Part shown: one piece after another, positions 1 through 33,655 of the stretch
How the letters are laid out: the number at the start of each line of letters is the position of its first letter
Position numbering within the stretch: position 1 is the stretch's first letter
DNA from: a virus
IMG/VR virus record: IMGVR_UViG_3300037493_002968
Location: 1 to 33,655 of that record
DNA length: 33,655 nucleotides
Strand: one strand, 5' to 3'
Program-made: the position numbers and the translations under genes
The notes under the pieces: model-generated
What the model was told of the DNA's origin: nothing
The model's input: the letters and a program-made list of their open reading frames with translations, nothing else
The model's database searches: none

Positions 1-208
1 TTGTTCTGTGAACTCGTTTTTAATTCCGAGTTTCTTGCTAACATTCGAAAAGAACGAATTTAGCTTTGCTTCGATGTGGTTCATAATTGATTTATCTGAT
101 TGGTTTATTGGTTTTTCTTGAATTCTTGCAGCTGCTTTTACACCGGTAACTATTTCCTGAATAAATCCTAACTCCATAGCTTGATCGGCTGTGAATGAAG
201 TTTCTTCT
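1..208. repeat. Left copy of the terminal repeat (circle closure)
   Basis: These 208 bases recur at 33448-33655 in the same orientation. I compared them base by base and found one difference (G at 128, T at 33575). Both copies lie inside the protease gene, and the reading frame runs on correctly if 33447 is joined to 1. The simplest reading is an overlap left at the ends of a circular assembly, not a physical terminal repeat. Confidence 0.95.
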
Positions 209-633
209 TTCATATAGTTTAGCAATGTTTCAGTTTCTTGCCCTGTTTTTTTAGAATAAAAACTTGCAAGTCTATTTTCAATTAGTCTTAATTCACTTGC
301 CATTCTTTCCATTTCATCAGCATCGCCCCCAGCCATTGACCACGGGTTATGAATAAAGAATGTTGAATTTTCCGTCATTGTCCGAGTGTCACCAGCTAAT
401 GAAATAACTGTAGCAATCGAAGCACATAAGCCCTCAATGCGAGTTTCTACATTAACACCAAGCGAACGGATAAAATCGTGAATTGCAAAACCTTCGTTAA
501 CCTCTCCACCTGGCGAATGGATGTGAACTATAAGGTTATCTTCTTTTGTTATACCATCGGTAGCCTTAGCAACGTCATTAAGACGAACCTCATAACCAAT
601 GTCACCAAAAATGTATAAGTGCTTATCTGCCAT
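1..633 (-). CDS. Prohead protease, ClpP-like (S14) domain; N-terminal part, continues across the circle junction
   Basis: Predicted maturation protease of the procapsid. I translated it from the ATG at 631-633. Residues 1-160 follow the phage ClpP-like fold: HSPGG at 39-43, the nucleophile Ser72 in LCASIA, and His95 in FIHNPW. The third triad position, normally Asp in a GLxDE motif, reads GFIQE (Gln159), so the acid may be supplied elsewhere. Joined through the junction to 33447-33019, the full protein is 353 residues, with the C-terminal 190 or so acting as a likely scaffold. It is the first gene of the capsid block, directly before the major capsid gene. The gene starts 65 bp from the divergent gene at 699. 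The window edge cuts it, so this piece has no stop. Confidence 0.9.
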   Translation of the reverse strand, partial: MADKHLYIFGDIGYEVRLNDVAKATDGITKEDNLIVHIHSPGGEVNEGFAIHDFIRSLGVNVETRIEGLCASIATVISLAGDTRTMTENSTFFIHNPWSMAGGDADEMERMASELRLIENRLASFYSKKTGQETETLLNYMKEETSFTADQAMELGFIQEIVTGVKAAARIQEKPINQSDKSIMNHIEAKLNSFFSNVSKKLGIKNEFTEQ

Positions 634-698
634 AGGACAAAATTAAATGAACCTATTGTTGTAATGACTACTTTTGTTCGCAGCAAAACGAAACAACT
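634..698 (+). promoter_or_regulatory. Divergent intergenic region with a Bacteroidota-type -7 box for the plus-strand gene
   Basis: This is the only divergent gap in the genome. On the plus strand TACTTTTG (669-676) fits the TAnnTTTG -7 consensus of Bacteroidota sigma-A, 22 nt before the ATG at 699. I see no convincing TTTG -33 box at the usual 19-21 nt spacing. On the minus strand TAATTTTG (638-645) also fits but lies only 4 nt from the protease ATG, too close for a normal leader. The call rests on one half-site. Confidence 0.35.
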
Positions 699-1217
699 AT
701 GAAAGCACTTGTTATGGGATTGGGCGAATCCGCTAAAAGATTGGATGGTTACGATTATTACATTGGCGTTAATGACTGCCGATATAAATGCGATGCTATA
801 ATCTGTGTAGATCCACCTGAAGTATTTAAGGACGGTAGATTAAAATATATGATTTCCGATAATACACCAATGTTTACCCAAGTGCAATCTTGGGCAATGG
901 TTCGGGAAAATGTAAAATCGATTAAGTTAACCAACTCACGAAGCGACTTAACAAACATCCATTTAAAACAAGATTATCCGCATTCAATTACTTCGCCCTT
1001 TGTTGCGGTTGTTCACGCTTACTTTATGGGAGCAACAGAAATTGGTATTAATGGTGTTGACTTGTATAATCATAAGTCGCTCGGATCAATCGCAAAGATT
1101 AACAAGGTCGTTAATGATTTTATGTCTTTACGTGATGAGTTAAAGACTAAAGGTGTTCGAATGTATTTAGCAACCGATATGTTTGGAGCATTATCGGGAA
1201 AACTTGAAAAAGGTTAA
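699..1217 (+). CDS. DUF115-like (Maf/sialyltransferase-like) Rossmann protein; lone plus-strand gene
   Basis: A 172-residue protein. It starts with a hydrophobic strand and Gly-rich turn (ALVMGLGES), then YYIGVNDC and DAIICVDPP, and later has the pattern GATEIGINGVDL, where a sugar-nucleotide-binding fold of the DUF115/motility-accessory/CstI-like type usually shows GaxxIyLiGvDl. I infer a sugar-transfer or sugar-recognition role. It is shorter than typical DUF115 proteins and I cannot identify catalytic residues. It is the only gene on the plus strand and converges with the glycosyltransferase operon, ending 10 bp from it, which suggests separate acquisition (moron-like) but a shared glycan theme. 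The start ATG follows the leader AAACAACT. Confidence 0.5.
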   Translation: MKALVMGLGESAKRLDGYDYYIGVNDCRYKCDAIICVDPPEVFKDGRLKYMISDNTPMFTQVQSWAMVRENVKSIKLTNSRSDLTNIHLKQDYPHSITSPFVAVVHAYFMGATEIGINGVDLYNHKSLGSIAKINKVVNDFMSLRDELKTKGVRMYLATDMFGALSGKLEKG

Positions 1218-1227
1218 TTCAGATTGA

Positions 1228-2001
1228 CTACCTAAAATTAGGTAAACAGATATTCAACTCATCAACACGGATTAAATCAGTTTGACCGTGGACAGTTTGA
1301 CAAGTCGTTTCGTTATTCCAGTTGTGATAAGCTGTAACGATTGAATCGACTTTTTCTTTATAGTTACGCAATGCACTTGAATTAATCAGCTTCATTCGTA
1401 TATCATCCCGAACGTAGGAATAATGGTGCATCTGAATTACTGATCTTGGAAATACCATAACCTTATTACTTGGTAACTTTCGTGTAGGATCGCAAAGCAC
1501 CGGATAATGTACAAACTCCTTAAATTTTCTTGTATCGGTTTTATCGGTCTTGTAAAATAATGGAACGTGGTATTCTTCAGGTTCCTTATACACCCAATCT
1601 TTATTACCAAAATACGTTTGCATCTGACAAGTTGAAGCATCGCAGTTGGACCGTTCAAAGTCAGACAAAGCCCGTTTGAATTCTGTTAGATTATACAACT
1701 CATCGCAATCCATTGTCATAAATAAATCACATCCGTTCTTTCGTGCTATCTCCAGCCCGATGTTACGCTTTGCAATTTCGTTGTAATGTGGAGTTTGGTA
1801 TGCTTCGGGAATGTACTCAACGATAAAGTGAAAGCCCAATCGATTTAATAAAGAATGAGTGTCTTGTTCAATCAAGTTCCCATAGTTACTGACCGTTTGA
1901 TAAACACCAATTAATATGTCTGTAACTGGTCGAATATTGTTTACCGATGCTTCAAGGTTTTCAACACCATCAAAGATGTTATAGGCTACAGCTAATTTCA
2001 T
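1228..2001 (-). CDS. Glycosyltransferase, GT2-like (GT-A fold)
   Basis: A 257-residue predicted sugar transferase, probably cytoplasmic (no signal peptide or membrane segment). A GT-A-like start (LAVAYNIFDGVENLEASV) is followed by NEIAKRNIGLEIARKNGCD and the metal-binding DxD-type motif MDCDE at 97-101, the layout of GT2 enzymes acting on nucleotide sugars. Two nearby His (MHHYSYVRDD) recall GT2 families annotated in phages. Its ATG overlaps the stop of the oxygenase gene as ATGA, so the two are translationally coupled. It is the last gene of the accessory cassette. Acceptor and donor cannot be told from sequence. Confidence 0.75.
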   Translation of the reverse strand: MKLAVAYNIFDGVENLEASVNNIRPVTDILIGVYQTVSNYGNLIEQDTHSLLNRLGFHFIVEYIPEAYQTPHYNEIAKRNIGLEIARKNGCDLFMTMDCDELYNLTEFKRALSDFERSNCDASTCQMQTYFGNKDWVYKEPEEYHVPLFYKTDKTDTRKFKEFVHYPVLCDPTRKLPSNKVMVFPRSVIQMHHYSYVRDDIRMKLINSSALRNYKEKVDSIVTAYHNWNNETTCQTVHGQTDLIRVDELNICLPNFR

Positions 2002-2678
2002 CGGAATATGGTATCATTGGCTTTCCAATCAAATTCGGGAGCGGTGTAATAATAAAGTGCAATTGATTTTCTGCTTTTGTCTTTTGGACAAGTTAACGGT
2101 TCGGGATGACCGTGCCAAGACTTATTGGTAGTGCTAAAAATTACAATATTACCTAACTCAGGAACTACACAAACCTTTTCATTTAGGACCGTATCGTATA
2201 ACTTAATTCCACCGCCCCATTCAGGTTGCCAATCTTCGTTAAGGTAAATCAATACGTTAACCCTACGATCAGCACCCCACAAACCGTGCTTATTAAAATC
2301 TACGTGAATGCCTAACTTACCACCGGTCTTTATTTCGTGATAGCCACCACCAATTAAGTAAGGATCAGACATAAGATTTTCAATGCCTGTTAAAGCTGAC
2401 AACCATTTTAAGAACGGTTCAGAATTGCAGAATCTTACTAAAGTCTTTGCACTATCAGAAAGTTTTGATTCGCCAAAAGTAACGTGCTTCTTTTCGTGAT
2501 GGTTGTTAAAGATCCTATCTGCATTAATAGCTAAATCGGGAAACTCATTATTAACCTGAGTAAGAAATTCACGACTAAAAATATCTTTGAACGTAGCGTG
2601 TGCAAATGGTTTAGCATTTAGATAAGCTGCTTGGTCAACGCTGGGAAAACTGAATATCGAATTGTCTGATAAGTTCAT
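1998..2678 (-). CDS. 2-oxoglutarate/Fe(II)-dependent oxygenase, prolyl 4-hydroxylase type
   Basis: A 226-residue hydroxylase candidate. The iron-binding triad is visible as His125-x-Asp127 (GIHVDFN) and His189 (SWHGHPEP), with Arg203 (SRKSIALYYY) placed to bind 2-oxoglutarate. The segment GYHEIKTGGKLGIHVDFNK is typical of the 2OG-FeII_Oxy_3 family, which includes protein prolyl hydroxylases and small-molecule hydroxylases. It is not like the TET/JBP DNA oxidases. It sits between two GT2-like genes and overlaps both, so the product probably creates or modifies the hydroxyl group, or the sugar, that the transferases handle. The target is unknown. The start ATG at 2676-2678 overlaps the previous gene by 44 nt. 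Confidence 0.88.
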   Translation of the reverse strand: MNLSDNSIFSFPSVDQAAYLNAKPFAHATFKDIFSREFLTQVNNEFPDLAINADRIFNNHHEKKHVTFGESKLSDSAKTLVRFCNSEPFLKWLSALTGIENLMSDPYLIGGGYHEIKTGGKLGIHVDFNKHGLWGADRRVNVLIYLNEDWQPEWGGGIKLYDTVLNEKVCVVPELGNIVIFSTTNKSWHGHPEPLTCPKDKSRKSIALYYYTAPEFDWKANDTIFR

Positions 2679-3312
2679 CGTATGTTGGTCTAAGTCCTTC
2701 TGTTAATTGGTGATGGTTAGTAATTAAATTATGTGATTTAGATTCAAGGTGGATGCAGTGAGCATCTGCAATTAAAGCGTGTTTAAAATTGTTAGCCTTA
2801 ATAACGTGAGCATAAAAGTTATCTTGAAACCAAAATGGTAGTTCATCCGGAAATAATGTATCTATTCCACATTCGTACATTAAGAATCGACTAAACATTA
2901 ATGCCCATCCACAAACTTGATAAGATGTTCGGTAACCGAATGTAATACCCTTATAAAATTCGTGAAGTGACAATGTAGGATCTTTTGGGCTGCAACTATC
3001 TAAGCCAGTATCAACTAATTTGTCTATGCAATTTTCACCAAGCAAAACATCGTTATTAAGAATTAAAAAGTAATCGTATGTGTAAGGATCTGCAAGTAAA
3101 AATCTTATCCCGTGCTTTAAATTTCGGTTGTAGTTAAATGCACCTTCCTGATAAATAGTTCTTGCTTTACTATATGGATGGTTGCTATGCGAATCAACAA
3201 CAACTGTACTAATTGCGTGGTGCTTAGACTTAATTGAATCAATTGCAGATTGAGTTATTTCAATTCGCTCCTGATCTACCGATGCAGCTAATATTACAAT
3301 TCCAATTTTCAC
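2635..3312 (-). CDS. Glycosyltransferase family 2-like
   Basis: A 225-residue GT-A protein. It begins with a beta strand (IGIVILAAS) and has TVVVDSHS at the first nucleotide-binding loop, FNYNRNLKHGIRFLL (the GT2 helix usually written as xNxGI) and LNNDV at 85-89 as the DxD-equivalent. This order is characteristic of GT2 rhamnosyl/glycosyl transferases. The start codon is GTG (3310-3312) in a GTGA overlap with the upstream stop; the strand-forming N-terminus begins exactly here, so no later Met is preferred. No membrane anchor is visible. Confidence 0.82.
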   Translation of the reverse strand: MKIGIVILAASVDQERIEITQSAIDSIKSKHHAISTVVVDSHSNHPYSKARTIYQEGAFNYNRNLKHGIRFLLADPYTYDYFLILNNDVLLGENCIDKLVDTGLDSCSPKDPTLSLHEFYKGITFGYRTSYQVCGWALMFSRFLMYECGIDTLFPDELPFWFQDNFYAHVIKANNFKHALIADAHCIHLESKSHNLITNHHQLTEGLRPTYDELIRQFDIQFSQR

Positions 3313-3671
3313 GCTTCTCTAAATGCTTTAACAATGTTTAAAATAGTTTGATCCGGCACGCTATCAACAAGCAAGGTTAAAAACTTTGGTTGATAGGTTT
3401 GAATTAAGATTTCATCTTGGTCAGAAAATATGTCTGAAAATATGCATAACAAACCGCTTACAAGCATTGAATCAGAATAAGTAATGAACTCACCACCCTG
3501 ATAAAGCACATACGCATTGTTACTACAGCGTTGAATCTTTTTGCCATACAGCATAGCCGATTCAAAATTAATTGCCTGAGCGCATACGAATTGAATTCTA
3601 TCGTCCCAATCTTTTAACTTACAAAGATCGTTGTAATATCTTTGGTCTATTGTCGTAATGTCTTGTACCAT
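3309..3671 (-). CDS. Unknown protein of the glycosyltransferase cassette
   Basis: A 120-residue protein I do not recognise. It has an acidic, aromatic N-terminus, two Cys in the middle (VCAQ, QRCSNN) and a hydrophobic stretch around residues 68-82 (SMLVSGLLCIFSDIF) that is too polar at its ends to be a clear membrane helix. Its gene overlaps both neighbouring transferase genes (25 nt and 4 nt), so it is made together with them. It could be a partner or acceptor-binding subunit, but that is a guess from position. Confidence 0.6.
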   Translation of the reverse strand: MVQDITTIDQRYYNDLCKLKDWDDRIQFVCAQAINFESAMLYGKKIQRCSNNAYVLYQGGEFITYSDSMLVSGLLCIFSDIFSDQDEILIQTYQPKFLTLLVDSVPDQTILNIVKAFREA

Positions 3672-4285
3672 TGCAAATCGTCTTTAATGTGTTTGCGTAA
3701 TTCTGCGTGGTTAGGATCGTTTACATATTTACCAAATGATCTGTTATGACCAACGCCACCACATAAGCCAATACCGTGTTTAATACCCACTGAATAAAAC
3801 TTATTTGGTTCTACAGTTTTGCCTTTAATAGATGACCATAAATGCATATCTAACCAAATCTCGGTATCAGCACACCATTCATAATTTTTTAAACCATCAG
3901 GTGTTAACAATGTACTCATTAAACTTGCCCGTCCTGAATGTGGGCTAAACCATTGCTTTTGAGCGAAGATGTGACAATACAAAGTAAAACCGATTCCAAA
4001 TATCTTAGGCTTACCATTTTGCTTCCAAGCGTTTACCATAAACTCGATGTACTTTGGATCGTACCAATCATCATCTTCCATTATCAGAATGCAAGTAGCA
4101 CCAGCTTCAATTGCTCGTTCACATCCTACACGAACACGGTAAGTTAAATCGGGTTTAATGTTAGTCGGTTCGTCAATGATTAGCCAAAGATCAGGCTGCA
4201 TCGTTTGTCTTGACATATAATACCTCAACCTATCTAACAACTGCTTTCGTGCCGGATCGTGATGTGGTGTAATAACTGCTATCAT
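3647..4285 (-). CDS. Glycosyltransferase, GT2-like with EDDDW motif
   Basis: A 212-residue predicted GT-A transferase. It opens with IAVITPHHDPAR, has a basic helix with YYMSRQTMQ and a strand LWLIIDEP, and carries MEDDDWYDP at 69-77, the DxD motif expected to hold the metal and nucleotide sugar. The C-terminal half has Cys-, His- and Gly-rich loops (GIGLCGGVGHNR). It lacks membrane segments. The gene overlaps its upstream neighbour as ATGA and the downstream unknown gene by 25 nt. It is clearly different in sequence from the other two transferases, so the three may add different sugars in sequence. Confidence 0.78.
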   Translation of the reverse strand: MIAVITPHHDPARKQLLDRLRYYMSRQTMQPDLWLIIDEPTNIKPDLTYRVRVGCERAIEAGATCILIMEDDDWYDPKYIEFMVNAWKQNGKPKIFGIGFTLYCHIFAQKQWFSPHSGRASLMSTLLTPDGLKNYEWCADTEIWLDMHLWSSIKGKTVEPNKFYSVGIKHGIGLCGGVGHNRSFGKYVNDPNHAELRKHIKDDLQWYKTLRQ

Positions 4286-4860
4286 ACCGCTTGTTGTTGT
4301 TGTTGTTCAATGAATGCGTTACGTTTAGCAACCGCATAGTTATAACAAGCCTCAACATCTATGGTTGGACATTTTTCATATTTTATTTCACCAGCCCAAA
4401 TAGCGAATGGTTCATCGTTTTGATTTAGCAATAAAATGCCAGGTACATCTTTAACAATATCCCATTGAATAAACGCATCCTTTTCAAGTTGATGCATCTG
4501 AGCAAAATAGTTCTTTCCGGATATTCTCGTTTTGGGAATGATCGTGTTAAACACATCAGACATTTCAACCTTGCCACTTGACGATGTTACTCCAAATACT
4601 TCAATGTTTTCAATTACTTGACGGGTAATCAAAGTTATTAACGCTTCGATGTTGAATACAAATACATTTTCGGAAACATTGACAACCATTGCAGATGTAT
4701 CAATAAATTCATTATGCAAATCAATAATGTATCTATTGGATTTAGCGTTATCAACTTGGACCAACTTAATGCCAGGGTAGTTAAAGAATGCTTGATTTAA
4801 TAATGGCTTTCCAGTAATGTTATTTGTGGAAACAACTAAGATCGGGTTATTGCTTATCAT
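4282..4860 (-). CDS. Unknown protein, Gln-rich C-terminus
   Basis: A 192-residue protein of unknown function and the first gene of the cassette by transcription order. The N-terminal half is a beta/alpha alternation (PILVVSTNN, IKLVQVDN, RYIIDLHNE, AMVVNV, VFVFN), and a second domain contains GILLLNQNDEPFAIWAGEI. It ends in five consecutive Gln encoded by a (GTT)n-type triplet run at 4289-4306, prone to length change. Both ends overlap neighbours as ATGA or near it. It may be a structural or accessory tail protein instead of an enzyme, because it follows the tape measure block. Confidence 0.55.
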   Translation of the reverse strand: MISNNPILVVSTNNITGKPLLNQAFFNYPGIKLVQVDNAKSNRYIIDLHNEFIDTSAMVVNVSENVFVFNIEALITLITRQVIENIEVFGVTSSSGKVEMSDVFNTIIPKTRISGKNYFAQMHQLEKDAFIQWDIVKDVPGILLLNQNDEPFAIWAGEIKYEKCPTIDVEACYNYAVAKRNAFIEQQQQQAV

Positions 4861-5090
4861 AATGTAAAGAATTTTTTTGCTCGGTAAACTGTAGACAAAT
4901 CTACTCTAAATCTCACTGCTACAATTTTAGCAGCTTCTAATTTTCTCTTTCGGTTAACTGATATTTCTTTTTGAAAGTCGTAATAAATATCCCGATACAT
5001 CAAAATCTTATAGTTAATTAAACCGTGCTTATACAATTCGGTTAATTCGCCTGACTTGCTTAAGTCGTAAATCAGTTCTTGTCTTGTCAT
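4857..5090 (-). CDS. Small HTH-like protein following the tape measure
   Basis: A 77-residue basic protein. Residues 48-75 (RKLEAAKIVAVRFRVDLSTVYRAKKFF) look like a helix-turn-helix of the resolvase/Mor/terS-like type, where a recognition helix starts at STVYRAKK. The start ATG overlaps the tape-measure stop as ATGA. A DNA-binding role, or a role in controlling the accessory cassette just downstream, is inferred only from this pattern. Nothing else is recognisable. Confidence 0.6.
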   Translation of the reverse strand: MTRQELIYDLSKSGELTELYKHGLINYKILMYRDIYYDFQKEISVNRKRKLEAAKIVAVRFRVDLSTVYRAKKFFTL

Positions 5091-7615
5091 ACGGTCGAAG
5101 CTACCCTAACATCACTGTAATCGTTTTGCCCTTTGTTGATGTCCACAACTTTAACTATTGGTGTAGGCATCGACCTAAGTGCATCAATCAACGCATTGTT
5201 ATTGTCATTCGATGCAGATACAGACGGTTGGAAATCGATAACACCATCACGGAATCTTGGTGCGCCTATGTATTGTTCCAAGAAGCCAGGGTAAGCACTT
5301 TGGATCGCTTTAGTTCCCCACGCTGGAATAACCGATTCGCCTTTTGATAAGTATGCCGGAATAGAATCGGATGTTTCGGTCCCTTCACCTTGCAGCCCAA
5401 TTACACCACGGGCGAACTTTGGTGGTGGTTTGTTGATCGCAGCCTTAGCAACTGAAAACGCTGCATTAATACCGGCAGTTAATAAAGCACCCGTAGCAAT
5501 ACCAGCAAATCCTTTTGTTGCAATTTCTTTAGCAACTACCTGAGCAATGGAAGCATTAACAGTTTTCTGCAAAGTATCAAGCAACAAGGTAATTACACCA
5601 CGACCAAACTTTTGTAAATCTAATCCTGTTTCGGTAAGTGATTGTTCAAAGATATTTGCAACTGATTGACCAAATTGTAATGCTGCTGATGCTTGTTTTT
5701 CGTAGGTAGCAGTTTGTACATCGACTTGGGCTTGTTGTAATGCTAAGAACTTTTCAAAACTAATATCTCCGTTTTCTTCAACGAAAGTAAAATAATCAGC
5801 AACAATCTGTTGACGTTCTAAACCTGATGTTGTTTCAAGTTGAACTAATGCTAAAGCTGTTTCCTGACTTTTGATTAATATACCTTCACTTTCTAATGCT
5901 GCAATATCAATGTTATTCTGAGCCGCTGTAAGTCGTAACAATGTTCTTGCATCAAGTTGCTCCTGTGTTACTGTAGTTAATTTTGAAAGTTCGGCTGTTG
6001 CTGCTTCAACATTCTTTTTACGTTGTTCAGCATCTTTTTCTTCCGCCTTTTTCTTAGCCTCAAATGCTTGGGTTTCTTCAGTAATTTCAAGATCCCGAAT
6101 CTTTTTAGCAAAGTCTTGACGTTTCTTAAATGCGTCTTCTTCTTCTTTTGCTCGTTCTTCCCGAATCTTCTTAGCTTCATCGGCTGATTTACGTGCTGAT
6201 TCAATTGTTATTGCTTCAACTTCAACCGTCCTATTTGCTACTTCATCTGTTAATCTTTGGATTTCCGCTTTAGCACCAGCAAAAGCCGTGGTACTTACTT
6301 TTTGAATTAGCCCTAATTGAGATTCGATAAACTTGATTTGTCTTAACGCTTGATCTCTAAAGAACTTTTCTTCTTGGATCTGTAAAGCAGAAGTATCTTT
6401 TCCGGCTGCTTCAAGTAATCGCTTACGTTGATCGAAGTTCTGTTTAGCTAAATCTAATCTTCGCTTTTCTGTATTGATTAACTTTTGAACTTCGGTTTCT
6501 TGATTCTTTAACGCTTTGGTTTCATCGTCCGTAACACCAATAAAATCTAAGAAAGCATCAGTCGCTTTACTTACAAATTCTCCGACCGCTGCAAGTCCTG
6601 GTATAAATCTTAAAACGGCTTCTTTGACCTTATCGAAATTGGTAATAAGCAAACCGATTCCAAGTACCAACAAACCGATTCCCGTTGTGGCAAGTGCTAA
6701 CCTAAACAACTTTAATGCACCCGTTGAAGTTCCGACAACAAATGTATAAGCTGCCGTTGATGCAGTTAGTAGATTTGTTTTAGCAAGTGTTAAGGTGTCG
6801 ATAATTGCACCTTTTTCTTTGATGATGTTGGCAAGGTTCAAAGCGACATTAACACCCTGTGCTGCCGTTGCTAATTTCTCCTGTGCTTTTTCGTTACCTT
6901 CAAATTGAGCCGATAACGCTTGAAATCCTGATCCAAGTAAACCAGCTGTAATTAATGCATCTTCAAAGGTTCGCTTAACCGGATTCTTTGGTTCACGATT
7001 ACCGAATTCATCGACCTTGCCTGTAGCTTGGTCAATCGAAAGTCTAAGGTTTGCAGCCTCATCTGATGCATCCTTAAAACGCTGAGATCCTATATCAGTA
7101 TTTTGAATAATTGAATCAAGTTCTTTTAACCTATCACGAAGTCCGGTAATTGAATTTGCAGCACGACCGACCGCCCCTTCGTAATCTCCTACATTTCTTC
7201 TAAAATCCCCTACACTACCCTCGGTCGATTTAAGAGTATTCGAAATATTCTGAATCGACTTTTCAAGAACTTGACCAGCTACAGTGTTGGTCCGTTCTTC
7301 TTTGGACAATGCGTTATACTGAGCCGTTAAAGCGGATAAGGTAGCTTTGAGTTGATTGTTACTACCTTCGGCTGCTTTGTTAGCTTGGGATTGCTTAAGT
7401 AGAACTTGCTCGTTAGACCTAACTTCCTGACTAAGCCGTTTAATTTCAACAGCATTCTGTACAAATTCTTCAGATAGGTCTTTACCCGATGTCTTTAATT
7501 CCTTTTGCTGCTTTTGTAGGTCAGCTAAAGACTTACGCAATTCGACAGCGTTCTTGGTCGCTTGTTCAGAATCGAACTGGATGTCTAAAATTATAACTTC
7601 AGTTTCTTCAGCCAT
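5087..7615 (-). CDS. Tail tape measure protein
   Basis: The longest gene (842 residues), encoding the protein that sets tail length and is ejected with the DNA. The N-terminal 200 residues are coiled coil rich in Lys, Glu and Gln (AVELRKSLADLQKQQKELK). A hydrophobic segment at about 307-325 (LALATTGIGLLVLGIGLLI) is a likely membrane-inserting helix, followed by a long charged coiled coil (about 375-560) and a second hydrophobic Ala/Gly segment near 725-750. The C-terminus has ARGVIGLQGEGTETSDSIPA and LSKGESVIP, a motif seen at the ends of many tape measures. At about 0.15 nm per residue it would give a tail near 125 nm (inference). It lies downstream of the chaperone but separated from it by four larger genes. 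Confidence 0.93.
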   Translation of the reverse strand: MAEETEVIILDIQFDSEQATKNAVELRKSLADLQKQQKELKTSGKDLSEEFVQNAVEIKRLSQEVRSNEQVLLKQSQANKAAEGSNNQLKATLSALTAQYNALSKEERTNTVAGQVLEKSIQNISNTLKSTEGSVGDFRRNVGDYEGAVGRAANSITGLRDRLKELDSIIQNTDIGSQRFKDASDEAANLRLSIDQATGKVDEFGNREPKNPVKRTFEDALITAGLLGSGFQALSAQFEGNEKAQEKLATAAQGVNVALNLANIIKEKGAIIDTLTLAKTNLLTASTAAYTFVVGTSTGALKLFRLALATTGIGLLVLGIGLLITNFDKVKEAVLRFIPGLAAVGEFVSKATDAFLDFIGVTDDETKALKNQETEVQKLINTEKRRLDLAKQNFDQRKRLLEAAGKDTSALQIQEEKFFRDQALRQIKFIESQLGLIQKVSTTAFAGAKAEIQRLTDEVANRTVEVEAITIESARKSADEAKKIREERAKEEEDAFKKRQDFAKKIRDLEITEETQAFEAKKKAEEKDAEQRKKNVEAATAELSKLTTVTQEQLDARTLLRLTAAQNNIDIAALESEGILIKSQETALALVQLETTSGLERQQIVADYFTFVEENGDISFEKFLALQQAQVDVQTATYEKQASAALQFGQSVANIFEQSLTETGLDLQKFGRGVITLLLDTLQKTVNASIAQVVAKEIATKGFAGIATGALLTAGINAAFSVAKAAINKPPPKFARGVIGLQGEGTETSDSIPAYLSKGESVIPAWGTKAIQSAYPGFLEQYIGAPRFRDGVIDFQPSVSASNDNNNALIDALRSMPTPIVKVVDINKGQNDYSDVRVASTV

Positions 7616-7621
7616 TATTTC

Positions 7622-7780
7622 TTAGTTGCAAAAAAAGTACATATCAACTTTTTCATAGCCTCGTTGGTAACAAAGTAAATCAAACCTCATAAAATCAGTT
7701 TGGTTCTTTAACATAATAAGTCTTGCCTTGAATTTAAAAGCAGTCATATTATCCAAACTGATATAATTCGGGCGTGTCAT
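7622..7780 (-). CDS. Micro-gene, 52 residues, between tail protein and tape measure
   Basis: I found this short gene by reading the gap. It starts MTRPNYISLDNMTAFKFKAR and ends YMYFFCN-like (VDMYFFCN). The ATG at 7778-7780 overlaps the upstream stop as ATGA, and the stop lies 6 bp before the tape-measure ATG, so the gap is exactly filled. The protein is basic with several aromatic residues and no membrane segment. Function unknown. Position directly before the tape measure suggests a small tail or assembly factor. Confidence 0.65.
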   Translation of the reverse strand: MTRPNYISLDNMTAFKFKARLIMLKNQTDFMRFDLLCYQRGYEKVDMYFFCN

Positions 7781-9756
7781 ATCCTCACCAAAGTTACTGA
7801 AGTTAGTTCGTTTGGTGATGTAAATTCTTTGATCTCGTTTACGAAGTAGTATGCTCCGTATTGTTTTAAATAAACAGGCTTAGAGAAATCGAAAGTTTGA
7901 ATGTCTAAACAGTTCAATAAAAACTGAGCATCCAAAACCAATATGTCAGGTGCTAAGTTGCCCAAAACTTGCGAGTAATATAATTCATACAAAACCGCCC
8001 AGTCTAACGAAAAGTTATTTACATCGTCAAAATAACCTACGTTATCAGTTCCGCTTGGTGCAATCGCAGCTTGGTTGGGTGAAGAATAAGTCGTTCCAGT
8101 TGTAGTTCTGATTAGCCCTACACGGTTTCTATTGTCGAACTTATTTCGGGTGTTTTCAATATCCCAAAGTTCATAGAATGCAATGCTTTCTAAGTCCATT
8201 GCGTTTTGCTGCTTCATTGGAACAAAAGAAGATTTTATGTAATCTTCATTTTCTGAAAGTTGGGAGTTATCTATTAAAAGCAGATAACTGTAAATGTCGA
8301 ACTTATCGTAGCTGAATAAAGTTTCTTTGCCTAATCCGCTCAATTCAAATTTAAAGGTTGAAGAATTGTTAACGGTTAACTTATCGGACCAATCGAACGG
8401 TGCTGCTTTATTTGTTTCAAGTAAGTTAAGTTTGAACATCCGAATTTCACGGCTATAATCATCGACTTGAAAAGAAGATCCATTAAAGTTCGCCATTTCT
8501 TTAAAGAACTTTCCACAATCCCAATCAGGAAGATTTGGGCTAAGTGTTATCGGTCGGTTGTAAGTCGTTGTTTCTAAATTGCAGTCAACTAAAGAAAGCT
8601 GCATAGTGTATTCAATCGATACATTCGCAACTGGTGTACTTGCAGTGTTACCACTAAAACCGCACAAATAAAGATACTCGTCTGAATTAGTAAAGCTGTC
8701 ATCAGGAATATTTGTCTTGGTCACATCGATAAACACTTCACCGCCAAATGTTCCCATTGTTGGGTAACTTTCAAACCAAACCGCTGTCGTAGCACCGCCA
8801 AGATTACGGAATAAGCAAACTCCACCAAAGTAACCACTTCCCGTAGCATCGTATAAACGAATCGTATAGGTTAATTTGAATCGATAAGTACCGGCTAACA
8901 ATAATTCAAAGCCAGTCTTAACGGAACCACCAACCGAATAACCTTGATTGTTGTTAACTATGCTCCAACGATCAAAAGTATCAGCGGTTAAACTATCAAC
9001 GGCAGAATTTACGAACCCACTACTAATACCTGAAATGTTAGCCGTTCCACCAGCACTTAAAATATCCCAACCAACACGGCTTACTTCTTCACAAACGACA
9101 TTGTAATCGTTCATTATTAACTTGTCATTGTTAGCCGAACTAATCGGTAAGGCTATCTTTTCCATTAGTGGATCAGTATAACCATCCCCAACCAAAGTAT
9201 AACCAAACTGTGTTGCAATCTTATTCATTAAGAACTTAGCATATACCCAAGCAACAAGACCTTTACAATTTGCGGTTTGATAAGCTAATAATTGATTGCC
9301 ATTCTGAAACAATGGATAGGTGAAAGCATCGGTCCACACATTGTCTTTATTTGCTACGATCGTCCCTTGATTCCAACGATGGTCATAATCACGTAAAGAA
9401 ATCGTGCGAAGTTTAGTAACCTTAAGTTGATCGAATAAGTTACCCGTTTCAACACGAATCGAAATTTCTGCAACATCAGAAACTTGCTCGATCACAATTC
9501 TTACGTTACTAACTATTTCAATTCCTTCAGTCACCAGCTTACCTGAAACATCTTCGTATGGTGTTCGGCTTGTCGTATTGGGTTGAAGTAATCCAAGTGC
9601 TGCCCGATTCTTAGCAGTTAACGGAACGCTGAACTTATTGGTAAATGATCCAGCACGGGTGTTAAAGTTCCCGATGTTGGCAACTCGTTTAGACAGACCT
9701 ACAACAGTGCCACTAAATAAATCAAGCTGAACATCATTAGCGTATAAAAGAATCAT
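7777..9756 (-). CDS. Large tail protein (distal tail/baseplate-like)
   Basis: A 659-residue beta-rich protein. The N-terminus (MILLYANDVQLDLFSG, then NFNTRAGSFTNKFSVPLTAKNRAALG) is a pattern I know from tail proteins of Bacteroidota siphophages, usually annotated as structural or baseplate. Many Thr, Asn, Gly and aromatic residues and few charged helices fit a virion component with beta-sandwich domains. The start ATG overlaps the stop of the 482-residue gene as ATGA. Located between the neck genes and the tape measure, it could form the tail tip or hub. The exact role is not shown by sequence. Confidence 0.65.
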   Translation of the reverse strand: MILLYANDVQLDLFSGTVVGLSKRVANIGNFNTRAGSFTNKFSVPLTAKNRAALGLLQPNTTSRTPYEDVSGKLVTEGIEIVSNVRIVIEQVSDVAEISIRVETGNLFDQLKVTKLRTISLRDYDHRWNQGTIVANKDNVWTDAFTYPLFQNGNQLLAYQTANCKGLVAWVYAKFLMNKIATQFGYTLVGDGYTDPLMEKIALPISSANNDKLIMNDYNVVCEEVSRVGWDILSAGGTANISGISSGFVNSAVDSLTADTFDRWSIVNNNQGYSVGGSVKTGFELLLAGTYRFKLTYTIRLYDATGSGYFGGVCLFRNLGGATTAVWFESYPTMGTFGGEVFIDVTKTNIPDDSFTNSDEYLYLCGFSGNTASTPVANVSIEYTMQLSLVDCNLETTTYNRPITLSPNLPDWDCGKFFKEMANFNGSSFQVDDYSREIRMFKLNLLETNKAAPFDWSDKLTVNNSSTFKFELSGLGKETLFSYDKFDIYSYLLLIDNSQLSENEDYIKSSFVPMKQQNAMDLESIAFYELWDIENTRNKFDNRNRVGLIRTTTGTTYSSPNQAAIAPSGTDNVGYFDDVNNFSLDWAVLYELYYSQVLGNLAPDILVLDAQFLLNCLDIQTFDFSKPVYLKQYGAYYFVNEIKEFTSPNELTSVTLVRI

Positions 9757-11201
9757 GCCCCTTGATTAAAGATTTCAGGAAATACAAAACTAAATTCAAT
9801 GTCGAAGAAGTTTTGCTTGGATTGCTTGATTGAGAATGTACCTGGTTCGATCAATACCTGAACTTCATCATAAAATCCTGTTGAAGCGTTTGGAGTGACC
9901 ATATAAACCATTGGAGAATACAACATAGTTTCAATCCCGTCAGCATCGTTCTTGTCTAAGCCCGTCATACCGACTTGTCTTTTCTTAAACCCAGTCTTCT
10001 TTAAATATCTTGAAAAGCCTTTAAGATTATCGATTCGATTAAACGCTTGAACATACGTTCCGTTTGATTCGACTTGCAACGATTCACGGTAATTGCCTTC
10101 AAACAAATAAAAGCCGTATGATCCATCAGGTGCTAACCATCGTAAAAAAACCGAATTGCATAATTGAAGATCAATCGGTTTAACTTTAACCATACGTTGT
10201 TCAGTAATTCTAACATTGCCTACAGCCGTTTGTAACCATACCCACACCTTCCGTCTGTTATCAACTGAAGTTATACCACCCAATGAAAATAAGAACGTAT
10301 TAAACTCACTTATTGGTGGTACTGTTAACGCAACCAATCCCGTTGATTTAGTATTGGGCGGTAACTCATCAATATTGCTTGTATAATTTGTAAAAGTAGC
10401 AATGTTTACATTTCCCGTTAAGTAGTTTGTGTCCCAAAGAAACGACAAGTGATAAGGGAAGTTAGGGTAAACCGTAGGAATCTCAAACGGGCTTAAGAAT
10501 TTGCCAGGTGTTGTGTCGTTTGAAATAAAGAAATCACGGTAATTGCCATTATAAACGTGACCAATTTGAAATGCACCATTAACAGCATACCAATCATTAC
10601 CGTTTGCAATTTCCGAATTAGCAGATCCGGTCCAAAATTCTTTGGTCGCTACTTTAAATTCAAACATTGCATTGTTGTTAACTTGATTGGCAGTTAACAC
10701 CTCGGAAGTAATGTTATAATCGTTGTCGTTATTTAGTTTTGATTGAAGAATTCCTTGAATGTCGCATTCGATCAATCCGTTTGTCTTAGGTGTGTATTTG
10801 ATTGTAGCAACCTCAACATCTAAAATATCCGAAATCTTTAATGTAACGTAATAATTAGGACGAGTAGTAAGTAAGTTAACGTAACCATCAGTTACCAATG
10901 ATCCATTTGAAGGTGTGTCGATTACCATTGAATCAGCACTTGGTGAAGATAAAACAGTAAACACACCATCAAATCTATCTTCAACATAAACATAAACACT
11001 ATCACCAGCAACTGGTCTAACTGTTGGTGCTACAGTAAAGTTAATTCGTGCGTTACCTGATGAATCTGCAATCGAAGCAACTAAAACATCTTTTCGGGTG
11101 TAACTAAACAGTACCGGATTCCACGCAGCAACCCAACGACAATAAACCGCTGGTGAATCGAAATCAAATATTTCTTCGGGCGTATAGTTAGTTACTAACA
11201 T
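9753..11201 (-). CDS. Tail/structural protein
   Basis: A 482-residue beta-rich protein. It contains a segment with RPVAGDSVYVYVEDRFDGVF, repeated beta-strand patterns and a C-terminal portion with GFKKRQVGMTGLDKNDADGI and a closing KQSKQNFFDIEFSFVFPE. These features are common in tail proteins of Bacteroidota phages, but I cannot name the subunit. It overlaps the upstream tail-completion gene by 14 nt and the next tail gene by 4 nt. No enzymatic motif seen. Confidence 0.6.
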   Translation of the reverse strand: MLVTNYTPEEIFDFDSPAVYCRWVAAWNPVLFSYTRKDVLVASIADSSGNARINFTVAPTVRPVAGDSVYVYVEDRFDGVFTVLSSPSADSMVIDTPSNGSLVTDGYVNLLTTRPNYYVTLKISDILDVEVATIKYTPKTNGLIECDIQGILQSKLNNDNDYNITSEVLTANQVNNNAMFEFKVATKEFWTGSANSEIANGNDWYAVNGAFQIGHVYNGNYRDFFISNDTTPGKFLSPFEIPTVYPNFPYHLSFLWDTNYLTGNVNIATFTNYTSNIDELPPNTKSTGLVALTVPPISEFNTFLFSLGGITSVDNRRKVWVWLQTAVGNVRITEQRMVKVKPIDLQLCNSVFLRWLAPDGSYGFYLFEGNYRESLQVESNGTYVQAFNRIDNLKGFSRYLKKTGFKKRQVGMTGLDKNDADGIETMLYSPMVYMVTPNASTGFYDEVQVLIEPGTFSIKQSKQNFFDIEFSFVFPEIFNQGA

Positions 11202-11700
11202 TTTTCAAGTCTTGTTTAATTTGAAATACAAAGGACGTAATTAATTGCTTTTTAAGCGAATCTAAACGACCGTCATTTATAACACCCGTAATAATGCCTG
11301 TTGGCTTTGCTCGTCCTTGAAAGTCTTTGCCTGATGAGTTTAGTAATGTTCCTTCACGGTGGATCTTACGAGTAATCATAAACGCTAATGAATCCTTACT
11401 TACTGCCCGACCGTTAGCATCGGGTTTTGGAATTATTCCCTTTTGATCGATCCACCTTCTAATTATTCCAAGTAAGACACCATCACCACCGTTGACCGTC
11501 TTTTTACGTCCGATCTCAATTGCTGAATAATACTTAGCACTATAAATCCTTAGTCGATCAGGCTGCAACTCATATCGAAATGACTTAGATAAATTGCCCG
11601 ATGCATTGACACCCGATGCGTTAACCGATGCTGCTAAGTCTTTCGTTAGCTTATCGGCAAAGTCCTGAACTATCTTAGCATCTAATCCAACAACTGCCAT
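11188..11700 (-). CDS. Neck/tail completion protein, HK97 gp10-like
   Basis: A 170-residue basic protein. The central pattern (RIYSAKYYSAIEIGRKKTVNGG) resembles the YxxxiExGT signature of the HK97 gp10 / tail completion family, which sits at the head-tail joint or at the tube end. It is rich in Lys/Arg, with an N-terminal helix (KIVQDFADKLTKDLAASV). A gap of only 3 bp separates it from the 153-residue gene. In many siphophages this gene lies directly before the tail terminator and tube. Here the tube gene is elsewhere (31349-31927). Confidence 0.65.
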   Translation of the reverse strand: MAVVGLDAKIVQDFADKLTKDLAASVNASGVNASGNLSKSFRYELQPDRLRIYSAKYYSAIEIGRKKTVNGGDGVLLGIIRRWIDQKGIIPKPDANGRAVSKDSLAFMITRKIHREGTLLNSSGKDFQGRAKPTGIITGVINDGRLDSLKKQLITSFVFQIKQDLKNVSN

Positions 11701-11703
11701 TTC

Positions 11704-12165
11704 TTAAGGTGTATAAGTTCCAACTGGGCAAACTTGTTCTTGGTCCGGAATAAGTCGCATTGTAAAAGCTAACTGAACGCCCGTTAGGTTTGAATCTAAC
11801 GCATTAATTAAGTCTGAATAAACAATACCTTCGATTCTTAAAACGTAATCACTAAAGCTATTTAGGTTAACGATGAACTGATCTGCATTCAACTTCATTG
11901 CTCCGATAATTGGTTCGTGCAAATCAAACTGATATTCTAATTCTGACTTATCGAAGAAGAAAACAGTGCATTCAAATTGCTCAATCATTCGACCACCGGC
12001 AGCAACCTCAACAGGAATTCGAATCGGACGATCCAAAATGCAAATGGGCAAAGTAATGTTATCAGCTTCGATGTTATTAAGCAGCCTCGTTCCGGTAATG
12101 AAACTTAACCCACTTATGTTTGTCGCTGCCGTCCTTATTAAATCAACTGCCCTTAGTGTACTCAT
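11704..12165 (-). CDS. Tail terminator/minor tail protein candidate
   Basis: A 153-residue protein with the size and strand pattern of tail terminator (gpU-like) proteins: an N-terminal helix (RAVDLIRTAATNI) and then beta strands with CTVFFFDKSE, followed by DYVLRIEGIVYSD and LAFTMRLIP near the end. This is a fold-level impression from pattern and order (between chaperone and gp10-like gene), not a motif match. The start ATG overlaps the upstream chaperone stop by 4 nt. Confidence 0.5.
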   Translation of the reverse strand: MSTLRAVDLIRTAATNISGLSFITGTRLLNNIEADNITLPICILDRPIRIPVEVAAGGRMIEQFECTVFFFDKSELEYQFDLHEPIIGAMKLNADQFIVNLNSFSDYVLRIEGIVYSDLINALDSNLTGVQLAFTMRLIPDQEQVCPVGTYTP

Positions 12166-12949
12166 TTTCGCTTAGATTTTTCAGTAATTAATCGTTGGTA
12201 TTTTCGTTCTGCTTCGTTTATTTCTGATCTCATCTTAAGCGTTAAGTACATTTCGTTTACGCTCAAATTGATATAGTAGGATTCTTTGGTTTTATCCCCA
12301 TTAGTGATCGAATGAAGCGTGTAAAACCATTTGTACTTTTTCGGGATTTCCGTAATACCTGATGCAATTTCGTCAGATGTTGGCTCTCTGCTTTCGGTTT
12401 TTGCTCGGTTATTAAACTCAGATATGTGTTCAAAAAAAAACCGTGCAAACACAATGCATCTTGAAATGGTAATTGCATAACGCCCTTTTCCAATTCAGTA
12501 ACAACATCATCGGAATATTCACCACGGACCAAACAGATTGCAATTGCCTTGCTAATCTTTTCTTCAGGAACTTTGCCCTCGTTGAACATATCTTGGTAAG
12601 CAATCATTTGAGCCGTTCTGAACTTATTAAAATTAATGATTGGGTTGTAAATCTTCCCGTTAACTTTAAACTGATAAGGTGCTTTGCTCGATGCGATGCG
12701 TTTGTAATCGATCTCATCGGTTTTGATGAAGTCAATGCATACTGCTATTTGGTCCCAAGTTGATAGGCTAAAGTTTTGAACAACACCGTAAGACAATCCC
12801 GACAAAGCTGCAACGATTCGTAAGTCTGTAAACTTGTCGGATGGTTCTTTACTGATCTTTAGTATTTCGATCCATTCGCCTAATGTTACATCAGACCAAC
12901 TGCACGGTAATTCAAATTGGATGTTTTCGCCTTTAAATGGTTGCCTCAT
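12162..12949 (-). CDS. Tail assembly chaperone, -1 frameshift product (GT-type)
   Basis: This fusion is made if the ribosome slips back one base at GGT-TTT-TTT-TTG (T9 at 12432-12440). The first 172 residues are shared with the short form, followed by about 90 residues beginning FEHISEFNN and containing KKYKWFYTLHSITNGDKTKE and YYINLSVNEMYLTL, a pattern I recognise from the second half of such chaperones. The downstream frame has no ATG near its beginning (only a GTG at 12452), which argues against an independent gene. Lambda gpG/gpGT is the established model. An undercounted T in the sequence would also fuse the frames. Confidence 0.7.
12263..12949 (-). CDS. Tail assembly chaperone, unshifted product (G-type)
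   Basis: A 228-residue protein. The N-terminal 170 residues (FELPCSWSDVTLGEWIEIL, DLRIVAALSGLSYGVV, GVMQLPFQDALCLHGFF) match the pattern of tail assembly chaperones in Bacteroidota siphophages, which hold the tape measure during tube assembly. At codons 171-173 the gene runs through T9. In frame 0 it continues for 56 more residues with a basic tail. A -1 slip gives the longer GT-type form. The gene overlaps terL by 4 nt. Both reading frames stay open for about 170 bp past the slip site. Confidence 0.75.
   Translation of the reverse strand: MRQPFKGENIQFELPCSWSDVTLGEWIEILKISKEPSDKFTDLRIVAALSGLSYGVVQNFSLSTWDQIAVCIDFIKTDEIDYKRIASSKAPYQFKVNGKIYNPIINFNKFRTAQMIAYQDMFNEGKVPEEKISKAIAICLVRGEYSDDVVTELEKGVMQLPFQDALCLHGFFLNTYLSLITEQKPKAESQHLTKLHQVLRKSRKSTNGFTRFIRSLMGIKPKNPTISI
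12432..12440 (-). promoter_or_regulatory. -1 programmed frameshift slippery site (T9)
   Basis: On the coding strand the bases read G GTT TTT TTT TGA with frame-0 codons GGT TTT TTT TTG, so T TTT TTT satisfies the X XXY YYZ rule for tandem -1 slippage. It lies where the two open frames of the tail chaperone overlap. I did not find an obvious strong downstream stem. Confidence 0.65.
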
Positions 12950-14079
12950 AGTTCACTTGGGATTGACAGTTTTATAGGTTTGATAGTTCCGAATCCGATA
13001 AGACCAACCGTGCCGTAACGAGCTGCATCCATACCATCATCGTTCTGCTTAATCACTTCATCAGGTCGGTTTGGGTTGTACCGATAAGATTTGATTTCAC
13101 GCTGTAAATTTACACTATCTGAAGTAATATACAACGGCTTTGATTTGACCGTATTAATTCCAGCTGTTACGCTTTTGTTCGCATTCTTAGCTAAGTAACC
13201 AGCACGTTGTAACTCGGTAATAACATCCGGACGGGCAGAATCAACGTGAATCATTACACGCTTGTTAATAACACCTTCCATCATTCTAAGCAGATCTGAT
13301 GTAGTTATATTGGTAGCGTATATTTTTTCGTGCCATTGGATCCCGTCACCAACTTTACCAACTTCGATTAGTGCCATTGCGTGTTGGTACCCGACATCTA
13401 ACCCATAGCAAAAGTCATAAGGTTGTGAGTAAGGTGTTATGATCGAATGAGTATAAACGCTATCCCTTGCCTGTGCTGGTAAACCTTCACCGTAAACACG
13501 CCACAAATCGGGATCGGTAACTTTTAACCGTTCAATTTCTTCAATAGTCGCATCATTCAAATGCTGATTGTCTTTGTAGGTGCTGATACATACGGCAGCA
13601 TCGTCACGGCTTAAATCGAAATAGATTGGGTGTTCGATCAGTGATGGGTTGAAACAGTAAATGATCTTATGGGTAGTTCGTAGCTTCAATTGCTTCACTA
13701 CTTCCCAATCCGCTTCGATTGCTTCATCGACTAATAAGATGTGTCGCTTTCTACCTTGAACTTTACCTGGAGAATCCAAACCAAAGAAATCAACCACGTT
13801 ACCATTATGATAGTAGATGTGGTCCGTTCGGTTGTAGTTCTTAGGATGGTACATACCCACCGAACTAAGCAACTCGAAGAAATCTTCCATTGCAGTTGCT
13901 TTAAGTGCATTGTATGTATCACGGGTAATCGAAATCTTAAAGCCCGAATGTTTACCAATTAGCCTTATTACAAATTGCAAAGCGGAATAAGTCTTAGCCG
14001 ATCTTGTTCCGCCTTGTAACCCGATAATACGTTTTGTTGGTACGTTATCAATTAAGAATTGCAGGTTCTTATTTAGCAT
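12946..14079 (-). CDS. terL: Terminase large subunit (ATPase and nuclease)
   Basis: A 377-residue packaging motor. The ATPase domain has Walker A GGTRSAKT at 23-30 and Walker B ILLVDE at 114-119 with the catalytic Glu. A coupling region follows, with CFNPS at 142-146. The RNase H-like nuclease has its acidic residues at Asp228 (YGLDVGY), Asp280 (HVDSARPD) and Asp351 (DGMDAARYG). The layout is that of terminases in the Terminase_3/6 group. At under 380 residues it is compact but all motifs are present. Its start overlaps terS by 11 nt. Confidence 0.95.
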   Translation of the reverse strand: MLNKNLQFLIDNVPTKRIIGLQGGTRSAKTYSALQFVIRLIGKHSGFKISITRDTYNALKATAMEDFFELLSSVGMYHPKNYNRTDHIYYHNGNVVDFFGLDSPGKVQGRKRHILLVDEAIEADWEVVKQLKLRTTHKIIYCFNPSLIEHPIYFDLSRDDAAVCISTYKDNQHLNDATIEEIERLKVTDPDLWRVYGEGLPAQARDSVYTHSIITPYSQPYDFCYGLDVGYQHAMALIEVGKVGDGIQWHEKIYATNITTSDLLRMMEGVINKRVMIHVDSARPDVITELQRAGYLAKNANKSVTAGINTVKSKPLYITSDSVNLQREIKSYRYNPNRPDEVIKQNDDGMDAARYGTVGLIGFGTIKPIKLSIPSEL

Positions 14080-14473
14080 CGTCTTGCATCCAGTCGGGCA
14101 TATTCTTAACCTCGACTTCTTGTTTATGCGTATCGCTCCATTCGTCCTTAAATCGATTCTTCATATTAAAGATCCAAGCAGTGGTGTTTAATCTTTTCGA
14201 TTTACTTGTTCCGGTTTGGATGTTCATTTCAGATTCTTCGATCAAATGTTCACGCCCTTTTTTCTCCCACCACGCTTGGCATCTTTGCTTTCCTAATTTT
14301 ATGGTGTTAGAAAACTCAGGTTTAAAACGGTCCGATTCGGGGTTAATCCAATCGTAAAGAGTAACACGATCAATGCCTATTTCAGCACACACTTCAACGA
14401 CTGATGCTCCTTGTTCCATTAGTTCAAGTGCTATCTGATTAAATTCGGGTTTGTATTCACTTGGACGAGCCAT
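14069..14473 (-). CDS. terS: Terminase small subunit
   Basis: A 134-residue protein that recognises the packaging site. Residues 5-42 form a helix-turn-helix (QIALELMEQGASVVEVCAEI then GIDRVTLYDWIN), as in phage small terminases. A central helical region with KQRCQAWWEKKGREHLIEES fits the oligomerisation part, and the tail (MPDWMQDDAK) may contact TerL. The ATG at 14471-14473 lies 1 bp after the stop of a short upstream micro-gene. terL overlaps its end by 11 nt. The pac or cos site is not identifiable by eye. Confidence 0.92.
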   Translation of the reverse strand: MARPSEYKPEFNQIALELMEQGASVVEVCAEIGIDRVTLYDWINPESDRFKPEFSNTIKLGKQRCQAWWEKKGREHLIEESEMNIQTGTSKSKRLNTTAWIFNMKNRFKDEWSDTHKQEVEVKNMPDWMQDDAK

Positions 14474-14474
14474 A

Positions 14475-14570
14475 TCAGTTAATTATTAAGTTGATCCCAG
14501 CACATAACGCAGTAATCAAAACTACGAAAGCTAAGATTTCAATAATAGTTACGTTTTCAAATCGCTTCAC
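14475..14570 (-). CDS. Micro-gene, 31-residue single-span membrane peptide
   Basis: Read from the gap before terS. With a GTG start (14568-14570) it encodes VKRFENVTIIEILAFVVLIT followed by ALCAGINLIIN, a positively charged start and one hydrophobic helix of about 20 residues. The stop ends 1 bp before the terS ATG region, as expected for coupled genes. There is no ATG alternative, so the call depends on the GTG. Function unknown. Small phage membrane peptides can act as holins or exclusion factors. Confidence 0.45.
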   Translation of the reverse strand: MKRFENVTIIEILAFVVLITALCAGINLIIN

Positions 14571-14621
14571 GTTACAAAGGTAAGATTAAATCGGTTGGAT
14601 AATTATACTAACAAGATGCAA

Positions 14622-15137
14622 TCAAAACAGTTCTAATTGGATCGGGTATTTCTTTTTGACTTCATTATTTTTAGACCACTTGAAATAACTTTTAATGTGG
14701 TTTTCACAAAGTAAAATCATTGGGCTAAGTCTTGGGGTGTTTATTTGATATTCTTTCTTCCAAACTTTTTTGCCCTTGATTGTTTGGTAGCCTTTACTTA
14801 TCAAAATCTCATTATTGCAAATTCCATTGTTAAGTAAATAGATGGTTCCTATACCGGCATAGTTTCTATCAGGTTCAAAGTCGCATAAATGACACTTGGT
14901 GTTAACTCTGTGAAATTGACAAGTCTTATCATCTTTCCAAGTTTTGCCCCATTGCGGATATGAATAAAAGAAATTGTAATGTGTGAAGCTGGTGTATTCA
15001 TTTTCATTTGCTTCTTCACTAAATCTTTTAATCTCATCAAATATTTCAGAACTGCCTATGGTCAATGCAACAGATAAACTGATGGTTGTAATTGTTCGTT
15101 GTTTTTTTGATGCCTGGGAAATTTGAGTTTGACACAT
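14622..15137 (-). CDS. Unknown Cys-rich protein
   Basis: A 171-residue protein not recognised. It has several Cys and His (CQFHRVNTKCHLCDFEPDRN around residues 73-93, and LLCENHI near the end), arranged so that they could bind zinc. The pattern CHLC with a later CxxH is compatible with an HNH-like or zinc-ribbon fold, though the HNH core residues are not clear. It ends in PIQLELF, reminiscent of the QLxLF clamp-binding peptide that attaches proteins to the bacterial DNA polymerase sliding clamp. It is the last gene of the replication block, upstream of the packaging genes. The leader reads AAACACAATG. Confidence 0.55.
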   Translation of the reverse strand: MCQTQISQASKKQRTITTISLSVALTIGSSEIFDEIKRFSEEANENEYTSFTHYNFFYSYPQWGKTWKDDKTCQFHRVNTKCHLCDFEPDRNYAGIGTIYLLNNGICNNEILISKGYQTIKGKKVWKKEYQINTPRLSPMILLCENHIKSYFKWSKNNEVKKKYPIQLELF

Positions 15138-15149
15138 TGTGTTTAAGGC

Positions 15150-15398
15150 TTACTGATTAATTTTTTTAAATCCAAAACTTTCGGGAATCTCGGAAGTATC
15201 TAAATTGCCAATCGAGATTAACTTCATTGCATCGAGTGTGATCTTTGCATTGGCGATGATCTTATCTGATATGCCCATAATCGCATCGGCTCTCTTTGCT
15301 TCAGATTCGATTTGCTCGGATGTTAGTTCTTCATCGTTCAATCTTTCCAGTGCAGCGAATAGATGATCGTTAAGGTCGGATAGTTTGTTCTTTGCCAT
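15150..15398 (-). CDS. Small conserved phage protein (helical)
   Basis: An 82-residue acidic, helical protein of a type common in phages: LSDLNDHLFAALERLNDEEL, then IESEAKRADAIMGISDKIIA and a Lys/Ala helix. I know this pattern from many tailed phages, where it is annotated only as hypothetical and often sits near the HNH/terminase genes, as here. It overlaps the end of the zinc-ribbon gene by 29 nt. No function can be assigned. Confidence 0.6.
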   Translation of the reverse strand: MAKNKLSDLNDHLFAALERLNDEELTSEQIESEAKRADAIMGISDKIIANAKITLDAMKLISIGNLDTSEIPESFGFKKINQ

Positions 15399-15828
15399 TT
15401 TTTAAGTCTTTGATTTTTCTTCGGATTTTTATTTGCAATCTTTTTGTTTCTACAATTTCAGGTATTTGCCTTGAAACCTCAACGGGTATATTACAACGAT
15501 TTGCTAAAACATCTCGGATGTAACAATCTTTAAGTTCTTCCCGATACTTCTTTTTAAAATGTGATTTAAGTTTCTTCAGTTTTTCTTGGTTATCGGGATT
15601 AGCTCGATAATTTTTGGAATAGTGCTTTTTCTTTTCTCTGTTATCCTGATAGTTTTTAATTGCCCTGGGCTTTGATTCATTTCTTGAACAAGGTTTGCAA
15701 TAATTACCGATTCGATGCTTATTTCTTGATTTGCTGAAGTAAGTATGGTAATCGGTAACTTCTTTATTGATTTTGCAGATTGGACAAACCTTATGAGTAA
15801 AAGAAAATTGATTAAATAATTTGCTCAT
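15370..15828 (-). CDS. Zinc-ribbon protein with basic helical tail
   Basis: A 152-residue protein. Residues 14-47 hold four Cys in two pairs (CPIC and CKPC) separated by about 27 residues, a zinc ribbon of the kind found in phage HNH-associated and RNA/DNA-binding proteins. The remaining 100 residues are very basic (KKHYSKNYRANP, KKLKSHFKKKYRE) and helical, fitting nucleic acid binding. No HNH nuclease core is visible. The start overlaps the preceding 68-residue gene by 17 nt. Confidence 0.6.
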   Translation of the reverse strand: MSKLFNQFSFTHKVCPICKINKEVTDYHTYFSKSRNKHRIGNYCKPCSRNESKPRAIKNYQDNREKKKHYSKNYRANPDNQEKLKKLKSHFKKKYREELKDCYIRDVLANRCNIPVEVSRQIPEIVETKRLQIKIRRKIKDLKNGKEQTIRP

Positions 15829-16018
15829 TGGTTAAATCTTTAACATCAGCTTCAGACTTCTTGGCTTTAAAATTCTTGTACTGATCGGTTTGATACTTGG
15901 CAAACTTCTTTTCAATTGCTTGGTCCGCTTCTGCTTTCATTCCAATCGGTATTTTAGTGCTGTAAAATTCAGAACCGTTCTTGTACTTGTTTGGTCTGCC
16001 TTGTTTTAGTTTGCTCAT
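15812..16018 (-). CDS. Small basic protein, unknown
   Basis: A 68-residue, lysine-rich protein that starts MSKLKQGRPNKYKNGSEFYS and has a helical centre with MKAEADQAIEKKFAKYQ. The N-terminal GRPNKYKN resembles the start of DNA-binding terS-like or ribbon-helix proteins, but it is too short to assign. It shares its first four residues (MSKL) with the next gene. Its gene overlaps the zinc-ribbon gene by 17 nt. Confidence 0.5.
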   Translation of the reverse strand: MSKLKQGRPNKYKNGSEFYSTKIPIGMKAEADQAIEKKFAKYQTDQYKNFKAKKSEADVKDLTNEQII

Positions 16019-16057
16019 TTAGGTTGATTTAGTGAGTGCTAAAATAATTAAAGATAT

Positions 16058-16225
16058 TTAACTCTGAGTGGTTAAAATAAACTTTATTTTGTCATCCCGT
16101 TTTAAGTGATTAAGTTCAGGATATTGCTCAGATAGTTCAGCATCGGTTAAACTATTGAGTTTAACAAGTAACAACATTGTGTTTGGTGTTAACTTGATTT
16201 CTTGGTTAGAATGGGTTATCGTCAT
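16058..16225 (-). CDS. Small unknown protein after dnaB
   Basis: A 55-residue protein, MTITHSNQEIKLTPNTMLLL and then LNSLTDAELSEQYPEL. I start it at the ATG 16223-16225, which overlaps the dnaB end by 20 nt. A longer frame is open to a TTG at 16270 but that start is less likely. Two short helices are predicted. Function unknown. Confidence 0.5.
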   Translation of the reverse strand: MTITHSNQEIKLTPNTMLLLVKLNSLTDAELSEQYPELNHLKRDDKIKFILTTQS

Positions 16226-17609
16226 TGTAATGATTTGATTGAAAGTTAAACTTAGTTGATTCGATTTCAACGGGAAGGTAAGAACTCATCGGCTGCTGGT
16301 CGGCATCGTAAAAAGATGTTATGGTTTGATTGTTTCTAAATTCCACAGTTCCGGTAGAACCTTGACGGTGCTTTTCAAATAGGTAAAATGTTTCGTTCGT
16401 AAATGGCTTACCTTCATCGTTCGATAAGTTGTAGTACGATGGTCTCCAAACAAAGCAAACCGTATCTGCATCCTGTTCAAGGGATCCTGATTCACGAAGG
16501 TCTGAAAGCATCGGTTTTTTATCTGATCGTTGTTCGACTTGTCTGTTAAGTTGACACAATGCGATTATTGGTATCTGTAGTTCCTTTTGTGCTGCTTTTA
16601 GCGTTCGACTTATTTCTGATACTTCCGCTTCACGATTACCGCCCCTAAAGCCCTCTAATGTCATTAATTGCAAATAATCAATTATAGCCCATTTGCACTG
16701 ACCTTTTCTAACTTGTTGACGGATAACTCGAATTGCTTCGTGAACACCGCATCTTGGTTTGTCGTAAATGGTAAACGGCATCTTTTCAATTTCGCCAATG
16801 GTCGATTCAAATACGTGCAATTCGGGTTGGTTTAAGCTGCCGTCCCTTAAGCGTTTAGAATCGATGCTTCCGGTAGCGTTCTGAAGTATTAATCTTTGAC
16901 AAAGTTGTGATGGGTTCATTTCTAAGTTAAAATAGATACCAGGTTCTTTCGATTGAATCCCGTGAAATAATGCAAGTGCGGTTTTACCCATTGAAGGTCG
17001 ACCAGCTAAGATTATAAATTCAGGTTGCCAACCGCCCGTGAATCTGTTAAGTGCTTTAAGTCCTGTATGAACTCCCGATGTTTTGCCTTGTCGGTTTAGT
17101 TCTTGCCGTCTGAAATAAGCCTCACGTTCGTCTTTGACAAGTTCGGTAGTGGTAATGATATTTGATACAGTCATACCCGTATCCATTAACTCATTCAATC
17201 GTTTGACCATTTCAGTTGCGGTAACGGTCGCATCGTGCCGGTCGTACAATCCGATTGATTCTTCAGTAATGATTTGGTGAATTTGCGATTTCAGATAGAT
17301 GTTACGAAGTTCCATTATGATTGCTTCGTGCGGTTCGAAGAAAGCTGAAACTATTTTATCTAATGAGCGGATAATTGTTATTATGTCGGAATGTTCAAGC
17401 AGCTTGGCAAGTTTATTTTCTTGGCTAAGAAATGCAATGTCGATTGGTAACTTTTTTTTGTGAAGTCGCTTAATTACTTCGAATGCTTTTTTGTATCGAT
17501 CGACTGTAAAGTATTCGTATTTGAGTTGAACGATGATTTCGTCTTTGAATTGATTTGAAGATAGCAGAATCGCTATGATCTTTTCTTCGAGTTCTTGTGA
17601 TGTTATCAT
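16206..17609 (-). CDS. dnaB: Replicative DNA helicase, DnaB family
   Basis: A 467-residue hexameric helicase. The N-terminal domain (1-110) is the DnaB helical collar. The RecA-like C-terminal domain has Walker A GRPSMGKT at 203-210, Glu230 (FNLEM), Walker B WAIIDYLQL at 307-315, the LCQLNR motif at 351-356, and LSDLRESGSLEQDAD at 368-382, all as in bacterial DnaB. It is full length, and I see no primase or intein insertion. It lies 4 nt overlapped with the initiator gene upstream. The pair of initiator and helicase next to each other is the usual phage replication set, and the probable origin is in the upstream gene. Confidence 0.96.
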   Translation of the reverse strand: MITSQELEEKIIAILLSSNQFKDEIIVQLKYEYFTVDRYKKAFEVIKRLHKKKLPIDIAFLSQENKLAKLLEHSDIITIIRSLDKIVSAFFEPHEAIIMELRNIYLKSQIHQIITEESIGLYDRHDATVTATEMVKRLNELMDTGMTVSNIITTTELVKDEREAYFRRQELNRQGKTSGVHTGLKALNRFTGGWQPEFIILAGRPSMGKTALALFHGIQSKEPGIYFNLEMNPSQLCQRLILQNATGSIDSKRLRDGSLNQPELHVFESTIGEIEKMPFTIYDKPRCGVHEAIRVIRQQVRKGQCKWAIIDYLQLMTLEGFRGGNREAEVSEISRTLKAAQKELQIPIIALCQLNRQVEQRSDKKPMLSDLRESGSLEQDADTVCFVWRPSYYNLSNDEGKPFTNETFYLFEKHRQGSTGTVEFRNNQTITSFYDADQQPMSSYLPVEIESTKFNFQSNHYNDDNPF

Positions 17610-18286
17610 TTGTAATGGTTTTGTGATGATCGGTTATACTGAATTTGTTGAGTGACTTTATTGTTTTGTGATCCAACCGGAAATAAGCCGGTCCAACCTT
17701 TCATTATTGATTGGTTGATTCCTTTGATTGCTTCTTCAGGTGATTTGTAAAGTTTACGCATTTCGGAAACTAATAAATCTGCAGCACGTTGGGTAACTGG
17801 TTTCTTAGTTTCAATTCTATTCTGCAGAAATTCGATAAAGACTTTGTTCACGTTTTCATTTTCGGAATAGACCTTTGTTAAATCCGCCCCTTTTGTCTTT
17901 ATAGTCTTTATAGTCTTATCTGTCTTAATAGTCTTATTATGTGTCCAAGTGCTTTCCACGTGCTTTTCATTTGCTTTCCACGTGCTTTCCAAGTGCTTTC
18001 CATTTAATGGAAGGCATATTACTCTATTCTTATACTGATTTGTTGTTTTTGAAACGGTCTGCAGAAACCCAAATTTTTCTAATCGGTCAAGTGTTTTTAA
18101 CATCGTAGTTCGGGAATTGATACCGCAAGTTTCCTGAAGATCAATTAGGATAATTGCAAACTTATCTTTCCAGCCTGACTTATTTGCACGGTTAAGCAAT
18201 GCGAAATAAACTGCAGTGATGTATGGATCGACTTTATCGGGGTTTTCATCAATCCATTGATAGAAGTAATTGAAGTAATCAAACAT
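17606..18286 (-). CDS. Replication initiator, winged-helix, carrying intragenic iterons
   Basis: A 226-residue protein. Residues 5-95 look like a winged-helix domain (WIDENPDKVDPYITAVYFAL, LQETCGINSRTTMLKTLDRL, FGFLQTVSKTTNQYKNRV), a type used by phage replication initiators and DnaD-like helicase loaders. A low-complexity linker (about 97-130) is encoded by two sets of DNA repeats. A C-terminal helical part (RAADLLVSEMRKLYKSPEEA) may contact DnaB. It is followed immediately by dnaB. The start ATG stands 7 nt after the T9 tail of a strong terminator hairpin, so expression needs readthrough or a promoter close by. The role as initiator is inferred. Confidence 0.7.
   Translation of the reverse strand: MFDYFNYFYQWIDENPDKVDPYITAVYFALLNRANKSGWKDKFAIILIDLQETCGINSRTTMLKTLDRLEKFGFLQTVSKTTNQYKNRVICLPLNGKHLESTWKANEKHVESTWTHNKTIKTDKTIKTIKTKGADLTKVYSENENVNKVFIEFLQNRIETKKPVTQRAADLLVSEMRKLYKSPEEAIKGINQSIMKGWTGLFPVGSQNNKVTQQIQYNRSSQNHYK
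17895..17939 (+). repeat. Five AT-rich 9-bp tandem repeats (unwinding-region candidate)
   Basis: Units beginning GTCTT start at 17895, 17904, 17913, 17922 and 17931, each 9 bp (GTCTTTATA, GTCTTTATA, GTCTTATCT, GTCTTAATA, GTCTTATTA). They are AT-rich and lie next to the 11-bp array, an arrangement like the AT-rich region beside origin iterons. Because the period is a multiple of three they also encode a KT(I/D) repeat. Confidence 0.7.
17948..18002 (+). repeat. Five 11-bp iterons (probable origin)
   Basis: The ten-base unit GTGCTTTCCA or a one-base variant starts at 17949, 17960, 17971, 17982 and 17993, exactly 11 bp apart; three copies are identical. Eleven is not a multiple of three, so the repeat is not simply due to protein repetition. 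The period is close to one turn of DNA. A 7-bp inverted repeat TTCCATT/AATGGAA (17998-18012) borders it. Confidence 0.8.
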
Positions 18287-18292
18287 AACATC

Positions 18293-18368
18293 AAAAAAAA
18301 ACCCAATACAAGCTGCGGTGGAATCGGTTTAGTAGTGTTGACTACTTTACCTCGCAGCCCGTATTGGG
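18293..18368 (-). terminator. Intrinsic terminator before the initiator gene
   Basis: A 16-bp main stem (two G-U pairs on the minus strand) with inner stem is followed at once by nine T (18301 to 18293). It would end transcripts from the DnaA-like gene 7 nt before the initiator ATG. It forms the core of the structured RNA described above. Confidence 0.75.
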
Positions 18369-18406
18369 CGGTTTAATTTCTTTCTATTCAGGATTCCACC
18401 TCTGAA
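18293..18406 (-). ncRNA. Structured RNA / attenuator upstream of the initiator gene
   Basis: On the minus-strand RNA a 5-bp hairpin (18387-18391 with 18402-18406) has loop bases 18392-18400 (GGTGGAATC), which are exactly complementary over 9 nt to 18317-18325 (GATTCCACC), located inside the downstream hairpin. That hairpin pairs 18353-18368 with 18302-18317 over 16 bp, has a nested stem (18331-18336 / 18341-18346, loop of four) and ends in T9. The two non-Watson-Crick positions of the main stem are G-U on the minus strand and A-C on the plus strand, so the RNA acts in the minus direction. A loop-to-bulge pairing or a switch between forms is suggested. No known family recognised. Confidence 0.6.
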
Positions 18407-18451
18407 CGTGCTGTAAAGATAAAAATAAAATTGATTCGATTTAATTATTAT

Positions 18452-19078
18452 TTAGTAGTCTATACAACTTTCATCCCATTCAACCGCACTATTCATAATA
18501 ATTTCGTGGTCGAACACTCGCTTCATCATAAGGTAAGTTGAATCGTTTGTATCGATTAGATTTGATTCTGATAACTGGGCGTGATAGACCGTAGCGTGGT
18601 TAAAAGGTGTTGACCGTCCAATGGCTTCTGCAACGGCTCGACCGATCATAGCAAATCCGAACCTATCCCCACGGATTGAAAGCAGATAATTGAAGATAAG
18701 ATAACGCTTGTACACTTCATCAATTTCACGATTAAGCAGAACACGACCAAACATCTTAACAATGATTGAGTTTGCTAATTTCGCTTCATTAAGACAATCG
18801 TTATATCTTGAATTAAAATTGTATGATTTTGTTTTAACGGGAGCGTCTACAAATTCAGGTAATGTCTTTCTGATTCCTTTGGACCAATAATAAATGTGTT
18901 CCCAAAATGCATAACCTTCATCTGTGCCGGAAGGATGCCACGGTACTAACTTTAGAATAGCATCGGGTAAATCTCGCACGATTCTATTTTGGGTGGTGTA
19001 CTTATGGGCTAAGGATAAGTAAGGTTCGGGTAATTCTTCATTGATTACCTGATGTATAGTTTTTAGTGTAAAATTCAT
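18452..19078 (-). CDS. Protein with a DnaA domain IV-like C-terminal HTH
   Basis: A 208-residue protein. Residues about 122-170 (YKRYLIFNYLLSI, RFGFAMIGRAVAEAI, FNHATVYHAQ) resemble DnaA domain IV, in which an IGxxFGxRDHxTVxHA helix-turn-helix binds DnaA boxes. Here the core reads NHATVYHA at 160-167. The N-terminal half (residues 1-120) has no AAA+ motifs, so it is not a full DnaA. The gene lies just upstream of the structured RNA and initiator, which suggests a role in origin binding or replication control. Family membership is my pattern call, and the family of such phage proteins is mostly annotated as hypothetical. Confidence 0.6.
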   Translation of the reverse strand: MNFTLKTIHQVINEELPEPYLSLAHKYTTQNRIVRDLPDAILKLVPWHPSGTDEGYAFWEHIYYWSKGIRKTLPEFVDAPVKTKSYNFNSRYNDCLNEAKLANSIIVKMFGRVLLNREIDEVYKRYLIFNYLLSIRGDRFGFAMIGRAVAEAIGRSTPFNHATVYHAQLSESNLIDTNDSTYLMMKRVFDHEIIMNSAVEWDESCIDY

Positions 19079-19326
19079 AGGTCAGATTCAATTTGTTCGA
19101 TGCACTTAAGTACAAGTTCATCGTGATTAAGTGATTCATTGATTAAATCAAGTGCAGAACCTTTCGTTAGTTCTGCCGATTCTATTTCGAATTCGTGTGG
19201 GCATCCTGGATAATCTCTATCAGGTTTTTCACCTTCAACAAAATAACCTTTAACTAAAAGTTCAAAGTCATAATATTTAACTGTTACGAATAATGTTCCA
19301 GTACGTGCTGATCTTCTTGTATTCAT
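19075..19326 (-). CDS. Unknown small protein, 83 residues
   Basis: A protein with a basic start (MNTRRSARTGTLFVTVKYYD), a beta-rich centre (FELLVKGYFVEGEKPDRDYP) and a CPHEFEIESAELTKG motif, then a helical acidic end. I know the YPGxPxxFEIESAEL pattern from phage and plasmid hypothetical proteins in many hosts. Overlaps both neighbours by 4 nt, so is co-translated. No function assigned. Confidence 0.55.
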   Translation of the reverse strand: MNTRRSARTGTLFVTVKYYDFELLVKGYFVEGEKPDRDYPGCPHEFEIESAELTKGSALDLINESLNHDELVLKCIEQIESDL

Positions 19327-19730
19327 AATGCTCCAAGTTTAATTAGTCCGATTAAGTTTGCAAAGTGTACGATTGATTCTTTCGACATTGATTGTTTATG
19401 CTCAGAAACATATTGAACCAATGTGTTAACGGTTTGGTTGTCGGGATTTGGCTTAGTTGGCTCAAATGGATTGATTTTTTCAGTAACGCTGTGGTCGGTT
19501 TCTTCTACAACCATATTAAAATGATTTGAATTGTAGTCATTGTTACCGATTCGAATTGAATAAGTCTTAAAGAACTTTGAAAACTCAACATCGGTTACAG
19601 TATAGATTCGTGATTTTGGCAGCTTTATTTTAGGCGGTGCTAATAACTTCATCTTTACTTTGAAAGATTGGAACTTTTCAGGTAATGACATCCGTTCAAG
19701 GAATTCAGGTGTAAGCGGTGTTGTTTTCAT
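19323..19730 (-). CDS. Unknown protein of the recombination block
   Basis: A 135-residue protein, not recognised. The first part is basic with a beta strand around TDVEFSKFFKTYSIRI. The middle has NPFEPTKPNPDNQ, a flexible linker, and the end is helical. It overlaps the exonuclease gene by 4 nt, so it is produced with it. A DNA-associated role is possible but unproven. Confidence 0.5.
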   Translation of the reverse strand: MKTTPLTPEFLERMSLPEKFQSFKVKMKLLAPPKIKLPKSRIYTVTDVEFSKFFKTYSIRIGNNDYNSNHFNMVVEETDHSVTEKINPFEPTKPNPDNQTVNTLVQYVSEHKQSMSKESIVHFANLIGLIKLGAL

Positions 19731-20341
19731 CGGTTCAAAAGTTGTTTAGTTGATTCGACTTGATTAAAGAATTTAGTTAGTGCTTGTTTAGCTTGTTCGA
19801 TTTCGGTTGTTAGATCGCTTCTAAAGGTCCTAATTTGGAAGTATGGGTATTGTTCAAGGTCAGGGCAATAAGAAACGAAATCAACGTAGTGGAAAGATTC
19901 TCCCGTTACAAAGTAAGATAGGATCTGATCGAAGTAAGCAGCTGGTACTTTATTGTGGCGAATATATCTGATGTGGGTTGATACTTTCGGGCATTTAATT
20001 TCGACTGCAAAGTATCTTTCTGCATCGATCGCATCAGGAGAAAAACCGAAATGCTCAAACTCGTCTGATTGAATAAATCCAACCTGGGTTACTTTGCGTT
20101 GGTTTTCAATTTCATATTGTTCTAATGCGAGTGGTTCCCGATCAATACCAAGTTGCATATCAAAACTTACAAATCCATCTTCTTCATCTTCGCTCATTCC
20201 GGTAAGTTGCTCAGATACGATCTTGTCGGTGTAGTCCATCCAATTTTTGGACAAGACTTTTTTTAAGCTGCTTCCTGTTACTTTCCCGATTCTGATTTGG
20301 TGCCATTCGGGAGTGCGTTGTTCCATATTGTAAACGATCAT
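19727..20341 (-). CDS. YqaJ-type 5'-3' exonuclease (lambda exonuclease superfamily)
   Basis: A 204-residue recombination nuclease of the PD-(D/E)xK superfamily. The N-terminus has QRTPEWHQIRIGKVTGS (the conserved WxxxRxGxxTGS start), then Glu74 in the REPLALEQYE helix, Asp103 (GFSPDAI) and Glu114-x-Lys116 (VEIKCPK), the three-part active site, and Gln139 in the YFDQI motif. This is the exonuclease partner of a single-strand annealing protein. No RecT or Erf-like gene is obvious. The adjacent upstream gene may take that place. The ATG at 20339-20341 overlaps that gene's stop as ATGA. Confidence 0.9.
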   Translation of the reverse strand: MIVYNMEQRTPEWHQIRIGKVTGSSLKKVLSKNWMDYTDKIVSEQLTGMSEDEEDGFVSFDMQLGIDREPLALEQYEIENQRKVTQVGFIQSDEFEHFGFSPDAIDAERYFAVEIKCPKVSTHIRYIRHNKVPAAYFDQILSYFVTGESFHYVDFVSYCPDLEQYPYFQIRTFRSDLTTEIEQAKQALTKFFNQVESTKQLLNR

Positions 20342-20871
20342 AACAGTTCAGTTTTAAGTTTAGCAGCAAGTTCTTTAATTTCTTTGATTGACTGCATTTG
20401 TGGTGTCAATGCTTTGTAAGTCGCTGCAAGTTGTTCAAGCGTTTCAGCTGATTCAAGTTTGAACTGTGCATCTGAAATATCTTCAGTTGTAATCGTTGGC
20501 AGTGGTGCTGGTTGATCTGTAACCTTTGGTGCAACCGTTCTGATTCTTAATGCATCGAGTTGCTCACCAAACGCTGATACTTTAGCCGTGTAGATTTGGA
20601 CCTTAACACCTGACCACTTTTCGATGTATGGTGTCTTAGCTACTTTCTGAATTGCTTTGGAATTGGTAGCGTTTAAGATCATCGGTTTCCAATTCGGCTC
20701 GTTGAAGTAGATAACCAGGCAATCAGATTTTTTACCATCGGGTGAAGCTACTTTTTCGGTTTTAGCATTTCTGATGGTTAGGATAATTTCGCTGCCGTCT
20801 GTCGGCATTGAGTACGCTCCGATGTAATCGGGATTGCGTAACTTCTTCCAGTGGGTTAGTTGCTCGTTCAT
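20338..20871 (-). CDS. Recombination-associated protein paired with YqaJ (unknown family)
   Basis: A 177-residue protein. Residues 1-110 (WKKLRNPDYIGAYSM, EIILTIRNAKTEKV, NWKPMILNATNSKAIQKVAK, KVQIYTAKVSAFGEQLDALRIR) form a beta-rich domain that I associate with proteins encoded next to exonucleases or recombinases in Bacteroidota prophages. The end is a helical tail (FKLESAETLEQLAATYKALT). It could be a single-strand binding or annealing factor. That rests on context. Its ATG at 20869-20871 overlaps the preceding gene by 4 nt. Confidence 0.55.
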   Translation of the reverse strand: MNEQLTHWKKLRNPDYIGAYSMPTDGSEIILTIRNAKTEKVASPDGKKSDCLVIYFNEPNWKPMILNATNSKAIQKVAKTPYIEKWSGVKVQIYTAKVSAFGEQLDALRIRTVAPKVTDQPAPLPTITTEDISDAQFKLESAETLEQLAATYKALTPQMQSIKEIKELAAKLKTELL

Positions 20872-21113
20872 TTTGTTAAGTCTGAAATTGTTTGAAGTTC
20901 GGGTAAGATGTTGACGTTTACTTGGTCTAATATGGTCCGGAAGGTATCGGCTCCAATTGGTTCGATCTCATCGTTATAATTACCAGTATCGAAAAGTTTG
21001 TAGTTGTACAGTTTTACTGATGCTGAAATTTCGCTAATTGAAATCTCGATTGTCTTGCCGTTATAGTAGGCATAGAATCGGCTGTAACCGACTAATTTGA
21101 AATAGTGTACCAT
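20868..21113 (-). CDS. Unknown small protein, 81 residues
   Basis: An 81-residue protein with aromatic beta strands at the N-terminus (YFKLVGYSRFYAYYNGKTIE) and helices later. It is not recognised. A GC-rich 6-bp hairpin (GGGCGG/CCGCCC, 21135-21153) lies in the 47-nt gap upstream, without a T run in the direction of transcription, so it is more likely an RNA-processing or translation signal than a terminator. Confidence 0.5.
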   Translation of the reverse strand: MVHYFKLVGYSRFYAYYNGKTIEISISEISASVKLYNYKLFDTGNYNDEIEPIGADTFRTILDQVNVNILPELQTISDLTK

Positions 21114-21134
21114 TGTTTCGGGTGGGGTTAAGTT

Positions 21135-21153
21135 GGGCGGTGGTTAGCCGCCC
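21135..21153 (-). promoter_or_regulatory. GC-rich hairpin in the leader of the 81-residue gene
   Basis: Six G-C pairs with a 7-nt loop stand out in this AT-rich genome. There is no T tract after it on the minus strand, so it is not a standard terminator. It ends 21 nt before the start codon and could affect RNA stability or translation. Confidence 0.4.
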
Positions 21154-21160
21154 GATTGGG

Positions 21161-21460
21161 TTAGTTTTGATTTTTAATCCAGTTTAAAATAACTTCGGCA
21201 TCTTCAATTTGGAAATCGTGATCTTCTCCAAACAATTCGATTAGCGTTGATTGAGAAACTGCTTCAACACAAAGGTGATTCTGTAAGCGACTTGTTATAT
21301 TTCCGTAAATGCAGTTTTGATTTCTTACATATTGAAGCATCAAAAATCCATCGCTTGAGTTTTTATCTTCAATAATCTCCTCTATAAGTTGCAATTTTTC
21401 GCTATTGTCTAAGCGATTCCAATGCTTTGTTACTTCTGATGTTTGAGTTGGTGTGTTCAT
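21161..21460 (-). CDS. Unknown protein, first gene of the recombination/replication operon
   Basis: A 99-residue acidic helical protein (SEKLQLIEEIIEDK, FLMLQYVRNQ, DFQIEDAEVILNWI). Not recognised. It is the first gene after a strong hairpin at 21512-21567. A TAnnTTTG-like -7 box (TATGTTTG, 21492-21499) lies about 30 nt upstream of its ATG, without a clear -33 box. Confidence 0.5.
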   Translation of the reverse strand: MNTPTQTSEVTKHWNRLDNSEKLQLIEEIIEDKNSSDGFLMLQYVRNQNCIYGNITSRLQNHLCVEAVSQSTLIELFGEDHDFQIEDAEVILNWIKNQN

Positions 21461-21511
21461 TGCTTGAGTTGTTTTCGTTATTAGGACAGCACAAACATAT
21501 AAATATATTAA

Positions 21512-21567
21512 ATACGCCCGACACTTAGCGTTAACAATTATGTTAATTCGCTAATTATCAGGCGTAT
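21512..21567 (-). terminator. Long hairpin after the u-spanin gene (terminator)
   Basis: Arms 21549-21567 and 21512-21530 pair over 19 positions (16 Watson-Crick, two G-U on the minus strand, one A-G mismatch) with an inner 6-bp stem TTAACA/TGTTAA. The G-U pairs would be A-C on the plus strand, so the minus RNA is the functional one. A T/A-rich tail follows. It ends the spanin operon and separates it from the recombination block. Confidence 0.65.
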
Positions 21568-21586
21568 AAAATGCAATTAAATTAAA

Positions 21587-22069
21587 CTATCTTCTTTTCT
21601 TATCTCGGTAGTATATCGCAAATCCAATTAAACTAATCAAGCCAATGGATCCAAGCGTAGATAAGATCATATCCCAACCGGTATAACACACTTCAGGACT
21701 TGGTAAGGTTTGGACCGTAGTAACAACCTTATGAGATTCGTTCCAGCTTAACGCAACTGAAGCGGAATCAATAACGCAATCTGCTTTGATAGTGTTTGGA
21801 TCAATTAGCTTCGTTTCAAGCCGTCCCTTTTTGCCCGACTTAGATTTAGTCGTTACGGTTGGTTTCGCACCATCAGGACATTCAATGCGTATGTACTCGG
21901 TAATGGTTTCACCTGGCAATACAATGATCGAATCTTTTTGTACAATGCTATCCCGAACAATCGTTTCTGTTTTGGTCGGGCAATTTTGACAAATCTTCAA
22001 TCGCTTCTTTTCGGTGACACACGAACCGAGCAAAGTCAGGACCAATAATGTTGATAGTGTAGTTTTCAT
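21587..22069 (-). CDS. u-spanin candidate (lipoprotein plus C-terminal membrane segment)
   Basis: A 160-residue protein with a lipoprotein signal peptide (MKTTLSTLLVLTLLGSC, lipobox LLGSC, Cys17) and a single membrane helix at 134-153 followed by a basic cytosolic end (YYRDKKRR). Being anchored in both outer and inner membranes is the unimolecular spanin (u-spanin) layout, as in phage T1 gp11, which fuses the two membranes in the last step of lysis. The middle is Thr/Lys-rich and has four other Cys. It lies apart from the endolysin (4 kb away) but on the same strand, and just before a terminator. The architecture is seen directly. The function is inferred. Confidence 0.7.
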   Translation of the reverse strand: MKTTLSTLLVLTLLGSCVTEKKRLKICQNCPTKTETIVRDSIVQKDSIIVLPGETITEYIRIECPDGAKPTVTTKSKSGKKGRLETKLIDPNTIKADCVIDSASVALSWNESHKVVTTVQTLPSPEVCYTGWDMILSTLGSIGLISLIGFAIYYRDKKRR

Positions 22070-22302
22070 AATTTAGCTTTGAAAACTTCATACGCAACAA
22101 GGTAGTCAATAGATGCAATTAGATCGTCAATGTATTCTAAGTGGATTGCAGAATTATTCTGTAACCAATATGCAATTTCTTTAGAATTCATTGGAGCGGT
22201 TTCAGGTAAATCTAATGGAAATAAAGTTTCAGATTCATTAGGTTCAATGCTAATAATTAGCTTATTATCGACTTGTTCGATAATAAAAGTTGATTTGTTC
22301 AT
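22066..22302 (-). CDS. Unknown acidic protein, 78 residues
   Basis: A 78-residue, acidic protein not recognised: KLIISIEPNESETLFPLDLP, then EIAYWLQNNSAIHLEYIDDL. The start is preceded by the leader AAACACTATG that recurs at three other genes. Its stop overlaps the u-spanin ATG by 4 nt. Confidence 0.5.
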   Translation of the reverse strand: MNKSTFIIEQVDNKLIISIEPNESETLFPLDLPETAPMNSKEIAYWLQNNSAIHLEYIDDLIASIDYLVAYEVFKAKL

Positions 22303-22574
22303 AGTGTTTGTATTACTTGGTTTAGTGTTGATTTGTATTGATCGGACAATTGAAATGTGTAACGCTTCAGACTTAATCCTGTTACCTTAACTGGGCTAAA
22401 GAATTCAGGATAATAAGCCTTGCCAAATATAAACGCTCGTTGGTAAACGGTCAGCTTATATTTAATAGTCAATGCGTGGTCTATAGCGATCAGTAAAACG
22501 TAAGGTGGTATAAACTTACCTTCTTCAGGTGGATAATGCTTCTGAAGTAGCCGGATGTAATCTATCGGGTTCAT
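22299..22574 (-). CDS. Unknown protein, 91 residues
   Basis: A basic, aromatic protein (QKHYPPEEGKFIPPYVLLIA, KYKLTVYQRAFIFGKAYYPE). Not recognised, no clear membrane helix. Its ATG overlaps the stop of the 29-residue micro-gene (ATGA) and its own stop overlaps the next start, so the whole string from 22863 to 21587 is coupled. Confidence 0.5.
   Translation of the reverse strand: MNPIDYIRLLQKHYPPEEGKFIPPYVLLIAIDHALTIKYKLTVYQRAFIFGKAYYPEFFSPVKVTGLSLKRYTFQLSDQYKSTLNQVIQTL
22300..22309 (-). promoter_or_regulatory. Recurrent start-site leader AAACACTATG (78-residue gene)
   Basis: Fourth copy. It overlaps the end of the upstream gene's coding sequence, so the leader sequence is kept within a coding region. 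Confidence 0.45.
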
Positions 22575-22660
22575 TTGCGTTTTTTATACAACAATGATAT
22601 TGAAGCAAAAAAAGCCAATAGGATGTAAAGTACAATTACAATAAAGTTTGAACGTATCAT
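22571..22660 (-). CDS. Micro-gene, 29-residue membrane peptide
   Basis: I found this in the gap. It encodes MIRSNFIVIVLYILLAFFAS then ISLLYKKRK: one hydrophobic helix and a basic C-terminus. Start and stop each overlap a neighbour as ATGA (22657-22660 and 22571-22574), so it fits exactly between two genes. Function unknown. The single-span shape is common among small phage lysis or exclusion peptides. Confidence 0.7.
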   Translation of the reverse strand: MIRSNFIVIVLYILLAFFASISLLYKKRK

Positions 22661-22863
22661 ATTTTATCTTCACGTATAACCATTAACTTATGCTTATAAC
22701 CGAAACCACCAGCACTAATATAACCAAATGGTGTGAACTGTAAATTGTCCAAATCAAGTTGATAGGATAGATCTAAAAAATGCTTAGTCGCTTTGTGAAA
22801 GTTCTTATAAACCGAATCGGTTACTTTCTTATTATCCTGGTCAATTAGTCTAATGGTAGTCAT
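22657..22863 (-). CDS. Unknown small protein, 68 residues
   Basis: A 68-residue protein with a helix (YKNFHKATKHFLDLSYQLD) and a Gly/aromatic beta part (FTPFGYISAGGFGYKHKLMV). Not recognised. The ATG overlaps the preceding gene's stop by 4 nt, and the stop overlaps the micro-gene start as ATGA. Confidence 0.5.
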   Translation of the reverse strand: MTTIRLIDQDNKKVTDSVYKNFHKATKHFLDLSYQLDLDNLQFTPFGYISAGGFGYKHKLMVIREDKI

Positions 22864-23060
22864 TGCTTAATCGTTTGGCAGTTAATCAAATCTTCTCGGT
22901 TCATTTCTCCAAGATCCCAAACGGTATGCAGCTTAGTTTGTACCGGTTCGATTTCGTTCTGAATTGCGTAAGCTAAAAACTTTCGGAATTGTCGAGCATC
23001 AATTCTTTGCGCTCCAAGAAAGTACATTGGGCTTGGTGGGTTTGTTCTGCTAAGTATCAT
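22860..23060 (-). CDS. Unknown small protein, 66 residues
   Basis: A 66-residue protein, MILSRTNPPSPMYFLGAQRI, followed by a helical basic stretch. Not recognised. Its start follows the recurrent leader AAACACTATG and it lies 14 nt after the putative HTH regulator gene. Confidence 0.5.
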   Translation of the reverse strand: MILSRTNPPSPMYFLGAQRIDARQFRKFLAYAIQNEIEPVQTKLHTVWDLGEMNREDLINCQTIKQ

Positions 23061-23067
23061 AGTGTTT
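23058..23067 (-). promoter_or_regulatory. Recurrent start-site leader AAACACTATG (66-residue gene)
   Basis: Third copy of the ten-base leader, in the 14-nt gap after the regulator gene. Confidence 0.5.
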
Positions 23068-23074
23068 CGGATTA

Positions 23075-23410
23075 TTAGAGTTCGACAAATTCGGTAATTG
23101 GTTTCATTATCTTGTAGCCCTTAGACTTAAGATACTTAATATATTCTTGCTCCTTATTTTGGCTTTCAACCTTAATTGATTCAGCAAGTAATTGTGGTGC
23201 GTATTTTTGAACATACTTAGTAAAGGACCGTTCGCTAAATCTTGCTTTGCCGTGAAGCAAACCACAATACATTGTATCGTTGTAACCAATTTTGGTTGCT
23301 AACTTAGATTTAGGAATGTCATTTCTTTTCCGGTATAATTCAATCGCTTCAATAATCTCATTGTGCGAATACTGGGTAAAACTGTAATCAGTTTTAAGTT
23401 GATCGTTCAT
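23075..23410 (-). CDS. Putative HTH regulator
   Basis: A 111-residue protein. Residues 17-60 (EIIEAIELYRKRNDIPKSKL, ATKIGYNDTMYCGLLHGKAR) read like an XRE-type helix-turn-helix, with KSKLATKIGY as helix 2 and the following Asn/Thr-containing helix as recognition helix. The C-terminal part is helical and charged. It is the first gene after the genome's best promoter and an inverted repeat, the usual setting of a self-regulating phage control protein. It could also be a plain anti-repressor or a DNA-binding early protein. HTH membership is a pattern judgement. Confidence 0.55.
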   Translation of the reverse strand: MNDQLKTDYSFTQYSHNEIIEAIELYRKRNDIPKSKLATKIGYNDTMYCGLLHGKARFSERSFTKYVQKYAPQLLAESIKVESQNKEQEYIKYLKSKGYKIMKPITEFVEL

Positions 23411-23417
23411 AGTGTTT
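23408..23417 (-). promoter_or_regulatory. Recurrent start-site leader AAACACTATG (HTH regulator)
   Basis: Identical to the leader of the tail tube gene. Here it directly follows the promoter and serves the first gene of the early string. Confidence 0.5.
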
Positions 23418-23432
23418 AGGTTTAAAGACAGG

Positions 23433-23465
23433 CAAATGTAAAATAATATATTTTAATCTACCAAA
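23433..23465 (-). promoter_or_regulatory. Bacteroidota-type promoter for the regulator operon
   Basis: On the minus strand TTTG (23462-23465) is followed 21 nt later by TACATTTG (23433-23440), fitting the -33 TTTG and -7 TAnnTTTG boxes of Bacteroidota sigma-A. The start of transcription would fall near 23426, giving a leader of about 15 nt before the ATG at 23410. Two more TAnnTTTG matches lie upstream (23462-23469, 23562-23569), so this is a control region. Confidence 0.6.
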
Positions 23466-23485
23466 TTTATTTTACACAAAACGCA

Positions 23486-23515
23486 AACGGTCCGATAAAT
23501 GAATACCGAACCGTT
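23486..23515 (-). promoter_or_regulatory. Inverted repeat (operator or hairpin) upstream of the regulator promoter
   Basis: AACGGTCCG (23486-23494) and CGAACCGTT (23507-23515) pair over nine positions on the minus RNA, one of them G-U. It could be a binding site for the HTH protein or a weak terminator, since no clean T tract follows. Confidence 0.45.
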
Positions 23516-23570
23516 GCTGTCTAACCCGAAATCAACTTGCTATGAACAAAGTTAACTAATGCAAATGTAA

Positions 23571-23777
23571 TCAACTTTTTGCGACCATTCGCAAAAATTC
23601 ATTCTTACCTATTTCTTCAAAATATTCTCGATCAGTAACAACATCGCTTAGCATTATTACAGCTTGACTAAGACTTACTAATTTTCTTTTGTAACGATCA
23701 ACCATAACATTATATAATCTCTTATCAGTGTCGCAAATTGGTTGATTCTGTATTTTCATAACGGTAAAAATACTCAT
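23571..23777 (-). CDS. Small unknown protein, 68 residues
   Basis: A 68-residue mostly helical protein (MKIQNQPICDTDKRLYNVMV, KLVSLSQAVIMLSDVV, EYFEEIGKNEFLRMVAKS). Not recognised. It follows the PAS-DHp gene by 16 bp and may be in the same transcript. A partner role is only a guess. Confidence 0.5.
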   Translation of the reverse strand: MSIFTVMKIQNQPICDTDKRLYNVMVDRYKRKLVSLSQAVIMLSDVVTDREYFEEIGKNEFLRMVAKS

Positions 23778-23793
23778 TTAGGGTTATTGCCTA

Positions 23794-24369
23794 TTAAGTA
23801 TTAATACTCATATCGCCCCGATCAATTGCTTTTTTAAATACTTCATCCAACTGGGCTGTAGATTCGTTAAGCATTCGTAAAAGATTAGAATATTCAACCC
23901 AATCTGTATCTTTATCGACTTGCTGAAGTAAAGCGTTCAACCCGACAATAGATCGTAACGGCTGTCTAAATTCGTGTGCAATGATCGACTTAATATCTTC
24001 AAGTTGCTTCTTTAGCTTTTCGTATTGGTGTGCGGTGGAACTTACAACATCAAATAAAAGCTGTCCAATTAAATAATATTCACCAGCTAAAAAGCAAACT
24101 TCCCAAATTACCCATCGATGCACACCGTTACGTTGGATGGTTCGGCAGTTAAATACCTTTGATTGGTTGTGATATATATCCGCCCATTTAAAACTACTTT
24201 CAACTTCTTCAATATCTTCAAGATCAGATACTAAATGTTTAAAATTAGTTGGCTTAATGTGTGCAAAAGTTGATCTGAATAATTCATTTCTATACGTAAT
24301 CTGTCCTTTTTTATCGCACTTAGCGTAAAGACAGGATGCAGAATTATCTAACAGAAACAATACAGACAC
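23794..24369 (-). CDS. PAS-DHp protein: histidine kinase-like without ATPase domain
   Basis: A 191-residue protein. Residues about 5-107 have the PAS pattern (SASCLYAKCDKKGQITYRNE, a loop region, RTIQRNGVHRWVIWE, EYYLIGQLLFDV), and 115-185 form the dimerisation/phosphoacceptor helices (HQYEKLKKQLEDIKSIIAHE, then FRQPLRSIVGLNALLQQ). The H-box is AHEFRQPLRSI with His132. There is no HATPase_c domain (no N box, DxGxG or GxGLG), and after the stop I found no remnant of one. It cannot phosphorylate itself but could take phosphate from, or form mixed dimers with, a host kinase. The start is GTG (24367-24369); no ATG is available before residue 166. Confidence 0.75.
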   Translation of the reverse strand: MSVLFLLDNSASCLYAKCDKKGQITYRNELFRSTFAHIKPTNFKHLVSDLEDIEEVESSFKWADIYHNQSKVFNCRTIQRNGVHRWVIWEVCFLAGEYYLIGQLLFDVVSSTAHQYEKLKKQLEDIKSIIAHEFRQPLRSIVGLNALLQQVDKDTDWVEYSNLLRMLNESTAQLDEVFKKAIDRGDMSINT

Positions 24370-24403
24370 GCTCGTTAAATTTGAGCGTAAATATAACAGA
24401 ATT

Positions 24404-24898
24404 TTAAGCGTTTAAAACGGCTTTCAGTTTACTGCCAAACTCAACCCAAGACTTAAACGAGTTAATTGCATACAAAGTAACTACAATAGCCACAATTGGA
24501 ATTAAAGCAGCATCAAACATTACGCTTGAATCAATCTTAGTCGGAAATGATTGAACTGTTTGCGGTAATTCAATAAACTCTGAAGCTGATCGAGTGTCAC
24601 CAATGGGTGCAATGTTGCAAGGTCTAATAGTGTCGTGTGCTTCCATTGATCGTTTTACATTGTGCAATTTCACATTAAAGTTAAGCGATTCAATCGATGG
24701 GTAATAATCGTGATTGTAAAATGTGTCTCCACGTTCTGTTACATAGACTTTGGTTACCATTCCGTGATTAACGGTGAAGTAAGACTTGTAATCTTTGCCA
24801 ATTGCAACAACACGAAAATAAGACACGGTGTCTGTATCTGATACCGTTCTATGTACAAGCGTATCGTACCGAATTACATTATCTTGCAGCATCATCAT
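24404..24898 (-). CDS. Membrane protein with C-terminal anchor, lysis-region
   Basis: A 164-residue protein with a long hydrophilic N-terminal part (residues 1-128) and one membrane helix near 129-147 (DAALIPIVAIVVTLYAIN), ending in a basic SWVEFGSKLKAVLNA-like tail. No signal peptide. It follows the holin candidate with an overlap of 20 nt. It could be an i-spanin-like or antiholin-like factor, though coiled coil is not evident. Three ATG codons in a row start the frame; I use the first. Confidence 0.55.
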   Translation of the reverse strand: MMMLQDNVIRYDTLVHRTVSDTDTVSYFRVVAIGKDYKSYFTVNHGMVTKVYVTERGDTFYNHDYYPSIESLNFNVKLHNVKRSMEAHDTIRPCNIAPIGDTRSASEFIELPQTVQSFPTKIDSSVMFDAALIPIVAIVVTLYAINSFKSWVEFGSKLKAVLNA

Positions 24899-25097
24899 CG
24901 TTCGTTTTTTTATTGTCCTTGAATTTCGGAATAAACCCGATTGCTACCATTGCACTAATATACTTCCAAAACGTGCTTTCATCAATTTGGTTTGTCATCA
25001 ACAAGATCAATGCAGTTAGACCAAGTAAAGCACCGATGGTCCTTGCCCAATAATCAAGTATAAGGTCAAGGATAGCACGAATCTTTCGGAAGTTCAT
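24879..25097 (-). CDS. Holin candidate
   Basis: A 72-residue protein with two hydrophobic segments (TIGALLGLTALILLM and YISAMVAIGFIP), an N-terminal amphipathic part (RKIRAILDLILDYW) and a charged C-terminus rich in Lys and Asp (FKDNKKTNDDDAAR). Two short membrane segments, a charged tail and a position near the amidase are typical of phage holins, which open the inner membrane for the endolysin. I use the ATG at 25095-25097 instead of the upstream TTG at 25115. The gene follows the secreted protein gene by 1 nt. Confidence 0.65.
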   Translation of the reverse strand: MNFRKIRAILDLILDYWARTIGALLGLTALILLMTNQIDESTFWKYISAMVAIGFIPKFKDNKKTNDDDAAR

Positions 25098-25098
25098 A

Positions 25099-25860
25099 TC
25101 AATTTGGTTGTACAATGTAAATGTAATTTGAATTGGTTACAGATCTGCCGAGAATGTCAAACCCTTGATTGCTTCTTACAATGTCCGGAACGATTAATAC
25201 AATGGGATCACTAACATTTGTCCGACCTTCATAATCAACTTCCCGAACTGCTAAGTATTGAAGCCCACCAATAGTGTACGGTATTGATAGGTTATAGTCT
25301 GTTAGGTCGCTTGAATTAACTTGGTTAGGTTGTAACTCATAAATCGTTCGCCAATTGATTAAATCGCTTGAAATAATGATTTCATATTTTAACGTGCCGG
25401 TATTAGAACAAGTTGCAAAATGAAGCCTAATAAAGTTTTGTTCGTATTCTGCTTGAACTCCGCAAAACTCAACTGAAAGCCCAGGTGATAGAATCGCATA
25501 CGGGCAAAAGTTGTCGATCAATGCAGCTTGGATAGTATAACAAACCGTTACCGTATCTGTGGATGGGTAAATCATCGGACTTGCCTCTAATAATTCGCAG
25601 TATTGATTGTATTGATTTATTGCCGTTACAAATGCTGGTTGACCACTTGGGGATGAATAACTAAATCCGGCTACTTGACCGACCGTCTGTGGTGGAAACT
25701 TAACGCAAATAGTAGTGTCACCCATATTACCTTCAACACATTGACCGCTGAAGTATAAACTGAAGAAACTCGGTAGACCTAAATAAGCACGACCGTTCCT
25801 ATTTGTTTCGCATTGTGCGGATCCTATAAATGGCAACAACAATAAAAGTAAAAAACGCAT
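25099..25860 (-). CDS. Secreted protein with type IX secretion (T9SS) cargo-like C-terminus
   Basis: A 253-residue protein with a classic signal peptide (MRFLLLLLLPFIGSAQ), eight Cys in the middle, and a C-terminal region whose pattern (YEIIISSDLINWRTIYEL, LQYLAVREVDYEGRTNVSDP, GFDILGRSVTNSNYIYIV) follows the FN3-like plus CTD architecture of Bacteroidota T9SS cargo, where YYRLkqvDxDGxxxYS precedes a short domain ending in a xlGxxVxxxxxxxY motif. This suggests host-surface or extracellular delivery by the host T9SS. Phage carriage of such a module is unusual. Alternatives are a periplasmic protein or a virion part. The CTD is short compared with the usual 70-80 residues. Confidence 0.6.
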   Translation of the reverse strand: MRFLLLLLLPFIGSAQCETNRNGRAYLGLPSFFSLYFSGQCVEGNMGDTTICVKFPPQTVGQVAGFSYSSPSGQPAFVTAINQYNQYCELLEASPMIYPSTDTVTVCYTIQAALIDNFCPYAILSPGLSVEFCGVQAEYEQNFIRLHFATCSNTGTLKYEIIISSDLINWRTIYELQPNQVNSSDLTDYNLSIPYTIGGLQYLAVREVDYEGRTNVSDPIVLIVPDIVRSNQGFDILGRSVTNSNYIYIVQPN

Positions 25861-25945
25861 AACTGTCAGGTTTTATCTGAACAATTATACGTTTGGTAGT
25901 TGGTTGTGTTTAGATAAAGTTAGGTTGTATTGTAAGTCTGTAAGA
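25861..25945. other. 85-bp gap between amidase and secreted protein
   Basis: No gene or clear hairpin. A short TCAG/CTGA pair lies near 25866-25881 just before the start codon. I see no convincing promoter box. Confidence 0.3.
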
Positions 25946-26353
25946 TTAAATGTCTTTGTATTCAGTTTTTGCATCGAATGACGGACAGGCTTTAGAAACT
26001 TTTGGAAAATCTCTATGACCTTGAATAATTGCATCCGGATAAAGTCGCTTCCATTGGGTTAGTACTTGGAGCAATGCAGATTTTTGTGCATCGGTTCTAT
26101 TATCAATTGCTTTTGGACCATTAACACCACCAATGTAAGATACGTGCAAACTAACAGAATTATGACCAGCAACACCATTACAAACAGTTTCATCGGGTGC
26201 AAGTCGATTAATTTTACCGTTAGCTTCAATAATTTGGTGGTACCCTGGGCTTTTCCACTTTAGATTATTTCGCCAATAATTTTGAATAGACTGAATAGTT
26301 GTAGTCTGTGGTGTTGCTGTGCAATGAACTACAATGTATTTAATTGGTCGCAT
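25946..26353 (-). CDS. Endolysin, N-acetylmuramoyl-L-alanine amidase (T7 lysozyme-like)
   Basis: A 135-residue cell-wall amidase that cuts the bond between muramic acid and the stem peptide. The zinc ligands are His10 (VVHCT), His113 (GHRDF) and Cys123 (KACPSF), with Lys121 placed two residues before Cys as in T7 lysozyme (Lys128/Cys130), and Tyr38 (GYH) as the catalytic Tyr. There is no signal peptide, so release by a holin is expected. It lies between the micro-gene at 26356-26502 and the secreted protein gene. The ATG starts 3 bp after the preceding stop. Confidence 0.93.
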   Translation of the reverse strand: MRPIKYIVVHCTATPQTTTIQSIQNYWRNNLKWKSPGYHQIIEANGKINRLAPDETVCNGVAGHNSVSLHVSYIGGVNGPKAIDNRTDAQKSALLQVLTQWKRLYPDAIIQGHRDFPKVSKACPSFDAKTEYKDI

Positions 26354-26355
26354 AC

Positions 26356-26502
26356 TTATTCAATTAAATCAATTTCACATTGAATACAATTATCGCAAAT
26401 CAATGAACATTTTTCATCTCCTGGGTAAACTTCATCTTCCAAAAGTTTTATAAAACCCATTTCAGTAATATGACAAACAGCACATTTTATTGGATGATTC
26501 AT
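26356..26502 (-). CDS. Micro-gene, 48-residue Cys-rich peptide (zinc-binding candidate)
   Basis: Read from the gap upstream of the amidase. It encodes MNHPIKCAVCHITEMGFIKL and later CSLICDNCIQCEIDLIE: CxxC at 7-10 and a second Cys cluster CxxxCxxCxxC at 32-42 or so, the kind of layout that binds zinc. The ATG overlaps the fibre gene stop (one base) and the stop lies 2 bp before the amidase ATG, so the gap is fully used. Function unknown. Confidence 0.65.
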   Translation of the reverse strand: MNHPIKCAVCHITEMGFIKLLEDEVYPGDEKCSLICDNCIQCEIDLIE

Positions 26503-28322
26503 TATGTTTGAGTTAGTGTTCCAAGCGTTGTATTGATTTGAATTATAGTACCAGCTACTCCATTGCTACCGTTTGCACCCGTTCCGCCCGTTCCATTTCC
26601 AGCTGTACCCATACCAGCAGTGCCACCAGCAACAGTTATTGTTCCTGTATTATTTATTGATCCATAAATTAAATACATATAACCGCCACCGCCACCGCCA
26701 CCACCACCGCCACCACCAGCGTTTGCACCCGTAGCAGCTGAACCGTTACCACCATTACCACCAATTGCTCTAATTGTACCTGAATTAATTAAGGAAAGTG
26801 CGTGAATATTTACTCCACGAACTCCGCTTCCACCGCCTCCACCTGATCCACCACCCGTACCACCACCACCACCAGCACCAGCACCACCGCCCGTACCTGA
26901 AATTGAACTAAACGGGAAATACATACCAAGCCAAAACGATTCTGTTATAGCATTTATGTAACGCTTCCCATCAATACCATTATAAACTGAAGTAACTGTA
27001 CCACTTGCACCTGGCGTTCCGCTTGGTCCCGTTCCACCCGTTCCACCACGACCGCCAAGACCGCCTAAATAAATAGATGCAGAAGCAACATTACCTGAAG
27101 CAGCACCGTTGGTTGTACTTCCGGCACCACCAGCTGTACCTGCTGGACCACCGTTTATAAATATTTCACCGTTGGTTGTATTAATTGCAGCTGCTATAGC
27201 AGTTGTTACACCACCAGCACCAACAACGCTAAATGAAGTTCCATTAGCACCATTGTTTCCAATTGTACCAATAGTTCCGCTGTTGGTCAGTGTTGCTTTT
27301 ACATAAACTTTGAATCCGTTAGTATTTAGCGTAACACCAACATTAACTGTTAGGTTATTGTAATACATATCCCTTGCCAATGTAGTATTAACAGAAATTG
27401 TAACATCACCATCAATACCAGCACCATAAAGAGTTACTAAAGCAGCATTTACAGGATCACTTTTAAACCCTTTAACCCCCGATGCATCGGTACCATAAAC
27501 TTTATTATTACCAGGAGTTGCAGCATCCCCATCAAGTTCAACATTATCAGTTACAATTTTAACTGACTTTGTTGTAGTTAAAGAATTTTGCTTTGCATTG
27601 ATTTGCGTTTGAATTGCAGAACTAACACCTTTGACATAACTCAACTCAGTCAGGCTTGGATAGGTAGCAACGGGCAAAGATGCCAAAACTCTGGCAGCGG
27701 TAAAATATGCGATCTCGTTAGCCGTTCCCGTTCCCGTCAAAGCATCTACGGGAGTGCCGTCTAAGTTAAGTGTCCAAGCTGTATAAGTTCCGCTTCCGGT
27801 ATGATATTTAATATCAACTACCAATGCACCCGTAGCAGCATTGTAAGAAGTAACTTCACCGTGCATATGATTAGAAACATCATAAACAACCAATATTTCT
27901 TGCAGCGGAATGTAAGATAGATTTGTACCGACAGTAAATGACTTTGAACCGTTGCTAACGCTGTTGGATGTGGTCGATGTTGTCTTATATCGGTCAGATA
28001 ACGAGTTAATAACTGGATCTGTTGCCGTTCCTGTTACAGAAATATTAGTTCCGGCATTAACCGAATTTACACTACCACCCCCACCACCACCGGTAGCAGT
28101 AATTAAAAATACATTAATTGCATCTCTTAAGTCGTTCGCATTTGCCTCGGATGGTGAAGTACAATCAGTGTAAAGAAACTCATAAATAACACCGCTGTAA
28201 TCTGTTAATCTAACAACATCTCCGAACGCTTGAACCTTAAGATTGTCTTTTCTAATGACAGTAGTTACAGCACCTTCAATCAATGAAATCGTTAAAGTCT
28301 GATTCGTAATGCTTAGTGCCAT
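26502..28322 (-). CDS. Tail fibre/adhesin with glycine-rich receptor-binding region
   Basis: A 606-residue fibre protein. The first 80 residues match the N-terminal module of the two preceding genes (VIRKDN, YEFLYTDCT, NANDLRDAI) and end in a Gly run (GGGGGG). The middle has a fibre segment (TYPSLTELSYVKGVSSAIQT) common in phage tail proteins. The last 250 residues are extremely Gly-rich, with blocks of the form (hydrophobic)-NSGTI or NTGTI followed by Gly/Asn runs (TLTNSGTIGTIGNNGANG, SLINSGTIRAIGGNGGNG, SINNTGTITVAGGTAGMG). This recalls polyglycine-II type adhesin domains of phage tail tips. It probably binds the host surface. The Gly-rich DNA is also a hotspot for repeats. Confidence 0.75.
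   Translation of the reverse strand: MALSITNQTLTISLIEGAVTTVIRKDNLKVQAFGDVVRLTDYSGVIYEFLYTDCTSPSEANANDLRDAINVFLITATGGGGGGSVNSVNAGTNISVTGTATDPVINSLSDRYKTTSTTSNSVSNGSKSFTVGTNLSYIPLQEILVVYDVSNHMHGEVTSYNAATGALVVDIKYHTGSGTYTAWTLNLDGTPVDALTGTGTANEIAYFTAARVLASLPVATYPSLTELSYVKGVSSAIQTQINAKQNSLTTTKSVKIVTDNVELDGDAATPGNNKVYGTDASGVKGFKSDPVNAALVTLYGAGIDGDVTISVNTTLARDMYYNNLTVNVGVTLNTNGFKVYVKATLTNSGTIGTIGNNGANGTSFSVVGAGGVTTAIAAAINTTNGEIFINGGPAGTAGGAGSTTNGAASGNVASASIYLGGLGGRGGTGGTGPSGTPGASGTVTSVYNGIDGKRYINAITESFWLGMYFPFSSISGTGGGAGAGGGGGTGGGSGGGGGSGVRGVNIHALSLINSGTIRAIGGNGGNGSAATGANAGGGGGGGGGGGGYMYLIYGSINNTGTITVAGGTAGMGTAGNGTGGTGANGSNGVAGTIIQINTTLGTLTQT
28076..28322 (-). repeat. Fibre N-terminal module, copy in the 606-residue gene
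   Basis: About 240 bp coding the shared N-terminal domain and Gly hinge. An imperfect copy in the same orientation lies at 28765-29015. Identical short stretches (such as GCATCTCTTAA) show common origin; many silent and coding changes have collected. Confidence 0.7.
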
Positions 28323-28328
28323 TTAAAA

Positions 28329-29015
28329 TTAAATTACAACGTATTGAAAAACTGCGTAGATGTATTCAAAAGTAAACTCGTCTGTAAGGGAAGTTAATTC
28401 AATTTCTATATCGTTGGTTGCTACACTTGCTTTAATATTCCAATTTATAAGTTCAGTAGGAGTTACACCGTTATAGGCAATTATTCCAAAAGCATTTTTT
28501 TCTTGGGCAAAGTTAGAAGCAATCGGCAAGTCTAATCTAAATGCAACAACATTTTCAGGAGCCAAAGTAACTCCTAAAAACAATGAGCAAGTTACTACAT
28601 CTCCAACACGAGAATAATTACCAGCTATAACATTAACTGTTGGATCTCCATCTGTTCCAATTGCCGTTGGATTCCAAGAACCACTCGGTAAAGACAAATC
28701 GGGTGCATTTGGATTTGATAAATCAATATCAACAGAACCATCAGTGGACGTAATGGTAGTAATTCCACCGCCACCACCGCCACCGCCTGTGTTTAAAAAT
28801 GCTTCGATCGCATCTCTTAAATCGTTAGCGTTTGGTTCTAATGGTGCTGTACAATCTGAATATAAAAACTCATAGATCGAACCTTTGTAATCTGTGATTC
28901 TTACCATTTGTCCAAACGACTGAACCTTACAATTGTCTTTACGAATAACGGTTTCAATTCCGTCAATATCAATTGTCATTGTTAATGTTTGATTGGTAAC
29001 GCTTACTGTAGCCAT
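28329..29015 (-). CDS. Fibre paralogue with shared N-terminal module
   Basis: A 228-residue protein. Residues 1-74 align with the first 74 of the 606-residue fibre (NQTLTMTIDIDGIETVIRKD; FLYSDCTAP; NANDLRDAIEAF), then GGGGGGGG as a hinge. The C-terminal half is a beta-rich domain (GNYSRVGDVVTCSLFLGVTL, FRLDLPIASNF) of the sort found in phage fibre tips and receptor-binding proteins. The gene lies 6 bp before the 606-residue fibre gene, so the two may be alternative or cooperating adhesins. DNA identity of the shared part suggests duplication. Confidence 0.65.
   Translation of the reverse strand: MATVSVTNQTLTMTIDIDGIETVIRKDNCKVQSFGQMVRITDYKGSIYEFLYSDCTAPLEPNANDLRDAIEAFLNTGGGGGGGGITTITSTDGSVDIDLSNPNAPDLSLPSGSWNPTAIGTDGDPTVNVIAGNYSRVGDVVTCSLFLGVTLAPENVVAFRLDLPIASNFAQEKNAFGIIAYNGVTPTELINWNIKASVATNDIEIELTSLTDEFTFEYIYAVFQYVVI
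28765..29015 (-). repeat. Fibre N-terminal module, copy in the 228-residue gene
   Basis: Counterpart of the repeat at 28076-28322. The preceding small gene (29003-29224) is a more distant third copy without a hinge or tip domain. Confidence 0.7.
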
Positions 29016-29224
29016 CCTCTTAAACTTGTTAGTAGTTGTGTTGAACTATTTACTGTCGGAGCGGTAACATCGTTAAATCTAACCTCAACAACCAAATTCG
29101 AATAATCATCAACCCGAACGTAATTGCCCGATTTGATTAGACGAACATTTGACTTAGTGAAATTGTATTCAACACCGTCAACCCTTGCCGTTATGATATT
29201 GGCTTGATTAATAAATTCTACCAT
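29003..29224 (-). CDS. Stand-alone fibre module, 73 residues
   Basis: I start it at the ATG 29222-29224 because the longer frame uses a TTG. The sequence keeps the pattern of the fibre module (FINQANIITARVDGVEYNFT, VRVDDYSNLVVEVRFNDVTA, LLTSLRGWL) found in the two following fibre proteins, but at about 25-30 % identity and without Gly hinge or tip. It may be the base subunit to which the fibres attach, or a capsid/neck decoration. Overlaps both neighbours (13 and 17 nt). Confidence 0.6.
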   Translation of the reverse strand: MVEFINQANIITARVDGVEYNFTKSNVRLIKSGNYVRVDDYSNLVVEVRFNDVTAPTVNSSTQLLTSLRGWLQ

Positions 29225-29759
29225 TGCCACCAATTATTGACCGTTTGTTAACTTCATTCTTCACGTAATCATTAACCGTTTCAGTGTCACCAACTGCATT
29301 GATTCTAACGGATCCTTTGACCTTATGACAGTGGCACGATTTAGCCCATTCCGGATAAAGTGCAACATTGTTATTTAAATACTCAACAAGACGATTAGCG
29401 TAATTTGCAGCTGCTTCATTTGCATCGGTAATTAACATCGAAACTGCCATATCGTTAGCCTGTACTGAACCATCGGTATTTTTAAAAACAACACCGTTCG
29501 AAGTCATTGTCGCACGGTTATTTTTAACGAATCTTGCATAGGTCCAATAGCATAAGCTCGGAACTAAATATGCATCCAATAATGGGTAATTCAAAGGTGA
29601 AGTATCTTCAACAACCTTGTTATAAAGATCAGGACCTAACAGATTGCGTAAGTCCAAGTCCTGGGCTTCACGAATAAATGGTGTTACTCGTTTGGTTGGA
29701 ATGTTGGTAGTTAAATCCCGATAAGTTCCAATGTCCTCGGTAGTGATAATTAGCCTCAT
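29208..29759 (-). CDS. Head-tail connector (DUF6712-like adaptor)
   Basis: A 183-residue protein. The pattern IPTKRVTPFIREAQDLDLRN, then LLDAYLVPSLCYWTYARFVKN and LITDANEAAANYANRLVEYL is that of the small helical head-tail adaptors (DUF6712/gp6-like) encoded after portal genes in Bacteroidota phages, which dock under the portal ring. Near the C-terminus CHCHKVKG is a short Cys/His cluster. The ATG overlaps the portal stop as ATGA. No enzymatic motif. Confidence 0.8.
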   Translation of the reverse strand: MRLIITTEDIGTYRDLTTNIPTKRVTPFIREAQDLDLRNLLGPDLYNKVVEDTSPLNYPLLDAYLVPSLCYWTYARFVKNNRATMTSNGVVFKNTDGSVQANDMAVSMLITDANEAAANYANRLVEYLNNNVALYPEWAKSCHCHKVKGSVRINAVGDTETVNDYVKNEVNKRSIIGGNGRIY

Positions 29760-30862
29760 TGCGTTGGTTGGGTTGTAATAATTGAATTCTTAGGCAATAA
29801 ATCAATCGGTTGATTTAACAACTTGGTAAATTCTTCAGATACAACCAACCGATCATAACTTGTATGGTTGTTATAGAATGAATGTGCATCGTTAATTTCG
29901 TTAGCCGTTCCAAGTTTACCAGCTTGTAACACACCAACCAATACGGGCGGAATTAGGTAATTCTGAACAATGTTGTTAATGGTAGATTGCTCTGTAAATT
30001 CCCACAGCTTATCGTTATTCTGAATTGTAAACGGTAACAACTGTGGAACTTGCTCAACTTGGTCAACCTCAACCAACATAATGTTACCAACCATTTCAGC
30101 ACCTTGAAATTTCTCCAATGACTGCTTAAATTCTTCACGCTGGATGTCATCTTCAAAACCGCCTTTATGCACAAACATATGGCTTGACATAAAGTTAGTT
30201 CTGATGTTCTTATTCTTAAACAACTTGATTTGATAAGTTGTCTGAGCATCTTCTAAAACAGGATCAATTGGCGAAAGCGGATAGTTGTAACCTTCTTTGC
30301 TAAACCAAAACACCTGACCTTTGTAGTTCTTGAATTTTTCTTCAATGGTCACCCCATCACATTTGCTAATCTCATTTATTACTTTTGATGGGTTAAATGG
30401 GTTAATAAATGCGATTCTTGATGTATCGTAGCGTTCGTTTAAATCTCGTTTATCCCAATTGTTATAAACTGCAAATAAACCTTCTTTACCTTCAACACCT
30501 TTACGCACAAACTCAAACGGTAAATGGTAATAACCGATTGGTTCACCAAAAATGTTATATTGAACGTGGACCGCAAAGCCAAACCATAAAGCGTAATCAT
30601 CGACACACTTACGAATTAACTTATCTAAGGTATTACCGTTTCGATCAATTACTTTTTTAAATAATACTTGATCGCTTACACCATTACCAAAAACGTATCG
30701 GGCAAACATCTCAGTACAAGCACGTGCGACACCGCTTGAAAGTACAACATCTCTTACCCTTTGTGGGTAGGAATTATCAGCATCAAACGCTTCTACTTGT
30801 TCTTTTTTCAAGTCGGGCAATACAACTCTTTGCTTTGTTTTGCCGGATACAATTTTAGCCAT
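29756..30862 (-). CDS. Portal protein
   Basis: A 368-residue portal, forming the dodecameric vertex through which DNA enters and leaves. Key pattern: YPQRVRDVVLSSGVARACTE and FARYVFGNGVSDQ, then DYALWFGFAVHVQYNIFGEP, FEFVRKGVEG and a helical C-terminal part with KNKNIRTNFMSSHMFVHKGG, all common in phage portals of this group. It is short (usual 400-500). The gene lies between the 160-residue gene and the connector and overlaps both. Interesting: the tail tube gene lies upstream, unusual for siphophages. Confidence 0.85.
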   Translation of the reverse strand: MAKIVSGKTKQRVVLPDLKKEQVEAFDADNSYPQRVRDVVLSSGVARACTEMFARYVFGNGVSDQVLFKKVIDRNGNTLDKLIRKCVDDYALWFGFAVHVQYNIFGEPIGYYHLPFEFVRKGVEGKEGLFAVYNNWDKRDLNERYDTSRIAFINPFNPSKVINEISKCDGVTIEEKFKNYKGQVFWFSKEGYNYPLSPIDPVLEDAQTTYQIKLFKNKNIRTNFMSSHMFVHKGGFEDDIQREEFKQSLEKFQGAEMVGNIMLVEVDQVEQVPQLLPFTIQNNDKLWEFTEQSTINNIVQNYLIPPVLVGVLQAGKLGTANEINDAHSFYNNHTSYDRLVVSEEFTKLLNQPIDLLPKNSIITTQPTQ

Positions 30863-31344
30863 TACTGATCGGTTTTAGATTCTTCTAAATTGTCTTTTTT
30901 AACCGCTTTCTTTCGCTTCTTACCAATGTCACTTAGCACAACTGGTGAACCATCAGCTAAAGTAAATCTTAACAAGTGTTGCGGTTCGATCTTTAACAAC
31001 CCTTCAACTTCTGCATCAGTGGTGTTAAAGTTATCGTAGGTCTTTTTATGACCAAACGGGCGGAATGGAGTTACAATGTTATATTGCTCCAATTTCTTAG
31101 TTTGACCTTTGATCGTTGACGGGGAAATAATTGATTTCATAGGTATTTGTTCGTTTCGGAATTTCTTTGCCAACTGCATTAATCTTGCAAGGCATTCAGT
31201 AGCGCAATTTACACAATTTCTTTTAGCCCTTACCGAAGTAAGATGGTCGTTTAAATCAAAGATGCGATTAAGAACACCCTTTTCGGAAGTCTTAATCGCA
31301 CCTCGTAAGATTTCGACCTCAGTTATTAACTGCTGTCCTGTCAT
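30862..31344 (-). CDS. Unknown protein between tail tube and portal
   Basis: A 160-residue basic protein. The N-terminal half is helical (QQLITEVEILRGAIKTSEKG, IFDLNDHLTSV) and has NCVNCATEC at 43-51, three Cys that might bind zinc or form a disulphide pair. The C-terminus is very basic with KKRKKAVKKDN. Not recognised. It sits between the tube and portal genes and ends with the portal start (1-nt overlap). A minor capsid or connector role is possible. Confidence 0.55.
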   Translation of the reverse strand: MTGQQLITEVEILRGAIKTSEKGVLNRIFDLNDHLTSVRAKRNCVNCATECLARLMQLAKKFRNEQIPMKSIISPSTIKGQTKKLEQYNIVTPFRPFGHKKTYDNFNTTDAEVEGLLKIEPQHLLRFTLADGSPVVLSDIGKKRKKAVKKDNLEESKTDQ

Positions 31345-31348
31345 AATG

Positions 31349-31927
31349 TTAAACCGTCAAAGCTGTAACTAATGCTTTTGTATTTGCATAAGATACATCA
31401 AACAAAGTAGCTGGTAAGTTTGGTTCCTTTTCGAATTCAGAACTAACCAAAACTACATTGTAAGCACCTTGCGTATCTGCATCCGCTGTAATACGCTCCA
31501 AAGTATTAGCCTGAAGTCCAGCACTGATTCCGTAAATTTCGAAAGCAGCATCCCCTTCAGAACCTTGAAAACGATTTTCAACTATTGCAACAACTTTTTT
31601 AGTTACCGCACCTTGCAAGTTCTTCTTAATGTCCGCACCGTTGTCGAATACCTTGAAAGTAACTTCGTGGTCGTACACTTCAGAATAACGCTGTCTAACT
31701 AATGCAGCACGTGGTTCAATCGAACTGTTTTTACCTTCAAACTGATAGGCAACAGCACCCGATTTTAAAGTAATACCTGTGATAAGGTTTGGATTCGATC
31801 CATCCGGAGTAGTCGATAAAATATCATCGTAGTTAATCAGATAGAGAATGTCCTTAACACCAGCACTAATCGGCTTTGCACAATCTAAAAATATGGATTC
31901 AAATAATCCTTCGCATCCTGTAGGCAT
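31349..31927 (-). CDS. Major tail tube protein candidate
   Basis: A 192-residue beta-rich protein. It has the size and pattern of a tail tube subunit: LITGITLKSGAVAYQFEGKN, VYDHEVTFKVFDNGADIKKN, KKVVAIVENRFQG, AFEIYGISAGLQANTLERIT and a conserved-looking end VLVSSEFEKEPNLPATLFD. The tube is made of many hexameric rings. The leader AAACACTATG precedes the start at 31927. Adjacent to the capsid gene here instead of before the chaperone, an unusual order. Confidence 0.7.
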   Translation of the reverse strand: MPTGCEGLFESIFLDCAKPISAGVKDILYLINYDDILSTTPDGSNPNLITGITLKSGAVAYQFEGKNSSIEPRAALVRQRYSEVYDHEVTFKVFDNGADIKKNLQGAVTKKVVAIVENRFQGSEGDAAFEIYGISAGLQANTLERITADADTQGAYNVVLVSSEFEKEPNLPATLFDVSYANTKALVTALTV

Positions 31928-31934
31928 AGTGTTT
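31925..31934 (-). promoter_or_regulatory. Recurrent start-site leader AAACACTATG (tail tube)
   Basis: The ten bases ending in the start codon are identical at four genes (also 23408, 23058 and 22300). It has A-rich bases at -3 and -6, as known for Bacteroidota starts without a Shine-Dalgarno site. Confidence 0.5.
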
Positions 31935-31945
31935 TTATTTAATGA

Positions 31946-33010
31946 TTAAACTGCGTATTGTACCAAGTAATCTTCCAGGATCTTTGCATCGATCTTGTAA
32001 TTACCTCTCATATTGGTTGTCTTGTCTTTACGTTCGTACCAAACATCAAATTCAGATACAGCTGATGCAGCATCAACCCCAACAACGATGTTCGATTTAG
32101 TAGTGTAAAGCGCACGGTGTGGATTATCCCACTTAGTACCGTTATCGAAGTCAGCACGAATTGTACGATCCCAAAAATTGAAACCATAAATCACTTGACC
32201 ACGATATTTAACCTCGGTAATTCCGTTTTGAACCTCAACCAATGAGAAAACCAAAGATTTTGATTCAAGGAAATTAAGATAGTTGTCAACCAAAGACTGA
32301 GTTGCGATAATTACACGGTCCGGCTGTGTTCTTAAACGGTAATCGCATTTTGTTGATAGTGCATTGAACACCAAAAATGCACGATCAGTAGCCAACGCAT
32401 CTTGCGTAGCGTAAGTAGAATTTTCGTTTTCAGCAATGTTTACCAAACGGTCAGCATCGGCAGAAATGATTGTATCAAGTTGCTTAAACAAACCATTGAT
32501 AATGTTGTAGTCAGTAAGTGCTACACCGTTAGTGATTTTTCCAGCTGGGCTATCATCGTAGTTTGCAGCATTCTTGTCATTGAACCAAACGATACGAAAC
32601 AAATCTTCAGCCATTGCATCTGTCAAACGATCAGACATAAATTGAGCCCAAGTAGTTCCGGTTAAGTCAGGTTGTGCAATACCAAGTTTTTTAGCATAAA
32701 CCATAAATGAACCTTCCAAATTGGAATAACATTCTGATTGCCAAATTTCAACTGTTTCAGGATCCCAAAACTTTTGAGATGTTGCGATAGATCCATTAGT
32801 AGGCGAAGAAGAACAACCAGCATCTAACTTGGTTACTTTGGTAAGTAAACCTAAAAAGATGATTTGTTGTTTCGCTACAATACCTTCTTGGATTGTGTGG
32901 AATAAATTTACTTCAGGCTTTTCGAATACCTTTTCGAAGGTAGCTTCAGCGAACGACTGTACTTCTTTTCCGTTCCAGTCGATTGAACTTAGGTTGATGA
33001 TTGATGGCAT
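31946..33010 (-). CDS. Major capsid protein
   Basis: A 354-residue HK97-fold capsid candidate. The N-terminal arm region (FAEATFEKVFEKPEVNLFHT then GIVAKQQIIFLGLLTKVT) is followed by helices and a long beta/loop section (TQDALATDRAFLVFNALSTK, ESKSLVFSLVEVQNGITEV, NPHRALYTTKSNIVVGVDAA). Its place directly after the protease-scaffold gene and its size support the call. No strong N-terminal delta domain is present in the protein, which is consistent with the scaffold being fused to the protease instead. The gene is followed by an 18-bp gap and the tail tube. Confidence 0.88.
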   Translation of the reverse strand: MPSIINLSSIDWNGKEVQSFAEATFEKVFEKPEVNLFHTIQEGIVAKQQIIFLGLLTKVTKLDAGCSSSPTNGSIATSQKFWDPETVEIWQSECYSNLEGSFMVYAKKLGIAQPDLTGTTWAQFMSDRLTDAMAEDLFRIVWFNDKNAANYDDSPAGKITNGVALTDYNIINGLFKQLDTIISADADRLVNIAENENSTYATQDALATDRAFLVFNALSTKCDYRLRTQPDRVIIATQSLVDNYLNFLESKSLVFSLVEVQNGITEVKYRGQVIYGFNFWDRTIRADFDNGTKWDNPHRALYTTKSNIVVGVDAASAVSEFDVWYERKDKTTNMRGNYKIDAKILEDYLVQYAV

Positions 33011-33018
33011 AATCGTTT

Positions 33019-33655
33019 TTATTTTTTGGTTTTAAGATCGTCCTTTGTAAAAAGTGGCTTGTTGGTGTCAACAGTTGAAGCCTTAGCAACAGTCTTGCGA
33101 ACTGGTGTCTTATAAGTTTGATTCAACTTAGCGTTGATCGTTTCCATTGTTGCTGCGTATGATTCCATTTTAGCAGTTAGGTCATTAACCTGGGCTTTCA
33201 ATGTTTCATTTTCCGCTTTCAATGCTTCGATTTCCATTTCTTCTTCTTCAGTAACTGAAGCTGCAATGATTTCAGTAATAACACCTTCGAAAACACGGAT
33301 AACAGTGCCATCGGTTAAAGTGTAGTCACCGTCATTAACTGGTGTTCCATCTTCGTACTGAACTGCATTACCCGTTTCAGGTGATTCTGTTTCAGTAACG
33401 ATGTTGATTCTTGAGCCATCTTCTAACTCTACTATCATTGCGTTAACTTGTTCTGTGAACTCGTTTTTAATTCCGAGTTTCTTGCTAACATTCGAAAAGA
33501 ACGAATTTAGCTTTGCTTCGATGTGGTTCATAATTGATTTATCTGATTGGTTTATTGGTTTTTCTTGAATTCTTTCAGCTGCTTTTACACCGGTAACTAT
33601 TTCCTGAATAAATCCTAACTCCATAGCTTGATCGGCTGTGAATGAAGTTTCTTCT
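33019..33655 (-). CDS. Prohead protease/scaffold fusion; C-terminal part (entered from the junction)
   Basis: This is the remainder of the ClpP-like protease, covering about residue 142 to the stop. After the protease domain comes a segment with the pattern DGTPVNDGDYTLTDG and VFEGVITEI, a short beta-rich domain I associate with Bacteroidota phage protease-scaffold proteins. A strongly charged coiled coil (EEEEMEIEALKAENETLKAQ, about 85-100 residues from the end) and a basic tail follow. Protease and scaffold fused in one chain is a known arrangement in HK97-fold phages, where the scaffold is cut out after assembly. The stop lies 8 bp before the capsid gene start, fitting co-expression. The internal Met at 33624 is not the real start. 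Confidence 0.85.
   Translation of the reverse strand, partial: EETSFTADQAMELGFIQEIVTGVKAAERIQEKPINQSDKSIMNHIEAKLNSFFSNVSKKLGIKNEFTEQVNAMIVELEDGSRINIVTETESPETGNAVQYEDGTPVNDGDYTLTDGTVIRVFEGVITEIIAASVTEEEEMEIEALKAENETLKAQVNDLTAKMESYAATMETINAKLNQTYKTPVRKTVAKASTVDTNKPLFTKDDLKTKK
33448..33655. repeat. Right copy of the terminal repeat
   Basis: This is the same 208 bases as the start of the window, with T instead of G at the position matching base 128. In the protease it changes residue 169 from Ala (left copy) to Glu (right copy). It is either a true variant in the phage population or an error near a contig end. Confidence 0.95.

Follow-up and report, generated by a model that had tools for sequence, protein, structure and literature searches.

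The 33,655-nucleotide stretch of viral DNA analysed here, referred to as the window, very probably carries a theta replication origin embedded in its own initiator gene. The gene (17606-18286, minus strand) encodes a protein of 226 residues, characterised by its translation, PHROGs, AlphaFold and fold matches. Inside it lie two arrays of direct repeats, five 11-bp units and five AT-rich 9-bp units. The features computed here are the arrays, their conservation at the DNA level in all codon phases, a change of the unit flanks with the DNA-binding domain, the domain layout of the protein, a low duplex stability and the identity of the neighbouring genes. An origin at this place had been proposed in an earlier note, and the proposal is supported by a PHROG match of the initiator, by the DnaB gene next to it and by repeat spacing that is kept among relatives.

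The iteron array is located at 17944-18002 (minus strand), where TRF reports five 11-bp units with 83% match and no indels. On the coding (minus) strand the units read GGAAAGCACTT, GGAAAGCACGT, GGAAAGCAAAT, GAAAAGCACGT and again GGAAAGCACTT. Their AAGCA cores, at 17994-17998, 17983-17987, 17972-17976, 17961-17965 and 17950-17954 (minus strand), start at positions 289, 300, 311, 322 and 333 of the initiator gene. On the C-terminal side of this array follow five TAAGACTAT-like units of 9 bp (17895-17939, minus strand), a candidate DNA-unwinding element that codes for KTIKTDKTIKTIKT; GTCTT recurs on the plus strand at 17895, 17904, 17913, 17922 and 17931, in exact 9-bp steps. The exact 11-bp and 9-bp spacings described earlier are confirmed. 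That the 11-bp units fall on the same face of the helix, as also suggested, holds only approximately, since at 10.5 bp per turn an 11-bp step drifts by 17 degrees and an 11.5-bp step by 34.

The 11-bp periodicity is far from what is expected by chance. The highest lag-11 self-match of any 61-bp stretch in the phage is 41 of 50 positions, and 300 Markov genomes gave no more than 31 of 50. When the protein sequence was kept constant, the signal was reached in none of 10,000 codon resamplings and in none of 10,000 synonymous permutations. For the 9-bp signal, 259 of the 10,000 resamplings and 150 of the 10,000 permutations came up to the observed value (1.5-2.6%, p ~0.02), so this periodicity is mostly due to an in-frame KTI/KTD peptide repeat. 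It had been claimed that selection acts here on the DNA; this stands for the 11-bp array, given the shuffles and its frozen codons, while the 9-bp repeat is mostly driven by the peptide.

These numbers bear directly on an explanation in which a repetitive linker peptide has produced the repeats as a side effect, without any function at the DNA level. The linker is indeed disordered in the structural model, and the 9-bp array keeps the reading frame and is within reach of the shuffles. However, no shuffle that preserves the protein attains the signal of the 11-bp array, the core of this array occurs in three codon phases and is read in other frames in relatives, and the synonymous codons of the array are frozen. 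A peptide-repeat origin of the 11-bp array is ruled out by the codon shuffles, the codon phases and the frozen codons, and we give almost no credence to the explanation as a whole.

An inverted repeat (17994-18016, with arms 17994-18004 and 18006-18016) lies at the upstream end of the iterons and is a possible extra half-site in reverse orientation. Its codons, for residues 93-94, are frozen among relatives, and it is fully retained in L011 and L013 and in part in L002 and L007.

The relatives, 33 distinct genes, were collected by scanning viral contigs together with named phages; they are not fully independent, as several contigs are near-identical, and all counts therefore refer to sequences and not to events. 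In about 30 distinct relatives the array is retained at the same place, starting at gene position ~289-302. Comparison of the repeat spacing in related phages was one of the checks proposed in the earlier note, and the origin reading withstands it: AAGCA cores are 11 or 12 bp apart, and when the 132 intervals between RRGCA cores are pooled, 11 bp occurs 81 times, 12 bp 33 times and 22-24 bp 12 times, the last corresponding to one missed unit. Clades A (that of the window), C and E keep 11 bp nearly throughout, while both spacings occur in B, D, F, G and Danklef_1. No AAGCA core is present in L008, where by eye similar units are still 11/12 bp apart, and the linker of L026 is poorly periodic. 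Danklef_1, a Polaribacter phage and an independent isolate, has nine AAGCA units 11-12 bp apart at the same place.

The core is found in all three codon phases, and relatives translate the same DNA in other frames. Further, in gene pairs with less than 75% nucleotide identity, the sharing of synonymous codons at same-residue columns is 1.94 times the expectation for the 11-bp array and 1.46 times for the AT array, compared with 1.06 and 1.12 times for the two folded domains. The signal in the AT array is centred on its first unit, ATAAGACT, which is conserved at the codon level among relatives. The flanks of the units differ between clades: TGGAAAGCAC in A, ACCAAAGCA in C, D, E and G, ACCCAAGCAG in B, and GACAAAGCAC in Danklef_1 and L026. 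These clade-specific flanks track the presumed recognition-helix sequence of the DNA-binding domain. A profile search of the related loci with profile A2 gave no conserved stretch.

The AT-rich array is the fourth least stable 45-bp site of the phage, with a dG of -46.6 versus a mean of -56.3; only 0.13% of positions are equally unstable. Further AT-rich sites are found at 18414 and 23435, and SPP1 has two origins (PMC6316719). The main origin could accordingly be elsewhere in the phage, with the array described here being a secondary or vestigial one. Against this, there is no second array of the 11-bp type elsewhere in the phage, and the pattern of conservation indicates that this array is under strong purifying selection as DNA. 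We consider such an arrangement highly improbable. GC skew, proposed earlier as a check, does not locate an origin: its sign flips at module borders, at ~14.5-15.5 and ~23 kb. The window contains three DnaA boxes versus 6.4 expected, none of them close to the iteron array.

According to the AlphaFold model, which was built with 21 sequences, residues 1-95 or so of the initiator form an N-terminal winged helix (pLDDT mostly 80-92). A disordered linker (96-134) separates it from a helical C-terminal domain (144-195) of three helices. The disordered residues are encoded by ~17885-18001, that is by both arrays. Residues 49-218 match PHROG 678, "replication initiation O-like" (phrog_678), at E=4.7e-12, and the protein also matches further initiator PHROGs. 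No Pfam family matches at E<=0.1, including the lambda O-type initiator models and RepA_N (PF06970), and a search of the initiator profile against PDB chain sequences gave no match. No bacterial genome carrying the initiator was confirmed.

Fold comparison of the winged-helix domain gives matches of many kinds. RepA_N initiators (4pql, 4pt7 and 5kbj) score Z 9.0, 8.7 and 8.6 and are not separated from Zur (9.2) and LexA (8.9); MarR-type proteins score alike, and most of the matches are transcription regulators. The latter fits an alternative in which the array is an operator for autoregulation of the initiator, or serves DNA organisation only, with replication starting elsewhere. However, the array comes after the start codon, at a distance of about 410 bp from the promoter box that precedes the upstream RNA described below. 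It is also paired with a low-stability AT-rich array and a DnaB gene, in keeping with known origins of this kind (SPP1, lambda and pSK41; PMC6316719, PMC7466680, PMC5703833). We find this alternative very unlikely.

Directly after the initiator comes the gene of a DnaB-type replicative helicase (16206-17609, minus strand; Pfam DnaB_C, E=2e-76), which overlaps the initiator stop codon (ATGA) and confirms the dnaB neighbour named earlier. The DnaB gene is also downstream of the initiator in most relatives. No lambda P-like or other loader gene was identified.

The other neighbour had been described as DnaA-IV-like, which is borne out by the fold and not by Pfam. In the product of 18452-19078 (minus strand) the C-terminal half, residues 97-198, resembles the M. 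tuberculosis DnaA-DBD with Z 10.0 and an rmsd of 2.4 over 88 residues. Its four best fold matches are all DnaA (Z 10.0, 7.5, 6.8 and 6.8) and the first unrelated one scores 5.9; there is no match to Pfam Bac_DnaA_C, and Foldseek alone gave nothing significant. The counterpart in Danklef_1, near and upstream of the initiator, does match Bac_DnaA_C (2.7e-11). A divergent version (37%) is present in L006 and L009, and the gene was not found in most of the relatives' loci.

Binding, melting, helicase loading and the start of replication at the array are what we infer from these observations. In the origin reading, the N-terminal winged helix would bind the five 11-bp units as a multimer, and this would strain the adjoining AT-rich 9-bp array until it melts. 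The C-terminal domain would then help to load the phage's own DnaB, the product of the next gene. The DNA that codes for the disordered linker would be free to hold cis-acting sites.

An iteron origin inside an initiator gene is, as a general plan, already known. In lambda (O/ori-lambda) and in Stx lambdoid phages, iterons and an AT-rich tract lie in the middle of the initiator gene (PMC7466680, PMC3349717). The likeness to lambda O noted earlier, with units unlike those of lambda, is upheld: here too iterons are joined to an AT-rich tract mid-gene. However, lambda has four 18-bp iterons with short spacers in place of five contiguous 11-bp units; DnaB is phage-encoded here, no lambda P-like loader was identified and the initiator has no Pfam match. 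In SPP1 the origin-binding protein gp38 binds direct repeats in its own gene at oriL, beside an AT-rich unwinding element. SPP1 also has its own DnaB-family helicase (gp40) and a dedicated loader (gp39), and oriR is its second origin (PMC6316719). The phage described here likewise has direct repeats in the initiator gene beside an AT-rich tract, and a DnaB-family helicase of its own, but its initiator gene overlaps that of DnaB, and no gene for a loader was identified.

The third comparison is with the RepA_N plasmids. In pSK41 and pPR9 a winged-HTH N-terminal domain binds repeats in the centre of its own gene; the origin-encoded linker is dispensable as protein and the C-terminal domain is separate (PMC5703833). 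The chimeric plasmid pPR9, set against pSK41, has the N-terminal domain and the origin swapped together while the C-terminus is constant, and the rep leader is regulated by RNA (PMC5703833). The phage shares the origin-type repeats in the DNA of a central linker and the joint swap of N-terminal domain and repeats under a constant C-terminus. In contrast to the plasmids, its initiator has no Pfam RepA_N match, its repeats are contiguous with 11/12-bp spacing and its own DnaB gene adjoins. The RNA also differs: it is a sense-strand RNA that has a promoter box and a terminator of its own, and not a known antisense RNA.

The initiator of Danklef_1 (QQV90525.1, MT732458) has a homologous N-terminal domain (32%), an AT-rich repeat after the linker units and a DnaA domain IV gene upstream. 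It differs in being annotated as a "transcriptional regulator", in its C-terminus and in the lack of the upstream RNA. By analogy, the best reading is that the site of the phage works like those of lambda O, SPP1 gene 38 and the RepA_N plasmids. New here are the contiguous 11/12-bp units, their modular link to the DNA-binding domain and the uncatalogued structured RNA ahead of them. A limited search of the open-access literature turned up no account of iteron origins embedded in initiator genes of Bacteroidota phages.

The modularity is seen in both directions among the relatives. In L008-L010 the C-terminal domain of the window is combined with a different N-terminal domain (~37%) and different repeats, while L011 and L013 retain the N-terminal domain and the repeats with a different C-terminal domain. 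It should be kept in mind that the coupling between N-terminal domain and repeats may partly reflect physical linkage within one recombination unit. Covariation of the C-terminal domain with DnaB was also considered and gave no clean coupling: L007 has a different C-terminus and 89% identity in DnaB, L002 a similar C-terminus and 64%. C-terminal segments of these initiators recur in genes whose N-terminal domain is unrelated (Pfam DUF6291), and several of these genes contain 10-11-bp arrays of their own with 6-bp AT-rich repeats behind them.

Such arrays could offer a means of locating origins from sequence alone and supply candidates for small replicons. Further, the natural pairs of DNA-binding domain and iterons form a series from which recognition rules might be read.

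Upstream of the initiator, folding of the leader predicts a structured RNA of 112 nt (18294-18405, minus strand), with a hairpin P1, a terminator-like long stem followed by a T-run, and a pseudoknot. In the pseudoknot, of 8-9 bp, the loop of the 5' hairpin (18392-18400) pairs with a segment inside the stem (18317-18325, minus strand). The T-run ends 7 nt ahead of the initiator ATG. A predicted promoter box, TATCTTTA (18414-18421, minus strand), precedes the first base of the RNA by 8 nt and is of the Bacteroidota -7 type. In 50 of 51 distinct copies a TANNTT[TA][GA] box, known as the Bacteroidota -7 element, is present 5-8 nt upstream of the RNA start; at shifted positions it occurs in 14, 8 and 1 copies.

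Copies of the RNA were found by a motif scan and a covariance model, the latter giving 53 matches at E <1e-9; examples are L003:4687-4797, L029:2202-2306 and L099:629-738. Of the 46 distinct exact-motif matches, 17 have no pseudoknot partner and were left out, and most of these look like one protein-coding gene. In 11 of the 13 phage records checked there is one forward-strand copy per phage. Another 21 genome stretches with the 19-base motif of the RNA had weak model scores (19-31 bits) and were taken as chance. Searches of Rfam 15 gave nothing at the gathering threshold and chance matches only at a permissive threshold, BLASTN against named phages and plasmids gave nothing credible, and Danklef_1 has no copy.

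Over 46 distinct sequences, 98.1% of cells are paired, versus 29-44% with the partner slid by 1-3 columns, figures that are tilted towards the structure, since the alignment was fitted to most of it, except the pseudoknot. Both sides have been altered in 26 of 34 pairs. For the pseudoknot, all 13 variants are fully complementary over 8 bp, with 19 loci that were not selected by the motif included.

The RNA is found upstream of the initiator and on the same strand in 25 of the 28 model-scanned initiator loci with upstream sequence, and at least five more initiator loci carry it by motif. In most loci it is followed by the initiator directly or after one ORF. In most relatives (for instance L061, L065, L056, L055, L042 and L063) the RNA and the initiator are separated by a small ORF of ~64-67 aa that often overlaps the initiator start; it is missing in the window, L008, L009 and L044. 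DUF6291-type initiators are also preceded by the RNA, with initiator-like genes of this type following it in L100, L109, L114, L090, L106, L123 and L125.

From its position the RNA may control the expression of the initiator. With a terminator-like end just before the ORF, the initiator would be reached from this promoter only by read-through, which suggests that the RNA is an attenuator. The main alternative is a stand-alone small RNA. In the attenuator reading, a transcript from the Bacteroidota-type promoter would form a pseudoknotted leader with a terminator at its end, a few nucleotides short of the next ORF, and the initiator operon would therefore be expressed only on terminator read-through. 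Beneath the RNA the winged-helix and DUF6291 N-terminal domains would be swapped, each with its own 10-12-bp repeats. That the cassette unites an origin with a new RNA family, an attenuator setting phage replication and common to two initiator types, is a tentative proposal that we find possible and lean slightly away from. If true, this structured RNA would act as a new regulator at the head of replication operons in phages.

The record probably represents a complete genome of 33,447 bp. This agrees with a terminal direct repeat (1-208 and 33448-33655) of 208 bp with one mismatch, 99.5% identical by BLAST; a check for exact terminal repeats of at least 30 bp gave none. Among named records, the terminase is closest to that of Bacteroides phages, and Flavobacterium and Polaribacter phages also match. 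Together with the promoter box, these matches indicate that the host phylum is probably Bacteroidota, a dominant phylum in the gut and the sea.

Two further regions of the window may be mentioned. A small protein encoded at 23794-24369 (minus strand) contains a weak HisKA-like stretch (Pfam E 9e-5, under the curated cut-off), which is unusual for a phage this small. At 26682-26888 (minus strand), within a protein of 606 aa, there are low-complexity glycine-rich repeats made of ACC/CCACCACCAGCA units.

Follow-up and report, generated by a model that had tools for sequence, protein, structure and literature searches.

A new family of pseudoknotted leader RNAs at the head of replication operons in phages of probable Bacteroidota hosts

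Introduction

In plasmid attenuators of the pT181 and pIP501 kind, the level of the replication initiator is set by termination in the leader, and these systems need an RNA transcribed from the opposite strand. Riboswitches of the pfl/ZTP type carry a pseudoknotted domain and a terminator in a 5' leader. In satellite phage P4, the replication genes are shut off by RNA-dependent premature termination in the untranslated leader; the CI RNA is released by processing and base-pairs with seqA and seqC, two sites flanking it (PMC4825925). The c4 RNA of phages P1 and P7 gives heteroimmunity (PMC12197685).

The leader RNA described here was found in the virus record IMGVR_UViG_3300037493_002968 (the window, i.e., the whole analyzed stretch of 33,655 nt). 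It resembles the P4 CI RNA in being a small leader RNA of replication genes with short complementary sequences in the same transcript, but it has a single loop/bulge pair within a compact molecule closed by an intrinsic terminator, the hosts are different, and no sequence relation was found. Two separate target sites of the P4 type, up- and downstream, were not detected, nor were allele-specific sites elsewhere. Like c4 (RF01695), it is a phage RNA whose allele-like pairing sequences differ between close relatives, whereas c4 blocks the ant mRNA and no separate target gene was found here; the leader does not match the RF01695 model of c4 antisense RNA. In contrast to the plasmid attenuators, opposite-strand promoters are depleted at the leader (6 observed vs. 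16.7 expected). Unlike in the riboswitches, no conserved ligand pocket was seen, the letters of the pseudoknot are free to vary, the folded domain includes the terminator, and there is no Rfam match. By analogy, the leader would work most like the P4 replication leader with its CI RNA, and its alleles appear to behave most like those of c4 RNA; by the tests made (second target site, Rfam match, antisense promoter), it belongs to neither system.

Results

Organization of the leader RNA in the window

Nearly all genes of the window lie on the minus strand. A 165-nt gap, which contains the leader RNA, separates a 208-aa gene (18452-19078) from the replication initiator gene. The features of the leader and of the genes that follow it are:

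18414..18421, minus strand: promoter -7 box TATCTTTA of the Bacteroidota TAnnTTTG type, 6 nt before P1
18386..18407, minus strand: hairpin P1, GTTCAG-A-GGTGGAATC-CTGAAT, with the stem formed by 18407-18402 and 18391-18386
18392..18400, minus strand: P1 loop GGTGGAATC, the 5' strand of the pseudoknot, exact complement of 18317-18325
18370..18385, minus strand: A-rich single-stranded linker, unpaired in the centroid fold and A-rich in all relatives
18301..18369, minus strand: terminator hairpin P2 (GCCCAATAC..GCTGC / GCAGC..GTATTGGGT), within which P3 and the 3' pseudoknot strand lie
18326..18351, minus strand: variable hairpin P3 (GG..AGTAGT/ACTACT..CC), read from the sequence, with covarying closing pairs
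18317..18325, minus strand: bulge GATTCCACC on the 3' side of the terminator hairpin, the 3' strand of the pseudoknot and complement of the P1 loop
18293..18301, minus strand: T9 tract, the predicted 3' end of the terminated RNA
17606..18286, minus strand: O-like replication initiator gene (phrog_678, replication initiation O-like, 4.7e-12), the first gene after the leader
16206..17609, minus strand: DnaB-like replicative helicase gene (PF03796, 2e-76; phrog_19, 4.5e-82), the next gene of the operon

On the minus strand, the order is thus promoter box, P1, A-rich linker, terminator hairpin with its bulge, T9, and the initiator ATG at 18286, with 6 nt between T9 and the ATG. The complementarity of the P1 loop and the bulge was recovered independently by an inverted-repeat search (inverted pair I15), and no other exact site for the loop was found near the element. 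By our own estimate, the chance expectation of an exact 9-nt complement within 115 nt is about 0.03. The minus strand has a folding energy of -42.7 kcal/mol (z = -4.25), matched by none of 200 shuffles, and the plus strand has a z of -3.18, and the tandem G-U pairs of the stem can form on the minus strand only. Taken by itself, before any relatives were considered, the window was suggestive of a real loop-bulge pairing. The first-pass annotation of this locus had placed the T9-ended terminator right before the initiator ATG, which is correct except that the distance is 6 rather than 7 nt, and had noted that the G-U pairs belong to the transcribed strand, as is indeed the case; its description was accurate overall, with coordinates off by one or two bases.

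Several other features of the window were noted. The 208-aa gene (18452-19078, minus strand) upstream of the leader has no Pfam or PHROG match; its C-terminal half, judged by eye, resembles a helix-turn-helix of the DnaA domain IV type, and a DnaA-annotated gene also lies upstream of the leader in phages P12002L and phi19:3. Four iteron-like direct repeats at 11-nt spacing, with GTGCTTTCCA[C/A] units, occur within the initiator gene (17944-18005); they resemble the iterons within lambda O and represent a candidate replication origin. An 82-aa protein (15150-15398, minus strand) matches phrog_2044, labelled 'RNA polymerase beta subunit' (1.3e-24); it is far too short for a beta subunit and possibly represents a mislabelled family or an RNA polymerase-binding protein. 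No integrase was recognized among the window proteins tested. The terminase is closest to sequences of unannotated gut phages and Bacteroides phages, with many Flavobacterium phages among the matches. Based on these terminase matches and the TAnnTTTG-type promoter box, the hosts of the leader-bearing phages are very probably Bacteroidota.

Covariation in relatives of the leader

Pattern scans of phage contigs yielded approximately 100 distinct relatives. Among relatives of the initiator in IMG/VR, the element was present upstream in every locus with enough sequence, and the loop words differed, each having its exact complement. The least biased test used 60 full-length stretches picked by the P1 and stem-start motif, ignoring the complement: an exact 9-nt complement was present in 59, and the sole exception was a chance match in a coding sequence. 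A covariance model, R1, was built without the pseudoknot pairs and used to align 100 elements. In this alignment, 98.4% of cells pair, compared to 28-44% in slid controls, and two-sided changes occur in 23 of the 31 pairs, the pseudoknot pairs not having been fitted.

Wherever letters are present, the eight core loop-bulge pairs are Watson-Crick (100%), with no G-U pairs, while the ninth pair, adjoining P2, is absent in 18 of 99. Two-sided changes were observed in five of the six pairs of the P1 stem among 99 distinct relatives; this covariation appears once members found from the 3' half are added, and distant members have P1 stems such as CGG/CCG, CGA/TCG, and AAG/CTT. In P2, 11 of 14 pairs covary and 98.9% of cells are paired; the closing pairs of P3 covary as well. 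Some unpaired positions are also conserved, such as the GA between P2 and P3 and a AAAACATT-like linker. At the level of comparative sequence analysis, the covariation proves the pairing, and the leader represents a real RNA family with a loop-to-bulge pseudoknot. The first-pass annotation had reported a structured RNA with nine loop bases exactly complementary to the next hairpin and had named the lack of covariation among related phages as its refutation; the complement recurs with Watson-Crick core pairs, and the covariation was found.

Position relative to promoters and replication genes

In 97 of 98 relatives, P1 is preceded at 3-6 nt by a TAnnTT promoter box, and in 94 of 95 a downstream ATG begins 0-20 nt past the T-run. 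The interval from the pseudoknot strand to this ATG lacks a TAnnTTTG box in 92 of 95 relatives and has one in three; as there is no room for a promoter from terminator to ATG, the operon mRNA must read through the terminator. The genes upstream of the leader belong to many families. Downstream, nearly all relatives have an initiator of the DUF6291 type (PF19808) or the MFDY type within one or two genes; the MFDY-type initiator is preceded by a small ORF, and a DnaB-type helicase often follows the initiator. Loci retrieved by the initiator protein alone, including DUF6291, contain the element wherever enough upstream sequence is available, and in two of those retrieved by the DUF6291 initiator (L331/L332) even the first core pair is swapped. 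Eight of the 12 initiator-relative loci found first (L002-L007, L011, and L013) have another small gene separating the terminator from the initiator, and the RNA is therefore the leader of a replication operon rather than of the initiator gene alone, for which it had originally been taken; that the terminator precedes the initiator still holds. In loci L006 and L007, HNH endonuclease genes have inserted precisely between terminator and initiator.

Replacement of the pairing words

The 98 relatives contain 17 core loop words, each with its own complement, and two further cores were found in L331/L332 and L342. Differences at one or two of ~96 backbone positions can accompany a 2-bp difference in the core (e.g., L007/L070 and L063/L168). 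In contig pairs with flanks at least 97% identical, which are not independent of each other, the words were either the same or 2-4 bp apart, never 1 bp. Some changes are swaps of the whole element (L136/L160), and others affect only the word. The 17 alleles, which are likewise not independent, are nearly isoenergetic (s.d. of 1.06 vs. 2.35 kcal/mol for all 1024). Unexpectedly, the pairing alleles turn over more rapidly than the remainder of the RNA and its flanks. By its resemblance to phage immunity regions, this fast replacement suggests self-specific recognition in trans.

Two ecological checks did not support such recognition. Phages from one sample do not avoid a shared allele (7 shared pairs vs. 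3.8 expected), and five cultured phages of two genera, growing on Flavobacterium hosts LMO9 and LMO6, have one common leader word. A search for same-allele trans targets in 0.95 Mb of loci and eight whole contigs revealed no excess; extra copies of its own word in contig G007 occur in varied contexts and were taken as chance.

The leader architecture in cultured phages

By looking upstream of the replication genes, we found the same architecture, unrelated in sequence, in cultured Flavobacteriaceae phages, namely 11b, the tooticki and lillamy types, elemo (elemoA), Harreka_1, P12002L, and phi19:3. These members were reached via replication-protein searches, not via RNA similarity:

P12002L: P1 GTAG-GGTCGTAG-CTAC, with the complement CTACGACC inside the terminator
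phi19:3: CTCTCACAA with TTGTGAGAG, found by eye only
11b: CGGGCAGG with CCTGCCCG
tooticki9-1, lillamy9-7, snork9-1, hemulen6-1, and stinky9-1: TAATG-AAGTGAGACG-CATTA with CGTCTCAC
elemoA: GTTATTA-AGGTGAGAGC-TAATAAC with GCTCTCA
Harreka_1: GTGGTGG with CCACCAC

Model R1 does not detect the cultured members tested, and their homology is argued from shared architecture and order; for elemo and tooticki, the loops additionally resemble the main family, and few invariant unpaired bases are common to the deep members. A blind detector of this architecture (a promoter, a P1 with 4 bp or more, 7 nt or more of loop complement within a terminator hairpin, and T5) produced 104 matches in 3.5 Mb vs. none in reversed sequence, a measure of specificity rather than frequency, as the 3.5-Mb set was family-enriched by construction. 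The detector alone recovered most of the cultured members and also gave L406 and perhaps L372, likewise before replication genes. The possible same-order leader in L372 (1348-1500), with a Shine-Dalgarno AGGAGG before the ATG, would put the architecture outside Bacteroidota.

Distribution and novelty of the family

No Rfam 15 family reached its gathering score in the window; even at E 10, only chance eukaryotic or sRNA models matched near the element. Five cultured-phage loci compared with Rfam gave tRNA only. A strict pattern search of 84,980 bacterial and archaeal species genomes returned six matches, all by chance and without structure, and a similarity search of the INPHARED phages with the RNA did not find the main sequence family. 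No description of the leader was found in literature searches of open-licence papers. We concluded that the RNA family is real and new, within a broader architectural class in Bacteroidota phages.

Exactly one sense copy is present in 34 of 36 whole phage contigs, and the remaining two are joined phage pairs. The presence of two alleles within one phage was considered for these double-element contigs, IMGVR_UViG_3300037493_001386 (G009, L345-L347) and 3300044695_002763 (G023, L348-L350), and rejected: each consists of two related genomes joined head to tail, with halves about 75-97% identical, and they are probably assembly chimeras or concatemers.

Discussion

The simplest reading of the position and order of the elements, and one that we regard as rather probable, is that the RNA acts as an attenuating leader for the replication operon of these phages. 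RNA polymerase would start at the promoter abutting P1 and produce a compact RNA of ~110 nt, in which P1 folds first and presents its loop. The internal bulge of the emerging terminator hairpin would then pair with this loop, most transcripts would terminate at the T-run to give a short stable RNA, with the read-through fraction serving as the initiator/helicase mRNA. The loop-bulge pairing would set this fraction and, hence, the initiator level. The fold, the order from promoter through RNA and terminator to ATG, the association with replication genes, and the lack of any other promoter are all observed, and the general features of an intrinsic-terminator leader are present (a promoter, a leader with a terminator, a gene directly after, and no promoter between); from these, we infer partial termination and its change by the loop-bulge pairing. 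Because the complement emerges as the polymerase nears the T-run, the pairing could act only at termination. The earlier idea of an undescribed attenuator or copy-control RNA is supported by this position at the head of the replication operon, but not the proposed base-pairing switch between terminated and read-through forms: the pairing shares at most one G-C with the terminator stem, and both can form together. As the two do not compete for bases, the sequence forces no switch and does not reveal the sign of the effect. Against the attenuator, a leader confined to cis action would not explain why pairing alleles are replaced so fast, and promoters further upstream could also feed the operon.

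This replacement is what a self-recognizing copy-control or immunity RNA would explain, a reading that we consider unlikely though still worth weighing. The terminated RNA would act in trans on the same site of sister genomes or of a superinfecting relative, and the loop/bulge alleles would define compatibility groups, as for the P4 CI RNA or the P1/P7 c4 RNA. The alleles change faster than the backbone, skip single-bp steps between contigs with close flanks, and are nearly equal in energy, and there are precedents for RNA-dependent termination in P4 (PMC4825925) and for heteroimmunity with c4 (PMC12197685). The sharing of words within samples and among the five cultured phages argues against it, as does the lack of a recognizable integrase among the window proteins tested; moreover, both partners would be masked in a free RNA by its own internal pairing. 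Slightly more doubtful is the specific version of a phage RNA identity code, in which the terminated RNA would recognize only leaders with the same word and throttle their replication.

An independent small RNA with another target (a host or phage mRNA), with an incidental position and the operon read from upstream, is improbable. It would fit the own promoter and terminator, the compact fold, and the single copy per phage, but no excess of extra matching sites for the loop allele was seen in its own phage relative to other alleles, the loop is engaged in internal pairing, and the link to replication genes survives deep sequence divergence. We assign no better chance to the pseudoknot as a scaffold for a protein, most likely the initiator itself, feeding back on read-through or translation. 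Autoregulation is common among initiators, and the conserved unpaired positions (the GA and the linker) would suit a bound protein, but the element is kept before unrelated initiator families, and the scarcity of invariant unpaired bases across deep members also argues against such a scaffold. An origin element, acting as an RNA primer or a single-stranded DNA structure for the start of replication, is very unlikely: the element adjoins the initiator and helicase genes, and the iteron-like 11-nt repeats lie nearby within the initiator gene, but the G-U pairs make the stem good only as minus-strand RNA, and the promoter and terminator frame the element exactly. Finally, an ordinary terminator with a chance complement is ruled out by the covariation, the 59 of 60 complements in the unbiased set, and the outcome of the architecture search (104 vs. 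0), even though this AT-rich region does contain inverted pairs of at least 9 nt by chance (17 in 1.6 kb).

The leader thus represents a strongly covarying class of structured RNA at the point where DNA replication of phages is controlled, in a bacterial group of major ecological importance, and its presence in cultured phages makes it testable at once. Lytic phages of Bacteroidota have few described control circuits, and the speed at which matched words are exchanged suggests RNA-based recognition of self among phages, which is known from few systems. If the identity code is true, a matched, swappable word of 8-9 nt would provide both copy counting and sister-phage exclusion without a protein repressor, and the code would span phages of Flavobacteriaceae, including lytic ones.

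Follow-up and report, generated by a model that had tools for sequence, protein, structure and literature searches.

The gene at positions 25099-25860, minus strand, of the 33,655-base IMG/VR virus record analysed here (the window) raises the question of whether a phage encodes its own cargo for the type IX secretion system (T9SS) of its host and, if so, what such a protein would do beside the genes for lysis. A preliminary description had assigned the product, P0001, the architecture of T9SS cargo. That assignment stands in part: a Sec leader of the Q-rule type, an FN3 domain of T9SS-cargo type and a CTD-like tail are present, while the full sorting domain is absent and no T9SS profile matches.

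Architecture and family of P0001

P0001 is a secreted two-domain protein of 253 amino acids with an ATG start, the above coordinates including the stop codon. The ORF, for which no strand had been given, is confirmed as real by the ORF call and by relatives, and the features originally noted in it (a signal peptide, an FN3-like domain with VREVDYEGR, and FDILGRSV and YIYIV at the C-terminus) are all present. Across an alignment of 36 family members, sharing 38-85% identity with the window protein, the architecture is near-invariant: each member carries a leader closing in A/G|Q, a phage-specific N-terminal domain, an FN3 domain and a motif-bearing tail. Invariant residues include the Q16-C17 pair that follows the leader, a number of N-domain cysteines and, close to the C-terminus, D235, G238 and R239. 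As the leader with its Gln, the FN3 domain and the tail motif are retained in all 36, their association is not a matter of chance.

The signal peptide (residues 1-15, 25816-25860; this and all features below are on the minus strand) is a hydrophobic leader ending SA|Q, with Q16 as the predicted mature N-terminus. Among the Bacteroidetes, an N-terminal Gln after signal peptidase I cleavage is the rule (the Q-rule; PMC5837995), and a leader followed by Gln, called by eye and not with SignalP, is found in 36/36 members. The leader is followed by a predicted cysteine-rich beta domain (residues 16-125, 25486-25815). A search of 395 Bacteroidota genomes for this domain returned no believable relative, the two matches obtained being weak and broken by stops. 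The AF2 model, built on the 36 sequences with a mean pLDDT of 79.1, contains two beta-sandwich domains, the second of which is an FN3, in line with the FN3-like domain first noted. In fold comparison, the model as a whole resembled generic Ig/FN3 tandems.

Beyond its family, P0001 has few relatives. The cellular genomes searched held none that was close, the sole match among isolated phages was at chance level, and a second family member, used as query against isolated phages and plasmids, gave none. PHROGs yielded nothing, nor did a profile search of PDB sequences. The plasmid search did return matches to the FN3 part in Hymenobacter plasmids, and BFVD holds distant look-alikes, one of which (A0A6J5M2J1, E 1.4e-4) is named “Secretion system C-terminal sorting domain”. 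The window itself has no terminal repeats of 15 bases or more and no tRNA.

The FN3 domain and the known T9SS models

The FN3 domain (residues 126-224, 25189-25485), with VREVDYEGR at its end, was assigned to the T9SS-cargo type by HMM and profile comparison. The best fold matches to the second domain of the model are FN3 chains, with Z up to 11.3 and an rmsd of 2.1 over 84 aligned residues. By HMM, the C-terminal half of P0001 matches the FN3 of several proteins, among them one from Hymenobacter annotated as T9SS (E 3.7e-7), and the six best cellular matches (E<=1e-9), from five of 296 Bacteroidota genomes, cover the FN3 only and each continue into a CTD-like tail. When compared by hhalign with 11 host FN3-CTD sequences, the family gave a probability of 98.5% over the FN3. 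Judged by sequence, the domain is the FN3 type of host T9SS cargo.

The region that follows behaves differently towards the established models. A search with TIGR04183/TIGR04131-type profiles had been proposed as a check, with the reading to be abandoned should none match, and for the canonical domain this is the outcome: none of 18 family members matches any T9SS model of NCBIfam or Pfam at E<=10, and TIGR04183 has no match in 13 virus records. In four Bacteroidota genomes used as positive controls, TIGR04183 matches 88, 25, 73 and 10 times, and it also accepts host proteins and an FN3 protein from one huge phage. A full T9SS sorting domain (TIGR04183 / Por_Secre_tail) is thereby ruled out for P0001.

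A conserved motif on a short tail

Canonical T9SS CTDs are seven-stranded, Ig-like domains of 70-100 residues. The window tail comprises only 28-29 residues after the FN3, modelled as a hairpin at low confidence (46-63 by block), and the beta1-beta2/PNP part is absent. It consists of a linker (residues 225-233, 25162-25188), FDILGRSV (residues 234-241, 25138-25161), which corresponds to CTD motif B in the loop beta3-beta4 and is kept in 36/36, and TNSNYIYIVQPN (residues 242-253, 25102-25137), in which, by the alignments, a motif-D-like strand (YIYIV) is followed by the end of the protein, without motif E. The pattern [FY]D[ILM]xGRx[VI] plus 12-13 residues describes all 36 members.

In a joint alignment, FDILGRSV falls in register with host CTD motif B, and its Gly, present in every member of the family, occupies an invariant column. 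The remaining CTD motifs are reduced or missing. The motif-D glycine is absent, LxxGxY occurring in 0/36 members, and there is no last strand with the basic residue of motif E, as the family ends after the motif-D-like strand and the window protein ends QPN; a Lys or Arg is found somewhere in the last six residues of 26 members, outside any recognisable motif E.

Selection acts unevenly along the protein. Pooled over three clades, with pairs that are non-independent, the two domains have dN/dS values of 0.05-0.07 (N-domain) and 0.07-0.09 (FN3); in the tail, the values are 0.23-0.54 in the linker (residues 225-232), 0.04-0.17 in the motif and 0.12-0.27 at the end. The constraint on the motif next to a relaxed linker indicates that the tail is no decaying relic, and such a combination looks like a sorting or docking signal. 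It was also considered whether these phages use the tail as a modular tag on further proteins; this was rejected, as no other ORF among 2303 segments ends in this way.

A class of short tails in phages and Flavobacteriales

Viral contigs were scanned with FN3-based profiles, and tails were measured from the last FN3 onward. Beside the window family, 20 distinct phage FN3 proteins were recovered, the tail being short in 12 (38-50 aa, no PNP) and full-length in eight (78-94 aa), a sample biased to short tails by the confirming sequences, which were taken from short-tail phages; two L312 rows with tails of 3-4 aa and the duplicates L285, L295, L290, L296, L302 and L298 had been left out before the count. 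Among the secreted FN3 proteins of large and huge phages, some carry a full T9SS sorting domain and others a short tail (L250-L252, L284-L303, L183/L184 = LR756500, LR756504); with TIGR04183 the L183 protein scores 32.7 bits, which is over the cut-off.

All 71 of the cellular FN3-bearing proteins have tails of 60-120 aa and, among the matches listed in a phylum-wide search, alignments ended at position 39 of 67; a phage-only short tail was first concluded from this. That reading was overturned when 296 Flavobacteriales genomes, from the order of genome G013, were searched. Matches occurred in 51 of them, mostly of 0.8-2 Mb, and nearly all were to the short tail itself, which ends proteins unrelated to the FN3, among them one PHB-depolymerase-like and one plastocyanin-like. 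The 20 Flavobacteriales genomes selected for having a short tail each hold 11-42 of them at E<=1e-4, and four larger T9SS-positive genomes hold none at that threshold. SprA exceeds its cut-off in 19 of these 20, and all 20 also encode full CTDs (25-64 TIGR04183 matches each). The host short tail is about 40-45 aa long, with a consensus like KLIKIxDxLGREV..N..LFYIYDDGTVEKKIIIE (L345-L403; G414, G430, G440 and 17 other genomes). The start is complete in 47 of the short-tail host proteins, and in 34 of these a simple pattern recognises a Q-rule-like leader. When ten short-tail proteins (four host, six phage) were run against NCBIfam and Pfam, no sorting-tail model matched.

The window family was compared with this class by HMM. 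A model of 53 host short tails is mildly circular, since five of the 17 rows in the model that first detected these tails came from the window family. It places 36/36 family tails above the shuffle 99th percentile of 4.6, with a median of 9.8 bits and 10.4 for P0001; all 36 also outscore 99% of the 1307 other ORF tails. A model of the 12 phage short tails, found via FN3 but two of them first in a scan whose query alignment included window-family tails, places 30/36 above the corresponding percentile, and a full-CTD model 17%. On these scores the window tail resembles, and stands near, the Flavobacteriales short-tail class, the bearers of which need not be hosts of this phage.

The lysis cassette and the host

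Upstream of the P0001 gene lies an endolysin, an N-acetylmuramoyl-L-alanine amidase (25946-26353; Amidase_2, E 3e-14; phrog_822), and its end is overlapped by 17 bases by a gene for a holin-like small hydrophobic protein (24879-25115), which has no family match above cut-off and was assigned by hydrophobicity and place only. Further downstream are a 164-aa protein with one C-terminal hydrophobic segment, a conserved member of the cassette (24404-24898), and a protein of 191 aa in which a HisKA dimerisation/phospho-acceptor helix pair occurs without an ATPase domain (23794-24369; E 8.9e-5), the HisKA match of which scores 22.9 bits, under the cut-off of 26.9. The 164-aa protein contains a GDTRSASEF motif and one TM near its C-terminus, with no family match above cut-off. 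The conserved His of the HisKA-type protein lies in AHEFRQPL in the window and in SHELRQPL, SHKVRKPL and others in relatives; the protein may have a signalling or phosphotransfer function connected with lysis.

This neighbourhood was surveyed in 40 rows, namely 39 loci and the window. An endolysin of one of three types lies upstream in 37 of them (GH24 in 32, amidase in three, CHAP in two), and within 100 bp in 32. One further row has what we take, by eye from its motif, to be an M15-like lysin upstream, and two have no endolysin nearby. Downstream, where several loci end too soon to be judged, a holin-like gene is found in 24 rows, the single-TM protein in 22 and the HisKA-type protein in 32. 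The position beside lysis genes that had been described for the window is supported, with an endolysin directly upstream in most relatives and a holin-like gene downstream. The endolysin type is exchanged while P0001 stays, which ties the work of P0001 to lysis and not to one kind of lysin. A spanin role for P0001 is not favoured, as a spanin-like lipoprotein is encoded elsewhere in the window. This unimolecular-spanin-like ORF (21587-22069) has the lipoprotein leader LLGSC and a C-terminal TM followed by RDKKRR, and a similar ORF is present in 8 of 38 related loci. At 1228-4285 there is a run of ORFs that we take to be glycosyltransferase-like and oxygenase-like, and that possibly modify the virion or host surface.

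The protein had also been put forward as a marker of the host phylum, and a Bacteroidota host agrees with the genes for packaging. Relatives of the portal and terminase among named phages include many from phages of Bacteroides, Phocaeicola and Parabacteroides, and those of the terminase extend to phages of Flavobacterium and Polaribacter. When genome contigs were scanned with the terminase, nearly all among the 80 loci listed were titled Bacteroidota, the best being a Chitinophagaceae bin at 41%. Accordingly, the host is most likely a member of the Bacteroidota.

A proposed role and its alternatives

The explanation we favour, tentatively and at somewhat less than even confidence, is that P0001 is a late lysis-cassette protein derived from host T9SS cargo, the abridged, short-CTD-like sorting tail of which would bring it to the cell surface. 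Export by Sec and cleavage by signal peptidase I at A|Q would come first, a step for which the sequence evidence is strong. The protein would then be predicted to fold in the periplasm into two beta-sandwich domains, probably with disulfides. By analogy with host short CTDs, the motif B loop FDILGRSV, held on its flexible linker, may be recognised by PorV/T9SS and the protein delivered to the outer membrane or surface; in published modelling, motif B sits deepest in PorV (PMC11969387). At the surface, P0001 would act around lysis, most likely by covering receptors against superinfecting phage and against the binding of progeny to the dying cell or its debris. With motif B kept but motif E and the motif-D Gly absent, surface export by the T9SS is plausible yet unproven. 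The favoured reading is therefore that the tail works like a short CTD, and it is not claimed to be a T9SS sorting domain.

A wider form of this proposal, which we consider doubtful, is that Bacteroidota phages and small-genome Flavobacteriales share a so far unrecognised class of very short T9SS tag, composed of motif B and one or two strands, and that phages attach it to a lysis-cassette protein so that the host T9SS plates the surface before lysis and shields the receptors.

P0001 may instead be a periplasmic regulator of lysis, controlling the holin or endolysin, with the tail as a binding hairpin for a partner in the cassette. Periplasmic control of lysis is known from T4 RI, and the constant leader, the overlap with the holin-like gene, the retention of P0001 beside amidase, GH24, CHAP or M15-like endolysins and the missing motif E would all suit such a role. 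However, it leaves unexplained why an FN3 of T9SS-cargo type should be followed by an in-register CTD motif B, and why the family tails match host short tails, and the holin-like protein offers little in the periplasm to be bound. A regulator is, on balance, rather unlikely.

The loss of motif E could also be read as the point of the tail. P0001 would then be a decoy that binds PorV through motif B and, unreleased without motif E, clogs the T9SS and blocks the delivery of receptor proteins. The motif that enters PorV (PMC11969387) is indeed retained and the one that completes export lost, but PorV binding is itself putative and late expression would leave little time for a block to matter, making a decoy improbable. 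Much the same low probability attaches to the absence of any T9SS link, with the tail likeness due to chance or convergence and the FN3 merely common to both groups. The failure of every T9SS family model would be expected in that case, yet, of 23 host CTDs scored with an HMM of the family tails, 48% exceed 2 bits, a level reached by 1.5% of 920 shuffles and by 1.2% of the 1307 other ORF tails, and the family tails also beat the controls with both the host and the phage short-tail models. Lastly, Ig/FN3-like domains are common on phage particles and the two beta-sandwich domains would fit a virion adhesin or decoration protein, but a cleavable Sec leader in 36/36 members and a place in the lysis cassette sit badly with a virion assembled in the cytoplasm, and this role is improbable too.

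Comparison with known systems

Should P0001 reach the surface as we favour, its possible job of keeping receptors off phage would be shared with the receptor-blocking Llp of phage T5, which, unlike P0001, is a lipoprotein. Phage-borne T9SS cargo is already published (PMC7468147, PMC6949934). Like P0001, the cryophage genes encode a protein of T9SS-cargo type, for which their authors suggested superinfection exclusion; these genes have an annotated T9SS type A sorting domain and vary between phage variants (PMC7468147), whereas the P0001 gene is a conserved part of the lysis cassette, and its abridged tail is missed by every T9SS model. Cluster 2 of the crAss-BACON gut phages likewise places T9SS-type tails in phages of Bacteroidota, but near head genes and with the sorting domain annotated (PMC6949934). 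Proteins of Porphyromonas gingivalis phages share with P0001 a leader exposing an N-terminal Gln under the Q-rule, and, unlike P0001, are described in the available text of that report with no mention of a T9SS feature (PMC10367356). Short tails on phage proteins appear to be new: no report of short CTDs in phages or Flavobacteriales was found in the literature, which is weak evidence of absence as subscription papers were mostly outside the coverage.

A functional tail of this kind would lower the minimum size of a T9SS signal and open a lysis-linked phage route to the host surface. Against this stand data from P. gingivalis, in which export requires the C-terminal strand with its Lys, while for HBP35 the terminal 22 aa (motifs D and E) are sufficient (PMC10202324, PMC11285876). 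Disruption of motif B by G699R blocks secretion of RgpB (PMC11285876). A close parallel is Prevotella intermedia, where 48 of the predicted CTDs are short (43-55 aa) and 32 are long, and where five short cleavage sites were mapped (PMC11969387). Its short CTDs are proven T9SS signals. In their motif B the Gly is invariant, the Tyr is strong and a basic residue is present; motif E has an invariant basic residue, and 1-6 aa separate motifs B and D (PMC11969387). The species is printed there (PMC11969387) as the sole one in the phylum reported with both long and short CTDs, a status that would need revision if the short tails of the Flavobacteriales are sorting tags, in which case cargo counts in the organisms that have them would also be too low.

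Compared with these proven tails, that of the window is a putative signal. It is shorter, at about 28 aa counted from the FN3 against 43-55 aa counted from the cleavage site, and it is without the GxY of motif D and without a clear motif E with its basic residue. The window tail nonetheless agrees with the P. intermedia short CTDs in a motif B with Gly, an aromatic and a basic residue (FD..GR), in a flexible linker after a folded domain, and in the spacing of motifs B and D, with about four residues between FDILGRSV and YIYIV.
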